Both the position numbers and the translations under genes were made by a program. Positions 1 to 42,841 of a DNA stretch of 42,841 nucleotides are shown in pieces; position 1 is the first letter of the stretch; each line of letters begins with the position of its first letter. The stretch is taken from positions 1 to 42,841 of IMG/VR virus record IMGVR_UViG_3300033388_004911. One strand, 5' to 3'. The notes beneath the pieces are model-generated. The model was given only the letters and a program-made list of their open reading frames with translations, made no database searches and had not been told where the DNA came from. This DNA is from a virus.

Positions 1-12
1 CCTCTCGTGATC
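1..12. repeat. Left copy of 12-bp terminal direct repeat; candidate cos site
   Basis: The first 12 bases (CCTCTCGTGATC) are identical to the last 12 of the window. When the ends are joined, CGCGG (42824-42828) and CCGCG (12-16) form a dyad separated by 12 bases, and a reading frame continues through the joint. Phages with lambda-type terminases make 12-nt cohesive ends near the small terminase gene, and this site would lie about 58 bp upstream of it. An assembly overlap of a circular molecule would look the same. Confidence 0.6.
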
Positions 13-123
13 CGCGTGTGACTTGGCCCAGGAGGACCCATAGCCTAAGATGAGTCCAAAGCTGTCCTTACGACACACATGATTCTCGGCCACTCGCCCG
101 CACAATTGACACTTATGTCTCAC
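1..123 (-). CDS. Small CxxC protein, N-terminal 41 codons, spans genome ends
   Basis: A frame opens with GTG at 123, overlapping the TGA of the upstream replication-like gene as GTGA, with a purine-rich GGGGGCAGGA just before it. It stays open to base 1. If the 12-base terminal repeat is merged, it continues from 42829 to a TAA at 42773-42775, giving 59 residues. The N-terminus has KCQLCG followed by a third Cys at residue 17 (ENHVC), so metal binding is possible but no complete zinc site is visible. I do not recognise the family. The junction-spanning frame and its neat fit between two genes are the main support. Confidence 0.55.
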   Translation of the reverse strand, partial: MRHKCQLCGRVAENHVCRKDSFGLILGYGSSWAKSHADHER

Positions 124-1562
124 TCCTGCCCCCGTTCGGGCTTTACCCTTCTAGTCTTCAGGGCAGGAACCATACCATCCGTGGTTATCTGCTGTAACAT
201 CTTCTTGCACCAAGCGTTCCAGACCCGGCCTCGGTTGCGTATCTCGCCGCCTTCGCCTTTGTGCCCAGCCCGCCATTGGGCTTCGATATCCCGGGCCTTT
301 TCGATACCAGCCTCGGCAAACGCGAGTAGTTGATCGTCGGTGAGCCCGATCGGCAGCTTGAGCAGCATTGCCCACTTCGATGCGAACGTTCCCCGCTCGC
401 GTCTGAAGAACTTCTGCCCGGCACGCTTGCGATTAATTGGCAGGCCGAGGGCTCGATAGATGACTGAGCCATAACTCCTGCCCGTGTGATCATCGCGGCA
501 TGCGGACCATGGGTAGGGGTAGACCTTATCGCAGTAGACTTCCTCCCACACGTGGGCGGTGGGCTTGGCTGTCCTTCCGGCAATCTCGATGATGACCGGG
601 GGCTGTTGCGTGCCTGGCTGAGCGGCATCGCTGGGGGCCGGCCCGGGCCCGATATGGCTATCCGGACGGTCGGGAGGGGGCCCGCTTGGCAGACCCTCCC
701 CCCGTCCCGTCTCGGTGGGTGACCGGCTATCCCGGCCATCGGCCGGGGCGGCATTCGTAGGCGGGCCGTGGTGGCCCTGTGCGTCCTCTGGGCGTGCTCG
801 GGCTCCCTGTGCGCCCAGGCTGGCTGTAGTGCCGGGATTTCCCGTCTCTGTCCTTGCCGTTGCCGTATGCCGTACGTTCTGCGTTTCATGTTGCTGTTGG
901 CGTTCATGTTCACGTTCATGTTCTTGTTGTAGTTCGGTCCTTTGGCGCACCGTCTGCGATTCACCGCCCGGGTAGGGTCCCTCTCTGGCCCTGGGCTGAG
1001 TATGGCTATGCTGAGCGTGCGTGCTGCGGTCCTGGTGGACGTCCTCGGCAGTGGGCGTGGTATCCAGCCCCGGCCGGCCTTTGGGCCCCTGAGAGCGTTT
1101 TCGGGCTGCCTGTTCGGCCTTGGCAGCTTCTTTCGCCTCGTATCTGGCCCGCACTGCCCGTTCTGCCAGGTCCTCGGCTTCCCACGCTTGGACGAAGTCG
1201 ACCCGTTCGATGAGGGCCAGGTCCAAGCGTGAGAGCTGTCGGATAGCCGTGGCGACCTGTGCAGTCGTCACGTTGGGCAAGTGAAGAGTCTCGGCGATTT
1301 TCGATGGGCTCGCCGGATGGCCACGTTGATCGACCAGGTAGCCGCGCATGAAGTGTCGGGTGTCCATGGCAAAGTTGCAGAGCAGCCCGTACATGCCCAG
1401 CAACGCCACGCCACCGCACTTGCAAACGCTCCGTCTTCTCTCGTCGATCTCCGCTCGGAAGATCCTGAGAGATTTTTGGGTGTTTAATTGTTCCTTTCGA
1501 TATACCAACGGTGACCTCTCACCAGTTCCATGATCGTACAGCCATTTGGCATCGGGCTCCAT
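120..1562 (-). CDS. Putative phage replication initiator with winged-helix N-terminus
   Basis: This 480-aa protein probably helps start phage DNA replication, by analogy with O-like initiators; that role is inferred. The first 130 residues contain a CxC (KCGG) and a winged-helix-like stretch in which SPSKIAETLHLPN is followed by a recognition-type helix (TTAQVATAIRQL). Residues about 150-320 are low-complexity and rich in Gln, Glu, His, Arg, Pro and Gly. The C-terminal 130 residues look folded again and end in a basic RVWNAWCKKML segment. I chose the ATG at 1562; a GTG at 1604 would add 14 residues and neither site has a strong Shine-Dalgarno sequence. It lies last in the DNA metabolism block, and its stop overlaps the next start. 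Confidence 0.6.
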   Translation of the reverse strand: MEPDAKWLYDHGTGERSPLVYRKEQLNTQKSLRIFRAEIDERRRSVCKCGGVALLGMYGLLCNFAMDTRHFMRGYLVDQRGHPASPSKIAETLHLPNVTTAQVATAIRQLSRLDLALIERVDFVQAWEAEDLAERAVRARYEAKEAAKAEQAARKRSQGPKGRPGLDTTPTAEDVHQDRSTHAQHSHTQPRAREGPYPGGESQTVRQRTELQQEHEREHERQQQHETQNVRHTATARTETGNPGTTASLGAQGARARPEDAQGHHGPPTNAAPADGRDSRSPTETGRGEGLPSGPPPDRPDSHIGPGPAPSDAAQPGTQQPPVIIEIAGRTAKPTAHVWEEVYCDKVYPYPWSACRDDHTGRSYGSVIYRALGLPINRKRAGQKFFRRERGTFASKWAMLLKLPIGLTDDQLLAFAEAGIEKARDIEAQWRAGHKGEGGEIRNRGRVWNAWCKKMLQQITTDGMVPALKTRRVKPERGQE

Positions 1563-1671
1563 ATCTGCTCGACGCGTCAATCGCCACACCCACCGCCCGG
1601 GCACTTTTGGCGCCGGCCGGGCCGGGGCCAGTTCACCCGCAGGCGGGCTCGTTATGTTCCCATCCGTGGGC

Positions 1672-1956
1672 TTAATCGACCGTCCCTCTTCCTATCGTGG
1701 CCATGAAGTCTAGTTGTGCTGCACGCAGCCTTCGTCTCCAACTCGCCGCATACCCGGGGCCGTGCCCTTGGGGGCTGTCATTAAGAGCCGCCCGCCGACG
1801 CTTGACGGTCTGTTTGTGAAACTGCCGATAACACTTGCCGCACCATTCGTTCCCATCGCTGGTCAGATGGCGAGTCACGCCCCGTCGCAGCTTCTTCCCG
1901 CACGCATTGCAACAATCGTTCTTCCAGCCATGGGCTCGCTTGTAGGTAGCGTTCAT
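1672..1956 (-). CDS. Small zinc-ribbon protein
   Basis: A basic 94-aa protein with two knuckles, CCNACG near residue 16 and CGKC near residue 39, arranged as a four-Cys zinc ribbon. Many Arg and Lys residues in the second half suggest nucleic acid binding. The ATG at 1956 overlaps the TGA of the upstream DUF5131 gene (ATGA), and GGGTGA lies a few bases before it, so translation is probably coupled. A 109-bp stretch separates it from the replication-like gene downstream. I do not recognise a specific family. Confidence 0.65.
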   Translation of the reverse strand: MNATYKRAHGWKNDCCNACGKKLRRGVTRHLTSDGNEWCGKCYRQFHKQTVKRRRAALNDSPQGHGPGYAASWRRRLRAAQLDFMATIGRGTVD

Positions 1957-2915
1957 GCTATCACCCTGGGCATCTGGTGGTATTGACACCCATTGAGGAA
2001 ATCGCCCGCTCGCTTCTTGCCGACAGGCTGATAGTAGACATTACCCGCGCCGTAATACACTATCTTCCCACGGGCCCAGTTCTCGGGATAGCTCAGGAGA
2101 CGTGCATGGTGATCCTGAGAACGGTACTTGCGGTCATCACAACGCTGCTCCCACGGCAGCCACCTGCCCCACTGCTTGAAGTAGAACGGCTTGTTGGCCT
2201 TCTGGCAGGCGTCGCGGGCGTCACGGGCCCATTGCGGGTGTAGAGGGCGTGCCCCCGGCTTGGACTCGCCGCCGCAGATCAGCCAGTCGATCATCCCGCC
2301 ATCGAGCCACGGGGAGAAGTCCACCGGCCCGAGGGCTGGCTCATATGAGACGTACCGCAGGGCTGCGGGGCATTTGGCCAGCAGATCCAGCCGTTTCTTG
2401 GCGACGTCCTGATTCTCAACGGTCACACCCACCCACACATTCGGCAGTGTGGGAAATCCCGTGGTCGCATACCACCACTTGAGGAACGATAGCATCTCCT
2501 GCGGTCGTTTTGTCAGGACGTGGAAGATATGCTGGCTGCAGGCTCTCATCGTCTCAAAGATATGGGCGATCAGGTCAAAGGAAGTGTGGTTGTGAAACAA
2601 GTCTGACCGCGGGCAGACGAAAACCCGCCGGGGCTTCTTCCAGTGAAACGGCCGGCGGGCCATCTCCATGCCCTGCCAAACCGGCCCGCGGTTGAAGTAC
2701 GGCCGGCCCTTCGCTGGCAAGATTGGCTTGCTCACTCTCCGATCGCCCGTCCATCCCGTCGCACACCGGCCAAGGTGTTTGAGCCGGGTGTCTTCGGCGA
2801 TGCGCGCGAAGCAATGGTCACAGCCGGCGGATACGGGCGTACACCCAACAAGCGGGTTCCACGCCTCGCCCCGCAACCCATCGGGGTTGTTCATATACTC
2901 GATTTGCGTTGGCAT
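1953..2915 (-). CDS. Phage Gp37/Gp68 family protein (DUF5131), Cys-cluster protein
   Basis: A 320-aa protein whose N-terminus matches the phage Gp37/Gp68 or DUF5131 family: an EAWNPLVGCTPVSAGCDHC-type segment with Cys at about residues 25, 32 and 35, followed by VFVCPRSDLFH and HIFHVLTKRP. Members are often discussed as radical-SAM-like, but the spacing here is Cx6CxxC and the activity is unknown. The ATG at 2915 has GGAG seven bases upstream; the frame is open further upstream, but that part overlaps the preceding membrane protein. It is coupled to the zinc-ribbon gene downstream by ATGA. Confidence 0.8.
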   Translation of the reverse strand: MPTQIEYMNNPDGLRGEAWNPLVGCTPVSAGCDHCFARIAEDTRLKHLGRCATGWTGDRRVSKPILPAKGRPYFNRGPVWQGMEMARRPFHWKKPRRVFVCPRSDLFHNHTSFDLIAHIFETMRACSQHIFHVLTKRPQEMLSFLKWWYATTGFPTLPNVWVGVTVENQDVAKKRLDLLAKCPAALRYVSYEPALGPVDFSPWLDGGMIDWLICGGESKPGARPLHPQWARDARDACQKANKPFYFKQWGRWLPWEQRCDDRKYRSQDHHARLLSYPENWARGKIVYYGAGNVYYQPVGKKRAGDFLNGCQYHQMPRVIA

Positions 2916-2938
2916 TCTTTGGCTCCGGTTAACTTGGT

Positions 2939-3193
2939 TTACCACCACGGCGTACCCGCCATGAGGGGCATGACAACGCCACCGACAAGCCCGATATAGG
3001 GCCACGTAAACGCCTCAATAATCAGGGACGCTTTGAAGTCGTCAATTATATCCCCGCCCGCTGATTTAGGCCCACACGCCAATATCACCAACCCGCTATG
3101 CAAGAGCATTGCGCCGCCAATCATGGCGGACACTCCCACGGCTGCTACTGACAATCCCAGAAGCCCGAAGATGACCTCAGCTATCGGTCCCAT
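2939..3193 (-). CDS. Small membrane protein
   Basis: An 84-aa protein with a long hydrophobic N-terminal region (about residues 4-40, possibly one long or two short membrane spans), a polar acidic linker (GGDIIDDF) and a second hydrophobic segment at about 60-80. Size and topology would fit a holin, but no endolysin gene is recognisable nearby, so the role is open. The ATG at 3193 has a modest GGGA upstream. It lies 23 bp before the DUF5131 gene and follows a 10-bp hairpin. Confidence 0.6.
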   Translation of the reverse strand: MGPIAEVIFGLLGLSVAAVGVSAMIGGAMLLHSGLVILACGPKSAGGDIIDDFKASLIIEAFTWPYIGLVGGVVMPLMAGTPWW

Positions 3194-3228
3194 GATATTC
3201 CCGTCTCGCCATTGGCGGTTGGTTCAGT

Positions 3229-3258
3229 GGAAGCCCCCCCCGTTGGTAGGGGGCTTCC
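3229..3258 (-). terminator. GC-rich hairpin, possible terminator
   Basis: GGAAGCCCCC (3229-3238) and GGGGGCTTCC (3249-3258) form a perfect 10-bp stem with a 10-base loop. It sits 66 bp past the stop of the FtsK-gamma-like gene and 36 bp before the next start. There is no T-tract on the minus strand, so it may instead act as an mRNA 3' stabiliser. Confidence 0.45.
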
Positions 3259-3323
3259 CGTGTGGGCCGGCCGAGCCAGGACGACAACAACTTGCCCACG
3301 GCCTTGGACACTCCCAAGGCCTA

Positions 3324-4763
3324 CTATTTCTTTGCCAGAAGTTCTTCGATACGCGTGTCCACGGCCGATCGGCGCCAGTCGCCCTTCAGGCCTTGGTACT
3401 GAGCCCGTCGGAGTCGGTAGACGTCCTCGCACGCCCGGATGTGGGTGATAGCCACGTCCTGCTTGCCAGTGACCACATAGCGATGGCACTGTGCCCGCAT
3501 GGACTCAACGTCTCCCTTGACGCCGTCTCGGCAGTCCAGGAGTTCTTCGATCCGAGCAGTGATATGAGCATTCCGCCAATCGTTCACTATATTCGGCCAG
3601 CTGTCCGGAGTGCTCAACGCCTGGCAGTGATCGAGCACTACCAAGCTCTCGCACTTGAGGATCGCATCGAGGGCGTACTTCTCGTCGCCCTCAGCGATCA
3701 ACAGGATAGCCGCCGAGTTCTCACTGATGGTCCTGGCGTCAACAACCGCGTCAAAGAGCTTCGACGCCCGGCAGAATCCGATCTTGAGCTTGCGTTGTAA
3801 AACACTGACCTTCGCAGAGTCGCCGACCTCGTCGAGAATCTCCCTGGCCCGATCGAAATATTCGTCCGGATCATCGGCAGGCAGGCTAGTGGGGGCGCCA
3901 GCGGTGGCGGCGGCCTCGGGCGCCGGCGCATCGCCCGGGGGGACGTGGTCGTACGTGAAGTCGTCGATCTTGCCCTGTGCGGCCACGCCGATACCAGGTA
4001 TATCCGTCGCCCAGAACATGCCCTTCTTTTTCTTCCAATCCTCGAGCTCGCCGAGTGTGGTGAGGCTCGGTTCGTTGGCGGCGAGCTTGGCGAGGATTTT
4101 CGGGGCGAGTTCCGGCCCGGTCAATTGATCGAGTTTCCATTCCCTCCACGAGTCGTCAGATGGGGCGACCGCCGGGGCGTCATTGGTCTTCTGGTCGTAT
4201 AGTGGCATATTAGGCGGGTTGACCAGGGCAAAGAGAGCCAGGCAGTCTTTGTCGTGCTCGCCTTTGGCGGCCTTCAGGTCGACCTTGATGGACTCCACGA
4301 CCGCCAGTGAGTTCGTACAACGCCGCCCGGCCTTCTCGATCGCCGCCAGTCGCTTGTCGCTCTTGGACTCCACGGTCGCCGGCGGTCGAACCTCCAGCAC
4401 CTTCGGCGCCCACTGGTCGTTCCATTCGCTGTTGGTCAAGGTCTCGAAAGCAAGCTCGCCGTCGTCGAAGAGCAGGTGAAGATAGTCACGCGAACCCGCC
4501 CGAGAGGCCAGCTCGACTTCCCCCTCGGGCTCGGGCAGTACGAACACCGTCCCCACGGGCGTATCGTTGGTAATCTTGCCGACCTTCAACCCCGGCTCGA
4601 AGTTATTCCCGTCGAGATCAGCCATACTCTGCCGGTCGGTGGCCTTGGCCAGAACATCCTCGTCCCTGGCTCGCTTCGATCCCTTGTGCTTCTTACTCGT
4701 CTTCTTGATTGTTTTCTTCTTGTTCGTCTTCTTCGGCGTCCCTTTGCTTCCGGTAGTGGTCAT
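3324..4763 (-). CDS. Lys-rich protein with FtsK-gamma-like winged helix
   Basis: A 479-aa protein with three visible parts. Residues 1-32 are a Lys/Thr/Ser tail like those that hold DNA non-specifically. Residues about 224-270 resemble a helix-hairpin-helix unit (TTLGELEDW, then IPGIGVAAQGKI). Residues about 300-345 (FDRAREILDEVGD, VSVLQRKLKIGFCRASKLFD) match the pattern of the FtsK gamma domain, a winged helix that reads KOPS sites in bacterial FtsK. No ATPase motor is present, so this is a DNA-binding adaptor rather than a translocase. The C-terminal 130 residues are Arg-rich and unassigned. The ATG at 4763 has AAGGA seven bases upstream. The role is inferred. Confidence 0.65.
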   Translation of the reverse strand: MTTTGSKGTPKKTNKKKTIKKTSKKHKGSKRARDEDVLAKATDRQSMADLDGNNFEPGLKVGKITNDTPVGTVFVLPEPEGEVELASRAGSRDYLHLLFDDGELAFETLTNSEWNDQWAPKVLEVRPPATVESKSDKRLAAIEKAGRRCTNSLAVVESIKVDLKAAKGEHDKDCLALFALVNPPNMPLYDQKTNDAPAVAPSDDSWREWKLDQLTGPELAPKILAKLAANEPSLTTLGELEDWKKKKGMFWATDIPGIGVAAQGKIDDFTYDHVPPGDAPAPEAAATAGAPTSLPADDPDEYFDRAREILDEVGDSAKVSVLQRKLKIGFCRASKLFDAVVDARTISENSAAILLIAEGDEKYALDAILKCESLVVLDHCQALSTPDSWPNIVNDWRNAHITARIEELLDCRDGVKGDVESMRAQCHRYVVTGKQDVAITHIRACEDVYRLRRAQYQGLKGDWRRSAVDTRIEELLAKK

Positions 4764-4765
4764 GG

Positions 4766-5938
4766 TCAGTTCCTTTTCGTGATCGTCCTATGGTTGTTCG
4801 TTGAGCACAGCCGCAAGAGACAGGAACGCATACGCTGCTTCCAGGGGGTGAACACCGTTTCCAAGTAGTCGGAGTCGTCCCGTGCGATTGTGCATTGGGT
4901 CCAGTTTCTCGGCCAGCCCATCAGCCATTCGACAAAGCGCGGGTTCAAGCGTCGGGTCGATTTCGAGGATTTTTCGCCATGCTTCGAAGCAGGCTGGCCC
5001 GGGTGGAAACACTGGGAGACGAAATTGGGCAACTGCTGGCCCCTCTTGGAGCCCAGATTCCGCCTGACCTGGCTGTCCGTCGAGTTCTGCGAGCGGTGAT
5101 CCCGGCCGGCGGGTGTCGGCCAGAGCTGAACTTCCGTCTGCAGGTCGATCCCGCCCGCCCCCGGCCGGTTCGCCTTCGAGTCGGCTGTCTCCGGCCCCCG
5201 GTTCGGCACATTCGGCATGTGCCAGAACTTCTTGGCGACTGATGCCAAGCATTGATCGGTCAACCTGCGGGCTTCGCGACCATTCTCCCGCGTGGTGCTC
5301 GCGTTCGGGGCGTCGGGACTCGCATTCGGGGTTGGCCACGTCTGCCCGGCCTCCCGCAGGTTCATCCCCCGCTCGCCGTTGCTGTAGGTACTCGTGTTGC
5401 AGTCCGCGGTGGGCCAGGATGAACAGTCGTTCCCGCTTGTGGCTTGCCCCGACTTCCGCCGCCGTAAAGAGGCCTGCCGCAACCGTGAAACCCAATCCTT
5501 CCAGGTCTTCGACGATACGTCTCGCTCCGCCAGTTGTAAGCATCCCTGGAACATTCTCAATGAACACAAGCTGTACCGATTCATACTGCTCAATGAAGCG
5601 ATACGTCGGGGGCCATAGATCTCGCGGATCATTGTCGCCAAGCTGGTTGCCGGCGACGGAGTGGGGCTGGCAGGGGATTCCGCCGATGACGGCTTGGGGT
5701 CCGCCAGGGATGCTGCCCATGAAATCGCTGACAGGTGCATCGCAGAGGGTTCGCACGTTATCCCAGATAGGAGCATCGGGTAGGCAGCCCGCCTTGATTT
5801 TGTCAATAAGCGTTTCCACGGCGTTGGCTTCGCACTCACAGTAACAAACAGGTCGGAATAGGCCGGGGCAAGCGAGTTCAAGTCCAATCTCGAGCCCGGC
5901 GCCGCCGGTGCAAAGGTTGACGGTACGTATAGCCACAC
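4766..5938 (-). CDS. Alternative-frame gene overlapping the C5-methyltransferase
   Basis: A second frame is open for 390 codons across the whole methyltransferase gene and stops at 4766, two bases before the next ATG. Its C-terminal two-thirds does not look random: it has the repeated pattern SSWPTADCNT, QTWPTPNASPD, LWPTPAGRD and a LNPRFVEWLMGWPRNWT block. From general knowledge, proteins with WPTP repeats and this C-terminal block occur in many phages, sometimes as stand-alone genes. The first 100 residues look less protein-like. An internal ATG at 5632 gives 288 residues, but without a clear Shine-Dalgarno site, so the true start is unresolved. Function is unknown. It could also be a conserved shadow of the methyltransferase. 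Confidence 0.45.
   Translation of the reverse strand: MWLYVPSTFAPAAPGSRLDLNSLAPAYSDLFVTVSAKPTPWKRLLTKSRRAAYPMLLSGITCEPSAMHLSAISWAASLADPKPSSAESPASPTPSPATSLATMIREIYGPRRIASLSSMNRYSLCSLRMFQGCLQLAERDVSSKTWKDWVSRLRQASLRRRKSGQATSGNDCSSWPTADCNTSTYSNGERGMNLREAGQTWPTPNASPDAPNASTTRENGREARRLTDQCLASVAKKFWHMPNVPNRGPETADSKANRPGAGGIDLQTEVQLWPTPAGRDHRSQNSTDSQVRRNLGSKRGQQLPNFVSQCFHPGQPASKHGEKSSKSTRRLNPRFVEWLMGWPRNWTQCTIARDDSDYLETVFTPWKQRMRSCLLRLCSTNNHRTITKRN
4788..5936 (-). CDS. DNA (cytosine-5) methyltransferase
   Basis: A 382-aa Dcm-type enzyme that would transfer a methyl group from AdoMet to C5 of cytosine in a DNA target. Visible motifs in order are motif I NLCTGGAGLEIG (7-18), motif IV with the catalytic Cys in GIPCQP (Cys89), ENV (127-129), KRER (167-170) and the C-terminal RLRLLGNGVHP (354-364). 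Residues about 180-300 form the variable target-recognition region and are rich in Ala, Gly, Glu and Arg. Translation seems to start at GTG 5936, about 10 bases after AGGA. The gene probably protects phage DNA from restriction. The same DNA is open in a second frame along its whole length (separate entry). Confidence 0.88.
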   Translation of the reverse strand: MAIRTVNLCTGGAGLEIGLELACPGLFRPVCYCECEANAVETLIDKIKAGCLPDAPIWDNVRTLCDAPVSDFMGSIPGGPQAVIGGIPCQPHSVAGNQLGDNDPRDLWPPTYRFIEQYESVQLVFIENVPGMLTTGGARRIVEDLEGLGFTVAAGLFTAAEVGASHKRERLFILAHRGLQHEYLQQRRAGDEPAGGRADVANPECESRRPEREHHAGEWSRSPQVDRSMLGISRQEVLAHAECAEPGAGDSRLEGEPAGGGRDRPADGSSALADTRRPGSPLAELDGQPGQAESGLQEGPAVAQFRLPVFPPGPACFEAWRKILEIDPTLEPALCRMADGLAEKLDPMHNRTGRLRLLGNGVHPLEAAYAFLSLAAVLNEQP

Positions 5939-5966
5939 TTCAGTATTCCTATTCTGTCCAACACAA

Positions 5967-6000
5967 GCGGCGGGGGTCCTTACCCAAAAACCCCCGCCGC
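5967..6000 (-). terminator. 11-bp GC-rich hairpin before C5-methyltransferase
   Basis: GCGGCGGGGGT (5967-5977) pairs perfectly with ACCCCCGCCGC (5990-6000). The 12-base loop holds most of the 14-mer TTTTTGGGTAAGGA (minus strand) that recurs at 9017-9030. It lies between the stop of the 153-aa gene (6015) and the methyltransferase start. No T-tract follows the stem, so it may be an attenuator or a protein-binding RNA or DNA site. Confidence 0.45.
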
Positions 6001-6014
6001 CGGGGGCTCCACGG

Positions 6015-6476
6015 TTATTCTCGGGGTTGGCTTGCCGAACCGCTCCTGGCGGGCAGACCGCCCGGTCCGCCGGGGTCGTCAGCGGCTGGCGTAGGGGCTT
6101 CGTCCTGAAGGCCGTCGGGGTCGGCGAGGACGAGCTGCGGGCGGTCGAACGTGCTGGACTCGATAGACCCGTCTTCCTTGAGTCGTTCGAGCGTCACACG
6201 ATCGCAGCCTGAAAGGTACGTATGGCGGGACGTAGCCACACCCACATAGCCATGGATAGTGTCCTTGAACGCCAGCCCTCGCCACGGGTCGACCTCGACG
6301 AAGTCCACCTGTCGAACGTCTTCACGTAGGACGGTCTGTCTAAAAGCCTGGCTGTTCGTGTCGATGTTCTCCACGAGCACCACGGGCTTGCCCTCGGGCC
6401 CGGCACATTCTTCAGTGACCGTCCCGACAAGACCCTGTCCGACTATCATTACGAGCATTCCCTTGAGACTTCGCAT
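6015..6476 (-). CDS. Conserved-type small phage protein, function unknown
   Basis: A 153-aa protein. The middle (GYVGVATSRHTYLSGCDRVTL, read as two adjoining parts around HTY, then STFDRPQLVL) resembles a widespread class of small phage proteins with a beta-rich, SH3-like look and a GxxTxRxxYLxGC core, whose role is not known. The last 30 residues are a Pro/Gly/Ala/Asp tail. The ATG at 6476 has AAAGGA six bases upstream. It lies between a membrane protein and the cytosine methyltransferase in the early-type gene block. Confidence 0.6.
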   Translation of the reverse strand: MRSLKGMLVMIVGQGLVGTVTEECAGPEGKPVVLVENIDTNSQAFRQTVLREDVRQVDFVEVDPWRGLAFKDTIHGYVGVATSRHTYLSGCDRVTLERLKEDGSIESSTFDRPQLVLADPDGLQDEAPTPAADDPGGPGGLPARSGSASQPRE

Positions 6477-6527
6477 TCTACGTCCTTTCCCAAAAGTTCC
6501 ATTCGTTCGGGCCGTTGCCCGCTGTTA

Positions 6528-7031
6528 TCACTGCCCGAGCATATCCAACACCGAGTCGCTCTCTGTGTGTTTGGTAAAATCGCCGCCCGGGCCGGTCGTC
6601 AGGAGGGCTGGCGGGACCGGGACGAGTTCATTGGCTAACATCCCATAGACGATCGCAAGCTTGGCGAGTTCGCTCGCGGTCAGCTTGCTCAGGCCCTGCT
6701 CGGCACCTCCCAGTGCAGTTGGCTCTAATCCCGCCGCCCTCGCAGCATCAAATATATTATCAGCGAACTTACTCCCCGCCCTGGCCCGCCGGAGTTGTTC
6801 GCCGGTTTCTCTCATGCGGTGGATCCTACGGTGTTCAGCTTGAAGGGATCTTTGCGCCTGTTGCCAAAGCAAGAACCGCCCGCCGAACGCAGCAAGTATG
6901 CTATATGCGAACAGGGCAGCGGGCAGGAGCCACCAGTATTCAAATCGAGCCACCAGCCCACCGGCGAGCGAGCCAATAGCCAGGAGGAACATCCCGAAGA
7001 CTCCCATTGCCAACGATCGACTATTCAACAT
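6528..7031 (-). CDS. Two-span membrane protein with cytoplasmic helical domain
   Basis: A 167-aa protein with two hydrophobic spans at about residues 9-28 and 33-53, followed by an Arg/Gln-rich helical region (QQAQRSLQAEHRR) and an acidic-polar tail ending DSVLDMLGQ. I start it at ATG 7031 because AAAGGG lies six bases before it; the frame is open up to 7199, but that part overlaps the ASCH gene and has no ribosome site. It might be a holin-type or superinfection protein, but nothing in the sequence decides this. Confidence 0.6.
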   Translation of the reverse strand: MLNSRSLAMGVFGMFLLAIGSLAGGLVARFEYWWLLPAALFAYSILAAFGGRFLLWQQAQRSLQAEHRRIHRMRETGEQLRRARAGSKFADNIFDAARAAGLEPTALGGAEQGLSKLTASELAKLAIVYGMLANELVPVPPALLTTGPGGDFTKHTESDSVLDMLGQ

Positions 7032-7074
7032 GACGGCCCTTTCGGTAAAAGCCAACATAGGTCGTATCTGAACA

Positions 7075-8037
7075 TCACGGACGGCAGGGGCTTCCTTGCC
7101 CATATGGCTGGACGGATGCTCGCCGTTGCGAGCGGGCGTCCTGTCCGGCGGGATGATCGGCCTCATCCGCCAGGCTGCCTGGAGGGTGTCCGTTCCCACT
7201 GCCGCCCGTGATTTGTTCTGGGTCGTAGCACGTTTTCATCTGCCGCTCGAGGTCCGCAACGGCCGGGCCGGTGATACCAACCATACCATCGCACGGACCG
7301 GCGGTCTGTCCGTTAACGCCCCGCCGGTGTTTGAATGTCTTGCACGTACGGCAATACACCTCGGCGAGTTTATCCTTAAGGGCAATTTCTCTGATCATTT
7401 CGTCGTTGTCACTATGGCAAAGCGGGCGGCCGGTGCTCTGAAATGCACTTGCCCCCGGGCAGACCCCTCCGAGGTCGATGTGCGAATCGCATCTCTCGCA
7501 CCAGTGGGACGGCCGGGCAACGCCCGGGATAGCTGGCGGTGTACTTTGCACGGCGGCCTTTCGCCGGGCGATACGTGCCTGCCTGGCCCGCCACTGCTGA
7601 GTGGCCATCTCCTTGCCGGTGAGTCCCGTGGGAATATCGTCAGGCGCCACGGCCCCCGCTCTGACAATCAGACTGTCGTCGACCGTCCAGAGGCTTTGCT
7701 TGCCGGTAACGGCCCGTTCGATGACCGCGTAGGGGCGGGCGAGCTGCCAGCCCCACGGCCCTTCGAACCACGGCGACGTCCGTCGTCGGGTCATACCCGT
7801 AACGTCGACGACGCCCACGACCACGCCAAAGCCAACGTCTTCGATAGGCGGGACGTCCACACCCATAGTTTCCTTAATCCACCGGCGTTGATCGTTGTAA
7901 TAGTCAGTATCGCGCTTGGCGGCCGCGTGAATGGCCAGCGGTCCCCGGTGCTTGGCCGGCCACCGTCGATTTTCAACGTCCTTGCCCCCGTGGATAATAC
8001 ACCAAGCCCACGGCTGCCATATGGTCAGTGCTTTCAT
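7075..8037 (-). CDS. ASCH-domain protein with Cys-rich C-terminal region
   Basis: A 320-aa protein. The first 115 residues carry the ASCH fold signature typical of phages: MKALTIWQPWAW, GGKDVENRRW, RGPLAIHAAAK and GPWGWQLARP. ASCH is a PUA-like domain linked to RNA or modified-base recognition. Residues about 175-250 hold Cys pairs (HWCERC, CRTCK) that could bind zinc, and the C-terminus is low-complexity. The ATG at 8037 overlaps the upstream TGA (ATGA). In a genome with two DNA methyltransferases, a modified-base reader role is conceivable but unproven. Confidence 0.75.
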   Translation of the reverse strand: MKALTIWQPWAWCIIHGGKDVENRRWPAKHRGPLAIHAAAKRDTDYYNDQRRWIKETMGVDVPPIEDVGFGVVVGVVDVTGMTRRRTSPWFEGPWGWQLARPYAVIERAVTGKQSLWTVDDSLIVRAGAVAPDDIPTGLTGKEMATQQWRARQARIARRKAAVQSTPPAIPGVARPSHWCERCDSHIDLGGVCPGASAFQSTGRPLCHSDNDEMIREIALKDKLAEVYCRTCKTFKHRRGVNGQTAGPCDGMVGITGPAVADLERQMKTCYDPEQITGGSGNGHPPGSLADEADHPAGQDARSQRRASVQPYGQGSPCRP

Positions 8038-8366
8038 GCCGCCCCCCCGGCAGGAGCCTTCTCACTGGAAACCTCACTGCGTAATACCTCAATCGCATCA
8101 TGTACGGCGCTCACTTGGCCAGCCGCGGCATCAATGCAACCCTTGTCCCAAAGTTCCACGATGCGCCTTCCAGCAACAACGATACCCACATCATCCGTAT
8201 TGACTGCCACAGACGGAGAGTTCTCTTTGACCATGAAGCAAACGATACACGAGTGACTACTTCCCATGACTACATGCTCAGGAGCCCAGCCATCGGCCAA
8301 AAGATCGCCAATCGCCTTTCGGGTCGCATCTACGGCGGGGTCAATATATATCACTTGTCGTTTCAT
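8034..8366 (-). CDS. Small conserved-looking protein, unknown function
   Basis: A 110-aa protein. Its first half (KRQVIYIDP, IGDLLADGWAPEHVVMGSSHS) has a short alpha/beta rhythm resembling small phage proteins of the DUF4177 sort, but I cannot assign it. The second half is helical and Ala/Glu-rich. It is coupled on both sides: its ATG overlaps the TGA of a 29-codon frame upstream, and its TGA overlaps the ATG of the ASCH gene. Confidence 0.55.
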   Translation of the reverse strand: MKRQVIYIDPAVDATRKAIGDLLADGWAPEHVVMGSSHSCIVCFMVKENSPSVAVNTDDVGIVVAGRRIVELWDKGCIDAAAGQVSAVHDAIEVLRSEVSSEKAPAGGAA

Positions 8367-8452
8367 CGCCCTGCCCCCGCGAGCGTGCCCATTACGACCC
8401 CGCAGATGCTATCGACCTCCGCGTACAGTGATCGCAGATCGTCAATGCCCAT
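8363..8452 (-). CDS. Possible 29-aa coupled peptide
   Basis: A short frame beginning MGIDDLRSLYAEVDS overlaps the end of the XRE regulator gene by 11 bases and ends in a TGA that overlaps the next gene's ATG (ATGA). The tight packing suggests it is translated, perhaps only to carry ribosomes from one gene to the next. There is no clear Shine-Dalgarno sequence and no recognisable domain. Confidence 0.35.
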   Translation of the reverse strand: MGIDDLRSLYAEVDSICGVVMGTLAGAGR

Positions 8453-8858
8453 CGTGTTCAACCGGGGAAGTACTTCCGCTACCGCTGGCAGCCAGGCAAA
8501 CTCCCGTAGGATCAATATCATCCGTTGTCTGTCCATCATAATCAGCTCCCTTATCTTTATCTGGAGGCCTCAGGTCGACCATGTCAACCTGGAGTTCATC
8601 GGCAATCTGTTTGATCGTTCGTGGCGATTGGCTGTCGGGTGTGCCTGCGAGTGTATCTCTGACGACGGTTTTGTGTCGGCCGATTCGCCGAGCGATTTCC
8701 GCGTATGACAGGCCCTGATCGAGTCGTGCCTGCTGGAGTGGTTTGAGGTTGTACGGCAGGGGGCTTTTGCGCTGTCGGAGTCGCCGGCCGACGGTTGACC
8801 GTTTCTTGCCCTGGCCAGCGGTCTTGTCGCCCTTGGTACCTGTCGTTCTGTCGTTCAT
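8442..8858 (-). CDS. XRE-family helix-turn-helix regulator
   Basis: A 138-aa protein with a Cro/C1-type helix-turn-helix at about residues 38-98: LQQARLDQGLSYAEIARRIG, HKTVVRDTLAG and IKQIADELQVDMVDL. The N-terminus is basic and the C-terminal 40 residues are polar and probably disordered. It would bind an operator and regulate phage genes. The 174-bp region just upstream, the largest gap between genes in the window, is the natural place for such control. The ATG at 8858 is preceded by AAGGACCGAAAGCA, a leader type used by several genes here. Confidence 0.8.
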   Translation of the reverse strand: MNDRTTGTKGDKTAGQGKKRSTVGRRLRQRKSPLPYNLKPLQQARLDQGLSYAEIARRIGRHKTVVRDTLAGTPDSQSPRTIKQIADELQVDMVDLRPPDKDKGADYDGQTTDDIDPTGVCLAASGSGSTSPVEHDGH

Positions 8859-9032
8859 TGCTTTCGGTCCTTCTCACGACAGGAGGAATTATCGGCCCAT
8901 CTCTCCCATAAGTCCACTACTAAATCCGTTCTTCTGGCAAAAATCTTCCCCATCACGCCGGAGGCCTTTCGCTATGGGGGTTTATAGGTGTGATTATTTT
9001 CGGGCAAACGCCCCAATCCTTACCCAAAAAGT
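8859..9032 (-). promoter_or_regulatory. Largest intergenic region; candidate promoter and hairpins
   Basis: Reading on the minus strand, this 174-bp gap holds the 14-mer TTTTTGGGTAAGGA (9017-9030), a small GGGC/GCCC stem (9002-9013), a promoter-like pair TTTGCC (9003-9008) and TATAAA (8981-8986) with a 16-bp spacer, and a CCCCAT/ATGGGG stem followed nearby by ATTTTT. It precedes the XRE regulator gene and follows the late tail genes, so termination of late transcription, new initiation or repressor binding would all fit. The promoter match is only moderate. Confidence 0.35.
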
Positions 9033-9392
9033 TCAAAAGCGGTCGCGGGGGCATTGGAACGCGGGGTCCATGAGTGCCAGATGCAGATCCACGTACTCGC
9101 CCCGGCCAGCCGTGCACTCGGGTTTTTCTCCCTCGCGGACAACCACGGCGTCGCACAGCAGCCCGCACTTGCCAACTCGTGCACACCGCGTCCACCGTTG
9201 GGCTCTCATACCCCGGAAGTTCGCCACAGCGGCCAGGCTGGCCATGCTCAGCCTGAAGCGGGCAAGCTGGCCGGCATGGACATCAGCCTGGCTGTCGCCC
9301 CCCTCAGGACACCCACAGGGTTTTTTGGCTTTTTTGGCTTCTTTGGCTTGGAGGTCCTTGTGTTCCTTGCGTTCGGCTTTCGGTGTGCCCAT
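9033..9392 (-). CDS. Cys-containing small protein, unknown
   Basis: A 119-aa protein with a Lys/Glu/Ala-rich helical start (PKAERKEHKDLQAKEAKKAKK), then KPCGCPEGG and five more Cys residues further on, among them a CARVGKCGLLC cluster. The Cys pattern suggests a metal site or disulfides. Its ATG at 9392 lies one base past the TAG of the upstream gene, so it belongs to the same transcript as the tail-end genes. I do not recognise it. Confidence 0.5.
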   Translation of the reverse strand: MGTPKAERKEHKDLQAKEAKKAKKPCGCPEGGDSQADVHAGQLARFRLSMASLAAVANFRGMRAQRWTRCARVGKCGLLCDAVVVREGEKPECTAGRGEYVDLHLALMDPAFQCPRDRF

Positions 9393-9393
9393 C

Positions 9394-9900
9394 CTACGGT
9401 CCCCCGAGTGTGACTGTTGCCGTGTATTCCTCGCAGTCGAACTCTGCATCGCCCACGAGTTCAAACGTGCCCGTGAGAACGCCGTTCACGCACGACACGT
9501 ACTCCGTGACGTCTGTCATTGACGCCACGCAATCGCAAGTATCCGCGTCGCCGCCGTAGGAGGCGTCCGGGGGATTGATAATCGCACAGTAAGTCTTCGT
9601 CGTCCTGCAGTAGAAGAGTGAAAAAGTCTGTATGCCAATGTCAGTCTCCCAATCCCACCGGCAAATGGCCTCAGGGGCGAGGTCGGTGAACTCCTCAAAG
9701 GGGATTGTCCCGTCAACAGCGCAGTCGCCGCTGCCGGCGGTGGTAGTGATGACCACTGACGGCTGCGTATGGCCCTCGCCGCAGGAAAGGCAGCCATCGC
9801 AACAGCAGTCTTCGAAGTCCTGCTGGGATATGAGAACGGGTTGTCCGTCCTGAAAGGGAAAGAACTCGCCATCCCAGTAGGAGGGTTCCTCAGGCGTCAT
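9394..9900 (-). CDS. Cys-rich, acidic, probable tail or fibre-associated protein
   Basis: A 168-aa protein with an unusual CCCDGCLSCGEG cluster at about residue 32 and further Cys residues paired along a Thr/Val/Gly-rich, beta-looking body. The protein is acidic. Disulfides in an extracellular virion protein, or metal binding, are both possible. The ATG at 9900 is preferred because GGAG, which overlaps the upstream stop, lies six bases before it; an ATG at 9906 is too close to that site. The position among tail genes suggests a virion component. Confidence 0.5.
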   Translation of the reverse strand: MTPEEPSYWDGEFFPFQDGQPVLISQQDFEDCCCDGCLSCGEGHTQPSVVITTTAGSGDCAVDGTIPFEEFTDLAPEAICRWDWETDIGIQTFSLFYCRTTKTYCAIINPPDASYGGDADTCDCVASMTDVTEYVSCVNGVLTGTFELVGDAEFDCEEYTATVTLGGP

Positions 9901-9909
9901 GGCCATCTC

Positions 9910-10380
9910 CTACGGGCATTCAAACTCTTTGACTTCCTTCCACACGACGTTCTCGCCAGGGTCGGCCGTGGAATCCCAGACCAGAACGGCATCGAACCCG
10001 GGGTCCGGTGGTACTTCCTCGAGCAGCCCCACGAGCACCCCGACAATGCCATTGTGATCCGGGGCGGCATACTTGCGCCACCGGAGGACGTCTACGGGCG
10101 TGAAGTACGTTGAGAGGGCCAGACCATTGCACGCAACGTGGAGGGCAATAGTAGTGGCGTGGGGCACGTCGACGCCCAGGCTGTTGGTCTCGTGGACGTC
10201 AATCGTACTGCCGAGCTCAAAAATCTCCTGCGGCTGGCAGTATCTGACCTTGGCGTCGGGTAGCGGCTGCTTACGCCGGCTGGCAGTAACCAGGTTACGC
10301 TTCTGGCCCTCTATCCATTCCAGAGCCGCCCTGAGCCGAGCGATGGTCTCTTCGTCGAGTGTGAATCCTTCTGCACCCAC
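9910..10380 (-). CDS. Probable tail-associated protein, unknown
   Basis: A 156-aa protein starting at GTG 10380, five bases after GAGGTG. The N-terminal 35 residues are helical (ETIARLRAALEWIEGQKRN) and the rest mixes beta strands with polar turns. No known domain is visible. It sits between a Thr/Gly-repeat structural protein and the Cys-rich protein, and was probably transcribed with the tail genes. Confidence 0.5.
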   Translation of the reverse strand: MGAEGFTLDEETIARLRAALEWIEGQKRNLVTASRRKQPLPDAKVRYCQPQEIFELGSTIDVHETNSLGVDVPHATTIALHVACNGLALSTYFTPVDVLRWRKYAAPDHNGIVGVLVGLLEEVPPDPGFDAVLVWDSTADPGENVVWKEVKEFECP

Positions 10381-10388
10381 CGGTCACC

Positions 10389-11279
10389 TCACGCCGCTTT
10401 GACGCTAACACCGCCGCCGGTATTGAGCGTTCCGATAGTGACGATCGCCGGATCGTACCTGAGCACACCTGAGCCTCGTCGATGGTACGTTGTGACTGCC
10501 CGCGGCGTGCTCGTACGCGTGAAGTCGATCGTGCCGCCGTTGCCGTTGATAGTTGTAATCGTGCCCGTGGTATCACAGACAATCTCGCCGGCTTGGCAGG
10601 TGAGGGTGGTCATCGCAGCCGACCCTTCGATCTTCATATCGCCGGCTTGGTTATCGATGGTGGTTGCCGTGCCGCGGTGGGTAACCTGGCCGCCGGTCTT
10701 GGTAATCGTAACGACCGTGCAGCCCGTGCCGAGGGCCACCCTGGCATCGTCCGCCGGGCTGGACACGTACGATACGTTGAGTGCCAGGAGTGTTGACACT
10801 TCGCCGGGCTCCTGGTCGGCAATCGCCACGCGTCCTTTGCGGACGTTCACCGTGGCATTGTCCCCGGTCATTGCATCAATCTTCAGGCGGATAGGCTCCT
10901 GGCCGATATCGATAGATGAGGCCGCTGAGTTGTCAACCTGCACGTTGCATGAGGCCCCGCTGTCCACCAGGTGGACTTTGATCCTCTGGGCCATGGATGG
11001 ATTCGAGAAGCCCGTTTCGTAGCCAATGCGAACGATCTCCGCGCCGATCTTAAAGTAATCGGCGTTGAGATCGTCATTGCCAACCTGCCCGGCCTTGGCG
11101 GCAATGTTCAGCGACGCGAGTTGCACGGCCGCCAGGATCTCCAGATTGGTATCCATAGCCACACCTGGCGTCTCAAAATAAAGATCGTCGCCATTGACAG
11201 GCAAATACCCTTCCAAGTAATTCGCCGGATTGCCAACATCGCCGTCCACCGTCCCGATAAAGTTTCTGTCCGCCATCAT
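10389..11279 (-). CDS. Putative fibre-like structural protein, beta-repeat rich
   Basis: A 296-aa protein. Residues about 150-285 are made of short repeating strands rich in Thr, Val, Gly and Asn (TTIDNQAGDMKI, TTLTCQAGEIVCD, TTINGNGGTIDF), like a beta-solenoid or fibre shaft. The N-terminus (ADRNFIGTVDGDVGNPANY) looks like the opening strands of phage surface proteins. Two adjacent ATGs (11279 and 11276) follow TTAGAGGTGAG. Its position after the tape measure and a 292-aa tail protein fits a distal tail or host-contact role. Confidence 0.55.
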   Translation of the reverse strand: MMADRNFIGTVDGDVGNPANYLEGYLPVNGDDLYFETPGVAMDTNLEILAAVQLASLNIAAKAGQVGNDDLNADYFKIGAEIVRIGYETGFSNPSMAQRIKVHLVDSGASCNVQVDNSAASSIDIGQEPIRLKIDAMTGDNATVNVRKGRVAIADQEPGEVSTLLALNVSYVSSPADDARVALGTGCTVVTITKTGGQVTHRGTATTIDNQAGDMKIEGSAAMTTLTCQAGEIVCDTTGTITTINGNGGTIDFTRTSTPRAVTTYHRRGSGVLRYDPAIVTIGTLNTGGGVSVKAA

Positions 11280-11282
11280 CTC

Positions 11283-11303
11283 ACCTCTAACCTTTAACCT
11301 CTA
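11283..11303 (-). repeat. Three 7-bp TTAGAGG-type repeats as leader
   Basis: Minus-strand TAGAGGT units occur three times in a row, the middle one with a single change (TAAAGGT), immediately before the ATG at 11279. The same unit is found at 33741-33761 and 35832-35845. Each unit contains an AGAGG or AAAGG that can act as a ribosome site. Confidence 0.6.
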
Positions 11304-11313
11304 GCCTGTCGTT

Positions 11314-12192
11314 CTATGTAAGGCTGATTCCCAGCGCGTTCAGATCCTTCTCGCCGTACTGTTGCGTCTCGTTCCAGATTACCGGGTCGCCAACGACCAG
11401 CGGGGTACCATCGGCAGCGAGGTTCACCGGCTCGGTAATAGGGTTGTTCTGGCTGTCGAGGATCGGGGCGAACCTGCGGCTGCCGTCGTCATTGGTGCCG
11501 CCTGACGATCGCAGGCCTTGGTTCAGCCATCGGCGGTACCATGCCTTGGCTGGGCCACCCGTGCCGCCCACGACGGGCACGCCCTTCCTAAACCAAAACT
11601 CATAGCTCTCCCGGTAGTAACTTTGGTTGCCCGGCCGTTTGATCGTGGCGTCGATAGGCCGGCAGAGGACCGTACCCGCCGGCCAGCCGAGGAACTCATC
11701 AGAGTTCGTGACGTTATCGTATTCCGACCGGGCCTGAACGTTATACGTGGCAACGTTCTTGGAGTACTTGAGGATGCGATCGACAACTTCAAACGCCAGC
11801 GGCGGGTCGACCCGTTCGTCAACGCTATTGACAATTGGTTTGCCGTTGACGTCAAAGTCCTTGGGTTCGGTCGTGGTGGTCTTTGACCATGAGAACTTCG
11901 CATCAGCCTGCATGGGCGTTTCGTCATCGCCGGAGCCGACTTTCTCATAGTTGACCGTCACGGTGTAGTACATCGGTCCCGTGGCCACAGGGTTGACTTC
12001 CGAGCACACCATCCAGTCATCCCCGGGGTAGGTCGTATCGTCAACCCGCGGGATCCCAGCAGCCAGGGCAACAATAGCCACACTCACCGGGACAGCGTCC
12101 AGCAGAACGGTATATACCTCCGACGCTGTCCGGCCGTCGGTGGATATCCCGTATGACAGTTGCCACGACTTCTTGACGTTGACTACGCTCAT
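11314..12192 (-). CDS. Putative distal tail protein
   Basis: A 292-aa protein directly after the tape measure gene (one base between stop and ATG), the position of distal tail or tail-tip proteins in siphoviruses. The sequence is mostly beta-type, with YTVTVNYEKVG, NVATYNVQARSEY, YYRESYEFWFRKG and a C-terminal ILDSQNNPITEPVNLAADG segment. That last pattern, a product description followed by default values, is common in phage baseplate-like proteins. I cannot name a family, so the call rests on position and composition. Confidence 0.5.
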   Translation of the reverse strand: MSVVNVKKSWQLSYGISTDGRTASEVYTVLLDAVPVSVAIVALAAGIPRVDDTTYPGDDWMVCSEVNPVATGPMYYTVTVNYEKVGSGDDETPMQADAKFSWSKTTTTEPKDFDVNGKPIVNSVDERVDPPLAFEVVDRILKYSKNVATYNVQARSEYDNVTNSDEFLGWPAGTVLCRPIDATIKRPGNQSYYRESYEFWFRKGVPVVGGTGGPAKAWYRRWLNQGLRSSGGTNDDGSRRFAPILDSQNNPITEPVNLAADGTPLVVGDPVIWNETQQYGEKDLNALGISLT

Positions 12193-12193
12193 G

Positions 12194-14392
12194 CTAGTTG
12201 AACTCCGCCGTTCGCGGCATCAATTGCATCAGTTGGATGATCGTCGTACGGAGCTCCTCTCGCCCGGCTTCGTGATCTCTGAGTGCTTTGGTCGTTATCT
12301 TGAGTTGTTTCTCTTGCACGCCGAGTTGTTTCTTCGCGGTATCTTCCAAGGGCTTGCCGAGGAACTTGCCCGCCGTCCTGAGGAATCGGGCCTCTTTGGC
12401 CGCCACGCCCCCGGCCGTGGCATCGCCACCGCCACCGGCGCCGCGGTCCTTGAACTCCCGCAGGGCCAGTGCGAGTTCTTTGGCCTGGCGGTCCCTGAGT
12501 ATGGCCAGGTCCGCACCGGCGGCCTTTTGGATCTTGAACTCTTCGGCGTGCTTCAGTTCCAGTAGCTTCCGTTCCTTCTCCCAGCCCTTTTCGCTCAGTT
12601 CGACCTGCAGGCGTGCGGCCTCCGCAAGGTTCTCTTCGTCGATGGACCGCACAATCTCCAAAGCTCGCTGCCGTTTGTCCGCGGCGTCCTTGGCCAGTGC
12701 TTGCTCTTCGTCGCGTCGTTTGGTCGCCGCGGCCTTGGCCGCGGTGGCCAGGTCGGCTTGTCGTTTGTCCTCGGCCCTCTTTCGAATGAGTCCGATTTCC
12801 AATTCCTTGAGTTTCTCCAGTCGGGCGGTTTCCAAGAAGGCCTTGCGGGCCAGTTCGATCTCCCGATCGTACCGCAGGGTGATCGCCGCGACTTCCCGCT
12901 GTGTACGGTCAACGATGAACTGCACCTTCAGGTCCTCCAGCCGTTGGGTTTCCTTGAGTGCGTTCTTCTGTATCCTGTCGATCTCCGCTTGGTTGGCCTC
13001 GCGGGCCTCTTGCCGTCGTTGGATCCCCGCGGCGATGGCCTTCTCTCTCCGGCCGAGTCTCTCGGCTAGAACGATGGTCTTCTCGAGATCTTCGATTCGT
13101 CGCTTGGCGTTCTCAGACCGCCGGAGTGCCGCCACACCGATATGAGACTCAGCCTCGGCCTCGGCGGTCTTGAGTTCCATCTCGACGAGTTGTTCCTCAA
13201 TGTCAATCAGTCTCTTTGCCGCCGCGGCCTGGGCGTCGAAGTTCCTATCTACCCGGGCCTCGGCGAGTTCCTTCCTCGCACGGGCTGCCGATTGCGTCAT
13301 CCGCCCGAACGTCCGCATTTCCACGGCGCTTTCGATAGCCACCTTCTTGAGTTCGAGTGCCTTGAAGATGATATACCCGATAGCCGCCACAACAGCCACG
13401 GCCCCCAGGGCAACGGCAGCTTGAGCGGCCCGGTGTTTCACGTACGCCGCCGTGCTGGCATTGATCACCAGGATATTCGCACCGACAGTCGCCCCGACGA
13501 TCTTCTGTTGCGCGACGAAAACGAACATTGACTTATTGAACGCGATAATCGCCCCGGTCATCAGTCGGATCCCACCGACAATCTTCGGCGCCACGAATAC
13601 CGCCAGCAGAATCTTCCCCGCTGTCTTGGCGGTATCGATAAGGTCCTGCATCTCTTCGGCCGTCAGCTCGTCGAGTATCTCCACGACGGACTTGCCACTT
13701 TCAACCCAGCGGTTCATCGTGGGTATGAGTGCCTCGCCGATCTTCTCCTGCAGGTCGCCAACGCTATTGGTCATTTGGTCAAGCCGGCCGGCAGATGTGA
13801 ATATCTCGCCTTGTGCGAGCGAGAACGCGTCCGCTCCCATTACCAGTAGAGTATTGAACCGCTCCTGGGCGGACAGGGTTTCGTCGAGCTTGATCCCGTA
13901 ACGTGACAGGGTGGACGTATCGCCGATAGCCGCTCGACTGACAAGGCGCATGGCCGACACGGTGTCGACCTTCAGCCTGCGTGACAGCCCGATAGCCGCC
14001 GTCGTGGCGTCCTTCAGGCCCTCGCCCGTCAGTTGGCCCAGCCCGGCGCCCAGGGCTGCCAGTTCAAGTACGGCCTCGTCGCCGATCCGCGTTTGCTCCT
14101 GGATGGACTTGGCGAACATCACCATATCGTCCGTAGCCTGCTGGCCCTGGACGCCAAGTAGGGCCAATGAGTTTGTGAGGTTGACAACGGCCTCTTCCTG
14201 CCTGCCGAACGCAACAACGGAGTCCTTGAGTATCCGACCTATGGCCGCTCCGCCGAGAGCTCCCACGAGGGCATTCTTAAGGGAGAACACCCGGCTCTTG
14301 AGCATATCGAGTCGTCTTTCAACGCCCCGGAACGCCGCCGGGCTTTGGTCCTTCGCCGCGACAATGATATTAATTGACCGTCGCTTGGCCAT
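12194..14392 (-). CDS. Tail length tape measure protein
   Basis: A 732-aa protein that sets tail length and is expected to pass into the host envelope on infection. The N-terminus (INIIVAAKDQSPAAFRGVERRL, a strand then a helix) and the LKDATTAAIGLSRRLKVD, MGADAFSLAQGE and DQMTNSVGDLQEKIGEALIP segments are typical of tape measures. Residues about 255-345 contain hydrophobic spans, and residues about 350-730 are a long charged coiled coil. At roughly 0.15 nm per residue this predicts a tail near 110 nm. The ATG at 14392 has AAGGA eight bases upstream. It follows the GT frameshift gene, as in lambda. Confidence 0.85.
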   Translation of the reverse strand: MAKRRSINIIVAAKDQSPAAFRGVERRLDMLKSRVFSLKNALVGALGGAAIGRILKDSVVAFGRQEEAVVNLTNSLALLGVQGQQATDDMVMFAKSIQEQTRIGDEAVLELAALGAGLGQLTGEGLKDATTAAIGLSRRLKVDTVSAMRLVSRAAIGDTSTLSRYGIKLDETLSAQERFNTLLVMGADAFSLAQGEIFTSAGRLDQMTNSVGDLQEKIGEALIPTMNRWVESGKSVVEILDELTAEEMQDLIDTAKTAGKILLAVFVAPKIVGGIRLMTGAIIAFNKSMFVFVAQQKIVGATVGANILVINASTAAYVKHRAAQAAVALGAVAVVAAIGYIIFKALELKKVAIESAVEMRTFGRMTQSAARARKELAEARVDRNFDAQAAAAKRLIDIEEQLVEMELKTAEAEAESHIGVAALRRSENAKRRIEDLEKTIVLAERLGRREKAIAAGIQRRQEAREANQAEIDRIQKNALKETQRLEDLKVQFIVDRTQREVAAITLRYDREIELARKAFLETARLEKLKELEIGLIRKRAEDKRQADLATAAKAAATKRRDEEQALAKDAADKRQRALEIVRSIDEENLAEAARLQVELSEKGWEKERKLLELKHAEEFKIQKAAGADLAILRDRQAKELALALREFKDRGAGGGGDATAGGVAAKEARFLRTAGKFLGKPLEDTAKKQLGVQEKQLKITTKALRDHEAGREELRTTIIQLMQLMPRTAEFN

Positions 14393-14411
14393 TACGTCCG
14401 TCCTTTACCGG

Positions 14412-15187
14412 TCATCGTCGGTACATCTCCGCCTGCCAGCGTGCCTGCTCTGCCCAGACGAACCGTGCGGCGTCGATGAACGATGACGTTTGATCCAGAG
14501 CCCCGCCTGCCACCGGCGGCAGTCCTTTGGCGTAGAGTTCGGCGAACTGGATAACGTCCCAAATCTCCCCGGGGATCCGATCCCGCGGGCAATAGTCGAT
14601 CTCCAGCCGTCCGTCCTTGCAGCCTTCTGCTTCGCATTGTCCGTCGTCTCCCTGTCCACGGCCAGTGCCATCACAGGCCGCACACTGCAGAACTTCCGGC
14701 GCCGCCTTCGTTGGCGGGTTGTGCTTCAGGCAGTCTTTTCCGAGGTACCCTCGGGCTCCGTCTTTTTCTCCGCCGCCGCCTCGGCATCCCCTGCAGAGGG
14801 CTCCGTACTGGAGGGCGACGGCGAGTCTAATTTTCCCAAGTCTTCATCCGTCACCGATCTCTCGTAATTCAGGGCCATCCACAGTTCCCATATCTCACTG
14901 GCCGTGAGGAAGTCTCCAATGTGAGATCCCTCCTCACCATAAGGGATATGCAGGCCATCGGGTTCCACTATGTCATGCCAGCCCACCAGGAAGGCCTCAA
15001 CGGCTCCCTCGAGGGCGTCAACCCTCTGGTTGTCCTTGGACTCAGTGGCCGCGTCGACCTTCGCGGCCCAATCGCGGGCTTGCCTGAACGATCGGTGCTT
15101 GAATACAAACGTCGGTGGCGAGTCCTTGCCCTGGTCGCTAATCAGGACAACGTCAAACCTCGCGTTGGGGTCCAGTGATACGGGCAT
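14412..15187 (-). CDS. Tail assembly chaperone GT, -1 frameshift product
   Basis: The frame that begins downstream of gene G has no usable start codon of its own but is open from within G to a TGA at 14412. It reads as a convincing protein: YLGKDCLKHNPP, CAACDGTG with a further Cys pair, then KGLPPVAGGALDQTSSFIDA and FVWAEQARWQ. A -1 shift near the end of G joins them into about 258 residues, exactly the lambda G/GT arrangement. Two candidate slip sites are GAG-AAA-AAG (about 14763-14770) and TCG-GAA-AAG (about 14735-14743). Neither is the ideal A-AAA-AAG. GT would bind tape measure and tail tube protein. Confidence 0.75.
14726..15187 (-). CDS. Tail assembly chaperone G
   Basis: A 153-aa protein between the tail tube and tape measure genes, the fixed place for the G chaperone of lambda-like tails. 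It has a beta-rich N-terminal half (FVFKHRSFRQARDWAAKVD), a helical centre (ALEGAVEAFLVGW, ASEIWELWMAL) and an acidic, Ala/Glu/Ser-rich tail that contains the frameshift region. The ATG at 15187 has AAAGGA six bases upstream. A 7-bp hairpin precedes the gene. Confidence 0.75.
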   Translation of the reverse strand: MPVSLDPNARFDVVLISDQGKDSPPTFVFKHRSFRQARDWAAKVDAATESKDNQRVDALEGAVEAFLVGWHDIVEPDGLHIPYGEEGSHIGDFLTASEIWELWMALNYERSVTDEDLGKLDSPSPSSTEPSAGDAEAAAEKKTEPEGTSEKTA

Positions 15188-15214
15188 AATCTTCCTTTCA
15201 AAGGGTGCCTTCGT

Positions 15215-15232
15215 AGCACCCCTGCGGGTGCT
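15215..15232 (-). terminator. 7-bp hairpin between tail tube and chaperone genes
   Basis: AGCACCC and GGGTGCT form a perfect 7-bp stem with a 4-base loop just after the tail tube gene. A partial attenuator here would lower chaperone levels relative to the abundant tube protein. There is no T-tract on the minus strand. A CCGAAAG motif (15231-15237) overlaps its upstream edge. Confidence 0.4.
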
Positions 15233-15269
15233 TTCGGTATTCGGGTATTCTTAATTCTTAAGCCAAAAA

Positions 15270-16232
15270 CTACGTGAACGTAATTATCAGTTCGTCGTCT
15301 CCGGCATCCGCCGACCGCAGGAGCTTGAACTCCGTATCGTCAGTCTGAATGCCATTGCGATCGCTCTCGTCAGCTCCCACAATCTGGAAGGTCGCCGACG
15401 TGAACGCGATATTGTTACCATCAGCGGACCCGCTGCCAACGTGGAGCGACAGGGCGACGATCGTGCGGCGAATCCAATCGCCATAGGTATCGTGATCTTC
15501 AACCGTCGTGGCCTCGGGGTCCATGGTCCCTCCGACTTCACGGTCGACAATAACCGCCCCGCAGTACCCGGTAATGTCCCGGCTATCCGGCCGCAGTTGC
15601 ACGTCGTTGCCGATATCAATAGTGAGTTCGGAGAGTTTCGCCAGGAAGTCCCCGCCGATGTTCAGGTCGCTGTTGGCGAACCGCGGCGGTAGGACCGACG
15701 GATAGTCAGGCGCCAGGAGTGCCACATCTTCCGGCTCGTCCCACGCCCCGGTGAACGTGAACTCGATCATCACACGCTCGCCGCTGGCAAACGTCGTGAC
15801 GAACGTACCCTGAGCACCGCGGATACTCTTGAACACTCCGTCTTCGTACAGGCCGATGGTCAGTGTTTCGGTGTTGGAGCCGTCGGCCTCCGGCGGTCGG
15901 CTGTCGAAGCGGAACGTATCGCTATCGTCGTACATACCACAGGCGGGCAGGAACGTACTCGCCCACGACGGTACGGGCGCCCCGATACTCCCTGATCCGG
16001 TGAGTTCCACCTTGAACGTAACTACCCCGCTGCGGGCCCCGGGGCTGCTGGGCAGTTTGCTGAAGCTGGCGCCCTGGCCGTCGCGTGTGACCGTGTCGAT
16101 CGTCGGGGAGATCGTCGCGTCAAACACGTTAAACGTGCCGTCAGCCGCCCCCAGTGCTTCGGCCACTCCCGGCACGGCCTCGATCTTCGCCGCGAGTACT
16201 CGTCGTTTCATAATCAGTGGTGCATTGCCCAT
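15270..16232 (-). CDS. Major tail tube protein
   Basis: A 320-aa beta-rich protein in the position of the main tail tube subunit, before the G/GT chaperones and tape measure. The N-terminus (MKRRVLAAKIEAVPGVAEAL, then TFNVFDATISPTIDT) is typical of siphovirus tube proteins, which open with an account of 'values' along the chain and a strand-rich core. The C-terminal third (NIAFTSATFQIVGADESDR) is also common in this class. The ATG at 16232 has an excellent AGGAG seven bases upstream, as expected for an abundant protein. It is longer than a minimal tube, so an extra surface domain is possible. Confidence 0.75.
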   Translation of the reverse strand: MGNAPLIMKRRVLAAKIEAVPGVAEALGAADGTFNVFDATISPTIDTVTRDGQGASFSKLPSSPGARSGVVTFKVELTGSGSIGAPVPSWASTFLPACGMYDDSDTFRFDSRPPEADGSNTETLTIGLYEDGVFKSIRGAQGTFVTTFASGERVMIEFTFTGAWDEPEDVALLAPDYPSVLPPRFANSDLNIGGDFLAKLSELTIDIGNDVQLRPDSRDITGYCGAVIVDREVGGTMDPEATTVEDHDTYGDWIRRTIVALSLHVGSGSADGNNIAFTSATFQIVGADESDRNGIQTDDTEFKLLRSADAGDDELIITFT

Positions 16233-16257
16233 GGTATATCTCCTGCAACGTCAGCGG

Positions 16258-16749
16258 TTATCCTGGTGTATAGGGGTCGTTGTCCTTCGTCCGGTACCTG
16301 ACGATGATCAGTACAATAATGCCCGTGGACCCGGCGTTCGCATCAAACGCCTGCGGTGGTCCGACGAACGTGTCGATGGCCCGGCCGCCGCGTGTGCGGC
16401 TGGCCTCGCCGTTGGTGAGTGCTTTTTCGAGGTCCGCCCGCACGCGGTTGGTCCTCGTGTCGATGGGCGTTTCTTCTTTGTCAGACGCCAGCACGTAGCA
16501 CACCAGGGCAAACGGCTGGATCCACCCGAGCAGTCCCGAGTTGCCACCCGTGGAGGTCGCCTCGTCTTCGTCCGGATCTTCCTGGACGATTATCACCCGG
16601 CCATTGATCTGTGGCGTGCCTGTCCGCCAGTCGTTGCTCGTTGGGCGGAGTGGCAGGAGGTCTTGCTTGTACCCGTTGGCTATCGTGATGGTCGCGATGG
16701 TCGATCGGATATCTTCGGCAATGTCTTCGACAAGAGGTTCGTCGCTCAT
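16258..16749 (-). CDS. Tail terminator or tail completion protein (gpU-like)
   Basis: A 163-aa protein between the gpZ-like gene and the tail tube gene, the place of lambda U. It has an N-terminal helix (DEPLVEDIAEDIRSTIATI), INGRVIIVQEDPDED, a central IQPFALVCYVLASD strand pair and a C-terminal IIVLIIVRYRTKD strand, the mixed fold seen in tail terminators that cap the tube. The ATG overlaps the TGA of the gpZ-like gene (ATGA). Confidence 0.65.
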   Translation of the reverse strand: MSDEPLVEDIAEDIRSTIATITIANGYKQDLLPLRPTSNDWRTGTPQINGRVIIVQEDPDEDEATSTGGNSGLLGWIQPFALVCYVLASDKEETPIDTRTNRVRADLEKALTNGEASRTRGGRAIDTFVGPPQAFDANAGSTGIIVLIIVRYRTKDNDPYTPG

Positions 16750-17333
16750 CGTCCCGCCCTCCGGAGCATCCTATCGACCTGGTTGCCGAGTTCGTTCCGA
16801 AGGTGAGTGGCAATCTCCGTCTCTGCTCGGGCCTGCACACCGGGTGCATCCTTGAGCACCTCCGCCGACGAGGGCCCCTTGGGTTCGACCATCGGCGTCC
16901 GATCGGGGCCAACTCGCTTGAACACGCCAACGTGCCCACTGCCCATCCTCGCGACAAACGCATCCTTAATTCTCGTGCGGCCGCCCTTGGCGCTCTTGTA
17001 CGAAACTCCCCTTCGCCTGGCCCGGGCCAAGTCTCTCTCTGGGGTCTTGGGGTTAGGGTTCATTTCGATCAGCGGCGGGCGCCGTGGCGATATCACCACC
17101 GCACCGACAAGTCTCCGGCCGGACTTGACGCCCGTCACGCCGCGCCTGACGGTCTTTACCTTCATCCCCGGGCGTTCTTCCCTGACCGCCCCGATGATAA
17201 TCTTCCTCGCCCGGCTAACTGTCTTATTGATCGCGAACCTGGCGGCCCGGTCGAAGCCGCGGGGGACAGCCCGGAGCATCAGCCGGGCGAATTGCAAATC
17301 GCGTTTATCCAGGATGACATTGAATCCAATCAT
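16746..17333 (-). CDS. Minor tail protein Z (gpZ family)
   Basis: A 195-aa basic protein of the lambda gpZ class, which completes the tail end that joins the head. The C-terminal half has clear family features: KDAFVARMGSGHVGVFKR, a TPMVEPKGPSSAEVLKD segment and THLRNELGNQVDRMLRR. The N-terminal half is helical (GFDRAARFAINKTVSRARK). It is coupled by ATGA to the genes on both sides, in the same order as lambda FII-Z-U. Confidence 0.85.
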   Translation of the reverse strand: MIGFNVILDKRDLQFARLMLRAVPRGFDRAARFAINKTVSRARKIIIGAVREERPGMKVKTVRRGVTGVKSGRRLVGAVVISPRRPPLIEMNPNPKTPERDLARARRRGVSYKSAKGGRTRIKDAFVARMGSGHVGVFKRVGPDRTPMVEPKGPSSAEVLKDAPGVQARAETEIATHLRNELGNQVDRMLRRAGR

Positions 17334-17674
17334 GCAAGCCTCAGGTCGATCATCTCGGTATCCTGTACGGGAATCGCTTGAATCATCAGGCCGACGGGGT
17401 CCTCGCCGAGCCGCTTTGAAATCATCACAATGTCCTCACCGGTGTCCATTTCGCTCGTGGCGATCCCGCCCACGCAGTCATCGTCAATCGACGTGGCCCG
17501 ATTGGCCACGGTAATCGGCATGACAATCGCACTCGCCGAGCGGTCTTCGATGGCCGGTTCCCGATCGACAATAGCCAGTATGGCCCGTGCATTGGCTTCC
17601 ACCCCCGCCGGCCAGTAGGCAATCTCCTCGCCGAACGTAATCAGAAACACTTCGGGATTTGTCGTGACGGCCAT
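17330..17674 (-). CDS. Putative head-tail joining protein
   Basis: A 114-aa beta-rich protein immediately upstream of the gpZ-like gene, where lambda carries its head-tail joining gene FII. It shows strands such as VFLITFGEEIAYWPAG, RAILAIVDREP and EDIVMISKRLGEDP, with the E-x-I-x-Y-W-P pattern seen in small neck proteins. The ATG at 17674 lies two bases past the stop of the tailspike-like gene. The assignment rests on position and fold impression. Confidence 0.6.
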   Translation of the reverse strand: MAVTTNPEVFLITFGEEIAYWPAGVEANARAILAIVDREPAIEDRSASAIVMPITVANRATSIDDDCVGGIATSEMDTGEDIVMISKRLGEDPVGLMIQAIPVQDTEMIDLRLA

Positions 17675-17676
17675 TC

Positions 17677-19377
17677 TTATGTCCCTGTCACCGCAACGCT
17701 GGCGCTGTAAACGCGCCCGTTGTATTCTGCCATGAAGTAGAGCGTTGCGTCGTTGTCATCATCCCACACGGACACAATGACACCGTTGGCGTCTGTCAGT
17801 ATCGTATAGTCACCATCGGCTATGTGGGGATCGACAATCGCCCCCGTGGAAAAGCTCGTATTATTGGCCAGAGCAACAGGTACTCCAAAGTCCGCCCCGC
17901 CACGGCCGGACGTCCACACCCGCACGTTCCCCCGTTGGGCCAAGTCGCTACCGTCGGGATTCTTCAGTTGAATGCTAACGATGGCCGTGCCATCGGGTGT
18001 CCCGGCATTGGCGGCGCTGATCGTCAGCCCGGCTTCCTGTGCCCTAATAGACGGCTTCACTAAATCAAGGCTTCTCTGGTGGGCCTCGGCTACAGTGGTG
18101 ACCTTCATCTTCCCATTGGCAACGTCGGCAACAACCGTATTGTCAATGAAGTCCACAAACTCGTCCCAGTCGCCGCTAGACATATCGTTGTCGGGGTCAA
18201 TATCATGCAGGAGCACGCCGAACCGCCCCCCGCCAGCAGCGGCAACATCAAACCTGGCCTCTATCGCCACCTGTTTGGCGGTATTGAACTCATGGTATCG
18301 CTCGACGCGATGTGGCACGAAGGGGGTGATAGTCCCCCAAGTGCTCCCGTCGTCAGCATCGGCATGGATGAACGTGATCGTGTCAAGATACTTAGGAATC
18401 AGGGCGTCTCTAATCTCAGTGCTGTATCCGTCAGACGCCGTACTTGACCCGCCCACCACCAAATGCCTGGAGCCCTCATGGAACCCATTGTCCCACATCC
18501 ATCGTTGGTTCGCCTGAACCTTGGCGATCTTCGCCGCTATCGTAGTCTCGGCACGAAACTCATCGGCATATAAAGCAATCAGGTGACCCATGTGTTGCAT
18601 CTCTTGAAGCTGTGCAACCGTGAGTCGAGACCCGCCTGTCGTCGCCTCGCTCACATAAAACGTGCCGCGCATGCCGTACTTATTCAGGTAGGCCGCAGCG
18701 TTATAGTGGTTGTCATACGCACCATCAAACTGCAACAACAACTCGCCAAACGACGGCTGCGGCACGAATCGAACGTCAGTGATCTGAAGGGCAGGGACGC
18801 TGTCACCTGGGTTATCTACTGACGTTGTAATACGAATGCTTGTAACAGCAGACAAGTCTGGCGGCGCTCCGCTTTGTGTGTAGAATCCATCTATCGGCCC
18901 GCCGAATGTCTCGTAATCTCCACCATTCCAATAACCGCCCCCAGGTGAACCGAACATCCTGAACTTGTTCCAGTTTGCGTTCTCAAACACCTGAACCACA
19001 ATCGGTGTAAACTCGGCCGGGTCCGCAAAGCCAGCGCCCTCGATTAACTGAATAGTCATCATCCAGTGGGTGTTGCGAAGGTCAACCGGCGAACCAAAGG
19101 TGTAGTCTACGTTGAGAGAACCCCACGCGTTAGCAAGACGCTGAATCCGCATCGCCTTGGGCTGTGTGCTCACGACTCGGTAGTCAGCCTCGTCACTGAC
19201 AGCCTGGTTCGCATCAGCAGCCCAAGCACTCACGTCATCACAGGGGACCACCACAGGCGCATACGGGGGCAGTGCCAGCTTCCTGTCCACCCAACCTGAA
19301 ACCAGACCAGCTCCGTCCACGAGGCCACCTGTCGGAACGGGTCCACCTCTCGGGGCCATCGGTATACCGTCACTCAT
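17677..19377 (-). CDS. Tail or surface protein with degenerate NodB-like deacetylase domain
   Basis: A 566-aa protein in three parts. Residues about 45-205 look like a jelly-roll carbohydrate-binding domain. Residues about 212-435 follow the NodB (CE4) polysaccharide deacetylase plan: LLLQFDGAYDN for motif 1, KYGMRGTFYVSE, TVAQLQEMQHMGHLI for motif 2, and GVLLHDID for the last motif. However, the metal-binding HxxxH of motif 2 is not intact (GHLIALYADE), so activity is doubtful. The C-terminal 130 residues resemble an Ig-like domain. It may bind or modify host surface glycan. The N-terminal PMAPRG motif recurs in the next gene upstream. The ATG at 19377 follows AGAGAGG. Confidence 0.65.
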   Translation of the reverse strand: MSDGIPMAPRGGPVPTGGLVDGAGLVSGWVDRKLALPPYAPVVVPCDDVSAWAADANQAVSDEADYRVVSTQPKAMRIQRLANAWGSLNVDYTFGSPVDLRNTHWMMTIQLIEGAGFADPAEFTPIVVQVFENANWNKFRMFGSPGGGYWNGGDYETFGGPIDGFYTQSGAPPDLSAVTSIRITTSVDNPGDSVPALQITDVRFVPQPSFGELLLQFDGAYDNHYNAAAYLNKYGMRGTFYVSEATTGGSRLTVAQLQEMQHMGHLIALYADEFRAETTIAAKIAKVQANQRWMWDNGFHEGSRHLVVGGSSTASDGYSTEIRDALIPKYLDTITFIHADADDGSTWGTITPFVPHRVERYHEFNTAKQVAIEARFDVAAAGGGRFGVLLHDIDPDNDMSSGDWDEFVDFIDNTVVADVANGKMKVTTVAEAHQRSLDLVKPSIRAQEAGLTISAANAGTPDGTAIVSIQLKNPDGSDLAQRGNVRVWTSGRGGADFGVPVALANNTSFSTGAIVDPHIADGDYTILTDANGVIVSVWDDDNDATLYFMAEYNGRVYSASVAVTGT

Positions 19378-19388
19378 AAGTCACCTCT

Positions 19389-20069
19389 CTAAACGCCCGG
19401 GTCGTGGTATTCGTGCAGCCCGCCGTAAAAGAATAAGCTACTCGCGCTCTCGTCGGGCGCTCTCGTTCTCATCCAACACTTGGTTCCCGCCGGCCGTCGT
19501 CTCATCTGTTCGTCCACCGGCGGTATGGTGGCCAGGGCCCCCACGCCGGCACTCAGCAGGGGGAACTCCGTATAGCAGTCCGAATCACCAGGATCGTCCG
19601 CCGGCGGATCCTCCTGCGAACATATCTGGAGGATGTATAATTGTGCGGTATCTTCAGCGCCGGTAATCAGCAGCCGGTGCAGGTCGTAATGTGAGGCCGT
19701 CCCGCCGTCGGCGGGCGTATCGGCGGACCCGAGTATCTGAGTCCAAGCTCCCCAATCATCAGCACCCGAAACAACTTCGAAGGGTTGGGCTTCCGCCCCA
19801 GCGTCCCCGGCTCCAATACGATCGGCAACATGAGTTTCACCGTCAGGCGTAGCCGCGGCGCCGTACCATTTTTCGCCCGAGTGAACGTGCGTATCGGCCT
19901 CGTAGGCTTCCTGGCCGGTAAACCTGGCTTTCGCCGACAGGGACGCTCCCAGGGCCATAGACCCCGCGTCGTCATTGTTCCCCGTAACGTCCGTAATGGT
20001 ATCGTTACGAGCCGAGTCAGCTTCGGGTACCGCCCACGGACCCATCGGAGCCATTGGAGTGCCGTACAT
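19389..20069 (-). CDS. Putative virion surface protein with PMAP N-terminus
   Basis: A 226-aa acidic protein rich in Gly, Ala, Asp and Thr. Its first residues (MYGTPMAPMGPWAVPEA) resemble those of the NodB-like protein downstream (GIPMAPRGGPVP), which suggests a shared docking tag. The middle has strand-like segments (LYILQICSQED) and the C-terminus ends LFFYGGLHEYHDPGV. No family is recognised. The ATG at 20069 has GGAG eight bases upstream. Confidence 0.5.
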   Translation of the reverse strand: MYGTPMAPMGPWAVPEADSARNDTITDVTGNNDDAGSMALGASLSAKARFTGQEAYEADTHVHSGEKWYGAAATPDGETHVADRIGAGDAGAEAQPFEVVSGADDWGAWTQILGSADTPADGGTASHYDLHRLLITGAEDTAQLYILQICSQEDPPADDPGDSDCYTEFPLLSAGVGALATIPPVDEQMRRRPAGTKCWMRTRAPDESASSLFFYGGLHEYHDPGV

Positions 20070-20074
20070 CGTTC

Positions 20075-20485
20075 TTACTCCGTGCTGTACGTAAACGTCA
20101 CGCCATCATCGTCGTTATCCACCACGAGGTAATACCCCGCGAGGTTGCCATTCGGCAACAACCCGACAGCCTGCCCGTTGAGCAACGGGATAGCCCCGGT
20201 CATATTCTCGGGCTGCAGGGTGAGCCACACCTTGCCCGTATTCGCCGTGGGCGCCGACACGTCATCCGCACCGGGCTTCTGGGCGATGACCGTCGCCTGC
20301 GAGTACAAGGTCTCCACCGCGACCAGGGGAACGCCCTTAACAAACGCTCCGTCGTCCCTTTGATCGGGATTGACCTGCCCGCCGGCATTGGCCATCAATC
20401 CGCCAGGCTGATCCTCGTTGACCGCCGCGAGGATGCCCACCAGAGCGTCCCGCATCTCCAAGCCCAACCATTCAGGTATACTCAT
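20075..20485 (-). CDS. Putative decoration or tail protein with MSIPEWL N-terminus
   Basis: A 136-aa protein with a helical start (MSIPEWLGLEMRDALVGILA) and a beta-rich remainder (VWLTLQPENM, AGYYLVVDNDDDGVTFTY). The N-terminal MSxPEWL motif is shared with the 121-aa protein two genes upstream, so both may dock on the same partner. GGAG lies six bases before the ATG. I cannot name a family. Confidence 0.5.
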   Translation of the reverse strand: MSIPEWLGLEMRDALVGILAAVNEDQPGGLMANAGGQVNPDQRDDGAFVKGVPLVAVETLYSQATVIAQKPGADDVSAPTANTGKVWLTLQPENMTGAIPLLNGQAVGLLPNGNLAGYYLVVDNDDDGVTFTYSTE

Positions 20486-20486
20486 C

Positions 20487-20816
20487 TTAATCTCCGATCG
20501 GAATCATCCGTGTAATCTGTTCATCCAGCGGCCACGCGAGCGGTTCACCCGCAGCCTTGCCCGCCGGGCAGGAAATCACACCTGGCAAGGCGTCTTCGAT
20601 ATTACCAAGTCGGCGTTCAATGTGCTTGAGTTCGATCTTGAACGTGGCGTCCAGTTCCTTGACCTGCAGGGCGATATCCTGATGGCAAGAGCACCCGTCG
20701 TCCTGACTGCCCATCAGAGCGCCGCCGCCCAGGCCGGACCCCGCGACAGCCGCCACGAGGGCAATTGCCATGCCGATCTTCTTTGGTGTCCACCGCGTAT
20801 CTTCAGTCTCACTCAT
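20487..20816 (-). CDS. Single-span membrane protein, possible holin or spanin
   Basis: A 109-aa protein with a polar start, one hydrophobic span at about residues 14-36 (KIGMAIALVAAVAGSGLGGG) and an outer helical part (LKHIERRLGNIED). The layout, with the N-terminus in and a short coiled coil outside, would suit an anchoring, holin-like or spanin-like role, but no lysis partner is seen. The ATG at 20816 has GGTGATT before it. Confidence 0.5.
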   Translation of the reverse strand: MSETEDTRWTPKKIGMAIALVAAVAGSGLGGGALMGSQDDGCSCHQDIALQVKELDATFKIELKHIERRLGNIEDALPGVISCPAGKAAGEPLAWPLDEQITRMIPIGD

Positions 20817-20818
20817 AA

Positions 20819-21184
20819 TCACCACACGCTCAGGCTAAAGTCTCTGAAGTTATGTCCCGGTTGGGTATTCTTCGCACGCACAGCCGAGTCGGCGGGGATC
20901 TTCAGTCCGCCGAGTACGATATCGATCTTCGATGGCAGGTTCAAATGCACAGTCGTACCCCCGTCGAACGAGATAGACGCTCCACCGACCTGGAGTGACA
21001 GGCTGAGCCAGTGCGATTGTCTCTGCGGCGTTGTAAGCACGGTAATCCACTCGTCACTACCGACAGGAATCGCCCCAAAGGTCGGCAGGCCACCGGAAAC
21101 CGCGTCCAACAGTTCAGCGATAACCGGCAGGCCTCGTTCCATGGCCGCCAGGAGCTTTCTACTAAGCCATTCAGGAGTCGACAT
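20819..21184 (-). CDS. Putative decoration or tail protein with MSTPEWL N-terminus
   Basis: A 121-aa protein starting MSTPEWLSRKLLAAMERGLP, a helix closely similar to the start of the 136-aa gene at 20075-20485. The remainder is beta-rich (HWLSLSLQVGGASISFDGG, VHLNLPSKIDIVLGG), reminiscent of a small jelly roll. The likely start is ATG 21184; a GTG 12 bases upstream is in frame. It lies at the border between the glycan block and the tail genes. Confidence 0.5.
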   Translation of the reverse strand: MSTPEWLSRKLLAAMERGLPVIAELLDAVSGGLPTFGAIPVGSDEWITVLTTPQRQSHWLSLSLQVGGASISFDGGTTVHLNLPSKIDIVLGGLKIPADSAVRAKNTQPGHNFRDFSLSVW

Positions 21185-21188
21185 ATCA

Positions 21189-21767
21189 TCACCCACACCC
21201 CACGCGTGATAGTTCTACATTCCTCTTCTCGAGTACGTCGACGAGTGCCTCGAACCGCTTTCGTTCGTGTCCCCATCGTTCGGGGGTTCGAATCTGCCGG
21301 CCATCGGTGAACCCGTCAGCATCGGCGGTACCTGACCAATCCATCCCATAGCAGTCTATCTTCCGGCAGCCCAGGTGGACTGCCAGTGCGATCGATACAT
21401 GCGCCGAGAACTTTGCCCAGCGGAGGTTGGTATCATTGAAGACAATCTCCCCCACTGGATAAAAGGGAAACTTCTCCAGCTCGCCCCAGAACTTATTACG
21501 GATAGCCTGGTGGATAGCCCGCTTGCAAACGATCTTCGGCCGGCAGGGCGGGTCACCCGCGGGGCCGCCTTGTTCGATTACCCATCGGAACGTATGCAGG
21601 TCCGCACACGACCAGTAGTCAACAGGATACCAGAGGACCACGCGATTGACCCCAATGACCACGTCGTAATCCTGGCCGGCCGTCACGAACATTTCGGACG
21701 ACGGGCCGGGGCAGACGACGGCCGCTGTCCTCTCGGCCGACACGCTCTGTCTGGGCTGATCCATCAT
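21189..21767 (-). CDS. DUF115-like Rossmann protein
   Basis: A 192-aa protein with AVVCPGPSSE near the N-terminus, a glycine/proline turn typical of DUF115-type proteins, then VVIGVNRVVLWYPVDYW, and a late LAVHLGCRKIDCYGMDWSG segment. Proteins of this kind are found in glycan-modifying and flagellin-glycosylation gene sets and resemble glycosyltransferases, but the reaction is not known. Two adjacent ATGs (21767 and 21764) overlap the upstream TGA. It closes the glycan block. Confidence 0.65.
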   Translation of the reverse strand: MMDQPRQSVSAERTAAVVCPGPSSEMFVTAGQDYDVVIGVNRVVLWYPVDYWSCADLHTFRWVIEQGGPAGDPPCRPKIVCKRAIHQAIRNKFWGELEKFPFYPVGEIVFNDTNLRWAKFSAHVSIALAVHLGCRKIDCYGMDWSGTADADGFTDGRQIRTPERWGHERKRFEALVDVLEKRNVELSRVGCG

Positions 21768-22324
21768 GGTGTTATTTCCAGGCCTTCCCACGGCTCCTGA
21801 AGCAGCGGGCCAATGCCCTGTACGCCAATCTTATTAGACCCTATGGCAGTCCAGGTTTCCCATCGTCGGCAGTAGGCCACTGACGAGAAGTCCTTCACGG
21901 CGCTATCGAACCCGACAGCCGTGTGCAGCTGGGCATCGTGGCAGATTACCACCCCGGCCACCGGGGCCAGCCGTCGGATCGTCGCCAGCCGTTCGCTCTG
22001 GGGTTCGTGGTCCACGAGGGCTATATCGCAGGGTTGGTCGAGTTCAGGCACGCTCGCCCAATCGTCGATCAGGCGCATCTCATGGCCATTGCCGCACAGC
22101 CCCTCGAATCGCTCGAGCCATTCGGCGTTGTTATCCAGCGTGAGCACCCGCCCGCCGATACCGGTAACCATCGCGTGTAGCAGTGGCGTGGAGTACTCGC
22201 CCGAGCCGCATTCAATGACAAACATCTGCTCGGGGAATGGCCGGGCTATTGCCGCCCGCATCACCGCCGCCGCCACGAATGGCAAGTGTGTGGCGAATTG
22301 GTCTATTGTACTTTCGTTCTTCAT
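21764..22324 (-). CDS. Class I AdoMet methyltransferase-like protein
   Basis: A 186-aa Rossmann-fold protein. The order FVIECGSGEYSTPLL (motif I), VLTLDNNAEWLERF (motif II acidic residue), CDIALVDHEPQSERL and GVVICHDAQ matches small-molecule or glycan methyltransferases of the Methyltransf_24 kind. The target could be a sugar made by its neighbours. Its ATG overlaps the upstream TGA (ATGA) and its TGA overlaps the next gene. Confidence 0.7.
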   Translation of the reverse strand: MKNESTIDQFATHLPFVAAAVMRAAIARPFPEQMFVIECGSGEYSTPLLHAMVTGIGGRVLTLDNNAEWLERFEGLCGNGHEMRLIDDWASVPELDQPCDIALVDHEPQSERLATIRRLAPVAGVVICHDAQLHTAVGFDSAVKDFSSVAYCRRWETWTAIGSNKIGVQGIGPLLQEPWEGLEITP

Positions 22325-24270
22325 TGGGTAACCGCCTCAGTCTCGATCGCGTCATCCAGCGTGCCGAACTGATCGAGCAGGCCGGCCATCTCATCGCAGT
22401 ACGCCCTTGCCCACTGTCCCCATGATTTCCCACGTGGCCGGGTGGTCCCTGCCACACCGTCCACCTGCTCAAACGCCGCCAGGAAAACCTCAAGACACCG
22501 TGCTCGCACTTCGGTCTTCGTGCCGAGGTAGGGCAGGTTCGCGTCGATCTTACCTTCGACCGTGCCGTCCCAGGTCTCCGCGCGTTCGACGCGTCGTACG
22601 GGCTTGGAGCCCGGCGAGTTGCACTCCCAGAACGACGGCGTACGCCCGAGCATCCGGCAGCGATCGGGGAACCAATCCGTACGATCGAGCATCATCGTAA
22701 AGCCCACTTCGTCAAAGTTCCACTCGAGCCAGTTTCGGGCCTTCGTATCTTCATTCTCCACGTCCGCATAGTCAACATGCCCACCGCCAAGCTCATGTCT
22801 GAGATAGTGGATCAGTGCGATCCGAACGCACATCGCCCCGTTAACGCTGTCCCTCAGCGTGGGGCTTTCCTGGCCCATGAGCTTCCGCCACATCCGTACG
22901 GTTCCGCCGAGATAGTTCATCGTCTCGCGGTGTTTCTCTTCGTGCGCGTAGCAGTCCGGCGAGTACAGGTCGAACTTCTCAATGTCGATGGCCCTGTTAA
23001 AGTACGGAACGTTCAGCCCCCACATCTCCGCGTCGGCGGTGAGCAGGTAGTCATTCTCCGGCCACGGGTAGGCACACGCCATCAAACGCACGACCTGGGC
23101 GAACGTCGACCGCTTGAACTCCTTTGCCCAACACTCGACATTCCCTATCCAGCAGATCTCCGCCCCGGCCTCGGAGCACCCTCCCACAACCCTCGCGAGC
23201 CGCGGGTCGGCTGCCCATTCATCCTTAGTGCCAATGAGGAACACACTTGGCGTATAGCCAATGCGATGTTTCCAGATCGCACAGGTCATCGGCAGGGTGG
23301 TAGCGTAGTTCAGATTGCGATCGCACCCCAGGATCACCCGCCTCACCGGCTCGCGTGCTTCATCAGTCGCCGGACTAACAGCCTCCATCGGAGCGGCGCC
23401 CGAAAGCCCCTCTGCCGTTTGAATCCGCCACTCGATATCCTGGTCGCCACATTCCTTCCAATACTCCAGGGCGGCCGGGGCGTCAAAGCCGCTGGCCCCC
23501 AGGTGCGGCATGAGATGATCGTCGGGGAAGGGGGCCGCGTGCCGGTCGTCATCATAGTGGCAGTCCTCATCGTACCACCGTCGTCCCTGGTTGCCCCCGG
23601 CGTCCTCGTTAAGAACGCGAACGTACCGGCGCCCACCTACCATCCGCCATATGAGGTTCTCGAGTACGTTCTGGTCGGAGTTCGGCGTCGCCCAGCAGGT
23701 CATCTGCTTGGCACGTTCGATGAACGCTTCCCACGTGGGAATGCCAATAGCATCCTTCACCCACCGTCGGAACCCGCACATCCCGCCCATGAGCGGGGCA
23801 GTGTGCGACACCGAGTCGTTAATCCCGATGATCGCATACTTCTCGATCGGCAGCCATCCTTCAACGCACATCCTGTCCCGAAACGTCGGTAGCGAGTCCA
23901 GGTCCCGGCAGAGGGTAACTTCCACATCGGAATCCCACAGGGGCTTCAGCCGCCAGAGCATCGCCTCATTGAGCGTCGTGGCCGTCCCGCACTCGATGAT
24001 TCGGCACAGCCCATCGGCGGCCAGTGCTCGCAGTTCGTGGCCGTATAGTCCTTCGTCGAGTTCGTCGTCCACGTGGATCCAGAGTTCCCACCCTGGCCAC
24101 ACGTTATGAAACGCCCGTATCCAAGCGGGCAGATATTTTCGGTAGAAGACCGATGGCCGGCCATCGTCCGTTCGGTGTCGCGTAGCTTGTGGTCCGCCGA
24201 ACAGACAGACGGAAACAACCTGTCGATTCAACGTCAATTTGTCCTCGTCACGATCCATCATAGTCACCAT
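22321..24270 (-). CDS. Tandem-domain glycosyltransferase-like protein
   Basis: A 649-aa protein built of two glycosyltransferase-A-like halves. In the first (about 15-300), VVSVCLFGG opens the nucleotide-binding fold, LWIHVDDELDEG follows, and TLCRDLDSLPT supplies a DxD that would hold metal and the nucleotide sugar. In the second (about 310-600), VILGCDRNLNYATTLP and YLLTADAEMWG (a DAE in the DxD position) repeat the plan. The C-terminal 80 residues are helical. The ATG at 24270 follows a TACCGAAAG leader, and a second copy of that leader with a small frame lies just upstream. Donor and acceptor sugars are unknown. Confidence 0.7.
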   Translation of the reverse strand: MVTMMDRDEDKLTLNRQVVSVCLFGGPQATRHRTDDGRPSVFYRKYLPAWIRAFHNVWPGWELWIHVDDELDEGLYGHELRALAADGLCRIIECGTATTLNEAMLWRLKPLWDSDVEVTLCRDLDSLPTFRDRMCVEGWLPIEKYAIIGINDSVSHTAPLMGGMCGFRRWVKDAIGIPTWEAFIERAKQMTCWATPNSDQNVLENLIWRMVGGRRYVRVLNEDAGGNQGRRWYDEDCHYDDDRHAAPFPDDHLMPHLGASGFDAPAALEYWKECGDQDIEWRIQTAEGLSGAAPMEAVSPATDEAREPVRRVILGCDRNLNYATTLPMTCAIWKHRIGYTPSVFLIGTKDEWAADPRLARVVGGCSEAGAEICWIGNVECWAKEFKRSTFAQVVRLMACAYPWPENDYLLTADAEMWGLNVPYFNRAIDIEKFDLYSPDCYAHEEKHRETMNYLGGTVRMWRKLMGQESPTLRDSVNGAMCVRIALIHYLRHELGGGHVDYADVENEDTKARNWLEWNFDEVGFTMMLDRTDWFPDRCRMLGRTPSFWECNSPGSKPVRRVERAETWDGTVEGKIDANLPYLGTKTEVRARCLEVFLAAFEQVDGVAGTTRPRGKSWGQWARAYCDEMAGLLDQFGTLDDAIETEAVTQ

Positions 24271-24299
24271 GCTTTCGGTATTTTCAGGTACGGCAACAT
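24264..24299 (-). other. Mini-frame between two copies of the ACCGAAAGC leader
   Basis: ATG at 24299 starts an 11-codon frame (MLPYLKIPKAW) whose TGA lies inside ATGGTGA at the start of the 649-aa gene. ACCGAAAGC occurs both before this ATG (24301-24309) and before the gene's ATG (24271-24279). It could be a leader peptide or a chance result of a duplicated ribosome site. Confidence 0.3.
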
Positions 24300-24308
24300 T
24301 GCTTTCGG

Positions 24309-25259
24309 TTACACGCTAATCGTATCCCAAACTCCGCGCAGGTTGAGGCCATGGAACTTCTCAACTCCGTGCCGTTCCATCAGTCGGTGGCATTCGGCCT
24401 TCTGCCAGGGCTCTTCGTTGAGTCCGATTTCGTTCAGCCACCCGGCGTCCCTGTAGGCGCCGAGGAACTCGGCGTCCATGGGTGTGACCTTCAGGCCCGT
24501 CTCGTCAACGGCCTGGTCGTACTTGGCATCGACGCGGGCAACAGGCTCTCGGCCTGGCCATCGGATGACCTCAATCATCTTGTAAAGCGTGTGCTTCCAC
24601 GACAGCCGTCCCCAATGGGCAAACTGCGCGTGGATCACCCCGCCGCCTGCCAGGCCTGATAGTGGCTGGTATGGCTTCCGGCCGCCAGATAGTGCACCCA
24701 TGGGAATGCGATGGTGGAAGTCATATTCTTCCCGCCCGCGCGTGGTGTAGTGGAGATCATCGCACATACCCACGACCGTCGAGAGCTGCTGCCGGCACCA
24801 CACTGAGTCATCGTCCCGGTATTCGTCCAGTGACCGCCAGGCGGGAATCATTGGTAGCTCGAGCACGCCGCCCGGCAGGACGTTACCTGCAAGCTGCCGG
24901 ACCTCGTCCATGAGGTTTGCCGTGAGGATCTCATCGGCGTCAATGATCGCCGCGTGGCTGGCCTTGAGGTGGCGGGCCGCATCGAGCATGACATTCCGAA
25001 AGGCCATTTCCCGCCAGAGTGCTGTTCGTTCCCGCAGGAGGATGACCCGGCCGCGGTACTCCGGTTCGCTGGCAATCGCCAGGACGATATCGGAGGTGTG
25101 GTCTTCGGACCGATGGTCCATCACGACTACACGATCGCACCACTGCAGGGCAACTCTCAGTGAGAGTCCGATGATCCACTCTTCATTGCGAACCATCATC
25201 ATGCCAACGATATTGAGCGGTGGATTGGTATTCGGTGGGTTCTTCAAGAGGTCGTTCAT
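24309..25259 (-). CDS. Family 2 glycosyltransferase
   Basis: A 316-aa GT2-type enzyme that would transfer a sugar from a nucleotide donor. The GT-A fold shows as NIVGMMMVRNEEWIIG, VVVMDHRSEDHTSDI and AAIIDADEIL, the last being the DxD metal site at about residue 108. The order and the NEEW spacing resemble WaaE/KdtX-like enzymes that act on lipopolysaccharide cores. The ATG overlaps the TGA of the pyruvyl transferase gene (ATGA). Confidence 0.82.
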   Translation of the reverse strand: MNDLLKNPPNTNPPLNIVGMMMVRNEEWIIGLSLRVALQWCDRVVVMDHRSEDHTSDIVLAIASEPEYRGRVILLRERTALWREMAFRNVMLDAARHLKASHAAIIDADEILTANLMDEVRQLAGNVLPGGVLELPMIPAWRSLDEYRDDDSVWCRQQLSTVVGMCDDLHYTTRGREEYDFHHRIPMGALSGGRKPYQPLSGLAGGGVIHAQFAHWGRLSWKHTLYKMIEVIRWPGREPVARVDAKYDQAVDETGLKVTPMDAEFLGAYRDAGWLNEIGLNEEPWQKAECHRLMERHGVEKFHGLNLRGVWDTISV

Positions 25260-26068
25260 TTCAGCTCCCCGGTCTTAAAGGGGCAGGCCTCAAACAAACC
25301 TATCCTCATCGCTTCTCTTCGGGCCCCCAATCTCTTGCGCCTCTCTTCGTACTCCTCGGTCATCCGGCCAATATCATCCAATGGCAGCGGATGCTTATCG
25401 TCCTCATTGCCAAGGCTAACGTCCAGTGGCATTCGCATCAGCCCGTGCCAAGCCAGGTCGTGATCGAGGAACTTCATCCCATCCCCGCCAACGTCCTCGC
25501 CCATTCGCACCGATCGATTGGGTATGCCATAGGCATCGGCCAGAATGCACCCGTGCAAGGAAGACGAGAAGACAAACTCGCACTCTGTGAGTTGCTCCAG
25601 AAAGTCATAAACGCCATTGAGCGGGCTAATGATCGTCAGGCGGTCATCATCCCCATACCACCACTGGGCCCGTTGGAAGTCCATGTAATGAGGAACGATA
25701 CCAATCCGACCCTCGGTCATATCGTTTCTATCGACGTACCCCGATACCAGCAACCCGGGATCCCCGTAAATCTCCGGCACAACCGCCCCGCAGGCCATCG
25801 CCACCGCTCGCGACAGTGGCCCGCGTACGCTTCGGATATCCGCATCCTCGCAAACCCCATCGCTGAACGACGCCAGCCCAGCGCCCCAGACGATGTTCTT
25901 TGCCATCGCATGGTTGAGAATCGACCCGCATCCCACGAGTTGTTTCTCCGGTTGCGGCCGGGCCCACACGCCCGGGCGGCCCGTGAGCTGCTCAATGAGA
26001 AACGACGTGATCCGATCGCCAACATTTGAGGAGATCGCCCAGAAACCATTGACTCCGATATTAGCCAT
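25256..26068 (-). CDS. Polysaccharide pyruvyl transferase family protein
   Basis: A 270-aa protein with the layout of the CsaB/WcaK-type family, which adds pyruvate ketals from phosphoenolpyruvate to sugars: SSNVGDRITSFLIEQ near the start, LVGCGSILNHA, NIVWGAGLAS, SVRGPLSRAV, IYGDPGLLVS, RIGIVPHYMD and EFVFSSSLHGCILADAYGIP at about 170. The conserved SLHG and the GDP/GL motifs are intact. It overlaps the upstream gene by eight bases and the downstream gene by four. Such an enzyme is rarely expected in phage structural regions. Confidence 0.85.
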   Translation of the reverse strand: MANIGVNGFWAISSNVGDRITSFLIEQLTGRPGVWARPQPEKQLVGCGSILNHAMAKNIVWGAGLASFSDGVCEDADIRSVRGPLSRAVAMACGAVVPEIYGDPGLLVSGYVDRNDMTEGRIGIVPHYMDFQRAQWWYGDDDRLTIISPLNGVYDFLEQLTECEFVFSSSLHGCILADAYGIPNRSVRMGEDVGGDGMKFLDHDLAWHGLMRMPLDVSLGNEDDKHPLPLDDIGRMTEEYEERRKRLGARREAMRIGLFEACPFKTGELK

Positions 26069-26825
26069 GGGTAGCCACCTCCGCCGCCGTGGCCGCTAGC
26101 GGTTCTGAGCCCGGCCACCCTGCCAGGCGGCGTTCGGCTACCTGACCCGCCGCGTAACGGGCCAACTCATGGGCCCTGTTCAGATACTCCGGTCGGTGTC
26201 CGCGTGGTTTCCCCTTGAGATGATACGACCAGTGTCGGTGTTCTTGCGTGAGGTCCGGCCGTTGCCAGAGAATGCCCCTCGCCTCGGCGACTTCCTTCAT
26301 TTCAACATCGCACTCGAAGTGGTAGTACCCTTGCCAGAACGGGCCGGAGCCGCCGTTCATCCGTCGGATGAACTCAGCTCCCATCCACGGTGACCCGCAG
26401 ATACGTTCAGCAGCCACGGTGCGGGTATCGGCCATGTAGCCCTGGCGATCGCCCGTGGGTTGCATCACGCCAAAGGTATCCGGGAAGTGCTCGAGGAACT
26501 CAGCGGCAATCTCCTGCGCTCGTTTGTTCGGATCGGGGAAGATATCATCCCCGCCGGTAACTACGATCGACGCCGGCCGGCCCGCGATACCCTGCCTATT
26601 AATGAGCTTCTCGCAGAGCCGATTGACCGCCCATGGATATCCATCATACACGGCGGGGAAGTCCACAAAGTCCGAACCGCACATCGTTTTCTCAGGATTG
26701 GTACCAATATCCATCAGGGCTGCCGTGCGGTACCCCATATCCCTCCACGCCTCAAAGCACTTCCGGGCCTTCTCAACGTCCGCTGTTGGTATCGCATACC
26801 ACACGTCAATATTCTGAGGGCTCAT
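26061..26825 (-). CDS. Glycosyltransferase-like protein, GT-A type
   Basis: A 254-aa protein. DVWYAIPTADVEKARKCFEA opens like a nucleotide-sugar-binding fold, and SIVVTGGDDIFPDPN at about residue 88 gives an acidic metal-site-like GGDD. Later EFIRRMNGGSGPFW and HFECDVEMKEVAE keep the pattern of glycosyltransferases that recognise a parent chain. No named family is certain. The ATG overlaps the upstream TGA (ATGA). Confidence 0.6.
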   Translation of the reverse strand: MSPQNIDVWYAIPTADVEKARKCFEAWRDMGYRTAALMDIGTNPEKTMCGSDFVDFPAVYDGYPWAVNRLCEKLINRQGIAGRPASIVVTGGDDIFPDPNKRAQEIAAEFLEHFPDTFGVMQPTGDRQGYMADTRTVAAERICGSPWMGAEFIRRMNGGSGPFWQGYYHFECDVEMKEVAEARGILWQRPDLTQEHRHWSYHLKGKPRGHRPEYLNRAHELARYAAGQVAERRLAGWPGSEPLAATAAEVATHG

Positions 26826-27583
26826 CCCACGCCCCCAGTCTTGTTTGAAGGGTCCATTGCTTTCGGTCCTTTCGGTTGTTTCGGTTCTTGATCCTGTCCA
26901 ACTCCTGCCGCCTCGGTAGCCGCTCTCACGGGCAAGCTCGACGCCGTATCCAAAGACACCCGCCCGCCGGCCAGGAGTAATGCGGTCTCCACCCTCAGCG
27001 TCCTTGACGCCTGCAGGTGTTTGATAACCGGTGTGATCCCGGGGTGTAGCTGCTGGAACGTATCGAAGATATACACGAACTCTGGTGGGAGTCGTTCGAC
27101 CTTCACGACGTCGGTCATTTCAGCCAGGGCGTCTTGCAAATTGGGCCCATCGGGTTTCCTCATCCGTCGGAGGTTCCACGTCCGCCAGTGTTCGGCGAGT
27201 GCCAAGCTGGCAGGGCAGGCCCTGAAGAGCAGCGTGCCCGTGAGCAGTTCGCGGTCCTTGAGCACGTATGCTGCAAAGTCGCAGGTTGTTTTGTTGAGCA
27301 GGTCCGCCATCGCCTGCCGGGGGTCTTCGGAAAACTCCGTATCGACATCCACGTACAGGATGGCCGCGTGCTCGCCGGTTTCGATTGCTTGGCGGAGTTG
27401 CCAGATAATCACATCCGTTTTGATATGCGTGTTGAGCGTCCACGCCCCACGGTCCAACGGTGAGAGGAGTTGCGGTTGTGCAACGCCGACGGCCCTCAGG
27501 CCAGCCACCCATTTCAGCCCGAGTTCATCGTAGCCCCTGGCCGTCTCGTATCCAACAACTTCAATTTGCTCTCGGGTGATCAT
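26822..27583 (-). CDS. Nucleotide-diphospho-sugar transferase-like protein
   Basis: A 253-aa protein with the GT-A pattern: EVVGYETARGYDELG, then WTLNTHIKTDVIIWQLRQA and AAILYVDVDTEFSEDP with a DVD metal site at about residue 80. This spacing is like that of transferases that read a diphospho-sugar. The last 50 residues are Pro/Lys/Gln-rich. The ATG at 27583 was chosen because the upstream extension would run into a non-coding leader. It is the first gene of the glycan block, 127 bp after the head genes. Confidence 0.65.
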   Translation of the reverse strand: MITREQIEVVGYETARGYDELGLKWVAGLRAVGVAQPQLLSPLDRGAWTLNTHIKTDVIIWQLRQAIETGEHAAILYVDVDTEFSEDPRQAMADLLNKTTCDFAAYVLKDRELLTGTLLFRACPASLALAEHWRTWNLRRMRKPDGPNLQDALAEMTDVVKVERLPPEFVYIFDTFQQLHPGITPVIKHLQASRTLRVETALLLAGGRVSLDTASSLPVRAATEAAGVGQDQEPKQPKGPKAMDPSNKTGGVG

Positions 27584-27710
27584 GGCAATTCCGCTTGGGG
27601 TCGTATCTAAAAAGCCCGGCCCGCGGCAGATGTGGGGAGCACCTGCCACGGACGGGGGCCTTTACCGAAAGCCGCTCGGCATCCATTCCGCCGGCCTTCG
27701 TTTCTCGTGC
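27584..27710 (-). other. Intergenic region between head and glycan blocks
   Basis: This 127-bp stretch separates the DUF2190 gene from the glycan block. On the minus strand it holds a GGCAGGTG/CATCTGCC stem (one G-T pair, 7-base loop) and further on a GC-rich run ending CGGGCTTTTTAG. The T-run suggests partial termination after the abundant head transcripts. A CCGAAAG-like run is not next to a start here. Confidence 0.4.
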
Positions 27711-28052
27711 CTACGCGCCGGGCTCCTGCTCGAGCGAGACGTAGCCGATCCGTGCAGCGACCGCCTTGATCTCGGTGACGAACCCGATCTTGTTGAACGA
27801 GGACGCCTCTTTGGTGGCCTCCCCGAGGTAGGGGTTCCAATAGACCACATCGCCAGGAACCCACGCCGTATCGCCTTCTGCGACGAACTCGTGAATGCCG
27901 TCAATCCAAAGGGACCCTATGCCGCCAATGGCAATGGCGGTTTTCGCCACCATCACCGTCTCGCCGCCTTCAACAACGGCATTAACGGCAATCACCGCGC
28001 CAGTGTTGTTCGTATAGGTTATCGCCTTGCCGTTCTCGCCTCTAAAGCTCAT
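27711..28052 (-). CDS. DUF2190-like protein, possible capsid decoration
   Basis: A 113-aa beta-rich protein following the capsid gene. The order KAITYTNNTGAVIAVNAVV, VMVAKTAIAIGG, EGDTAWVPGDVVYWNP and FNKIGFVTEIK matches DUF2190-type proteins, which often lie after the capsid gene and may decorate or stabilise the head. GGAG lies before the ATG at 28052. The role is by analogy. Confidence 0.7.
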   Translation of the reverse strand: MSFRGENGKAITYTNNTGAVIAVNAVVEGGETVMVAKTAIAIGGIGSLWIDGIHEFVAEGDTAWVPGDVVYWNPYLGEATKEASSFNKIGFVTEIKAVAARIGYVSLEQEPGA

Positions 28053-28132
28053 CGTTACTCTCCAAGGGCCGCAGCCCGGGTTATCGTCAATACCGCTACG
28101 TCACGTCTACCGTTGGTCAGGCTCGCTGCCGA

Positions 28133-29761
28133 TCAGCCGCCGCCGCCGTTCCTATACTGGCCGCGATGGTCAATCGCATGAGCGGCCACCGTATGCCGAA
28201 CGGAGAACTTCATATCGTCCGTATCGAACTCCGTCTCGCTCTTCGACACAGGCAACTCTTCGCCCTCGAGGAAGCAGACCTCGATGGTATCGATCTGGTC
28301 TGTATTGGCCTCCAGATACCATGCCGTTCTGGACACAGCGTCCAGCCGCGGTTCGATAACCGCTTCAAGGTTGTTCCGCCAGATGTTCTCCACGTTTGCG
28401 TTGTTGGACGCCGGATTGGCCGTGGAGTTCAACAGCTCGCGAACGGTCCCCTCCTGCTCTGCCGGCGCCAGGAGATACACCGGAACGATGTTCAGTATGG
28501 CGTCTCCGCCAATGCCCGTTTGTGTCCGCATGGCTGCTCGTGCAGCGTTGAGCGTGGCCACAGAGGGCACGCCCTCCAGAATCGCCACGTTATTGTGAGC
28601 AACCGAGAACAGAGCATTTCCATCGGCCATAGCAGCGTTGTCCGTCAGGACTGCATACGTCACGTCGTCCTCTTTGCGCCGTGCGGCCCCTGCTTGCAAC
28701 CTGGGAGTCCTGCCGAACGCATCCAGGTCATCGTTGATCATCGCATGGCGGGTGAAGCGAATGCCATTGGCATACTCAACGAGCACGTACGTTTCACGAC
28801 TCTCGGTCAATGTAACGTACGTCAGGCCGGCACCCTCAGCCCTGACCACAACGTCCGGGCTCTCACTGAGTGCCAGGCGTTTGATCTCCTTGAAGTCCAC
28901 GTTCGTCACTCGCCGGGCCCATCGTTCCCACGTCGGATTCGCTTCCACGTAGGCCGCCCGCAGGGACTTGTTCATGACGTCCTCGAGGATCAGCGGGAAG
29001 TCACCTGTTGACTGCAGCGCGATCCCACCGAACGTACTGCGAAGCCGGCGGGCATTGAGGGCCAACTCGGCAACGCGTCCGCGGGTCATACTCCCGACGC
29101 CCGGGACGCCGATACTCGCAAGCCATATCCGCCCGGTCTCGATCAGAGACCGGCTGCGAAACTCCACTGCTCGGTCGTGAGCCTTTCTCAGCTTCACTCG
29201 CCCGTTGTCATCCCTGACGATCTCTCCGGCGGCGTTCAGCTCCACCAGCGGCACGCGGCACCTCTGCAAGATCGCATCGCCAATGGCCGGCCCGAGCGTG
29301 GACAGGTTCAGATCCGTTCCGCCGGTCACGACCTGGCCGCCGTCGACAGCCTTCCCGCCGTGGCTCTTGGCCAGATGGGCGAGTGCCTCCGCCTGGACTT
29401 CCTTCATGGGCGTCTTGGCCGTGAAGTGCTTGTCCGCCCAGACCGGATCGGTAATGCCCGCTTGCTTGGCAATGCCCCGCAGCTCTTTGATCTCAGCCGC
29501 ATGGTCCGTCCGGGCCTTGGCCTCGAGCTGCTCGGGGGTCTGGCCGGCAGGGCTATCCCCCGCTGTCTTGAGTGCCTGCGCAACCGCTAAGTCCTTCTCG
29601 GCGTTCAGCTCGGCCGCCGTGGTCTCGACAGCGTCCTTGATCGCCAATGCAACGACCTTGTCCTTTTCGCTCAGCGCTTCGAAGTAAGCCAATGCTGCCT
29701 TCTCGTCGCTGTTGGCATCGAGTCCCTTGGACTCGAGAAACCTTCGAAGTGCCTTGTTCAT
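28133..29761 (-). CDS. Nested scaffold-capsid product from an internal start
   Basis: Inside the fusion, the in-frame ATG at 29761 (residue 222, MNKALRRFLESKG) is preceded by GGAG with a spacing of eight bases, as good as any start in the window. It lies exactly where the protease domain ends and the scaffold-capsid part begins, so a separate 542-aa scaffold-capsid polypeptide is probably made in excess over the fused form. This recalls lambda C/Nu3, where the scaffold is a nested product. The alternative is that only the fused form is made. Confidence 0.5.
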   Translation of the reverse strand: MNKALRRFLESKGLDANSDEKAALAYFEALSEKDKVVALAIKDAVETTAAELNAEKDLAVAQALKTAGDSPAGQTPEQLEAKARTDHAAEIKELRGIAKQAGITDPVWADKHFTAKTPMKEVQAEALAHLAKSHGGKAVDGGQVVTGGTDLNLSTLGPAIGDAILQRCRVPLVELNAAGEIVRDDNGRVKLRKAHDRAVEFRSRSLIETGRIWLASIGVPGVGSMTRGRVAELALNARRLRSTFGGIALQSTGDFPLILEDVMNKSLRAAYVEANPTWERWARRVTNVDFKEIKRLALSESPDVVVRAEGAGLTYVTLTESRETYVLVEYANGIRFTRHAMINDDLDAFGRTPRLQAGAARRKEDDVTYAVLTDNAAMADGNALFSVAHNNVAILEGVPSVATLNAARAAMRTQTGIGGDAILNIVPVYLLAPAEQEGTVRELLNSTANPASNNANVENIWRNNLEAVIEPRLDAVSRTAWYLEANTDQIDTIEVCFLEGEELPVSKSETEFDTDDMKFSVRHTVAAHAIDHRGQYRNGGGG

Positions 29762-30424
29762 CGTTGTATCTCCATATTCAAGTTTCACCGGCCGTCCGTG
29801 GCTGGTAGTGGTTTTCGCGTTTGGTCCCTCTTGCAGCAGTCCCCCGGGGTTCGCCGCGGGGTCGCCGACAAAGTCCACGGCTACAACGTCCAGGATGCGG
29901 AAGGCCGGATCGAGCCTGGCTCCGCCTTCGTCGAATCGCTCCTCCGGCTCGTCCTGATGAAAGCGAATTGAAAGGCCGATTTCCTTCGGCATACTCTTGG
30001 CAATCCCCGTCAGGAACTTCCATACATTGCCGATCGGGCTGTCCTTGGCAAACTCGCCAAGCTGGAGGTCACCGCGGACCTGTCCGTCTTCAATGCGAAC
30101 GTTCCCCGCGCAGGATCCTATCAGGCGTTCTATACCATCAACACCATCGGTGAATATGCCTGGCGGCGAGGTATGTGTGAAGTGGCTCTTGACGCCACCC
30201 CGAGCGAGCATCTTCTCGGCAACCTGCTCAAGAGTAACATCGTCAACCCACATCCCATGCCCATTCGCCGGCCCGCGTGTGATGATTGACACATTGCGAA
30301 ACAGCCCCTTGTCCAAGTCCTCGGCACTGAACCCACCCTCGGGAGCCCGCAGCGTGGACGTCAGACAGACGGTCTTACCCTCGCCGCCGCGATCGTCAAG
30401 CGATACGATGTTTCTCTTGCTCAT
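28133..30424 (-). CDS. Prohead protease / major capsid protein fusion
   Basis: A 763-aa fused protein. Residues about 30-200 form a herpesvirus-assemblin-like prohead protease: KSHFTH supplies His81/His84, EIGLSIRF holds the likely nucleophile Ser152, and VVAVDFVGDPAANPGG is the usual late strand. Residues about 222-370 are charged and helical and probably act as the scaffold (FLESKGLDANSDEK, EKDLAVAQALKTAGD). Residues about 375-763 are the capsid protein, with VEFRSRSLIETGRIW, NARRLRSTFGG and AAYVEANPTWERWARRV. Fused protease-capsid proteins are known in phages. GAGGT lies before the ATG at 30424. The product must be cleaved to mature. Confidence 0.85.
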   Translation of the reverse strand: MSKRNIVSLDDRGGEGKTVCLTSTLRAPEGGFSAEDLDKGLFRNVSIITRGPANGHGMWVDDVTLEQVAEKMLARGGVKSHFTHTSPPGIFTDGVDGIERLIGSCAGNVRIEDGQVRGDLQLGEFAKDSPIGNVWKFLTGIAKSMPKEIGLSIRFHQDEPEERFDEGGARLDPAFRILDVVAVDFVGDPAANPGGLLQEGPNAKTTTSHGRPVKLEYGDTTMNKALRRFLESKGLDANSDEKAALAYFEALSEKDKVVALAIKDAVETTAAELNAEKDLAVAQALKTAGDSPAGQTPEQLEAKARTDHAAEIKELRGIAKQAGITDPVWADKHFTAKTPMKEVQAEALAHLAKSHGGKAVDGGQVVTGGTDLNLSTLGPAIGDAILQRCRVPLVELNAAGEIVRDDNGRVKLRKAHDRAVEFRSRSLIETGRIWLASIGVPGVGSMTRGRVAELALNARRLRSTFGGIALQSTGDFPLILEDVMNKSLRAAYVEANPTWERWARRVTNVDFKEIKRLALSESPDVVVRAEGAGLTYVTLTESRETYVLVEYANGIRFTRHAMINDDLDAFGRTPRLQAGAARRKEDDVTYAVLTDNAAMADGNALFSVAHNNVAILEGVPSVATLNAARAAMRTQTGIGGDAILNIVPVYLLAPAEQEGTVRELLNSTANPASNNANVENIWRNNLEAVIEPRLDAVSRTAWYLEANTDQIDTIEVCFLEGEELPVSKSETEFDTDDMKFSVRHTVAAHAIDHRGQYRNGGGG

Positions 30425-30433
30425 TGTCTAACC

Positions 30434-32164
30434 TCAAACGCCCGAATATTCCAAAACCAGCTTGGCTATCGCATCCGACAGCCCATCATCGTCATCGGTG
30501 GATCCGTCGTCCTGATCATCGTCGTCTCCATTCTCGCCGTTAGGCCGGCGAACGGGCCGGGGCTCCGAGGGCGAGGTCTTCGCCGGGGCATTCACACCCG
30601 CAACGATCAGCCCGCGGTCGTTCAGTTCGTCCCGGTACTCTTCCCGTTCGTCAAGGATCTCGTCCAGGTCAACGCCCAGTTCGTTCGTGATCCTCTGCTG
30701 GCTGGTGGTTCCCATATCCAATTGGAGCTTCTTGCCCGCGCCTTGCTTGGCGGGATCGATCCAGGTCTTCGGGGTGAGTCCCCAGGACGCTTCCAGGTAT
30801 TCCGCTCGGAGTGCATCGTCAGTGAAGAACCCCGGTGCATCGAGTTTGCCTTCGAGCACCGCGACGGTGATGAACATTTCCCATATTGGCCGTAGGGCAA
30901 CGTTCACGATCATCATGGCAATCGGGTCATGCTCGGCCCACATATCCAGCAGGCCTTGCCTCTGCGAGGAGAAGTTGCCCTTGTCGTACAGGCGGGCGAC
31001 GGTCGCATAGTCCAGCCCACTACCGGCAGCGATCTGAGCAATCTGCTGGTCGGTGAACATCTTGTAGCCATTGCCGGGCCGCTTGGGGTCCAGCAGGTCA
31101 ACCGTCTCGCCAGGGCCACGCTTAATGACCATACCCGGTACAACTTCAATCTCCGTATTGTCCTTTGCCGGAGGGTCAACAGCCCCAATGCCACCCAGCG
31201 GATCATCAGGGCCCCGGGTCGGATCCTCAGTGACGGCCACCCCGATACACGATTCATATTTCTTAGCGATGAGTTCGAACTCATCGTACATGGCCAGATT
31301 GTGTTGGCGGATCAGCGCCGCGGTCATCGCCGAGATCGCCCCGGTCTGTCGGACCCGCGTGGGGTCCATGACGTCATAGATTTCATCCGCTGGGATCCGT
31401 TCGCTTTCCGATCGGTAAGTTTCCAAGGGGTGGGAGTTCGTGAACACCCAATAAGCTACCGGGGCGCCGAACTCATTAACCTCAACGCCCCCTCTGATTT
31501 CGTTATCGTTGTTGCTCGTTTTGCTCTTGTCGAGCTGCTCACGTTCGATGAGTTGGATAGTCAGGCCGACGTTGTTGGCGTGGGTGCGAATGACAGGTCT
31601 GACGAGCACCCCGCCCACGGCAAACACCTCGCCGCCGATGATCCGTTGTATGCCCAAAAAGTCCTTCCGGCCTTCGATATCGCAAGCCAGGGGGTCTCGT
31701 ATCCATCGTTTCCAGAGTGTGTTCGTCGCCTTGTTGTAGGGCTTATTGAGCTTGCCCGTGGTCAGGTCGCGTGCTCGGGCCCGGGCGGTAATGCCCGTGC
31801 CGATAACATATCTGACAAACCCGCTACGGGAGGACTTGCCTGACCAGTCGTCCCGGCAGGATTGTCTTGCTCGGGCGTTGACCCATGCCTCATCGGGAAT
31901 GATGGCCATATCAGCGGAGCCGCGTTTGGCCCGCCAGTCGGCGTTGGTGCGATCCCTCTTGGCAGCGGCATACGTGCTCAGTGCGACATCCCGGGCCGTT
32001 ACGGCTTTCAACCGTGCCCTTGTGGCCTTCTTCTGTGTGGCAATCTCGCTCCGCGCAATCTGAGCACGAGCAAGATTGTTCTTGGCCTCCACGAGCGCCG
32101 TCTTCTTACGGACCGCCCGGGCCTCGTTGTTCGATCCCGGAATGTTCACACCCAACAACTTCAC
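30434..32164 (-). CDS. Portal protein (lambda gpB family)
   Basis: A 576-aa portal protein, which forms the DNA entry ring at one head vertex. Family features are RDDWSGKSSRSGFVRYVIGTG (read in two parts), KRWIRDPLACDIEGRKDFLG, RIPADEIYDVMDPTRVRQTGAIS (two parts), MYDEFELIAKK, and GLDYATVARLYDKGNFSSQR (two parts). The N-terminal 100 residues are Lys/Arg/Ala-rich and the C-terminal 40 are Asp-rich and probably disordered. It starts at GTG 32164, with GGAG before it, and shares one base with the gpW stop. Confidence 0.88.
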   Translation of the reverse strand: MKLLGVNIPGSNNEARAVRKKTALVEAKNNLARAQIARSEIATQKKATRARLKAVTARDVALSTYAAAKRDRTNADWRAKRGSADMAIIPDEAWVNARARQSCRDDWSGKSSRSGFVRYVIGTGITARARARDLTTGKLNKPYNKATNTLWKRWIRDPLACDIEGRKDFLGIQRIIGGEVFAVGGVLVRPVIRTHANNVGLTIQLIEREQLDKSKTSNNDNEIRGGVEVNEFGAPVAYWVFTNSHPLETYRSESERIPADEIYDVMDPTRVRQTGAISAMTAALIRQHNLAMYDEFELIAKKYESCIGVAVTEDPTRGPDDPLGGIGAVDPPAKDNTEIEVVPGMVIKRGPGETVDLLDPKRPGNGYKMFTDQQIAQIAAGSGLDYATVARLYDKGNFSSQRQGLLDMWAEHDPIAMMIVNVALRPIWEMFITVAVLEGKLDAPGFFTDDALRAEYLEASWGLTPKTWIDPAKQGAGKKLQLDMGTTSQQRITNELGVDLDEILDEREEYRDELNDRGLIVAGVNAPAKTSPSEPRPVRRPNGENGDDDDQDDGSTDDDDGLSDAIAKLVLEYSGV

Positions 32165-32385
32165 TATACTCTCCCGAATCCGATCACGGCATTTCGCCGT
32201 TGCCGTGCGGGTAGCACTCTGGCTTCGTACTCCGCGATGAGTGCTTGGATTTCCGCCAGGTCGAACGATTCGATACTACGATTGTTAATACTAACCTTCT
32301 TACCCTTGCGTTGGAGCCCACCGACAAGAGCCTGCCGGAGGTATATGAGGATCTGAGCATCGGTGTATTCGGTGGGTTCGCTCAC
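32164..32385 (-). CDS. Head-tail connector gpW-like protein
   Basis: A 73-aa protein in the place of lambda W, between the terminase and portal genes. It matches the gpW pattern: a helix near the start (TDAQILIYLRQALVGG), a short VSINNRSIESFDLAE hairpin, and ALIAEYEARV followed by a basic ARQRRNAVIGFGRV tail. gpW plugs the filled head and accepts the tail. It starts at GTG 32385, and the ribosome site is weak (GAGAGG, 14 bases away). The frame ends at the portal start. Confidence 0.8.
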   Translation of the reverse strand: MSEPTEYTDAQILIYLRQALVGGLQRKGKKVSINNRSIESFDLAEIQALIAEYEARVLPARQRRNAVIGFGRV

Positions 32386-32433
32386 GGTTAAATTATCGCC
32401 CTCTCCGCCCCCGGGACAACCCCCTACATTCCC

Positions 32434-32477
32434 AAAAAGGGAAACAACCGATAACGCGTGGTCGCCCCACGCGTTAT
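32434..32477 (-). terminator. Two adjacent hairpins, probable terminator
   Basis: ATAACGCGTGG (32451-32461) and CCACGCGTTAT (32467-32477) pair perfectly over 11 bp around a 5-base loop. Directly after it on the minus strand comes TTTCCCTTTTTGGGAA, a second small stem with five Ts. The pair sits between the membrane coiled-coil gene and gpW, so it may separate the accessory and head transcripts. Confidence 0.55.
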
Positions 32478-32504
32478 GCCGAGTAAATCAGTCGCCCCGT
32501 CCCG

Positions 32505-33560
32505 TCAGGCCGGTCCCGCCCGGGACGTTCTCTGACTAAACAGCCTGCCAAACCACCCTGGCCCTTCGGTCGTCAGCTTGCCATCCTCTCCCATCTTCAC
32601 ACCCAATCGCCGCAGGAAATCCGCCACCCGTTCATCAAACCCCTGGCACTCGCACGCCTGGCACGCCCCAACATCCACGGGCTTCGCCGCCGAGTCCGCC
32701 GCCTCGCTCTGCTCGTAGTCATCGCAACATCCCAGCCACACCCGCCGGCACTTGAGGAGTTTCTCGCCAGTTCTAACCCCTCTATTGCACCCTGCCCCGC
32801 CCGGGTATCCCTCACCCTCCGGCACGGAGACAAACCACTGGCAGCCACCGGCGGCCGTCTCGGCGACGGTCTGTCTGAGCAGTCGTATCAGCCCGGGGGC
32901 AACCTCACAGGCAGCTTTGCCCGTATCCTCCCACACGCCCTTGATCTCCTTTCCCAATTCCCCTTCCCGCTTGTGCATGGCGTCGATAATCACCCCACGT
33001 GCGTTAAGCTCTTTTCTCTGTTCATCAATAGCCTTCTCTTGAGCATCGATCGTCCCCAGCGCCCGATCAATACACTCATGGAGATTCGTACCGGCGGGCA
33101 GGGCTCTCCGGAGCTTCCCGACTTCAGCCACAACCGCCTCCGCAATCGCCTCATCTGCCAGCTCGCCAGGCACAATACAAGCCGCACGATGCAGCTCCGT
33201 GCGAAGTAACGTACACGTCGCCGTCAGCTCGCTCATCGCCTTCAGAGCCTCCCCGACATATTCATTAATCGCCAGCCCCTCGGGCACGACAACGCCACGT
33301 CGGCGGATCTCCAATTCCAAACGTCCCACATCGTCCTTCTGCCTACGATCCCACTTCACAGTCTCTTCGTATTTCTCCTCGAGTTCATTCATCTCCTCCC
33401 CTCTGGCCTCCAGCTCCCCCCCGAGCCCGTCGACCTCATCCGCCAGCTTGGCCGCCTTCCGCCGCCAGCCAATTGCACCGATCAAAAGGAATACACTCAC
33501 CGGAACGAGCACAACCAGCCCCAGCGAAACGCCATGGATACCAATGCTTTCGATAATCAT
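32505..33560 (-). CDS. Membrane-anchored coiled-coil protein
   Basis: A 351-aa protein. One hydrophobic span at about residues 8-32 (VSLGLVVLVPVSVFLLIGA) is followed by a long charged coiled coil (AAKLADEVDGLGGELEA, EEMNELEEKYEE) and more helices to about residue 240. The C-terminal part has eight Cys residues in pairs (WLGCCDDYE, GACQACECQGF) that could bind metal or form disulfides. I chose ATG 33560 because GGAG lies eight bases before it. Anchoring a complex at the membrane, or a lysis role, are possible; no family is recognised. Confidence 0.6.
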   Translation of the reverse strand: MIIESIGIHGVSLGLVVLVPVSVFLLIGAIGWRRKAAKLADEVDGLGGELEARGEEMNELEEKYEETVKWDRRQKDDVGRLELEIRRRGVVVPEGLAINEYVGEALKAMSELTATCTLLRTELHRAACIVPGELADEAIAEAVVAEVGKLRRALPAGTNLHECIDRALGTIDAQEKAIDEQRKELNARGVIIDAMHKREGELGKEIKGVWEDTGKAACEVAPGLIRLLRQTVAETAAGGCQWFVSVPEGEGYPGGAGCNRGVRTGEKLLKCRRVWLGCCDDYEQSEAADSAAKPVDVGACQACECQGFDERVADFLRRLGVKMGEDGKLTTEGPGWFGRLFSQRTSRAGPA

Positions 33561-33615
33561 AATCTCATCTCCCAAAAAGCCAAGTTCGCCACAGGCATCG
33601 CCCGCGGTCTAACCA

Positions 33616-33723
33616 TCAATCCTTCTTCTCGTCGTTCACGCGAACGCGCCTGATCAGCGGTGCGACGATGCACGCAATAATGACCAATGCAATGTACCAT
33701 CCATATTCTTCCCAGAGTTCCAT
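33616..33723 (-). CDS. 35-aa single-span membrane peptide
   Basis: A very short frame (MELWEEYGWYIALVIIACI..., ending NDEKKD) with a hydrophobic span at about residues 8-24 and a basic RRVR stretch following it, so the C-terminus should be inside. AAGGA lies seven bases before the ATG at 33723, inside the conserved CCTTTCGAAAACCT leader. Size and start signal make it a credible small gene. It lies just before the membrane coiled-coil gene and could work with it. Confidence 0.6.
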   Translation of the reverse strand: MELWEEYGWYIALVIIACIVAPLIRRVRVNDEKKD

Positions 33724-33730
33724 GGTTGTT

Positions 33731-33761
33731 CCTTTCGAAAACCTCTAACCTCTAACCTCTA
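33731..33761 (-). repeat. 28-bp leader with TTAGAGG repeats, copy 1
   Basis: Reading on the minus strand, TAGAGGT occurs three times in tandem, followed by TTTTCGAAAGG and the start of the 35-aa gene. The 28-base block at 33731-33758 matches 35822-35849 except for a single base. The repeat also supplies the stop codon (TAG) of the upstream methyltransferase gene. Confidence 0.75.
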
Positions 33762-34394
33762 ACCTACGTCACGCCGCCCCGGCGTCACGAACAGCGCCCC
33801 AACCTTATTGCCCGCCGCGTGCTCGTTATGCCAATGTGTGAAACCATTGGTATAACACCCTGCCACCGCCTCGGCCAAGAACTCCCAATCGAGGACTTGC
33901 GGGCCGTACATATCGAAGGCAAACTCCCCATGATTGGGATTCTTCACATCGTGAATGACAATCACCGAATCAGGGGCAAGTCGCCCGATAACACCGAGTT
34001 CCTCGAGCACAGGCGTATCCGGCCAATGGGCGTCCAGGTAGAAGAGCACAGGTCGTTCGATAGGCGTTACCGTCCCATCGGGAACACCGTTGACTTCAAC
34101 GGGCCACTCTCTCAGAAAATTGTTCAATACGTCTTCCGACGGCCCGGACAGATTCGTAACGCCCAGGCCCATGAGCCGCGTCGCTGCTCGCCCGAAGTTC
34201 TCCATGTCCTTCTCAATGGTCACCACATTGAACGCCTGCGAGCAGATCACCCCGGCCATTGCTCCGGCCGTGTATCCCAGATAGGTCCCCGTTTCCACGA
34301 ACGTCCGTATCTCATATTCAATGATCAGTCGAATCACCGCCCGTCGGAGTATATGATCTCCGCCAAACCCAATCTCCGCCGCCAGCTCGCTCAC
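33759..34394 (-). CDS. Class I AdoMet methyltransferase-like protein
   Basis: A 211-aa Rossmann-fold protein. IRTFVETGTYLGYTAGA is motif I, NVVTIEKDMENFGRAA carries the acidic residue that binds ribose, VLFYLDAHWPD is motif IV-like and SVIVIHDVKNPNHG comes late. The layout fits small-molecule or sugar O-methyltransferases (Methyltransf_24). It starts at GTG 34394, overlapping the DUF3326 TGA, with GGACGGTGA upstream. It is the last gene of the SpeD-like/DUF3326 set. The substrate is unknown. Confidence 0.7.
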   Translation of the reverse strand: MSELAAEIGFGGDHILRRAVIRLIIEYEIRTFVETGTYLGYTAGAMAGVICSQAFNVVTIEKDMENFGRAATRLMGLGVTNLSGPSEDVLNNFLREWPVEVNGVPDGTVTPIERPVLFYLDAHWPDTPVLEELGVIGRLAPDSVIVIHDVKNPNHGEFAFDMYGPQVLDWEFLAEAVAGCYTNGFTHWHNEHAAGNKVGALFVTPGRRDVG

Positions 34395-35431
34395 AGCTCA
34401 CCGTCCTTTCCAATATCCGCCCGCACCGAAGGCAGATGCAATCCGGCCTTCATTGCCAGCAGTACTCCGGCAGCTTCCGGGTAGTTCTCAACGACTATAT
34501 CGCCGGGCTCCGGCCCGACGTTCAGGCAAGTAGTATTCTCCCGAACGTACACCACTGGTATTCCCGCTCGCCTGCAGGCCCAATGCGGCCGGCCGTTACA
34601 GCCAATGGGCGAGACCATCGCCGATATCTGATTGTAATAAACCCCCTCGCCCGGGCCCCGATGGTCTTGCTGGACTCTCGGGGCAGTATGCAAGCCCTTC
34701 AGTACGCAATGAAGATAGCCTGTGGACACAACCTCAGGAGCCATCCGAGGATTAACCTCTTCCTTCTGGCCAATGAAATACAGATCATCGTCTGAAGGAT
34801 CCACCGACTCCAAAGGAGCATGGGCAACAGGAATGTCCAGCCTGTCGGCGATCAGCCGGGACGCGATAGCCTCCACACCGCCCCAAGGATTCACACTGCC
34901 ATTCGCCCCGCCGTCCCGGAAGTAATCAATAGCCACCTTTCTCGGCACGTCGATGGGCGTATGGATAGCCAGAGCGTCCACCCGTCCGCACTCGCCGGAC
35001 CGGACAACCGCGACAAGGCTCTCCCACCCGCTCACTTCACCAACGGCACGGCCATCCTCGGAGAACGAGCCTACCATCACCAGCGGTTCCTTCAGTTCGA
35101 CGATATCGATTTCCGCGCCGAGCGTTACCCGGGCCGCGTTAACGGCATTGATAGTCAGGGCACTCACCGGCGGGTTGACCACAACAACAACGCGGTTCCG
35201 AACGATACGCCGCAGAGACGCCTTGCCCTCCAGGAACCTATCCAGAATGCTCCCCTCGACGTACAGCATGTTCGGTGTGAGTTCGCAGATATCGCTAGCG
35301 TTAACAACGTTCGGATGGACGATCAGTTGATCGCACGCCTGGGCTAGAAGTCGAGCGGCGGGCGTGGCGTCGCCGGCATGGCCGCCGATCGCACAGCCAA
35401 GGCCCGTTGGGATTATCATCACCGCAACCAT
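34391..35431 (-). CDS. DUF3326 family protein
   Basis: A 346-aa protein of the DUF3326 family, known from cyanobacteria and other bacteria but without an established reaction. The family signature is strong: MIIPTGLGCAIGGHAGDATP at the start, DQLIVHPNVVNASDI, MLYVEGSILDRFLEG, then DALAIHTPIDVP, NPWGGVEAIASRL and DIPVAHAPLESVDPSDDD. The late STGYLHCVLKGLHTAP segment also fits. It looks complete. AAGGGGG lies six bases before the ATG at 35431, which is 13 bases inside the SpeD-like gene, so the two are translated together. A phage copy is unexpected. Confidence 0.85.
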   Translation of the reverse strand: MVAVMIIPTGLGCAIGGHAGDATPAARLLAQACDQLIVHPNVVNASDICELTPNMLYVEGSILDRFLEGKASLRRIVRNRVVVVVNPPVSALTINAVNAARVTLGAEIDIVELKEPLVMVGSFSEDGRAVGEVSGWESLVAVVRSGECGRVDALAIHTPIDVPRKVAIDYFRDGGANGSVNPWGGVEAIASRLIADRLDIPVAHAPLESVDPSDDDLYFIGQKEEVNPRMAPEVVSTGYLHCVLKGLHTAPRVQQDHRGPGEGVYYNQISAMVSPIGCNGRPHWACRRAGIPVVYVRENTTCLNVGPEPGDIVVENYPEAAGVLLAMKAGLHLPSVRADIGKDGEL

Positions 35432-35811
35432 GATCGCCCCCTTTCGATGACAGTTGCCAATTCGATTCTACCCTGAAACCATTGCCCGCACAATGCACTC
35501 ACGGCGGGCCCGTCGAACTGTCCGCACGAGAAGACATTGATCATCGCAAGTCCGCCCTCCTCGATCGTATGAATAACAACCGTGGACTTCGATATGAACT
35601 GCACGGCCGATATCCCTTTCATATGAGGTTCCGCCTCCTCGTACCCTTCAGGGTCGCCCTCGTAGTCCCAGTAGTGAAGATCTTCCCTGCGGACACCAAT
35701 CATCTCGCAGAGCCTTGCCAGAAAGCCCTCAATGCTTTTCCGCGTGAAAAGCAACACACTACAATCAACAACGTCCACAACCAATTCCATCCCATAACTT
35801 GGCTGGCTCAC
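35419..35811 (-). CDS. speD: S-adenosylmethionine decarboxylase (SpeD) family proenzyme
   Basis: A 130-aa protein of the pyruvoyl-dependent SpeD family. The three key residues line up with the well-studied bacterial enzyme: Ser76, which would be cleaved and turned into the pyruvoyl group, His81 five residues later, and Cys96 fifteen after that (SKSTVVIHTIEE, NVFSCGQFD). Typical SpeD has ESH at the cleavage site; this has KST, so the substrate may differ. SpeD relatives that act on ornithine or arginine instead of AdoMet are known. The product would feed polyamine metabolism. It starts at GTG 35811, after the repeated 28-bp leader, and overlaps the DUF3326 gene. Confidence 0.82.
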   Translation of the reverse strand: MSQPSYGMELVVDVVDCSVLLFTRKSIEGFLARLCEMIGVRREDLHYWDYEGDPEGYEEAEPHMKGISAVQFISKSTVVIHTIEEGGLAMINVFSCGQFDGPAVSALCGQWFQGRIELATVIERGRSWLR

Positions 35812-35821
35812 ACTTCACCGT

Positions 35822-35849
35822 CCTTTCGAAAACCTGTAACCTCTAACCT
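35822..35849 (-). repeat. 28-bp leader with TTAGAGG repeats, copy 2
   Basis: This copy lies just before the SpeD-like gene. It matches 33731-33758 except for one base: TAGAGGT, then TACAGGT and TTTTCGAAAGG. The pair bracket the SpeD-like/DUF3326/methyltransferase genes, which could reflect a shared signal or a mobile unit. Confidence 0.75.
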
Positions 35850-35874
35850 GCCGTCCCTGGCCTGCCGTCCTTCC

Positions 35875-36264
35875 TCACCCGCCGTTCCTGCCACCCTTGC
35901 CCTTTGCCTTATCCTTCGCCTTGTCCGCCGCCCGGGCCACCTCTTCGTCCGTCATCATTACGACAATCTGAAAGTTCGTCTCGCACGACAGGCACTTCAT
36001 ATACAGAGTGTTCCCGGCGATCCGTGTCCTCTGAAAGAGGCCCGGGTGTCCGCCCGCGGTGATTCCACACACATCGCACTTGGCGGCGTCCATAGCTATC
36101 GCCCGCCGGATCCGCAGGCAGTACTTTGGTTTGGCGGGTTTCTGATTGGCCGCTGCTGCTTCGCCAGCGCCCGCCAGGGCGCCAATACCCAGCCCGCCGG
36201 GCTGGCCGTTGGTATCTCCCAGTTCTCGCTTGTCAATCATCGTCGTTGTTCGATCCTTCTTCAC
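35875..36264 (-). CDS. Small zinc-ribbon protein
   Basis: A 129-aa protein with two knuckles, CDVCGITAGG at about residue 63 and CLSCETNF at about residue 90, spaced as in a zinc ribbon. The N-terminal 45 residues are Gly/Ala-rich and the C-terminus is Lys/Ala/Gly-rich (AADKAKDKAKGKGG), so it probably binds nucleic acid. It starts at GTG 36264, with GGAAAGG seven bases away; an ATG at 36240 is an alternative. It follows the nuclease-like gene and uses the same repeated leader as the other Zn protein. Confidence 0.6.
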   Translation of the reverse strand: MKKDRTTTMIDKRELGDTNGQPGGLGIGALAGAGEAAAANQKPAKPKYCLRIRRAIAMDAAKCDVCGITAGGHPGLFQRTRIAGNTLYMKCLSCETNFQIVVMMTDEEVARAADKAKDKAKGKGGRNGG

Positions 36265-36283
36265 AATCTTGCCTTTCCGTTAA

Positions 36284-36320
36284 TGTCTAGTCGTTCTCAG
36301 TTTCTCTGTTAGTCAGTCGT
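36284..36320 (-). repeat. Diverged repeat of the 37351-37392 leader, copy 1
   Basis: Minus-strand CTGACTAACAGAGAAACTGAGAACGAC corresponds to CTGAGTAAACAGAGAGACAGAGAACGAC at 37351-37380. It covers the end of the nuclease-like gene and the gap before the 129-aa zinc-ribbon gene. Confidence 0.55.
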
Positions 36321-36963
36321 CTGTGTCGCCATCCGTCAGAAACAATCCCCGCCCCCGCCGCTCCACACCGGGCACTTTCCCAAGCTGAAGCCACTTGCAC
36401 AGGCAGGCCCGGGCGGTCTTCTGGCTGGCATAATGATGTCTGATATTATCAATGGATTCTTTCATCGACGCCCCGGGATGCTTAGTCAGGTACCGTCTCA
36501 ATTCCGAACACGTTTGCTTATAGGGTGACCATCGCCCCGAGCCGCTGGGGCTCCCCGCGACACATCGGTCAACGTGAAAGTCCCTGACCTCGTCGAGCAA
36601 TCTCGGGATAGTCTTCCGCCTGAAGGCCGGGGCAAGTGCTTCCCGGATGTCGCCTGGCTCCGATTGGATAATCCCTATCCCCAAAGTCCTACAGGCAATC
36701 TCTCCGACCCTGGCGTCGTACCGTCTTCGCGGGACAGCAACAGACGTCCGGTGAGTATAGGCCAGCCAGGATTGAGCCTGCGAAATAACCTTGAAATTGA
36801 AATGGCGTTTGCACTCGATCCCCCAGAGGACCTTCGTATGCTTACCATCGAGAACTGCCAGAATGTCCAGGTCGCCCACTTCCTGATAGATAGTATAGCC
36901 CCATTGCTGGAGCCACCCAATAACCTCTCTGGCCAGATCAGCCTCGCTCTCCCACTTCGCCAT
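36313..36963 (-). CDS. PD-(D/E)XK nuclease-like protein with C-terminal helix-turn-helix
   Basis: A 216-aa protein. The N-terminal half has the restriction-nuclease core: an opening helix with Glu (ESEADLAREVIGWLQQWG), EVGDLDILAV with Asp31/Asp33, and GIECKRHFNF with Glu50 and Lys52, in order and with usual spacing. The C-terminal 80 residues (CSELRRYLTKHPGASMKESI, ARACLCKWLQLGKV) look like a winged helix that would choose the DNA. Possible jobs are DNA degradation, restriction or help in replication. I start it at ATG 36963, with GAGGTG upstream; GTG 36969 would overlap the previous TGA. Confidence 0.7.
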   Translation of the reverse strand: MAKWESEADLAREVIGWLQQWGYTIYQEVGDLDILAVLDGKHTKVLWGIECKRHFNFKVISQAQSWLAYTHRTSVAVPRRRYDARVGEIACRTLGIGIIQSEPGDIREALAPAFRRKTIPRLLDEVRDFHVDRCVAGSPSGSGRWSPYKQTCSELRRYLTKHPGASMKESIDNIRHHYASQKTARACLCKWLQLGKVPGVERRGRGLFLTDGDTDD

Positions 36964-36965
36964 GG

Positions 36966-37331
36966 TCACACCTCGTCCTTGATCTCACTGACATTCTCCC
37001 TACAAACCGTGCATTCTCCGTTCGCGGGCTTATGGTGCTCCTCGCAGAAAGGAGCCTCGCAAACCGAGCACAGCCAGCCCTTCGATCGGATATCAAACAC
37101 AGCCTTGCACTCTGAGCACTCGATCATCTGCGGATCAAAGTCTGATTGCATCCGACAAGCATCGTCAGCCGACAGCGTCATTCGGTTCCCGTGCTCGTCG
37201 TCCTTCACCCACCGCCCCCGGGAATCGGGAAACGAGCACGTCCAGTACCATTCGTTCTCCTGGAGGTATCGCGTCTGAAGTCGTTCCTTCTCGTCCTGCA
37301 AGTCCTTAATCATCTCAAACGTAGTCTTCAT
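36966..37331 (-). CDS. Cys/His zinc-finger protein
   Basis: A 121-aa protein with a helical start (MIKDLQDEKERLQTRYLQE), then three Cys pairs: ECSECKAVFD (about 72), LCSVCEAPFCEEHH (about 87) and ECTVCRENV (about 106). The second and third resemble a B-box-like or RING-like cross-brace with His, so it should bind zinc and act as an interaction module. It starts at ATG 37331, after TACCGAAAGGCATGTT and the repeated leader. It lies between the large terminase and the nuclease-like gene. Confidence 0.65.
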   Translation of the reverse strand: MKTTFEMIKDLQDEKERLQTRYLQENEWYWTCSFPDSRGRWVKDDEHGNRMTLSADDACRMQSDFDPQMIECSECKAVFDIRSKGWLCSVCEAPFCEEHHKPANGECTVCRENVSEIKDEV

Positions 37332-37350
37332 AACATGCCTTTCGGTAATA

Positions 37351-37392
37351 CTTCTGTCGTTCTCTGTCTCTCTGTTTACTCAGTCGTTCTCT
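37351..37392 (-). repeat. CAGAGAACGAC repeat leader, copy 2
   Basis: Within this gap CAGAGAACGAC occurs twice on the minus strand, on either side of TGAGTAAACAGAGAGA. The whole block resembles the sequence at 36284-36320. It lies between the large terminase stop and the 121-aa zinc-finger gene. Confidence 0.55.
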
Positions 37393-37416
37393 GTGTCAAG
37401 TCCGGCCTAGCCCCAA

Positions 37417-39399
37417 TCAAAAAGTCCGGGGCTTCCATGGATCTCGTTTCTTTGTCTTTGGCTTCGGTGGCTGCTGGGGCTGGTTCGGGTCCGGCAGTGC
37501 TCGCAACTGCAGCAGTTCCGCCGCGAACACATTGCCGACTTCGCAGTCCCAATAGTGATTAGCCCGATAGCCCGGCCGGACTTTCCACGAGCTCTTGGGC
37601 CGGCGGGCGGACCGCCCGGTCTTTCCGCGTTTGCGATCGATAGTCTTGTGTTCGCTGCACAGTTGCTTCAGGTAGTCGTCCGACACGTCTGATGGCAGGT
37701 GCATGTAGCCAGGGCCGGGCTCGTCCACGCTCATTAGCAGGGCCGCCCAGTCCTTGAAGTATTGCGGGTGTCGCGTGTAGTGGCGGATAGGCGTCTTGTA
37801 AACGCGTCCGGTCCGCGGGTCCTTCTTCCGATCGGACGCCCGCCAGGGGGGGCCGGCGTCTGACGACGCGCCCTTGACGCCTCGGATATCCACGTCCCGC
37901 CATTGGTCGATCAGCGCGTACACCTTCGCCGCCTCGTCCCCGGTATCGATGAGCGTCAGTTGTATCCGCCCCTTGACCTTCGGGCTGCCGGCCCGCGAGA
38001 AGGTCACCGTGCGGATGTACCTGAAAAGTTCCGGCAGGGTCATTATTTCCCGATAGTCAAGCACCCACGACTCCAGGCCGAACCCCCAGCCTTTGACAGC
38101 CACGTACCACGAGTGCTTCTGCCAGTCGATGAACGCCGTGATGCACTGCACGCGAGCGTCCATGATCCCCGTGACGAGTCCGGTTTCGAGGTCCGCGGTG
38201 GCCTTTGGCAGGACGCCCGCGTGCCGTCTCATCTCGTTCTCTGAGGTTTCCGTTTCCTTTTCCTCGAAGACAACGCCCAGTTCGTTATTCAAAAAATCCT
38301 GAAGGGCAATAGCCCCGGTGCTGTTGGCCTTGAGGAAGGCCGCTGCGAGTTGGCTGAGCGTAACGAACGGGCTATACATTGCCGAGATATGAAAGCCCGC
38401 ATGCCGGCCGGGCTGGCTGGCGTGCCCGGTGATCTGTCCATCGGTGTCAACGTCCTCGCCCAGGCGGGCCCACACGCCTTGCTTGACTGAAGAATTTTTC
38501 CTCTCGTCGTCCCATTGGTGGTCGCACTCGTCGCATTGGTACCACGCCAGGTTATCCCGTTCGATAGTCGCCCGGGGTGCGGAGTGCCCGTCGGCCTTCC
38601 GTGGCCAGCGGACGTTCGCCCATATTAGCACCTGGTACACCCCGCAGTGGGGGCAGGGCACATAGTACGATCGCTGGTCGGACTCTTCGTAGGAAACACT
38701 GATCGCCCCTGAGGGGACTGTTGGCGACGATACCCGGATGGACTTGCACCCGGTGGTATTTCGATACGTTCGCATTCGCTTGTCGGTCAGTGATATCGGG
38801 TCGACGTCCTGGCCGATGTACGGGGGATACTTGTCAACTTCGTCCAGGTAGACTTCGCGGCACGGCCGGCGTGAGAGTGACGCCGCCGAGTTCGACCAGC
38901 CGAAGTTCAGATCGCCACCGGCCAGGTCGTACCCTTCCTTCTTGAGTGACGCCAGGCCCAGGGGCGTGAGTCTCATTACCCTGTCGCATTCTTCAAAGAC
39001 CGACCGGAGATCTCCACCGGCCACTTCGCGGGCGTCGGGTTCTGTTGGCAAGACGAGCAGCCGGGGGCCGGGCCGCTGGCAGACCCCACTCAAAATACAC
39101 CCATGGAGGAACGTCGACTTGCCCAGTTGCGTCCCTGATACTAACGTAATCGTCTCGATGTACGGATCGTCGACAGCATCGAACGGCCCGCGGAGGTAGG
39201 GCGTCATGCCAAGATCGATCCGTCCCGCCAGTGCGGCGGTGTCTTCCGGCAATCTCATATACCGACTCACCCACTCCGCCGTGGGAATGATCGGATCCGA
39301 TTCCCACGCCCGGGCCTCCTCGGGCGTCCAGTCCAATAGCGCCACCCCCATGGAGTCGACGTACCCACTCTCAGATTTCCAAAGCCCGTCAATCATCAT
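37417..39399 (-). CDS. terL: Terminase large subunit (GpA-like)
   Basis: A 660-aa packaging motor and nuclease of the lambda GpA type. The ATPase part has a Walker A SGTQLGKST (88-96), a Walker B VYLDEVDK (183-190) and the coupling region RVSSPTVPSG near 225. A zinc-ribbon-like insert carries CPHC (249-252) and CDEC (289-292). The nuclease part opens with CITAFIDWQ and continues with LTLIDTGDEA and a late helical DDYLKQLCSEHK. The C-terminus is basic and Pro-rich. It starts at ATG 39399, with GGAGG before it and the radical SAM stop overlapping it. It cuts DNA at cos and fills the head. Confidence 0.92.
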   Translation of the reverse strand: MMIDGLWKSESGYVDSMGVALLDWTPEEARAWESDPIIPTAEWVSRYMRLPEDTAALAGRIDLGMTPYLRGPFDAVDDPYIETITLVSGTQLGKSTFLHGCILSGVCQRPGPRLLVLPTEPDAREVAGGDLRSVFEECDRVMRLTPLGLASLKKEGYDLAGGDLNFGWSNSAASLSRRPCREVYLDEVDKYPPYIGQDVDPISLTDKRMRTYRNTTGCKSIRVSSPTVPSGAISVSYEESDQRSYYVPCPHCGVYQVLIWANVRWPRKADGHSAPRATIERDNLAWYQCDECDHQWDDERKNSSVKQGVWARLGEDVDTDGQITGHASQPGRHAGFHISAMYSPFVTLSQLAAAFLKANSTGAIALQDFLNNELGVVFEEKETETSENEMRRHAGVLPKATADLETGLVTGIMDARVQCITAFIDWQKHSWYVAVKGWGFGLESWVLDYREIMTLPELFRYIRTVTFSRAGSPKVKGRIQLTLIDTGDEAAKVYALIDQWRDVDIRGVKGASSDAGPPWRASDRKKDPRTGRVYKTPIRHYTRHPQYFKDWAALLMSVDEPGPGYMHLPSDVSDDYLKQLCSEHKTIDRKRGKTGRSARRPKSSWKVRPGYRANHYWDCEVGNVFAAELLQLRALPDPNQPQQPPKPKTKKRDPWKPRTF

Positions 39400-40286
39400 T
39401 CGCCCTCCTCGCCGAACAGCGTCTTGTCCTTCGGCGCCTCGGGCTTCTCGGTGAATAGCGGGCGGGGCGTGAGATATGGGCGTATGAACGGCCGAAGGGC
39501 TCGCGTCCAATCCGCCGGTTCCTCTCGTCGCGTGGCTTGGTCAGGCTGGTAGAACATCGGGAATGGTTGGACCCCGAGCGACACCACCCATTCAAGGCGC
39601 TTCACTGCCTCACTGATTGTATCGCCATCATGCGCCACCAGGACATAGCACGCAAGTCTCCGACGAGCAGTCCCATCACACCATCCCCCAGCTTCGCGTA
39701 GCAAGCGCAGTGCGGCCTCCACGTGCGGCTTGCTGGACGGCCGGTCATATGCCGTATAGGCGATGTCAAGTCGCATATCGGCGAGGGCCCGTGCAAACCA
39801 TGGGCTTACATGTCGGGCTTCAAGCCCACCCGTAAATCGGGCTCGGGCCCTTTGCCCATTCATCATTTCAAGGACGGCCTCAATATGCCCACGCGGACAG
39901 GCCAAGAGGTTGTTATCGCACACATCGTGCCCGTCCTTAATCAGCAGCACACGGATCCGACCTTCCCTCTTGGGCACAAGACACGATTTGCATTTCTGGG
40001 GACAGCCTCGAGACGTCATCAGGTAGCCGGGTTTCATATAGAGGCCTGGCGTGAACTCGCCGCCGGCATCCCCAAGGGCCGGACCGCCTGTCTTCACTCG
40101 GTCATAGAATCGTCCCCACGAGCTGGCCAGACGACGGGCCAGAGGGATATCCCAGGTGAAGGTGACCGACACGTGTACCGCGTCCGCCTTGGGCCTCATG
40201 GCGGCAAACGGCGGCGGGCCGACAAACGCCATCGCATCATCCGGCGTGGCTGCCGTCCTTCGCGGGAATACCCGAATGATCTTCAT
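39396..40286 (-). CDS. Radical SAM-like protein
   Basis: A 296-aa protein with a radical SAM cluster motif, SRGCPQKCKSC (CxxxCxxC, about residue 95), that would bind a 4Fe-4S cluster and cleave AdoMet. Later KDGHDVCDNNLLACP, ARFTGGLEARHVSPWFARAL and YTAYDRP follow the plan of phage and bacterial radical SAM proteins with an internal Cys pair. The reaction is unknown. It overlaps the methyltransferase by ATGA and the large terminase by TGATG, so all three are translated in concert. Modifying a base or a protein are both possible. I chose ATG 40286; the frame is open upstream to 40610, but only inside the methyltransferase gene. Confidence 0.75.
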   Translation of the reverse strand: MKIIRVFPRRTAATPDDAMAFVGPPPFAAMRPKADAVHVSVTFTWDIPLARRLASSWGRFYDRVKTGGPALGDAGGEFTPGLYMKPGYLMTSRGCPQKCKSCLVPKREGRIRVLLIKDGHDVCDNNLLACPRGHIEAVLEMMNGQRARARFTGGLEARHVSPWFARALADMRLDIAYTAYDRPSSKPHVEAALRLLREAGGWCDGTARRRLACYVLVAHDGDTISEAVKRLEWVVSLGVQPFPMFYQPDQATRREEPADWTRALRPFIRPYLTPRPLFTEKPEAPKDKTLFGEEGE

Positions 40287-41740
40287 ACCGGTCCCTCCTT
40301 CGCAAACAGCGGCGCCGCATCCGGCAGGCTCGCCTTCGTCCACGTCGTAGGATTGGCCGCAGCGGCGATCCGGTCTTCCGCCTGCAGGGTATAGTCCGCG
40401 TTCAGTTCGATCCCCAGGTATTCCCTGCCGAGTGACTGAGCCACAACGGCCGACGTCCCGGCGCCCATGAACGGATCGAACACCGTAGCCGGCACGGTTT
40501 CCCACGGCCAGTCCACCGCCCGTCGCCTGACGCGCTCCCACCATCGGTCCTCGTGCCATCGGCTCCGCCAGTGGTGCGGATAGTCCCTCTCGTATTGGGC
40601 GGTGTAACACTCACACCCCGGCCGCCAGCCCCCTGTTCGTACGTAGTAGGATTGCCCGCTTCCGTCCGTGACACCCGACAGGCCGCCAGCGCCAACACTA
40701 GTCGTCCTCGCGCCCTTGGCCTGATCGCCAACATGGTCATTCCAGGACTTGCCCGTCGTTCCGCCACCACGCTCAACCACCCTCACCCAGCCCGCCCCGC
40801 ACTCCGGACAGCAGCCCTTGCCCGACGTCCCCGCCAGCACGCACGGCTCCACGAGCTTCCGCGGGAAGGTGGCAAAGTGAGCTCCGGGATAGCTCTCGGT
40901 CACAATGCTCCAGACCGATCGCTTGTTCCGCCTGGCCACCAGTGCGTTGACCGCCCCCGAGAATGAAGCCTTCTGCTTTGATCGGGCCGTATGCACATAT
41001 CCCACCTGTCCCTTCTCCCGGCCCTCGCGATGCACGCTCCCATGCCCACCGTCGCCCGTGCTCGTATCCCACCCGTCGGGCGTCTTGTACCTGCTCTTCA
41101 AATCCCCCTGAGTCTCATCGCCCGTATACCCCCAGCCAACGCCCGTCCCAAGGGCCGCCTTCGGGTTCACCCCGTCGCCCCGCGCGTGTGCGTTCCCATT
41201 GGTCGGCTCGCTGATCGCCACCTGGTCATAGTAATACCGGGGCTTCTTCGCCAGCAGAAATATCGACTCGTGCGATTTCGTACACCTGTCCCCGCAGCTC
41301 TCCGGCATGGGATTGGGCTTATGCCAGATGATCTCCTGCCGCAAGTACCACCCATCCGCCCGCAACGCGAACGCCAACATCCAAGGAACCCCCACGAGGT
41401 CCTTTTGCTTCAGGCCAGCCGGAATGTCAGGACAGGGAACGCTCACATGTGCCCTGTCGCGGCGGAACGAATTGTAAGCCCTACTCCCCGCCGCGTACGA
41501 ATCCCCAATGTTCAACCACACTGTCCCGTCGTCCCTGAGCTTCGGCCACAGGCTTCGGAACACACCAACCATCTTCTCCACCCATTCCTCCGGCGTCTTC
41601 TCGAGCCCGAGCTGGCCCTCGACGCCATAGTCCCGCAGCGCCCAGTACGGCGGACTCGTCACGACCATATGCACCGACCCGTCGGGGATCCTCGCCCACA
41701 CTTCCGGGTCCATCACACTGCCAACAATAATGCCCATCAT
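40283..41740 (-). CDS. DNA adenine-N6 or cytosine-N4 methyltransferase (beta class)
   Basis: A 485-aa enzyme that methylates an amino group of A or C in DNA using AdoMet. Motif order is the beta class: motif IV VTSPPYWALRDYG near the start (28-32 is TSPPY) and motif I DPFMGAGTSAVVAQSLG (422-429 is DPFMGAGT) near the end. TSPPY is most often cytosine-N4, although some adenine enzymes share it. A CCPECGAGW knuckle at about residue 305 suggests a zinc site in the target-recognition part. It starts at ATG 41740 or 41737, both after AAAGGGC. It would protect phage DNA. It is coupled to the radical SAM gene. Confidence 0.88.
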   Translation of the reverse strand: MMGIIVGSVMDPEVWARIPDGSVHMVVTSPPYWALRDYGVEGQLGLEKTPEEWVEKMVGVFRSLWPKLRDDGTVWLNIGDSYAAGSRAYNSFRRDRAHVSVPCPDIPAGLKQKDLVGVPWMLAFALRADGWYLRQEIIWHKPNPMPESCGDRCTKSHESIFLLAKKPRYYYDQVAISEPTNGNAHARGDGVNPKAALGTGVGWGYTGDETQGDLKSRYKTPDGWDTSTGDGGHGSVHREGREKGQVGYVHTARSKQKASFSGAVNALVARRNKRSVWSIVTESYPGAHFATFPRKLVEPCVLAGTSGKGCCPECGAGWVRVVERGGGTTGKSWNDHVGDQAKGARTTSVGAGGLSGVTDGSGQSYYVRTGGWRPGCECYTAQYERDYPHHWRSRWHEDRWWERVRRRAVDWPWETVPATVFDPFMGAGTSAVVAQSLGREYLGIELNADYTLQAEDRIAAAANPTTWTKASLPDAAPLFAKEGPV

Positions 41741-41762
41741 GCCCTTTCACTCTTTACCGCGC

Positions 41763-41783
41763 GCCGTACGCCGTACGCCGTAC
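41763..41783 (-). repeat. Three tandem 7-bp GTACGGC repeats
   Basis: GCCGTAC occurs three times end to end, with no mismatch. Each step contains CGTACG, a palindrome. It lies between a terminator and the methyltransferase start (41740). Iterated sites spaced by 7 bp resemble protein binding sites, perhaps for the phage's own regulator, but no binder is known. Confidence 0.75.
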
Positions 41784-41786
41784 CTA

Positions 41787-41829
41787 AAAGACCCCGCCGC
41801 CGCTGCGCTAACAATCGGCGGCGGGGGTC
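41787..41829 (-). terminator. Intrinsic terminator after terS/58-aa genes
   Basis: On the minus strand GACCCCCGCCGCCG pairs with CGGCGGCGGGGTC (13 bp, one bulged G) and is directly followed by TTTT. It is the best intrinsic terminator in the window. It ends the small terminase/58-aa unit, so the methyltransferase onwards probably needs its own promoter or read-through. Confidence 0.75.
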
Positions 41830-41882
41830 ACTACGATTCGCACTTCGCGACCAAATGGCCATCCGGTCGCGGCCGGATTTCA

Positions 41883-42059
41883 CTAGCCGAATCCGCCAGT
41901 CATGCTCGACGGCTTCGGCCGCCGCCTCTTCCCTGGGCAGTTCCACACCAGGGGCGCCATATCCTTCGCCGTCATATCACAGCCATCGTTCATCGCCATG
42001 ATGAACGCAAACAGATCTTCTCGCTGCAACGGCCAGCCGTATGGAGCCCAAACTCCCAT
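41883..42059 (-). CDS. 58-aa protein coupled to small terminase
   Basis: A short protein (MGVWAPYGWPLQREDLFAFI, then basic GKRRRPKP) whose ATG at 42059 shares a base with the TGA of the small terminase (TGATG). It has one short hydrophobic helix and a basic end; no family is recognised. The coupling and a following terminator support it as a real gene. Confidence 0.55.
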   Translation of the reverse strand: MGVWAPYGWPLQREDLFAFIMAMNDGCDMTAKDMAPLVWNCPGKRRRPKPSSMTGGFG

Positions 42060-42772
42060 CACTTCCGCTTCCTTCCCGCCGCCCGGGCGTCCGCTTTCAT
42101 CGCCTTCACAACCCGCTCGCTCAACTGTAGGGCTGGCTGCGACCTCCGAAGCTCTTCGATCATCGCCGCCACCTCCCCCGCAATGGCGTTCCCCTGCCGT
42201 TTCGTCAACCCATATTGCCCCTGGCACCGCCTCACCAGCCCCGTGAGCATCGTCCGAATGGCCATGTACCTGCCGATCCACCCCGCAATAGTCGGCCCCC
42301 GTGGCAGCAGCTCCGCCTTCTTCTGCGCCAAGTCCAGCTCCGCCAGCTCCGCCTGAGCCATTTCCCGCCGCCCCCGTCCCCGATTCTGCTCAGACCGCCC
42401 CGCAGCAATCCGCCCCTCTAGCTGCTTCTCCCGCCACTGCACCACAGCCGCCAAGTTATAACTCCCGTCCTTGTTCCTCGGACACCCCTTCCTCTCCCAC
42501 TCACCAATCGTCGGCTTCGAAACCCCCACAACCGCCAGCACTTCCTTCTGCCGAACCTTCCCAACATCAATCGCCCCCCGCCGCAGCCAGCCAATCACCT
42601 TGCCCAAATCATAACTCCCGTCCCCATTCCGGGGACACCCCGCCTTCCCCCATTTCGTAATCGCCGGAGCCGAAACGCCAACGATCCTAGCGATCTGCCG
42701 TTGCTGCAAGCTGGCCAAGCCAGAGTAATCCAGCCGTCCACGCCCCGTTGATTTCGCAACCGTTGCGGGCAT
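42059..42772 (-). CDS. terS: Terminase small subunit (Nu1-like) with two helix-turn-helix repeats
   Basis: A 237-aa DNA-binding protein. Two related units, about 20-63 (QIARIVGVSAPAITKWGKAG, CPRNGDGSYDLGKVIGWL) and 74-113 (VLAVVGVSKPTIGEWERKG, CPRNKDGSYNLAAVVQW), each have a helix-turn-helix and the same CPRN-DGSY turn, so they arose by duplication. Nu1 of lambda has one. The middle is Lys/Glu/Ala-rich, like the assembly helix that binds the large subunit. The ATG at 42772 follows directly on a TAA, so it may be coupled to the end-spanning gene. It would bind DNA next to cos. Confidence 0.8.
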   Translation of the reverse strand: MPATVAKSTGRGRLDYSGLASLQQRQIARIVGVSAPAITKWGKAGCPRNGDGSYDLGKVIGWLRRGAIDVGKVRQKEVLAVVGVSKPTIGEWERKGCPRNKDGSYNLAAVVQWREKQLEGRIAAGRSEQNRGRGRREMAQAELAELDLAQKKAELLPRGPTIAGWIGRYMAIRTMLTGLVRRCQGQYGLTKRQGNAIAGEVAAMIEELRRSQPALQLSERVVKAMKADARAAGRKRK

Positions 42773-42841
42773 TTAACTAACCGTAAGTAATGGCGTTATC
42801 GAAAATATCAGACCCACTCCTTGCGCGGGCCTCTCGTGATC
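42773..42841 (-). CDS. Small CxxC protein, C-terminal part, spans genome ends
   Basis: This frame enters from the right edge and ends at TAA 42773-42775. If the 12-base terminal repeat is counted once, it joins the frame that starts at 123, adding 18 residues and giving 59 in all. The ending (GLIFSITPLLTV) is hydrophobic. The TAA touches the ATG of the small terminase (TAAATG), as in a normal gene junction. Confidence 0.55.
   Translation of the reverse strand, partial: DHERPAQGVGLIFSITPLLTVS
42830..42841. repeat. Right copy of 12-bp terminal direct repeat; candidate cos site
   Basis: Identical to bases 1-12. Its distance to the small terminase ATG is 57 bp. See the left copy for the reasons to see a cos site and for the alternative of an assembly overlap. 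Confidence 0.6.

Follow-up and report, generated by a model that had tools for sequence, protein, structure and literature searches.

A SpeD-like decarboxylase paired with a DUF3326 protein suggests an amine-biosynthesis module shared by phages, bacteria and archaea

Introduction

The closest described relatives of the system reported here are SpeDC and SpeDA, pyruvoyl ornithine and arginine decarboxylases that occur in bacteria, archaea and phages. The ornithine enzymes are reported to be marked by four diagnostic residues, Gln-Thr-Phe-Tyr (PMC10407285). Phage SpeD homologues with ornithine or arginine decarboxylase (ODC/ADC) activity are on record, and the SpeD of phage phiN3 has been reported as a functional S-adenosylmethionine (AdoMet) decarboxylase that restores spermidine (PMC9992855). 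A second point of comparison is the pairing of carboxyspermidine/carboxynorspermidine dehydrogenase with NspC, in which a carboxylated intermediate is subsequently decarboxylated. DUF3326 is a widespread protein family for which we know of no established reaction, and it is named in only two papers of the open literature searched. Cyanobacterial DUF3326 proteins belong to the same Pfam family, as the Synechococcus elongatus control match confirms, and have been described beside the ferredoxin gene fed3 and DUF650, not beside a decarboxylase (PMC4284462).

Here we analyze a SpeD-like gene joined to a DUF3326 gene in IMG/VR virus record IMGVR_UViG_3300033388_004911, whose 42,841 bases are referred to as the window. 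We propose that the two proteins constitute a transferable two-enzyme module for amine (polyamine-type) biosynthesis that is common to phages and cellular lineages, an explanation to which we assign a probability of about 0.6. Like the phage-borne polyamine enzymes already known (PMC9992855), the module contains a SpeD homologue, from which it differs in being coupled to DUF3326.

Results

The SpeD-like and DUF3326 genes are followed by a methyltransferase-like open reading frame (ORF), and all three lie on the minus strand and overlap end to start, with the coordinates that a sequence-only reading of the window had given them. The features are:

35419–35811, minus strand: SpeD-like pyruvoyl decarboxylase proenzyme of the DUF3326-linked clade (130 aa, GTG start; PF02675; predicted cleavage before Ser76)
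34391–35431, minus strand: DUF3326 enzyme, short phage-type, NPWGGVEA subfamily (346 aa, ATG start; PF11805; predicted decarboxylase partner)
33759–34394, minus strand: methyltransferase-like ORF, a passenger (211 aa, GTG start; sub-cut-off Methyltransf_24 match)
35821–35849, minus strand: 29-nt leader with the ribosome-binding sequence AAAGGA, before SpeD (repeat search)
33730–33758, minus strand: second leader copy, before a separate 35-aa membrane-peptide ORF at 33723–33616 (repeat search)

The DUF3326 start lies 13 nt inside the SpeD ORF, and the DUF3326 and methyltransferase-like ORFs overlap by 4 nt. The SpeD-DUF3326 operon is located between the genes for the terminase large subunit (37417–39510) and the portal (30434–32164), in agreement with the packaging-head setting proposed earlier; the ORF at 35875–36264, the first in the interval that was singled out, has no family match in Pfam.

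The SpeD-like protein is a member of the SpeD fold family, as it matches PF02675 (AdoMet_dc) with an E-value of 1.6e-11 and 45 bits against a cut-off of 25. Its AlphaFold2 model has a pLDDT of 94, and the top matches of this model in the PDB are the AdoMet decarboxylases of T. maritima and A. aeolicus (TM 0.68–0.79; 0.71–0.79 for T. maritima). Residues Ser76, His81 and Cys96 align with Ser63, His68 and Cys83 of the T. maritima enzyme. All 70 SpeDs that are linked to DUF3326 have the serine and the histidine, and 69 have the cysteine; the catalytic residues are thus intact, as had been claimed from the sequence. The claim that KST replaces ESH at the cleavage site also holds, since the motif reads S-K-S-T. 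Because the linked clade carries TS followed by N, S or T, the KST is, judged from the aligned sequences, a local variant of the clade's motif and no sign of damage or decay. Class 1b AdoMet decarboxylases contain Trp-Pro-Glu after the catalytic histidine as well as Glu-Ser-His, and all 13 canonical references carry ESH together with HTWPE or HSWPE, whereas the window protein reads HTIEE and KST and falls outside this class. Its score against NCBIfam TIGR03330 is 32 bits, compared to a cut-off of 75.65. With regard to the SpeDC signature, only Gln71 is kept, the other three positions being occupied by Lys, Thr and Met. The linked SpeDs contain Thr in 63 of 70 cases where the window protein has Lys75, and Tyr or Phe in 67 of 70 where it has Met90; these two residues, atypical for the clade, were counted against the module explanation.

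To trace the pair beyond the window we surveyed DUF3326 loci. Whole-protein single-sequence scans of viral contigs with either protein returned no matches, as did tblastn searches for both proteins in isolated phages and for DUF3326 in plasmids, and a C-terminal sub-sequence of DUF3326 used as query found no relatives. A sub-sequence query around NPWGGVEA recovered 20 viral loci, and the alignment of these, used as a query in turn, yielded 56 viral loci and the best 80 of 268 genomic loci, the latter picked by their likeness to phage DUF3326, so that the proportions given below are not census values. Once duplicates were discarded, 132 DUF3326 proteins remained, 52 from viruses (one of them from the window) and 80 from genomes. 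The best 80 genomic loci come from Planctomycetota, Rhodospirillales, other Pseudomonadota, Chloroflexota, Nitrospirota, Omnitrophota, Patescibacteria, archaea and further groups.

Dozens of other phages, as well as bacteria and archaea from many phyla, carry SpeD and DUF3326 next to each other. Co-occurrence elsewhere had been set beforehand as the test by which a joint pathway could be refuted, and the result is strongly positive: a SpeD of the linked type is close by in 69 of the 132 loci. Among the 68 loci measured outside the window it lies upstream of DUF3326 in 67, and in 61 of these the gap is within −350 to +60 nt, the two genes usually overlapping or being separated by only a few bases. 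This conserved adjacency bears out the idea that the two proteins act together, and a joint pathway is well supported.

SpeD is not the only decarboxylase found in this position, as some lineages have a member of one of three further decarboxylase families instead. In 20 genomic loci its place is taken by a PLP decarboxylase of the alanine-racemase fold (PF00278/PF02784), with nspC as the top match in NCBIfam; the scores of 251–305 bits, against a TIGR01047 cut-off of 409, indicate that these proteins are related to NspC but are no equivalogs of it. The partner is a phosphatidylserine-decarboxylase-like (PSD-like) gene in 8 viral loci, and in 3 planctomycete loci an Orn/Lys/Arg-type PLP decarboxylase is encoded directly downstream of DUF3326. 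When partner identity is mapped onto the DUF3326 tree, about 20 changes are counted, at least 4 of which are forced for the PLP partner (a quick tree calculated without bootstrap). Since unrelated genes of the same activity repeatedly replace SpeD, it would be the activity, rather than a particular protein, that DUF3326 needs. We regard this as strong evidence that DUF3326 is tied to amino-acid decarboxylation whatever the fold of the decarboxylase, and because unrelated enzymes take SpeD's place beside it, a role for DUF3326 in an amine-making pathway that has yet to be described is very probable. The suggestion of a small-molecule amine pathway, made from the window alone, gains support in the same way. 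Two observations were counted against the module explanation: 30 of the 132 loci have no adjacent partner that we could find, 24 of them forming one fully supported clade, and in 2 phage loci an ornithine-cyclodeaminase/alanine-dehydrogenase-like gene stands beside DUF3326 instead.

The linked SpeDs form a single clade (support 98/96) that is set apart from the AdoMet decarboxylases and is sister (95/81) to a SpeDC-like clade from Nitrospirota. The sister clade carries Gln, Thr, His-Phe and Ala-Tyr, a pattern that fits the four residues reported to be SpeDC-diagnostic (PMC10407285); the positions of the signature were deduced here from the Nitrospirota sequences using the criteria of that paper. 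As a whole, the linked clade keeps Q71, T75 and Y/F90, and lacks both the Phe after the histidine and the W-P-E motif. AdoMet is therefore an unlikely substrate of the linked SpeDs, and the connection to AdoMet that the window had suggested at first is not borne out. The sequence of the phiN3 SpeD also lacks W-P-E, and as this enzyme is reported to be active (PMC9992855), the missing motif by itself is compatible with AdoMet; this, too, was counted against the module explanation. The linked SpeDs thus resemble SpeDC and SpeDA in their fold, their Ser/His/Cys triad and the loss of W-P-E, and SpeDC in particular in Gln, Thr and mostly Tyr of its signature, SpeDC-type sequences being the nearest clade in the tree. 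They differ in forming a separate supported clade, in lacking the signature Phe and in having DUF3326 as neighbor, and their function is a prediction.

Whole genomes served as controls. Among 148 Nitrospirota genomes DUF3326 is present in one, and the only high-scoring linked SpeD (177 bits) occurs in that same genome, the remaining SpeDs scoring at most 69 bits. Matches to NspC above 250 bits are present in 14 of 40 whole genomes that contain DUF3326, every one of them just upstream of the DUF3326 gene, and one genome (G036) has two DUF3326 copies, the first with SpeD and the second with an NspC-like gene. Canonical SpeD and SpeE are also encoded by at least 11 of the 40 genomes, and the pair is therefore no housekeeping route to spermidine there. 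In 9 of the 14 genomes with an NspC-like gene no saccharopine-dehydrogenase-type match above about 33 bits was seen, and DUF3326 could therefore fill the place of the carboxyspermidine dehydrogenase; as the genomes surveyed are mostly metagenome-assembled (MAGs), such absences are weak evidence.

The DUF3326 protein of the window is complete, as had been proposed: its match to PF11805 (E 1.7e-74; 251 bits, cut-off 25) covers model positions 2–336 of 337. Across the 132 proteins 42 positions are at least 97% conserved, including D21, H39, N41, N44, E50, Y57, E187, H204, E233 and K245. The window protein keeps 41 of these, the exception being N49, which is Cys, and so looks like an intact enzyme from its sequence. 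Its predicted model (pLDDT 80, pTM 0.81) has no convincing match among PDB folds, the best TM being 0.31, and the reaction is therefore not readable from the fold. Carbamoyltransferases and HAD phosphatases were considered as fold relatives and set aside as uninformative owing to low TM and high RMSD. Searches of PDB sequences gave no match with the DUF3326 alignment and no significant one with one long-form member, and no other Pfam family matches DUF3326 members consistently.

The third ORF and the repeat, which the sequence-only reading had joined to the pair as a co-translated methyltransferase and a bracketing leader, leave the module because no other locus has the methyltransferase and the repeat is a ribosome-binding leader. 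The ORF matches Methyltransf_24 (E 1e-4) with 23.6 bits, below the cut-off of 26.3, and cannot be assigned to the class I methyltransferases on this basis; tblastn found no homologue in any of 152 DUF3326 loci, and we dropped it as a pathway member. The two copies of the 29-nt repeat are 97% identical and literally flank the three genes, so the bracketing stands as a description and carries little weight beyond that; a search allowing up to three mismatches gave these two copies only. On the minus strand the repeat ends ...TTTCGAAAGGA, placing AAAGGA a few bases before the starts of SpeD and of the membrane-peptide ORF, and a shorter sequence, GAAAGGACGGTGA, precedes the starts of both SpeD and the methyltransferase-like ORF. 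We read both sets of copies as duplicated ribosome-binding leaders with little information on function, and not as an operon bracket or a regulatory element.

Discussion

The sequences themselves show conserved adjacency and overlap of the two genes, intact catalytic residues, replacement of SpeD by other decarboxylases and the clade structure. In the mechanism we propose, the SpeD-like proenzyme would cut itself before Ser76 to generate a pyruvoyl group, and the mature enzyme would decarboxylate either a basic L-amino acid or a polyamine that bears an amino-acid group, presumably not AdoMet. DUF3326 would perform the neighboring step, making or consuming a compound that is the decarboxylase's substrate or its product. 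Ornithine, lysine, arginine or carboxypolyamines are the substrates of the groups to which three of the four partner families belong, the commonest PLP partner is NspC-like, and a dehydrogenase was not seen in most of the genomes with an NspC-like gene. The simplest model from gene context is that DUF3326 supplies a carboxylated substrate, in the way that carboxyspermidine dehydrogenase feeds carboxyspermidine decarboxylase; use of the amine by DUF3326 is the less likely alternative. The likeness to the NspC pathway extends to the best score of the PLP partner and to the logic of a carboxylated intermediate, whereas the NspC-like partners lie below the equivalog cut-off, the dehydrogenase goes undetected in most of their genomes and DUF3326 falls in no other Pfam family. 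The more specific proposal, that DUF3326 builds a carboxypolyamine-like substrate whose decarboxylation can be carried out by any one of four unrelated enzymes, is tentative, and we would bet somewhat against it; if true, DUF3326 would be a new amine-pathway enzyme in a new biosynthetic route across phages, bacteria and archaea. The coupling of this DUF3326 subfamily to amino-acid decarboxylation offers a specific hypothesis for its chemistry that is cheap to test. It also brings in a SpeD subfamily that had not been described, and it suggests that a whole pathway, beyond a single polyamine gene, is carried by phages.

Several other explanations have to be weighed. The SpeD-like protein could be a diverged true AdoMet decarboxylase and DUF3326 an unrecognized aminopropyl transferase, the pair replacing SpeD and SpeE. 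The same DUF3326 subfamily is found beside PLP and PSD-like decarboxylases, for which we know of no AdoMet decarboxylation, and the linked SpeDs cluster away from the AdoMet enzymes; we consider this the least probable explanation, despite the fold, the catalytic residues and the precedent of a phiN3 enzyme that works without W-P-E (PMC9992855). A better candidate is a pyruvoyl enzyme of the known kind that decarboxylates ornithine or arginine. It would provide the phage with putrescine or agmatine during replication and packaging, and DUF3326 would consume this product or convert it, as in a step from agmatine to putrescine or from a diamine to a triamine. That the clade is sister to SpeDC-type sequences, that most of its members hold three of the four signature residues, that ODC/ADC activity has been found in phage homologues (PMC9992855) and that ornithine-cyclodeaminase-like genes can adjoin DUF3326 all agree with it, but the fourth residue, Phe after the histidine, is missing from the linked SpeDs, the commonest PLP replacement resembles NspC and not ODC, and many pair-bearing genomes already have canonical polyamine genes; on balance we find it possible, though rather unlikely.

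An amine might also serve in phage-host conflict, modifying tRNA or DNA or controlling a nuclease; the pair would then protect the phage or belong to a Septu-like cellular system. The Septu genes PtuA and PtuB lie directly upstream of the decarboxylase and DUF3326 in 6 cellular loci (of the 80 genomic), with two decarboxylase folds represented; to our knowledge neither enzyme is part of described Septu systems. PtuAB was not seen in any viral DUF3326 locus, and PADLOC gave no match for the three window proteins, which thus do not qualify as Septu. Septu cleaves tRNA-Tyr (PMC13096335), which was counted in favor of this explanation, but with PtuAB restricted to these 6 loci, with the pair also beside glutathionylspermidine-synthase-like operons and unrelated genes, and with some phage copies among head and packaging genes, where counter-defense genes are less expected, a role in conflict appears improbable.

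For the amine module that we favor, the location between terminase and portal genes suggests that the pair is probably made late and would raise amine levels during DNA packaging. Several unrelated phages have terminase, portal or other head genes close to the pair, the portal and terminase genes being of different families; in a tally of the largest neighbors such genes are found in a minority of phage loci, which rejects a packaging location as a rule for the pair, and the location therefore carries little weight. In Rhodospirillales, whose operons were counted in favor of the module, the pair follows genes for DUF350, for a probable small lipoprotein and for a ligase resembling glutathionylspermidine synthase, and similar operons that combine a glutathionylspermidine-synthetase-like ligase with an AdoMet decarboxylase have been described for envelope-stress systems (PMC11237479).

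Genes adjoining DUF3326 in other loci

Among the DUF3326 loci gathered from viral and genomic sequence (L-numbers), the Septu genes PtuA and PtuB lie immediately 5' of a decarboxylase gene and DUF3326 in L024, L049, L052, L060, L092 and L099, where the decarboxylase is either SpeD-like or NspC-like; together, the four genes possibly form a system linked to defence. The gene order in Rhodospirillales is DUF350, a probable small lipoprotein, a glutathionylspermidine-synthase-like ligase, SpeD-like and DUF3326, an operon present at L061, L084, L085, L087, L090 and L100. An ornithine-cyclodeaminase/alanine-dehydrogenase-like gene precedes DUF3326 in the viral loci L131, L152 and L154, near which no decarboxylase was found, and no decarboxylase gene adjoins the short DUF3326 genes of a planctomycete-centred clade (L026-L041 and related genomic loci).

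Other genes in the window

24309-27649, - strand: sugar-related genes, glycosyltransferase (PF13704) and polysaccharide pyruvyl transferase (PF04230)
39396-40610, - strand: ORF with CPQKCKSC, a motif resembling that of radical SAM enzymes
21764-22324, - strand: second Methyltransf_24-like ORF (weak match)

The sugar-related genes are located downstream of the capsid gene, and weak sugar-transferase matches also fall within their interval on the same strand. The CPQKCKSC-containing ORF has no Pfam match, and the second Methyltransf_24-like ORF bears a faint similarity to the methyltransferase-like ORF that follows DUF3326 in the window.
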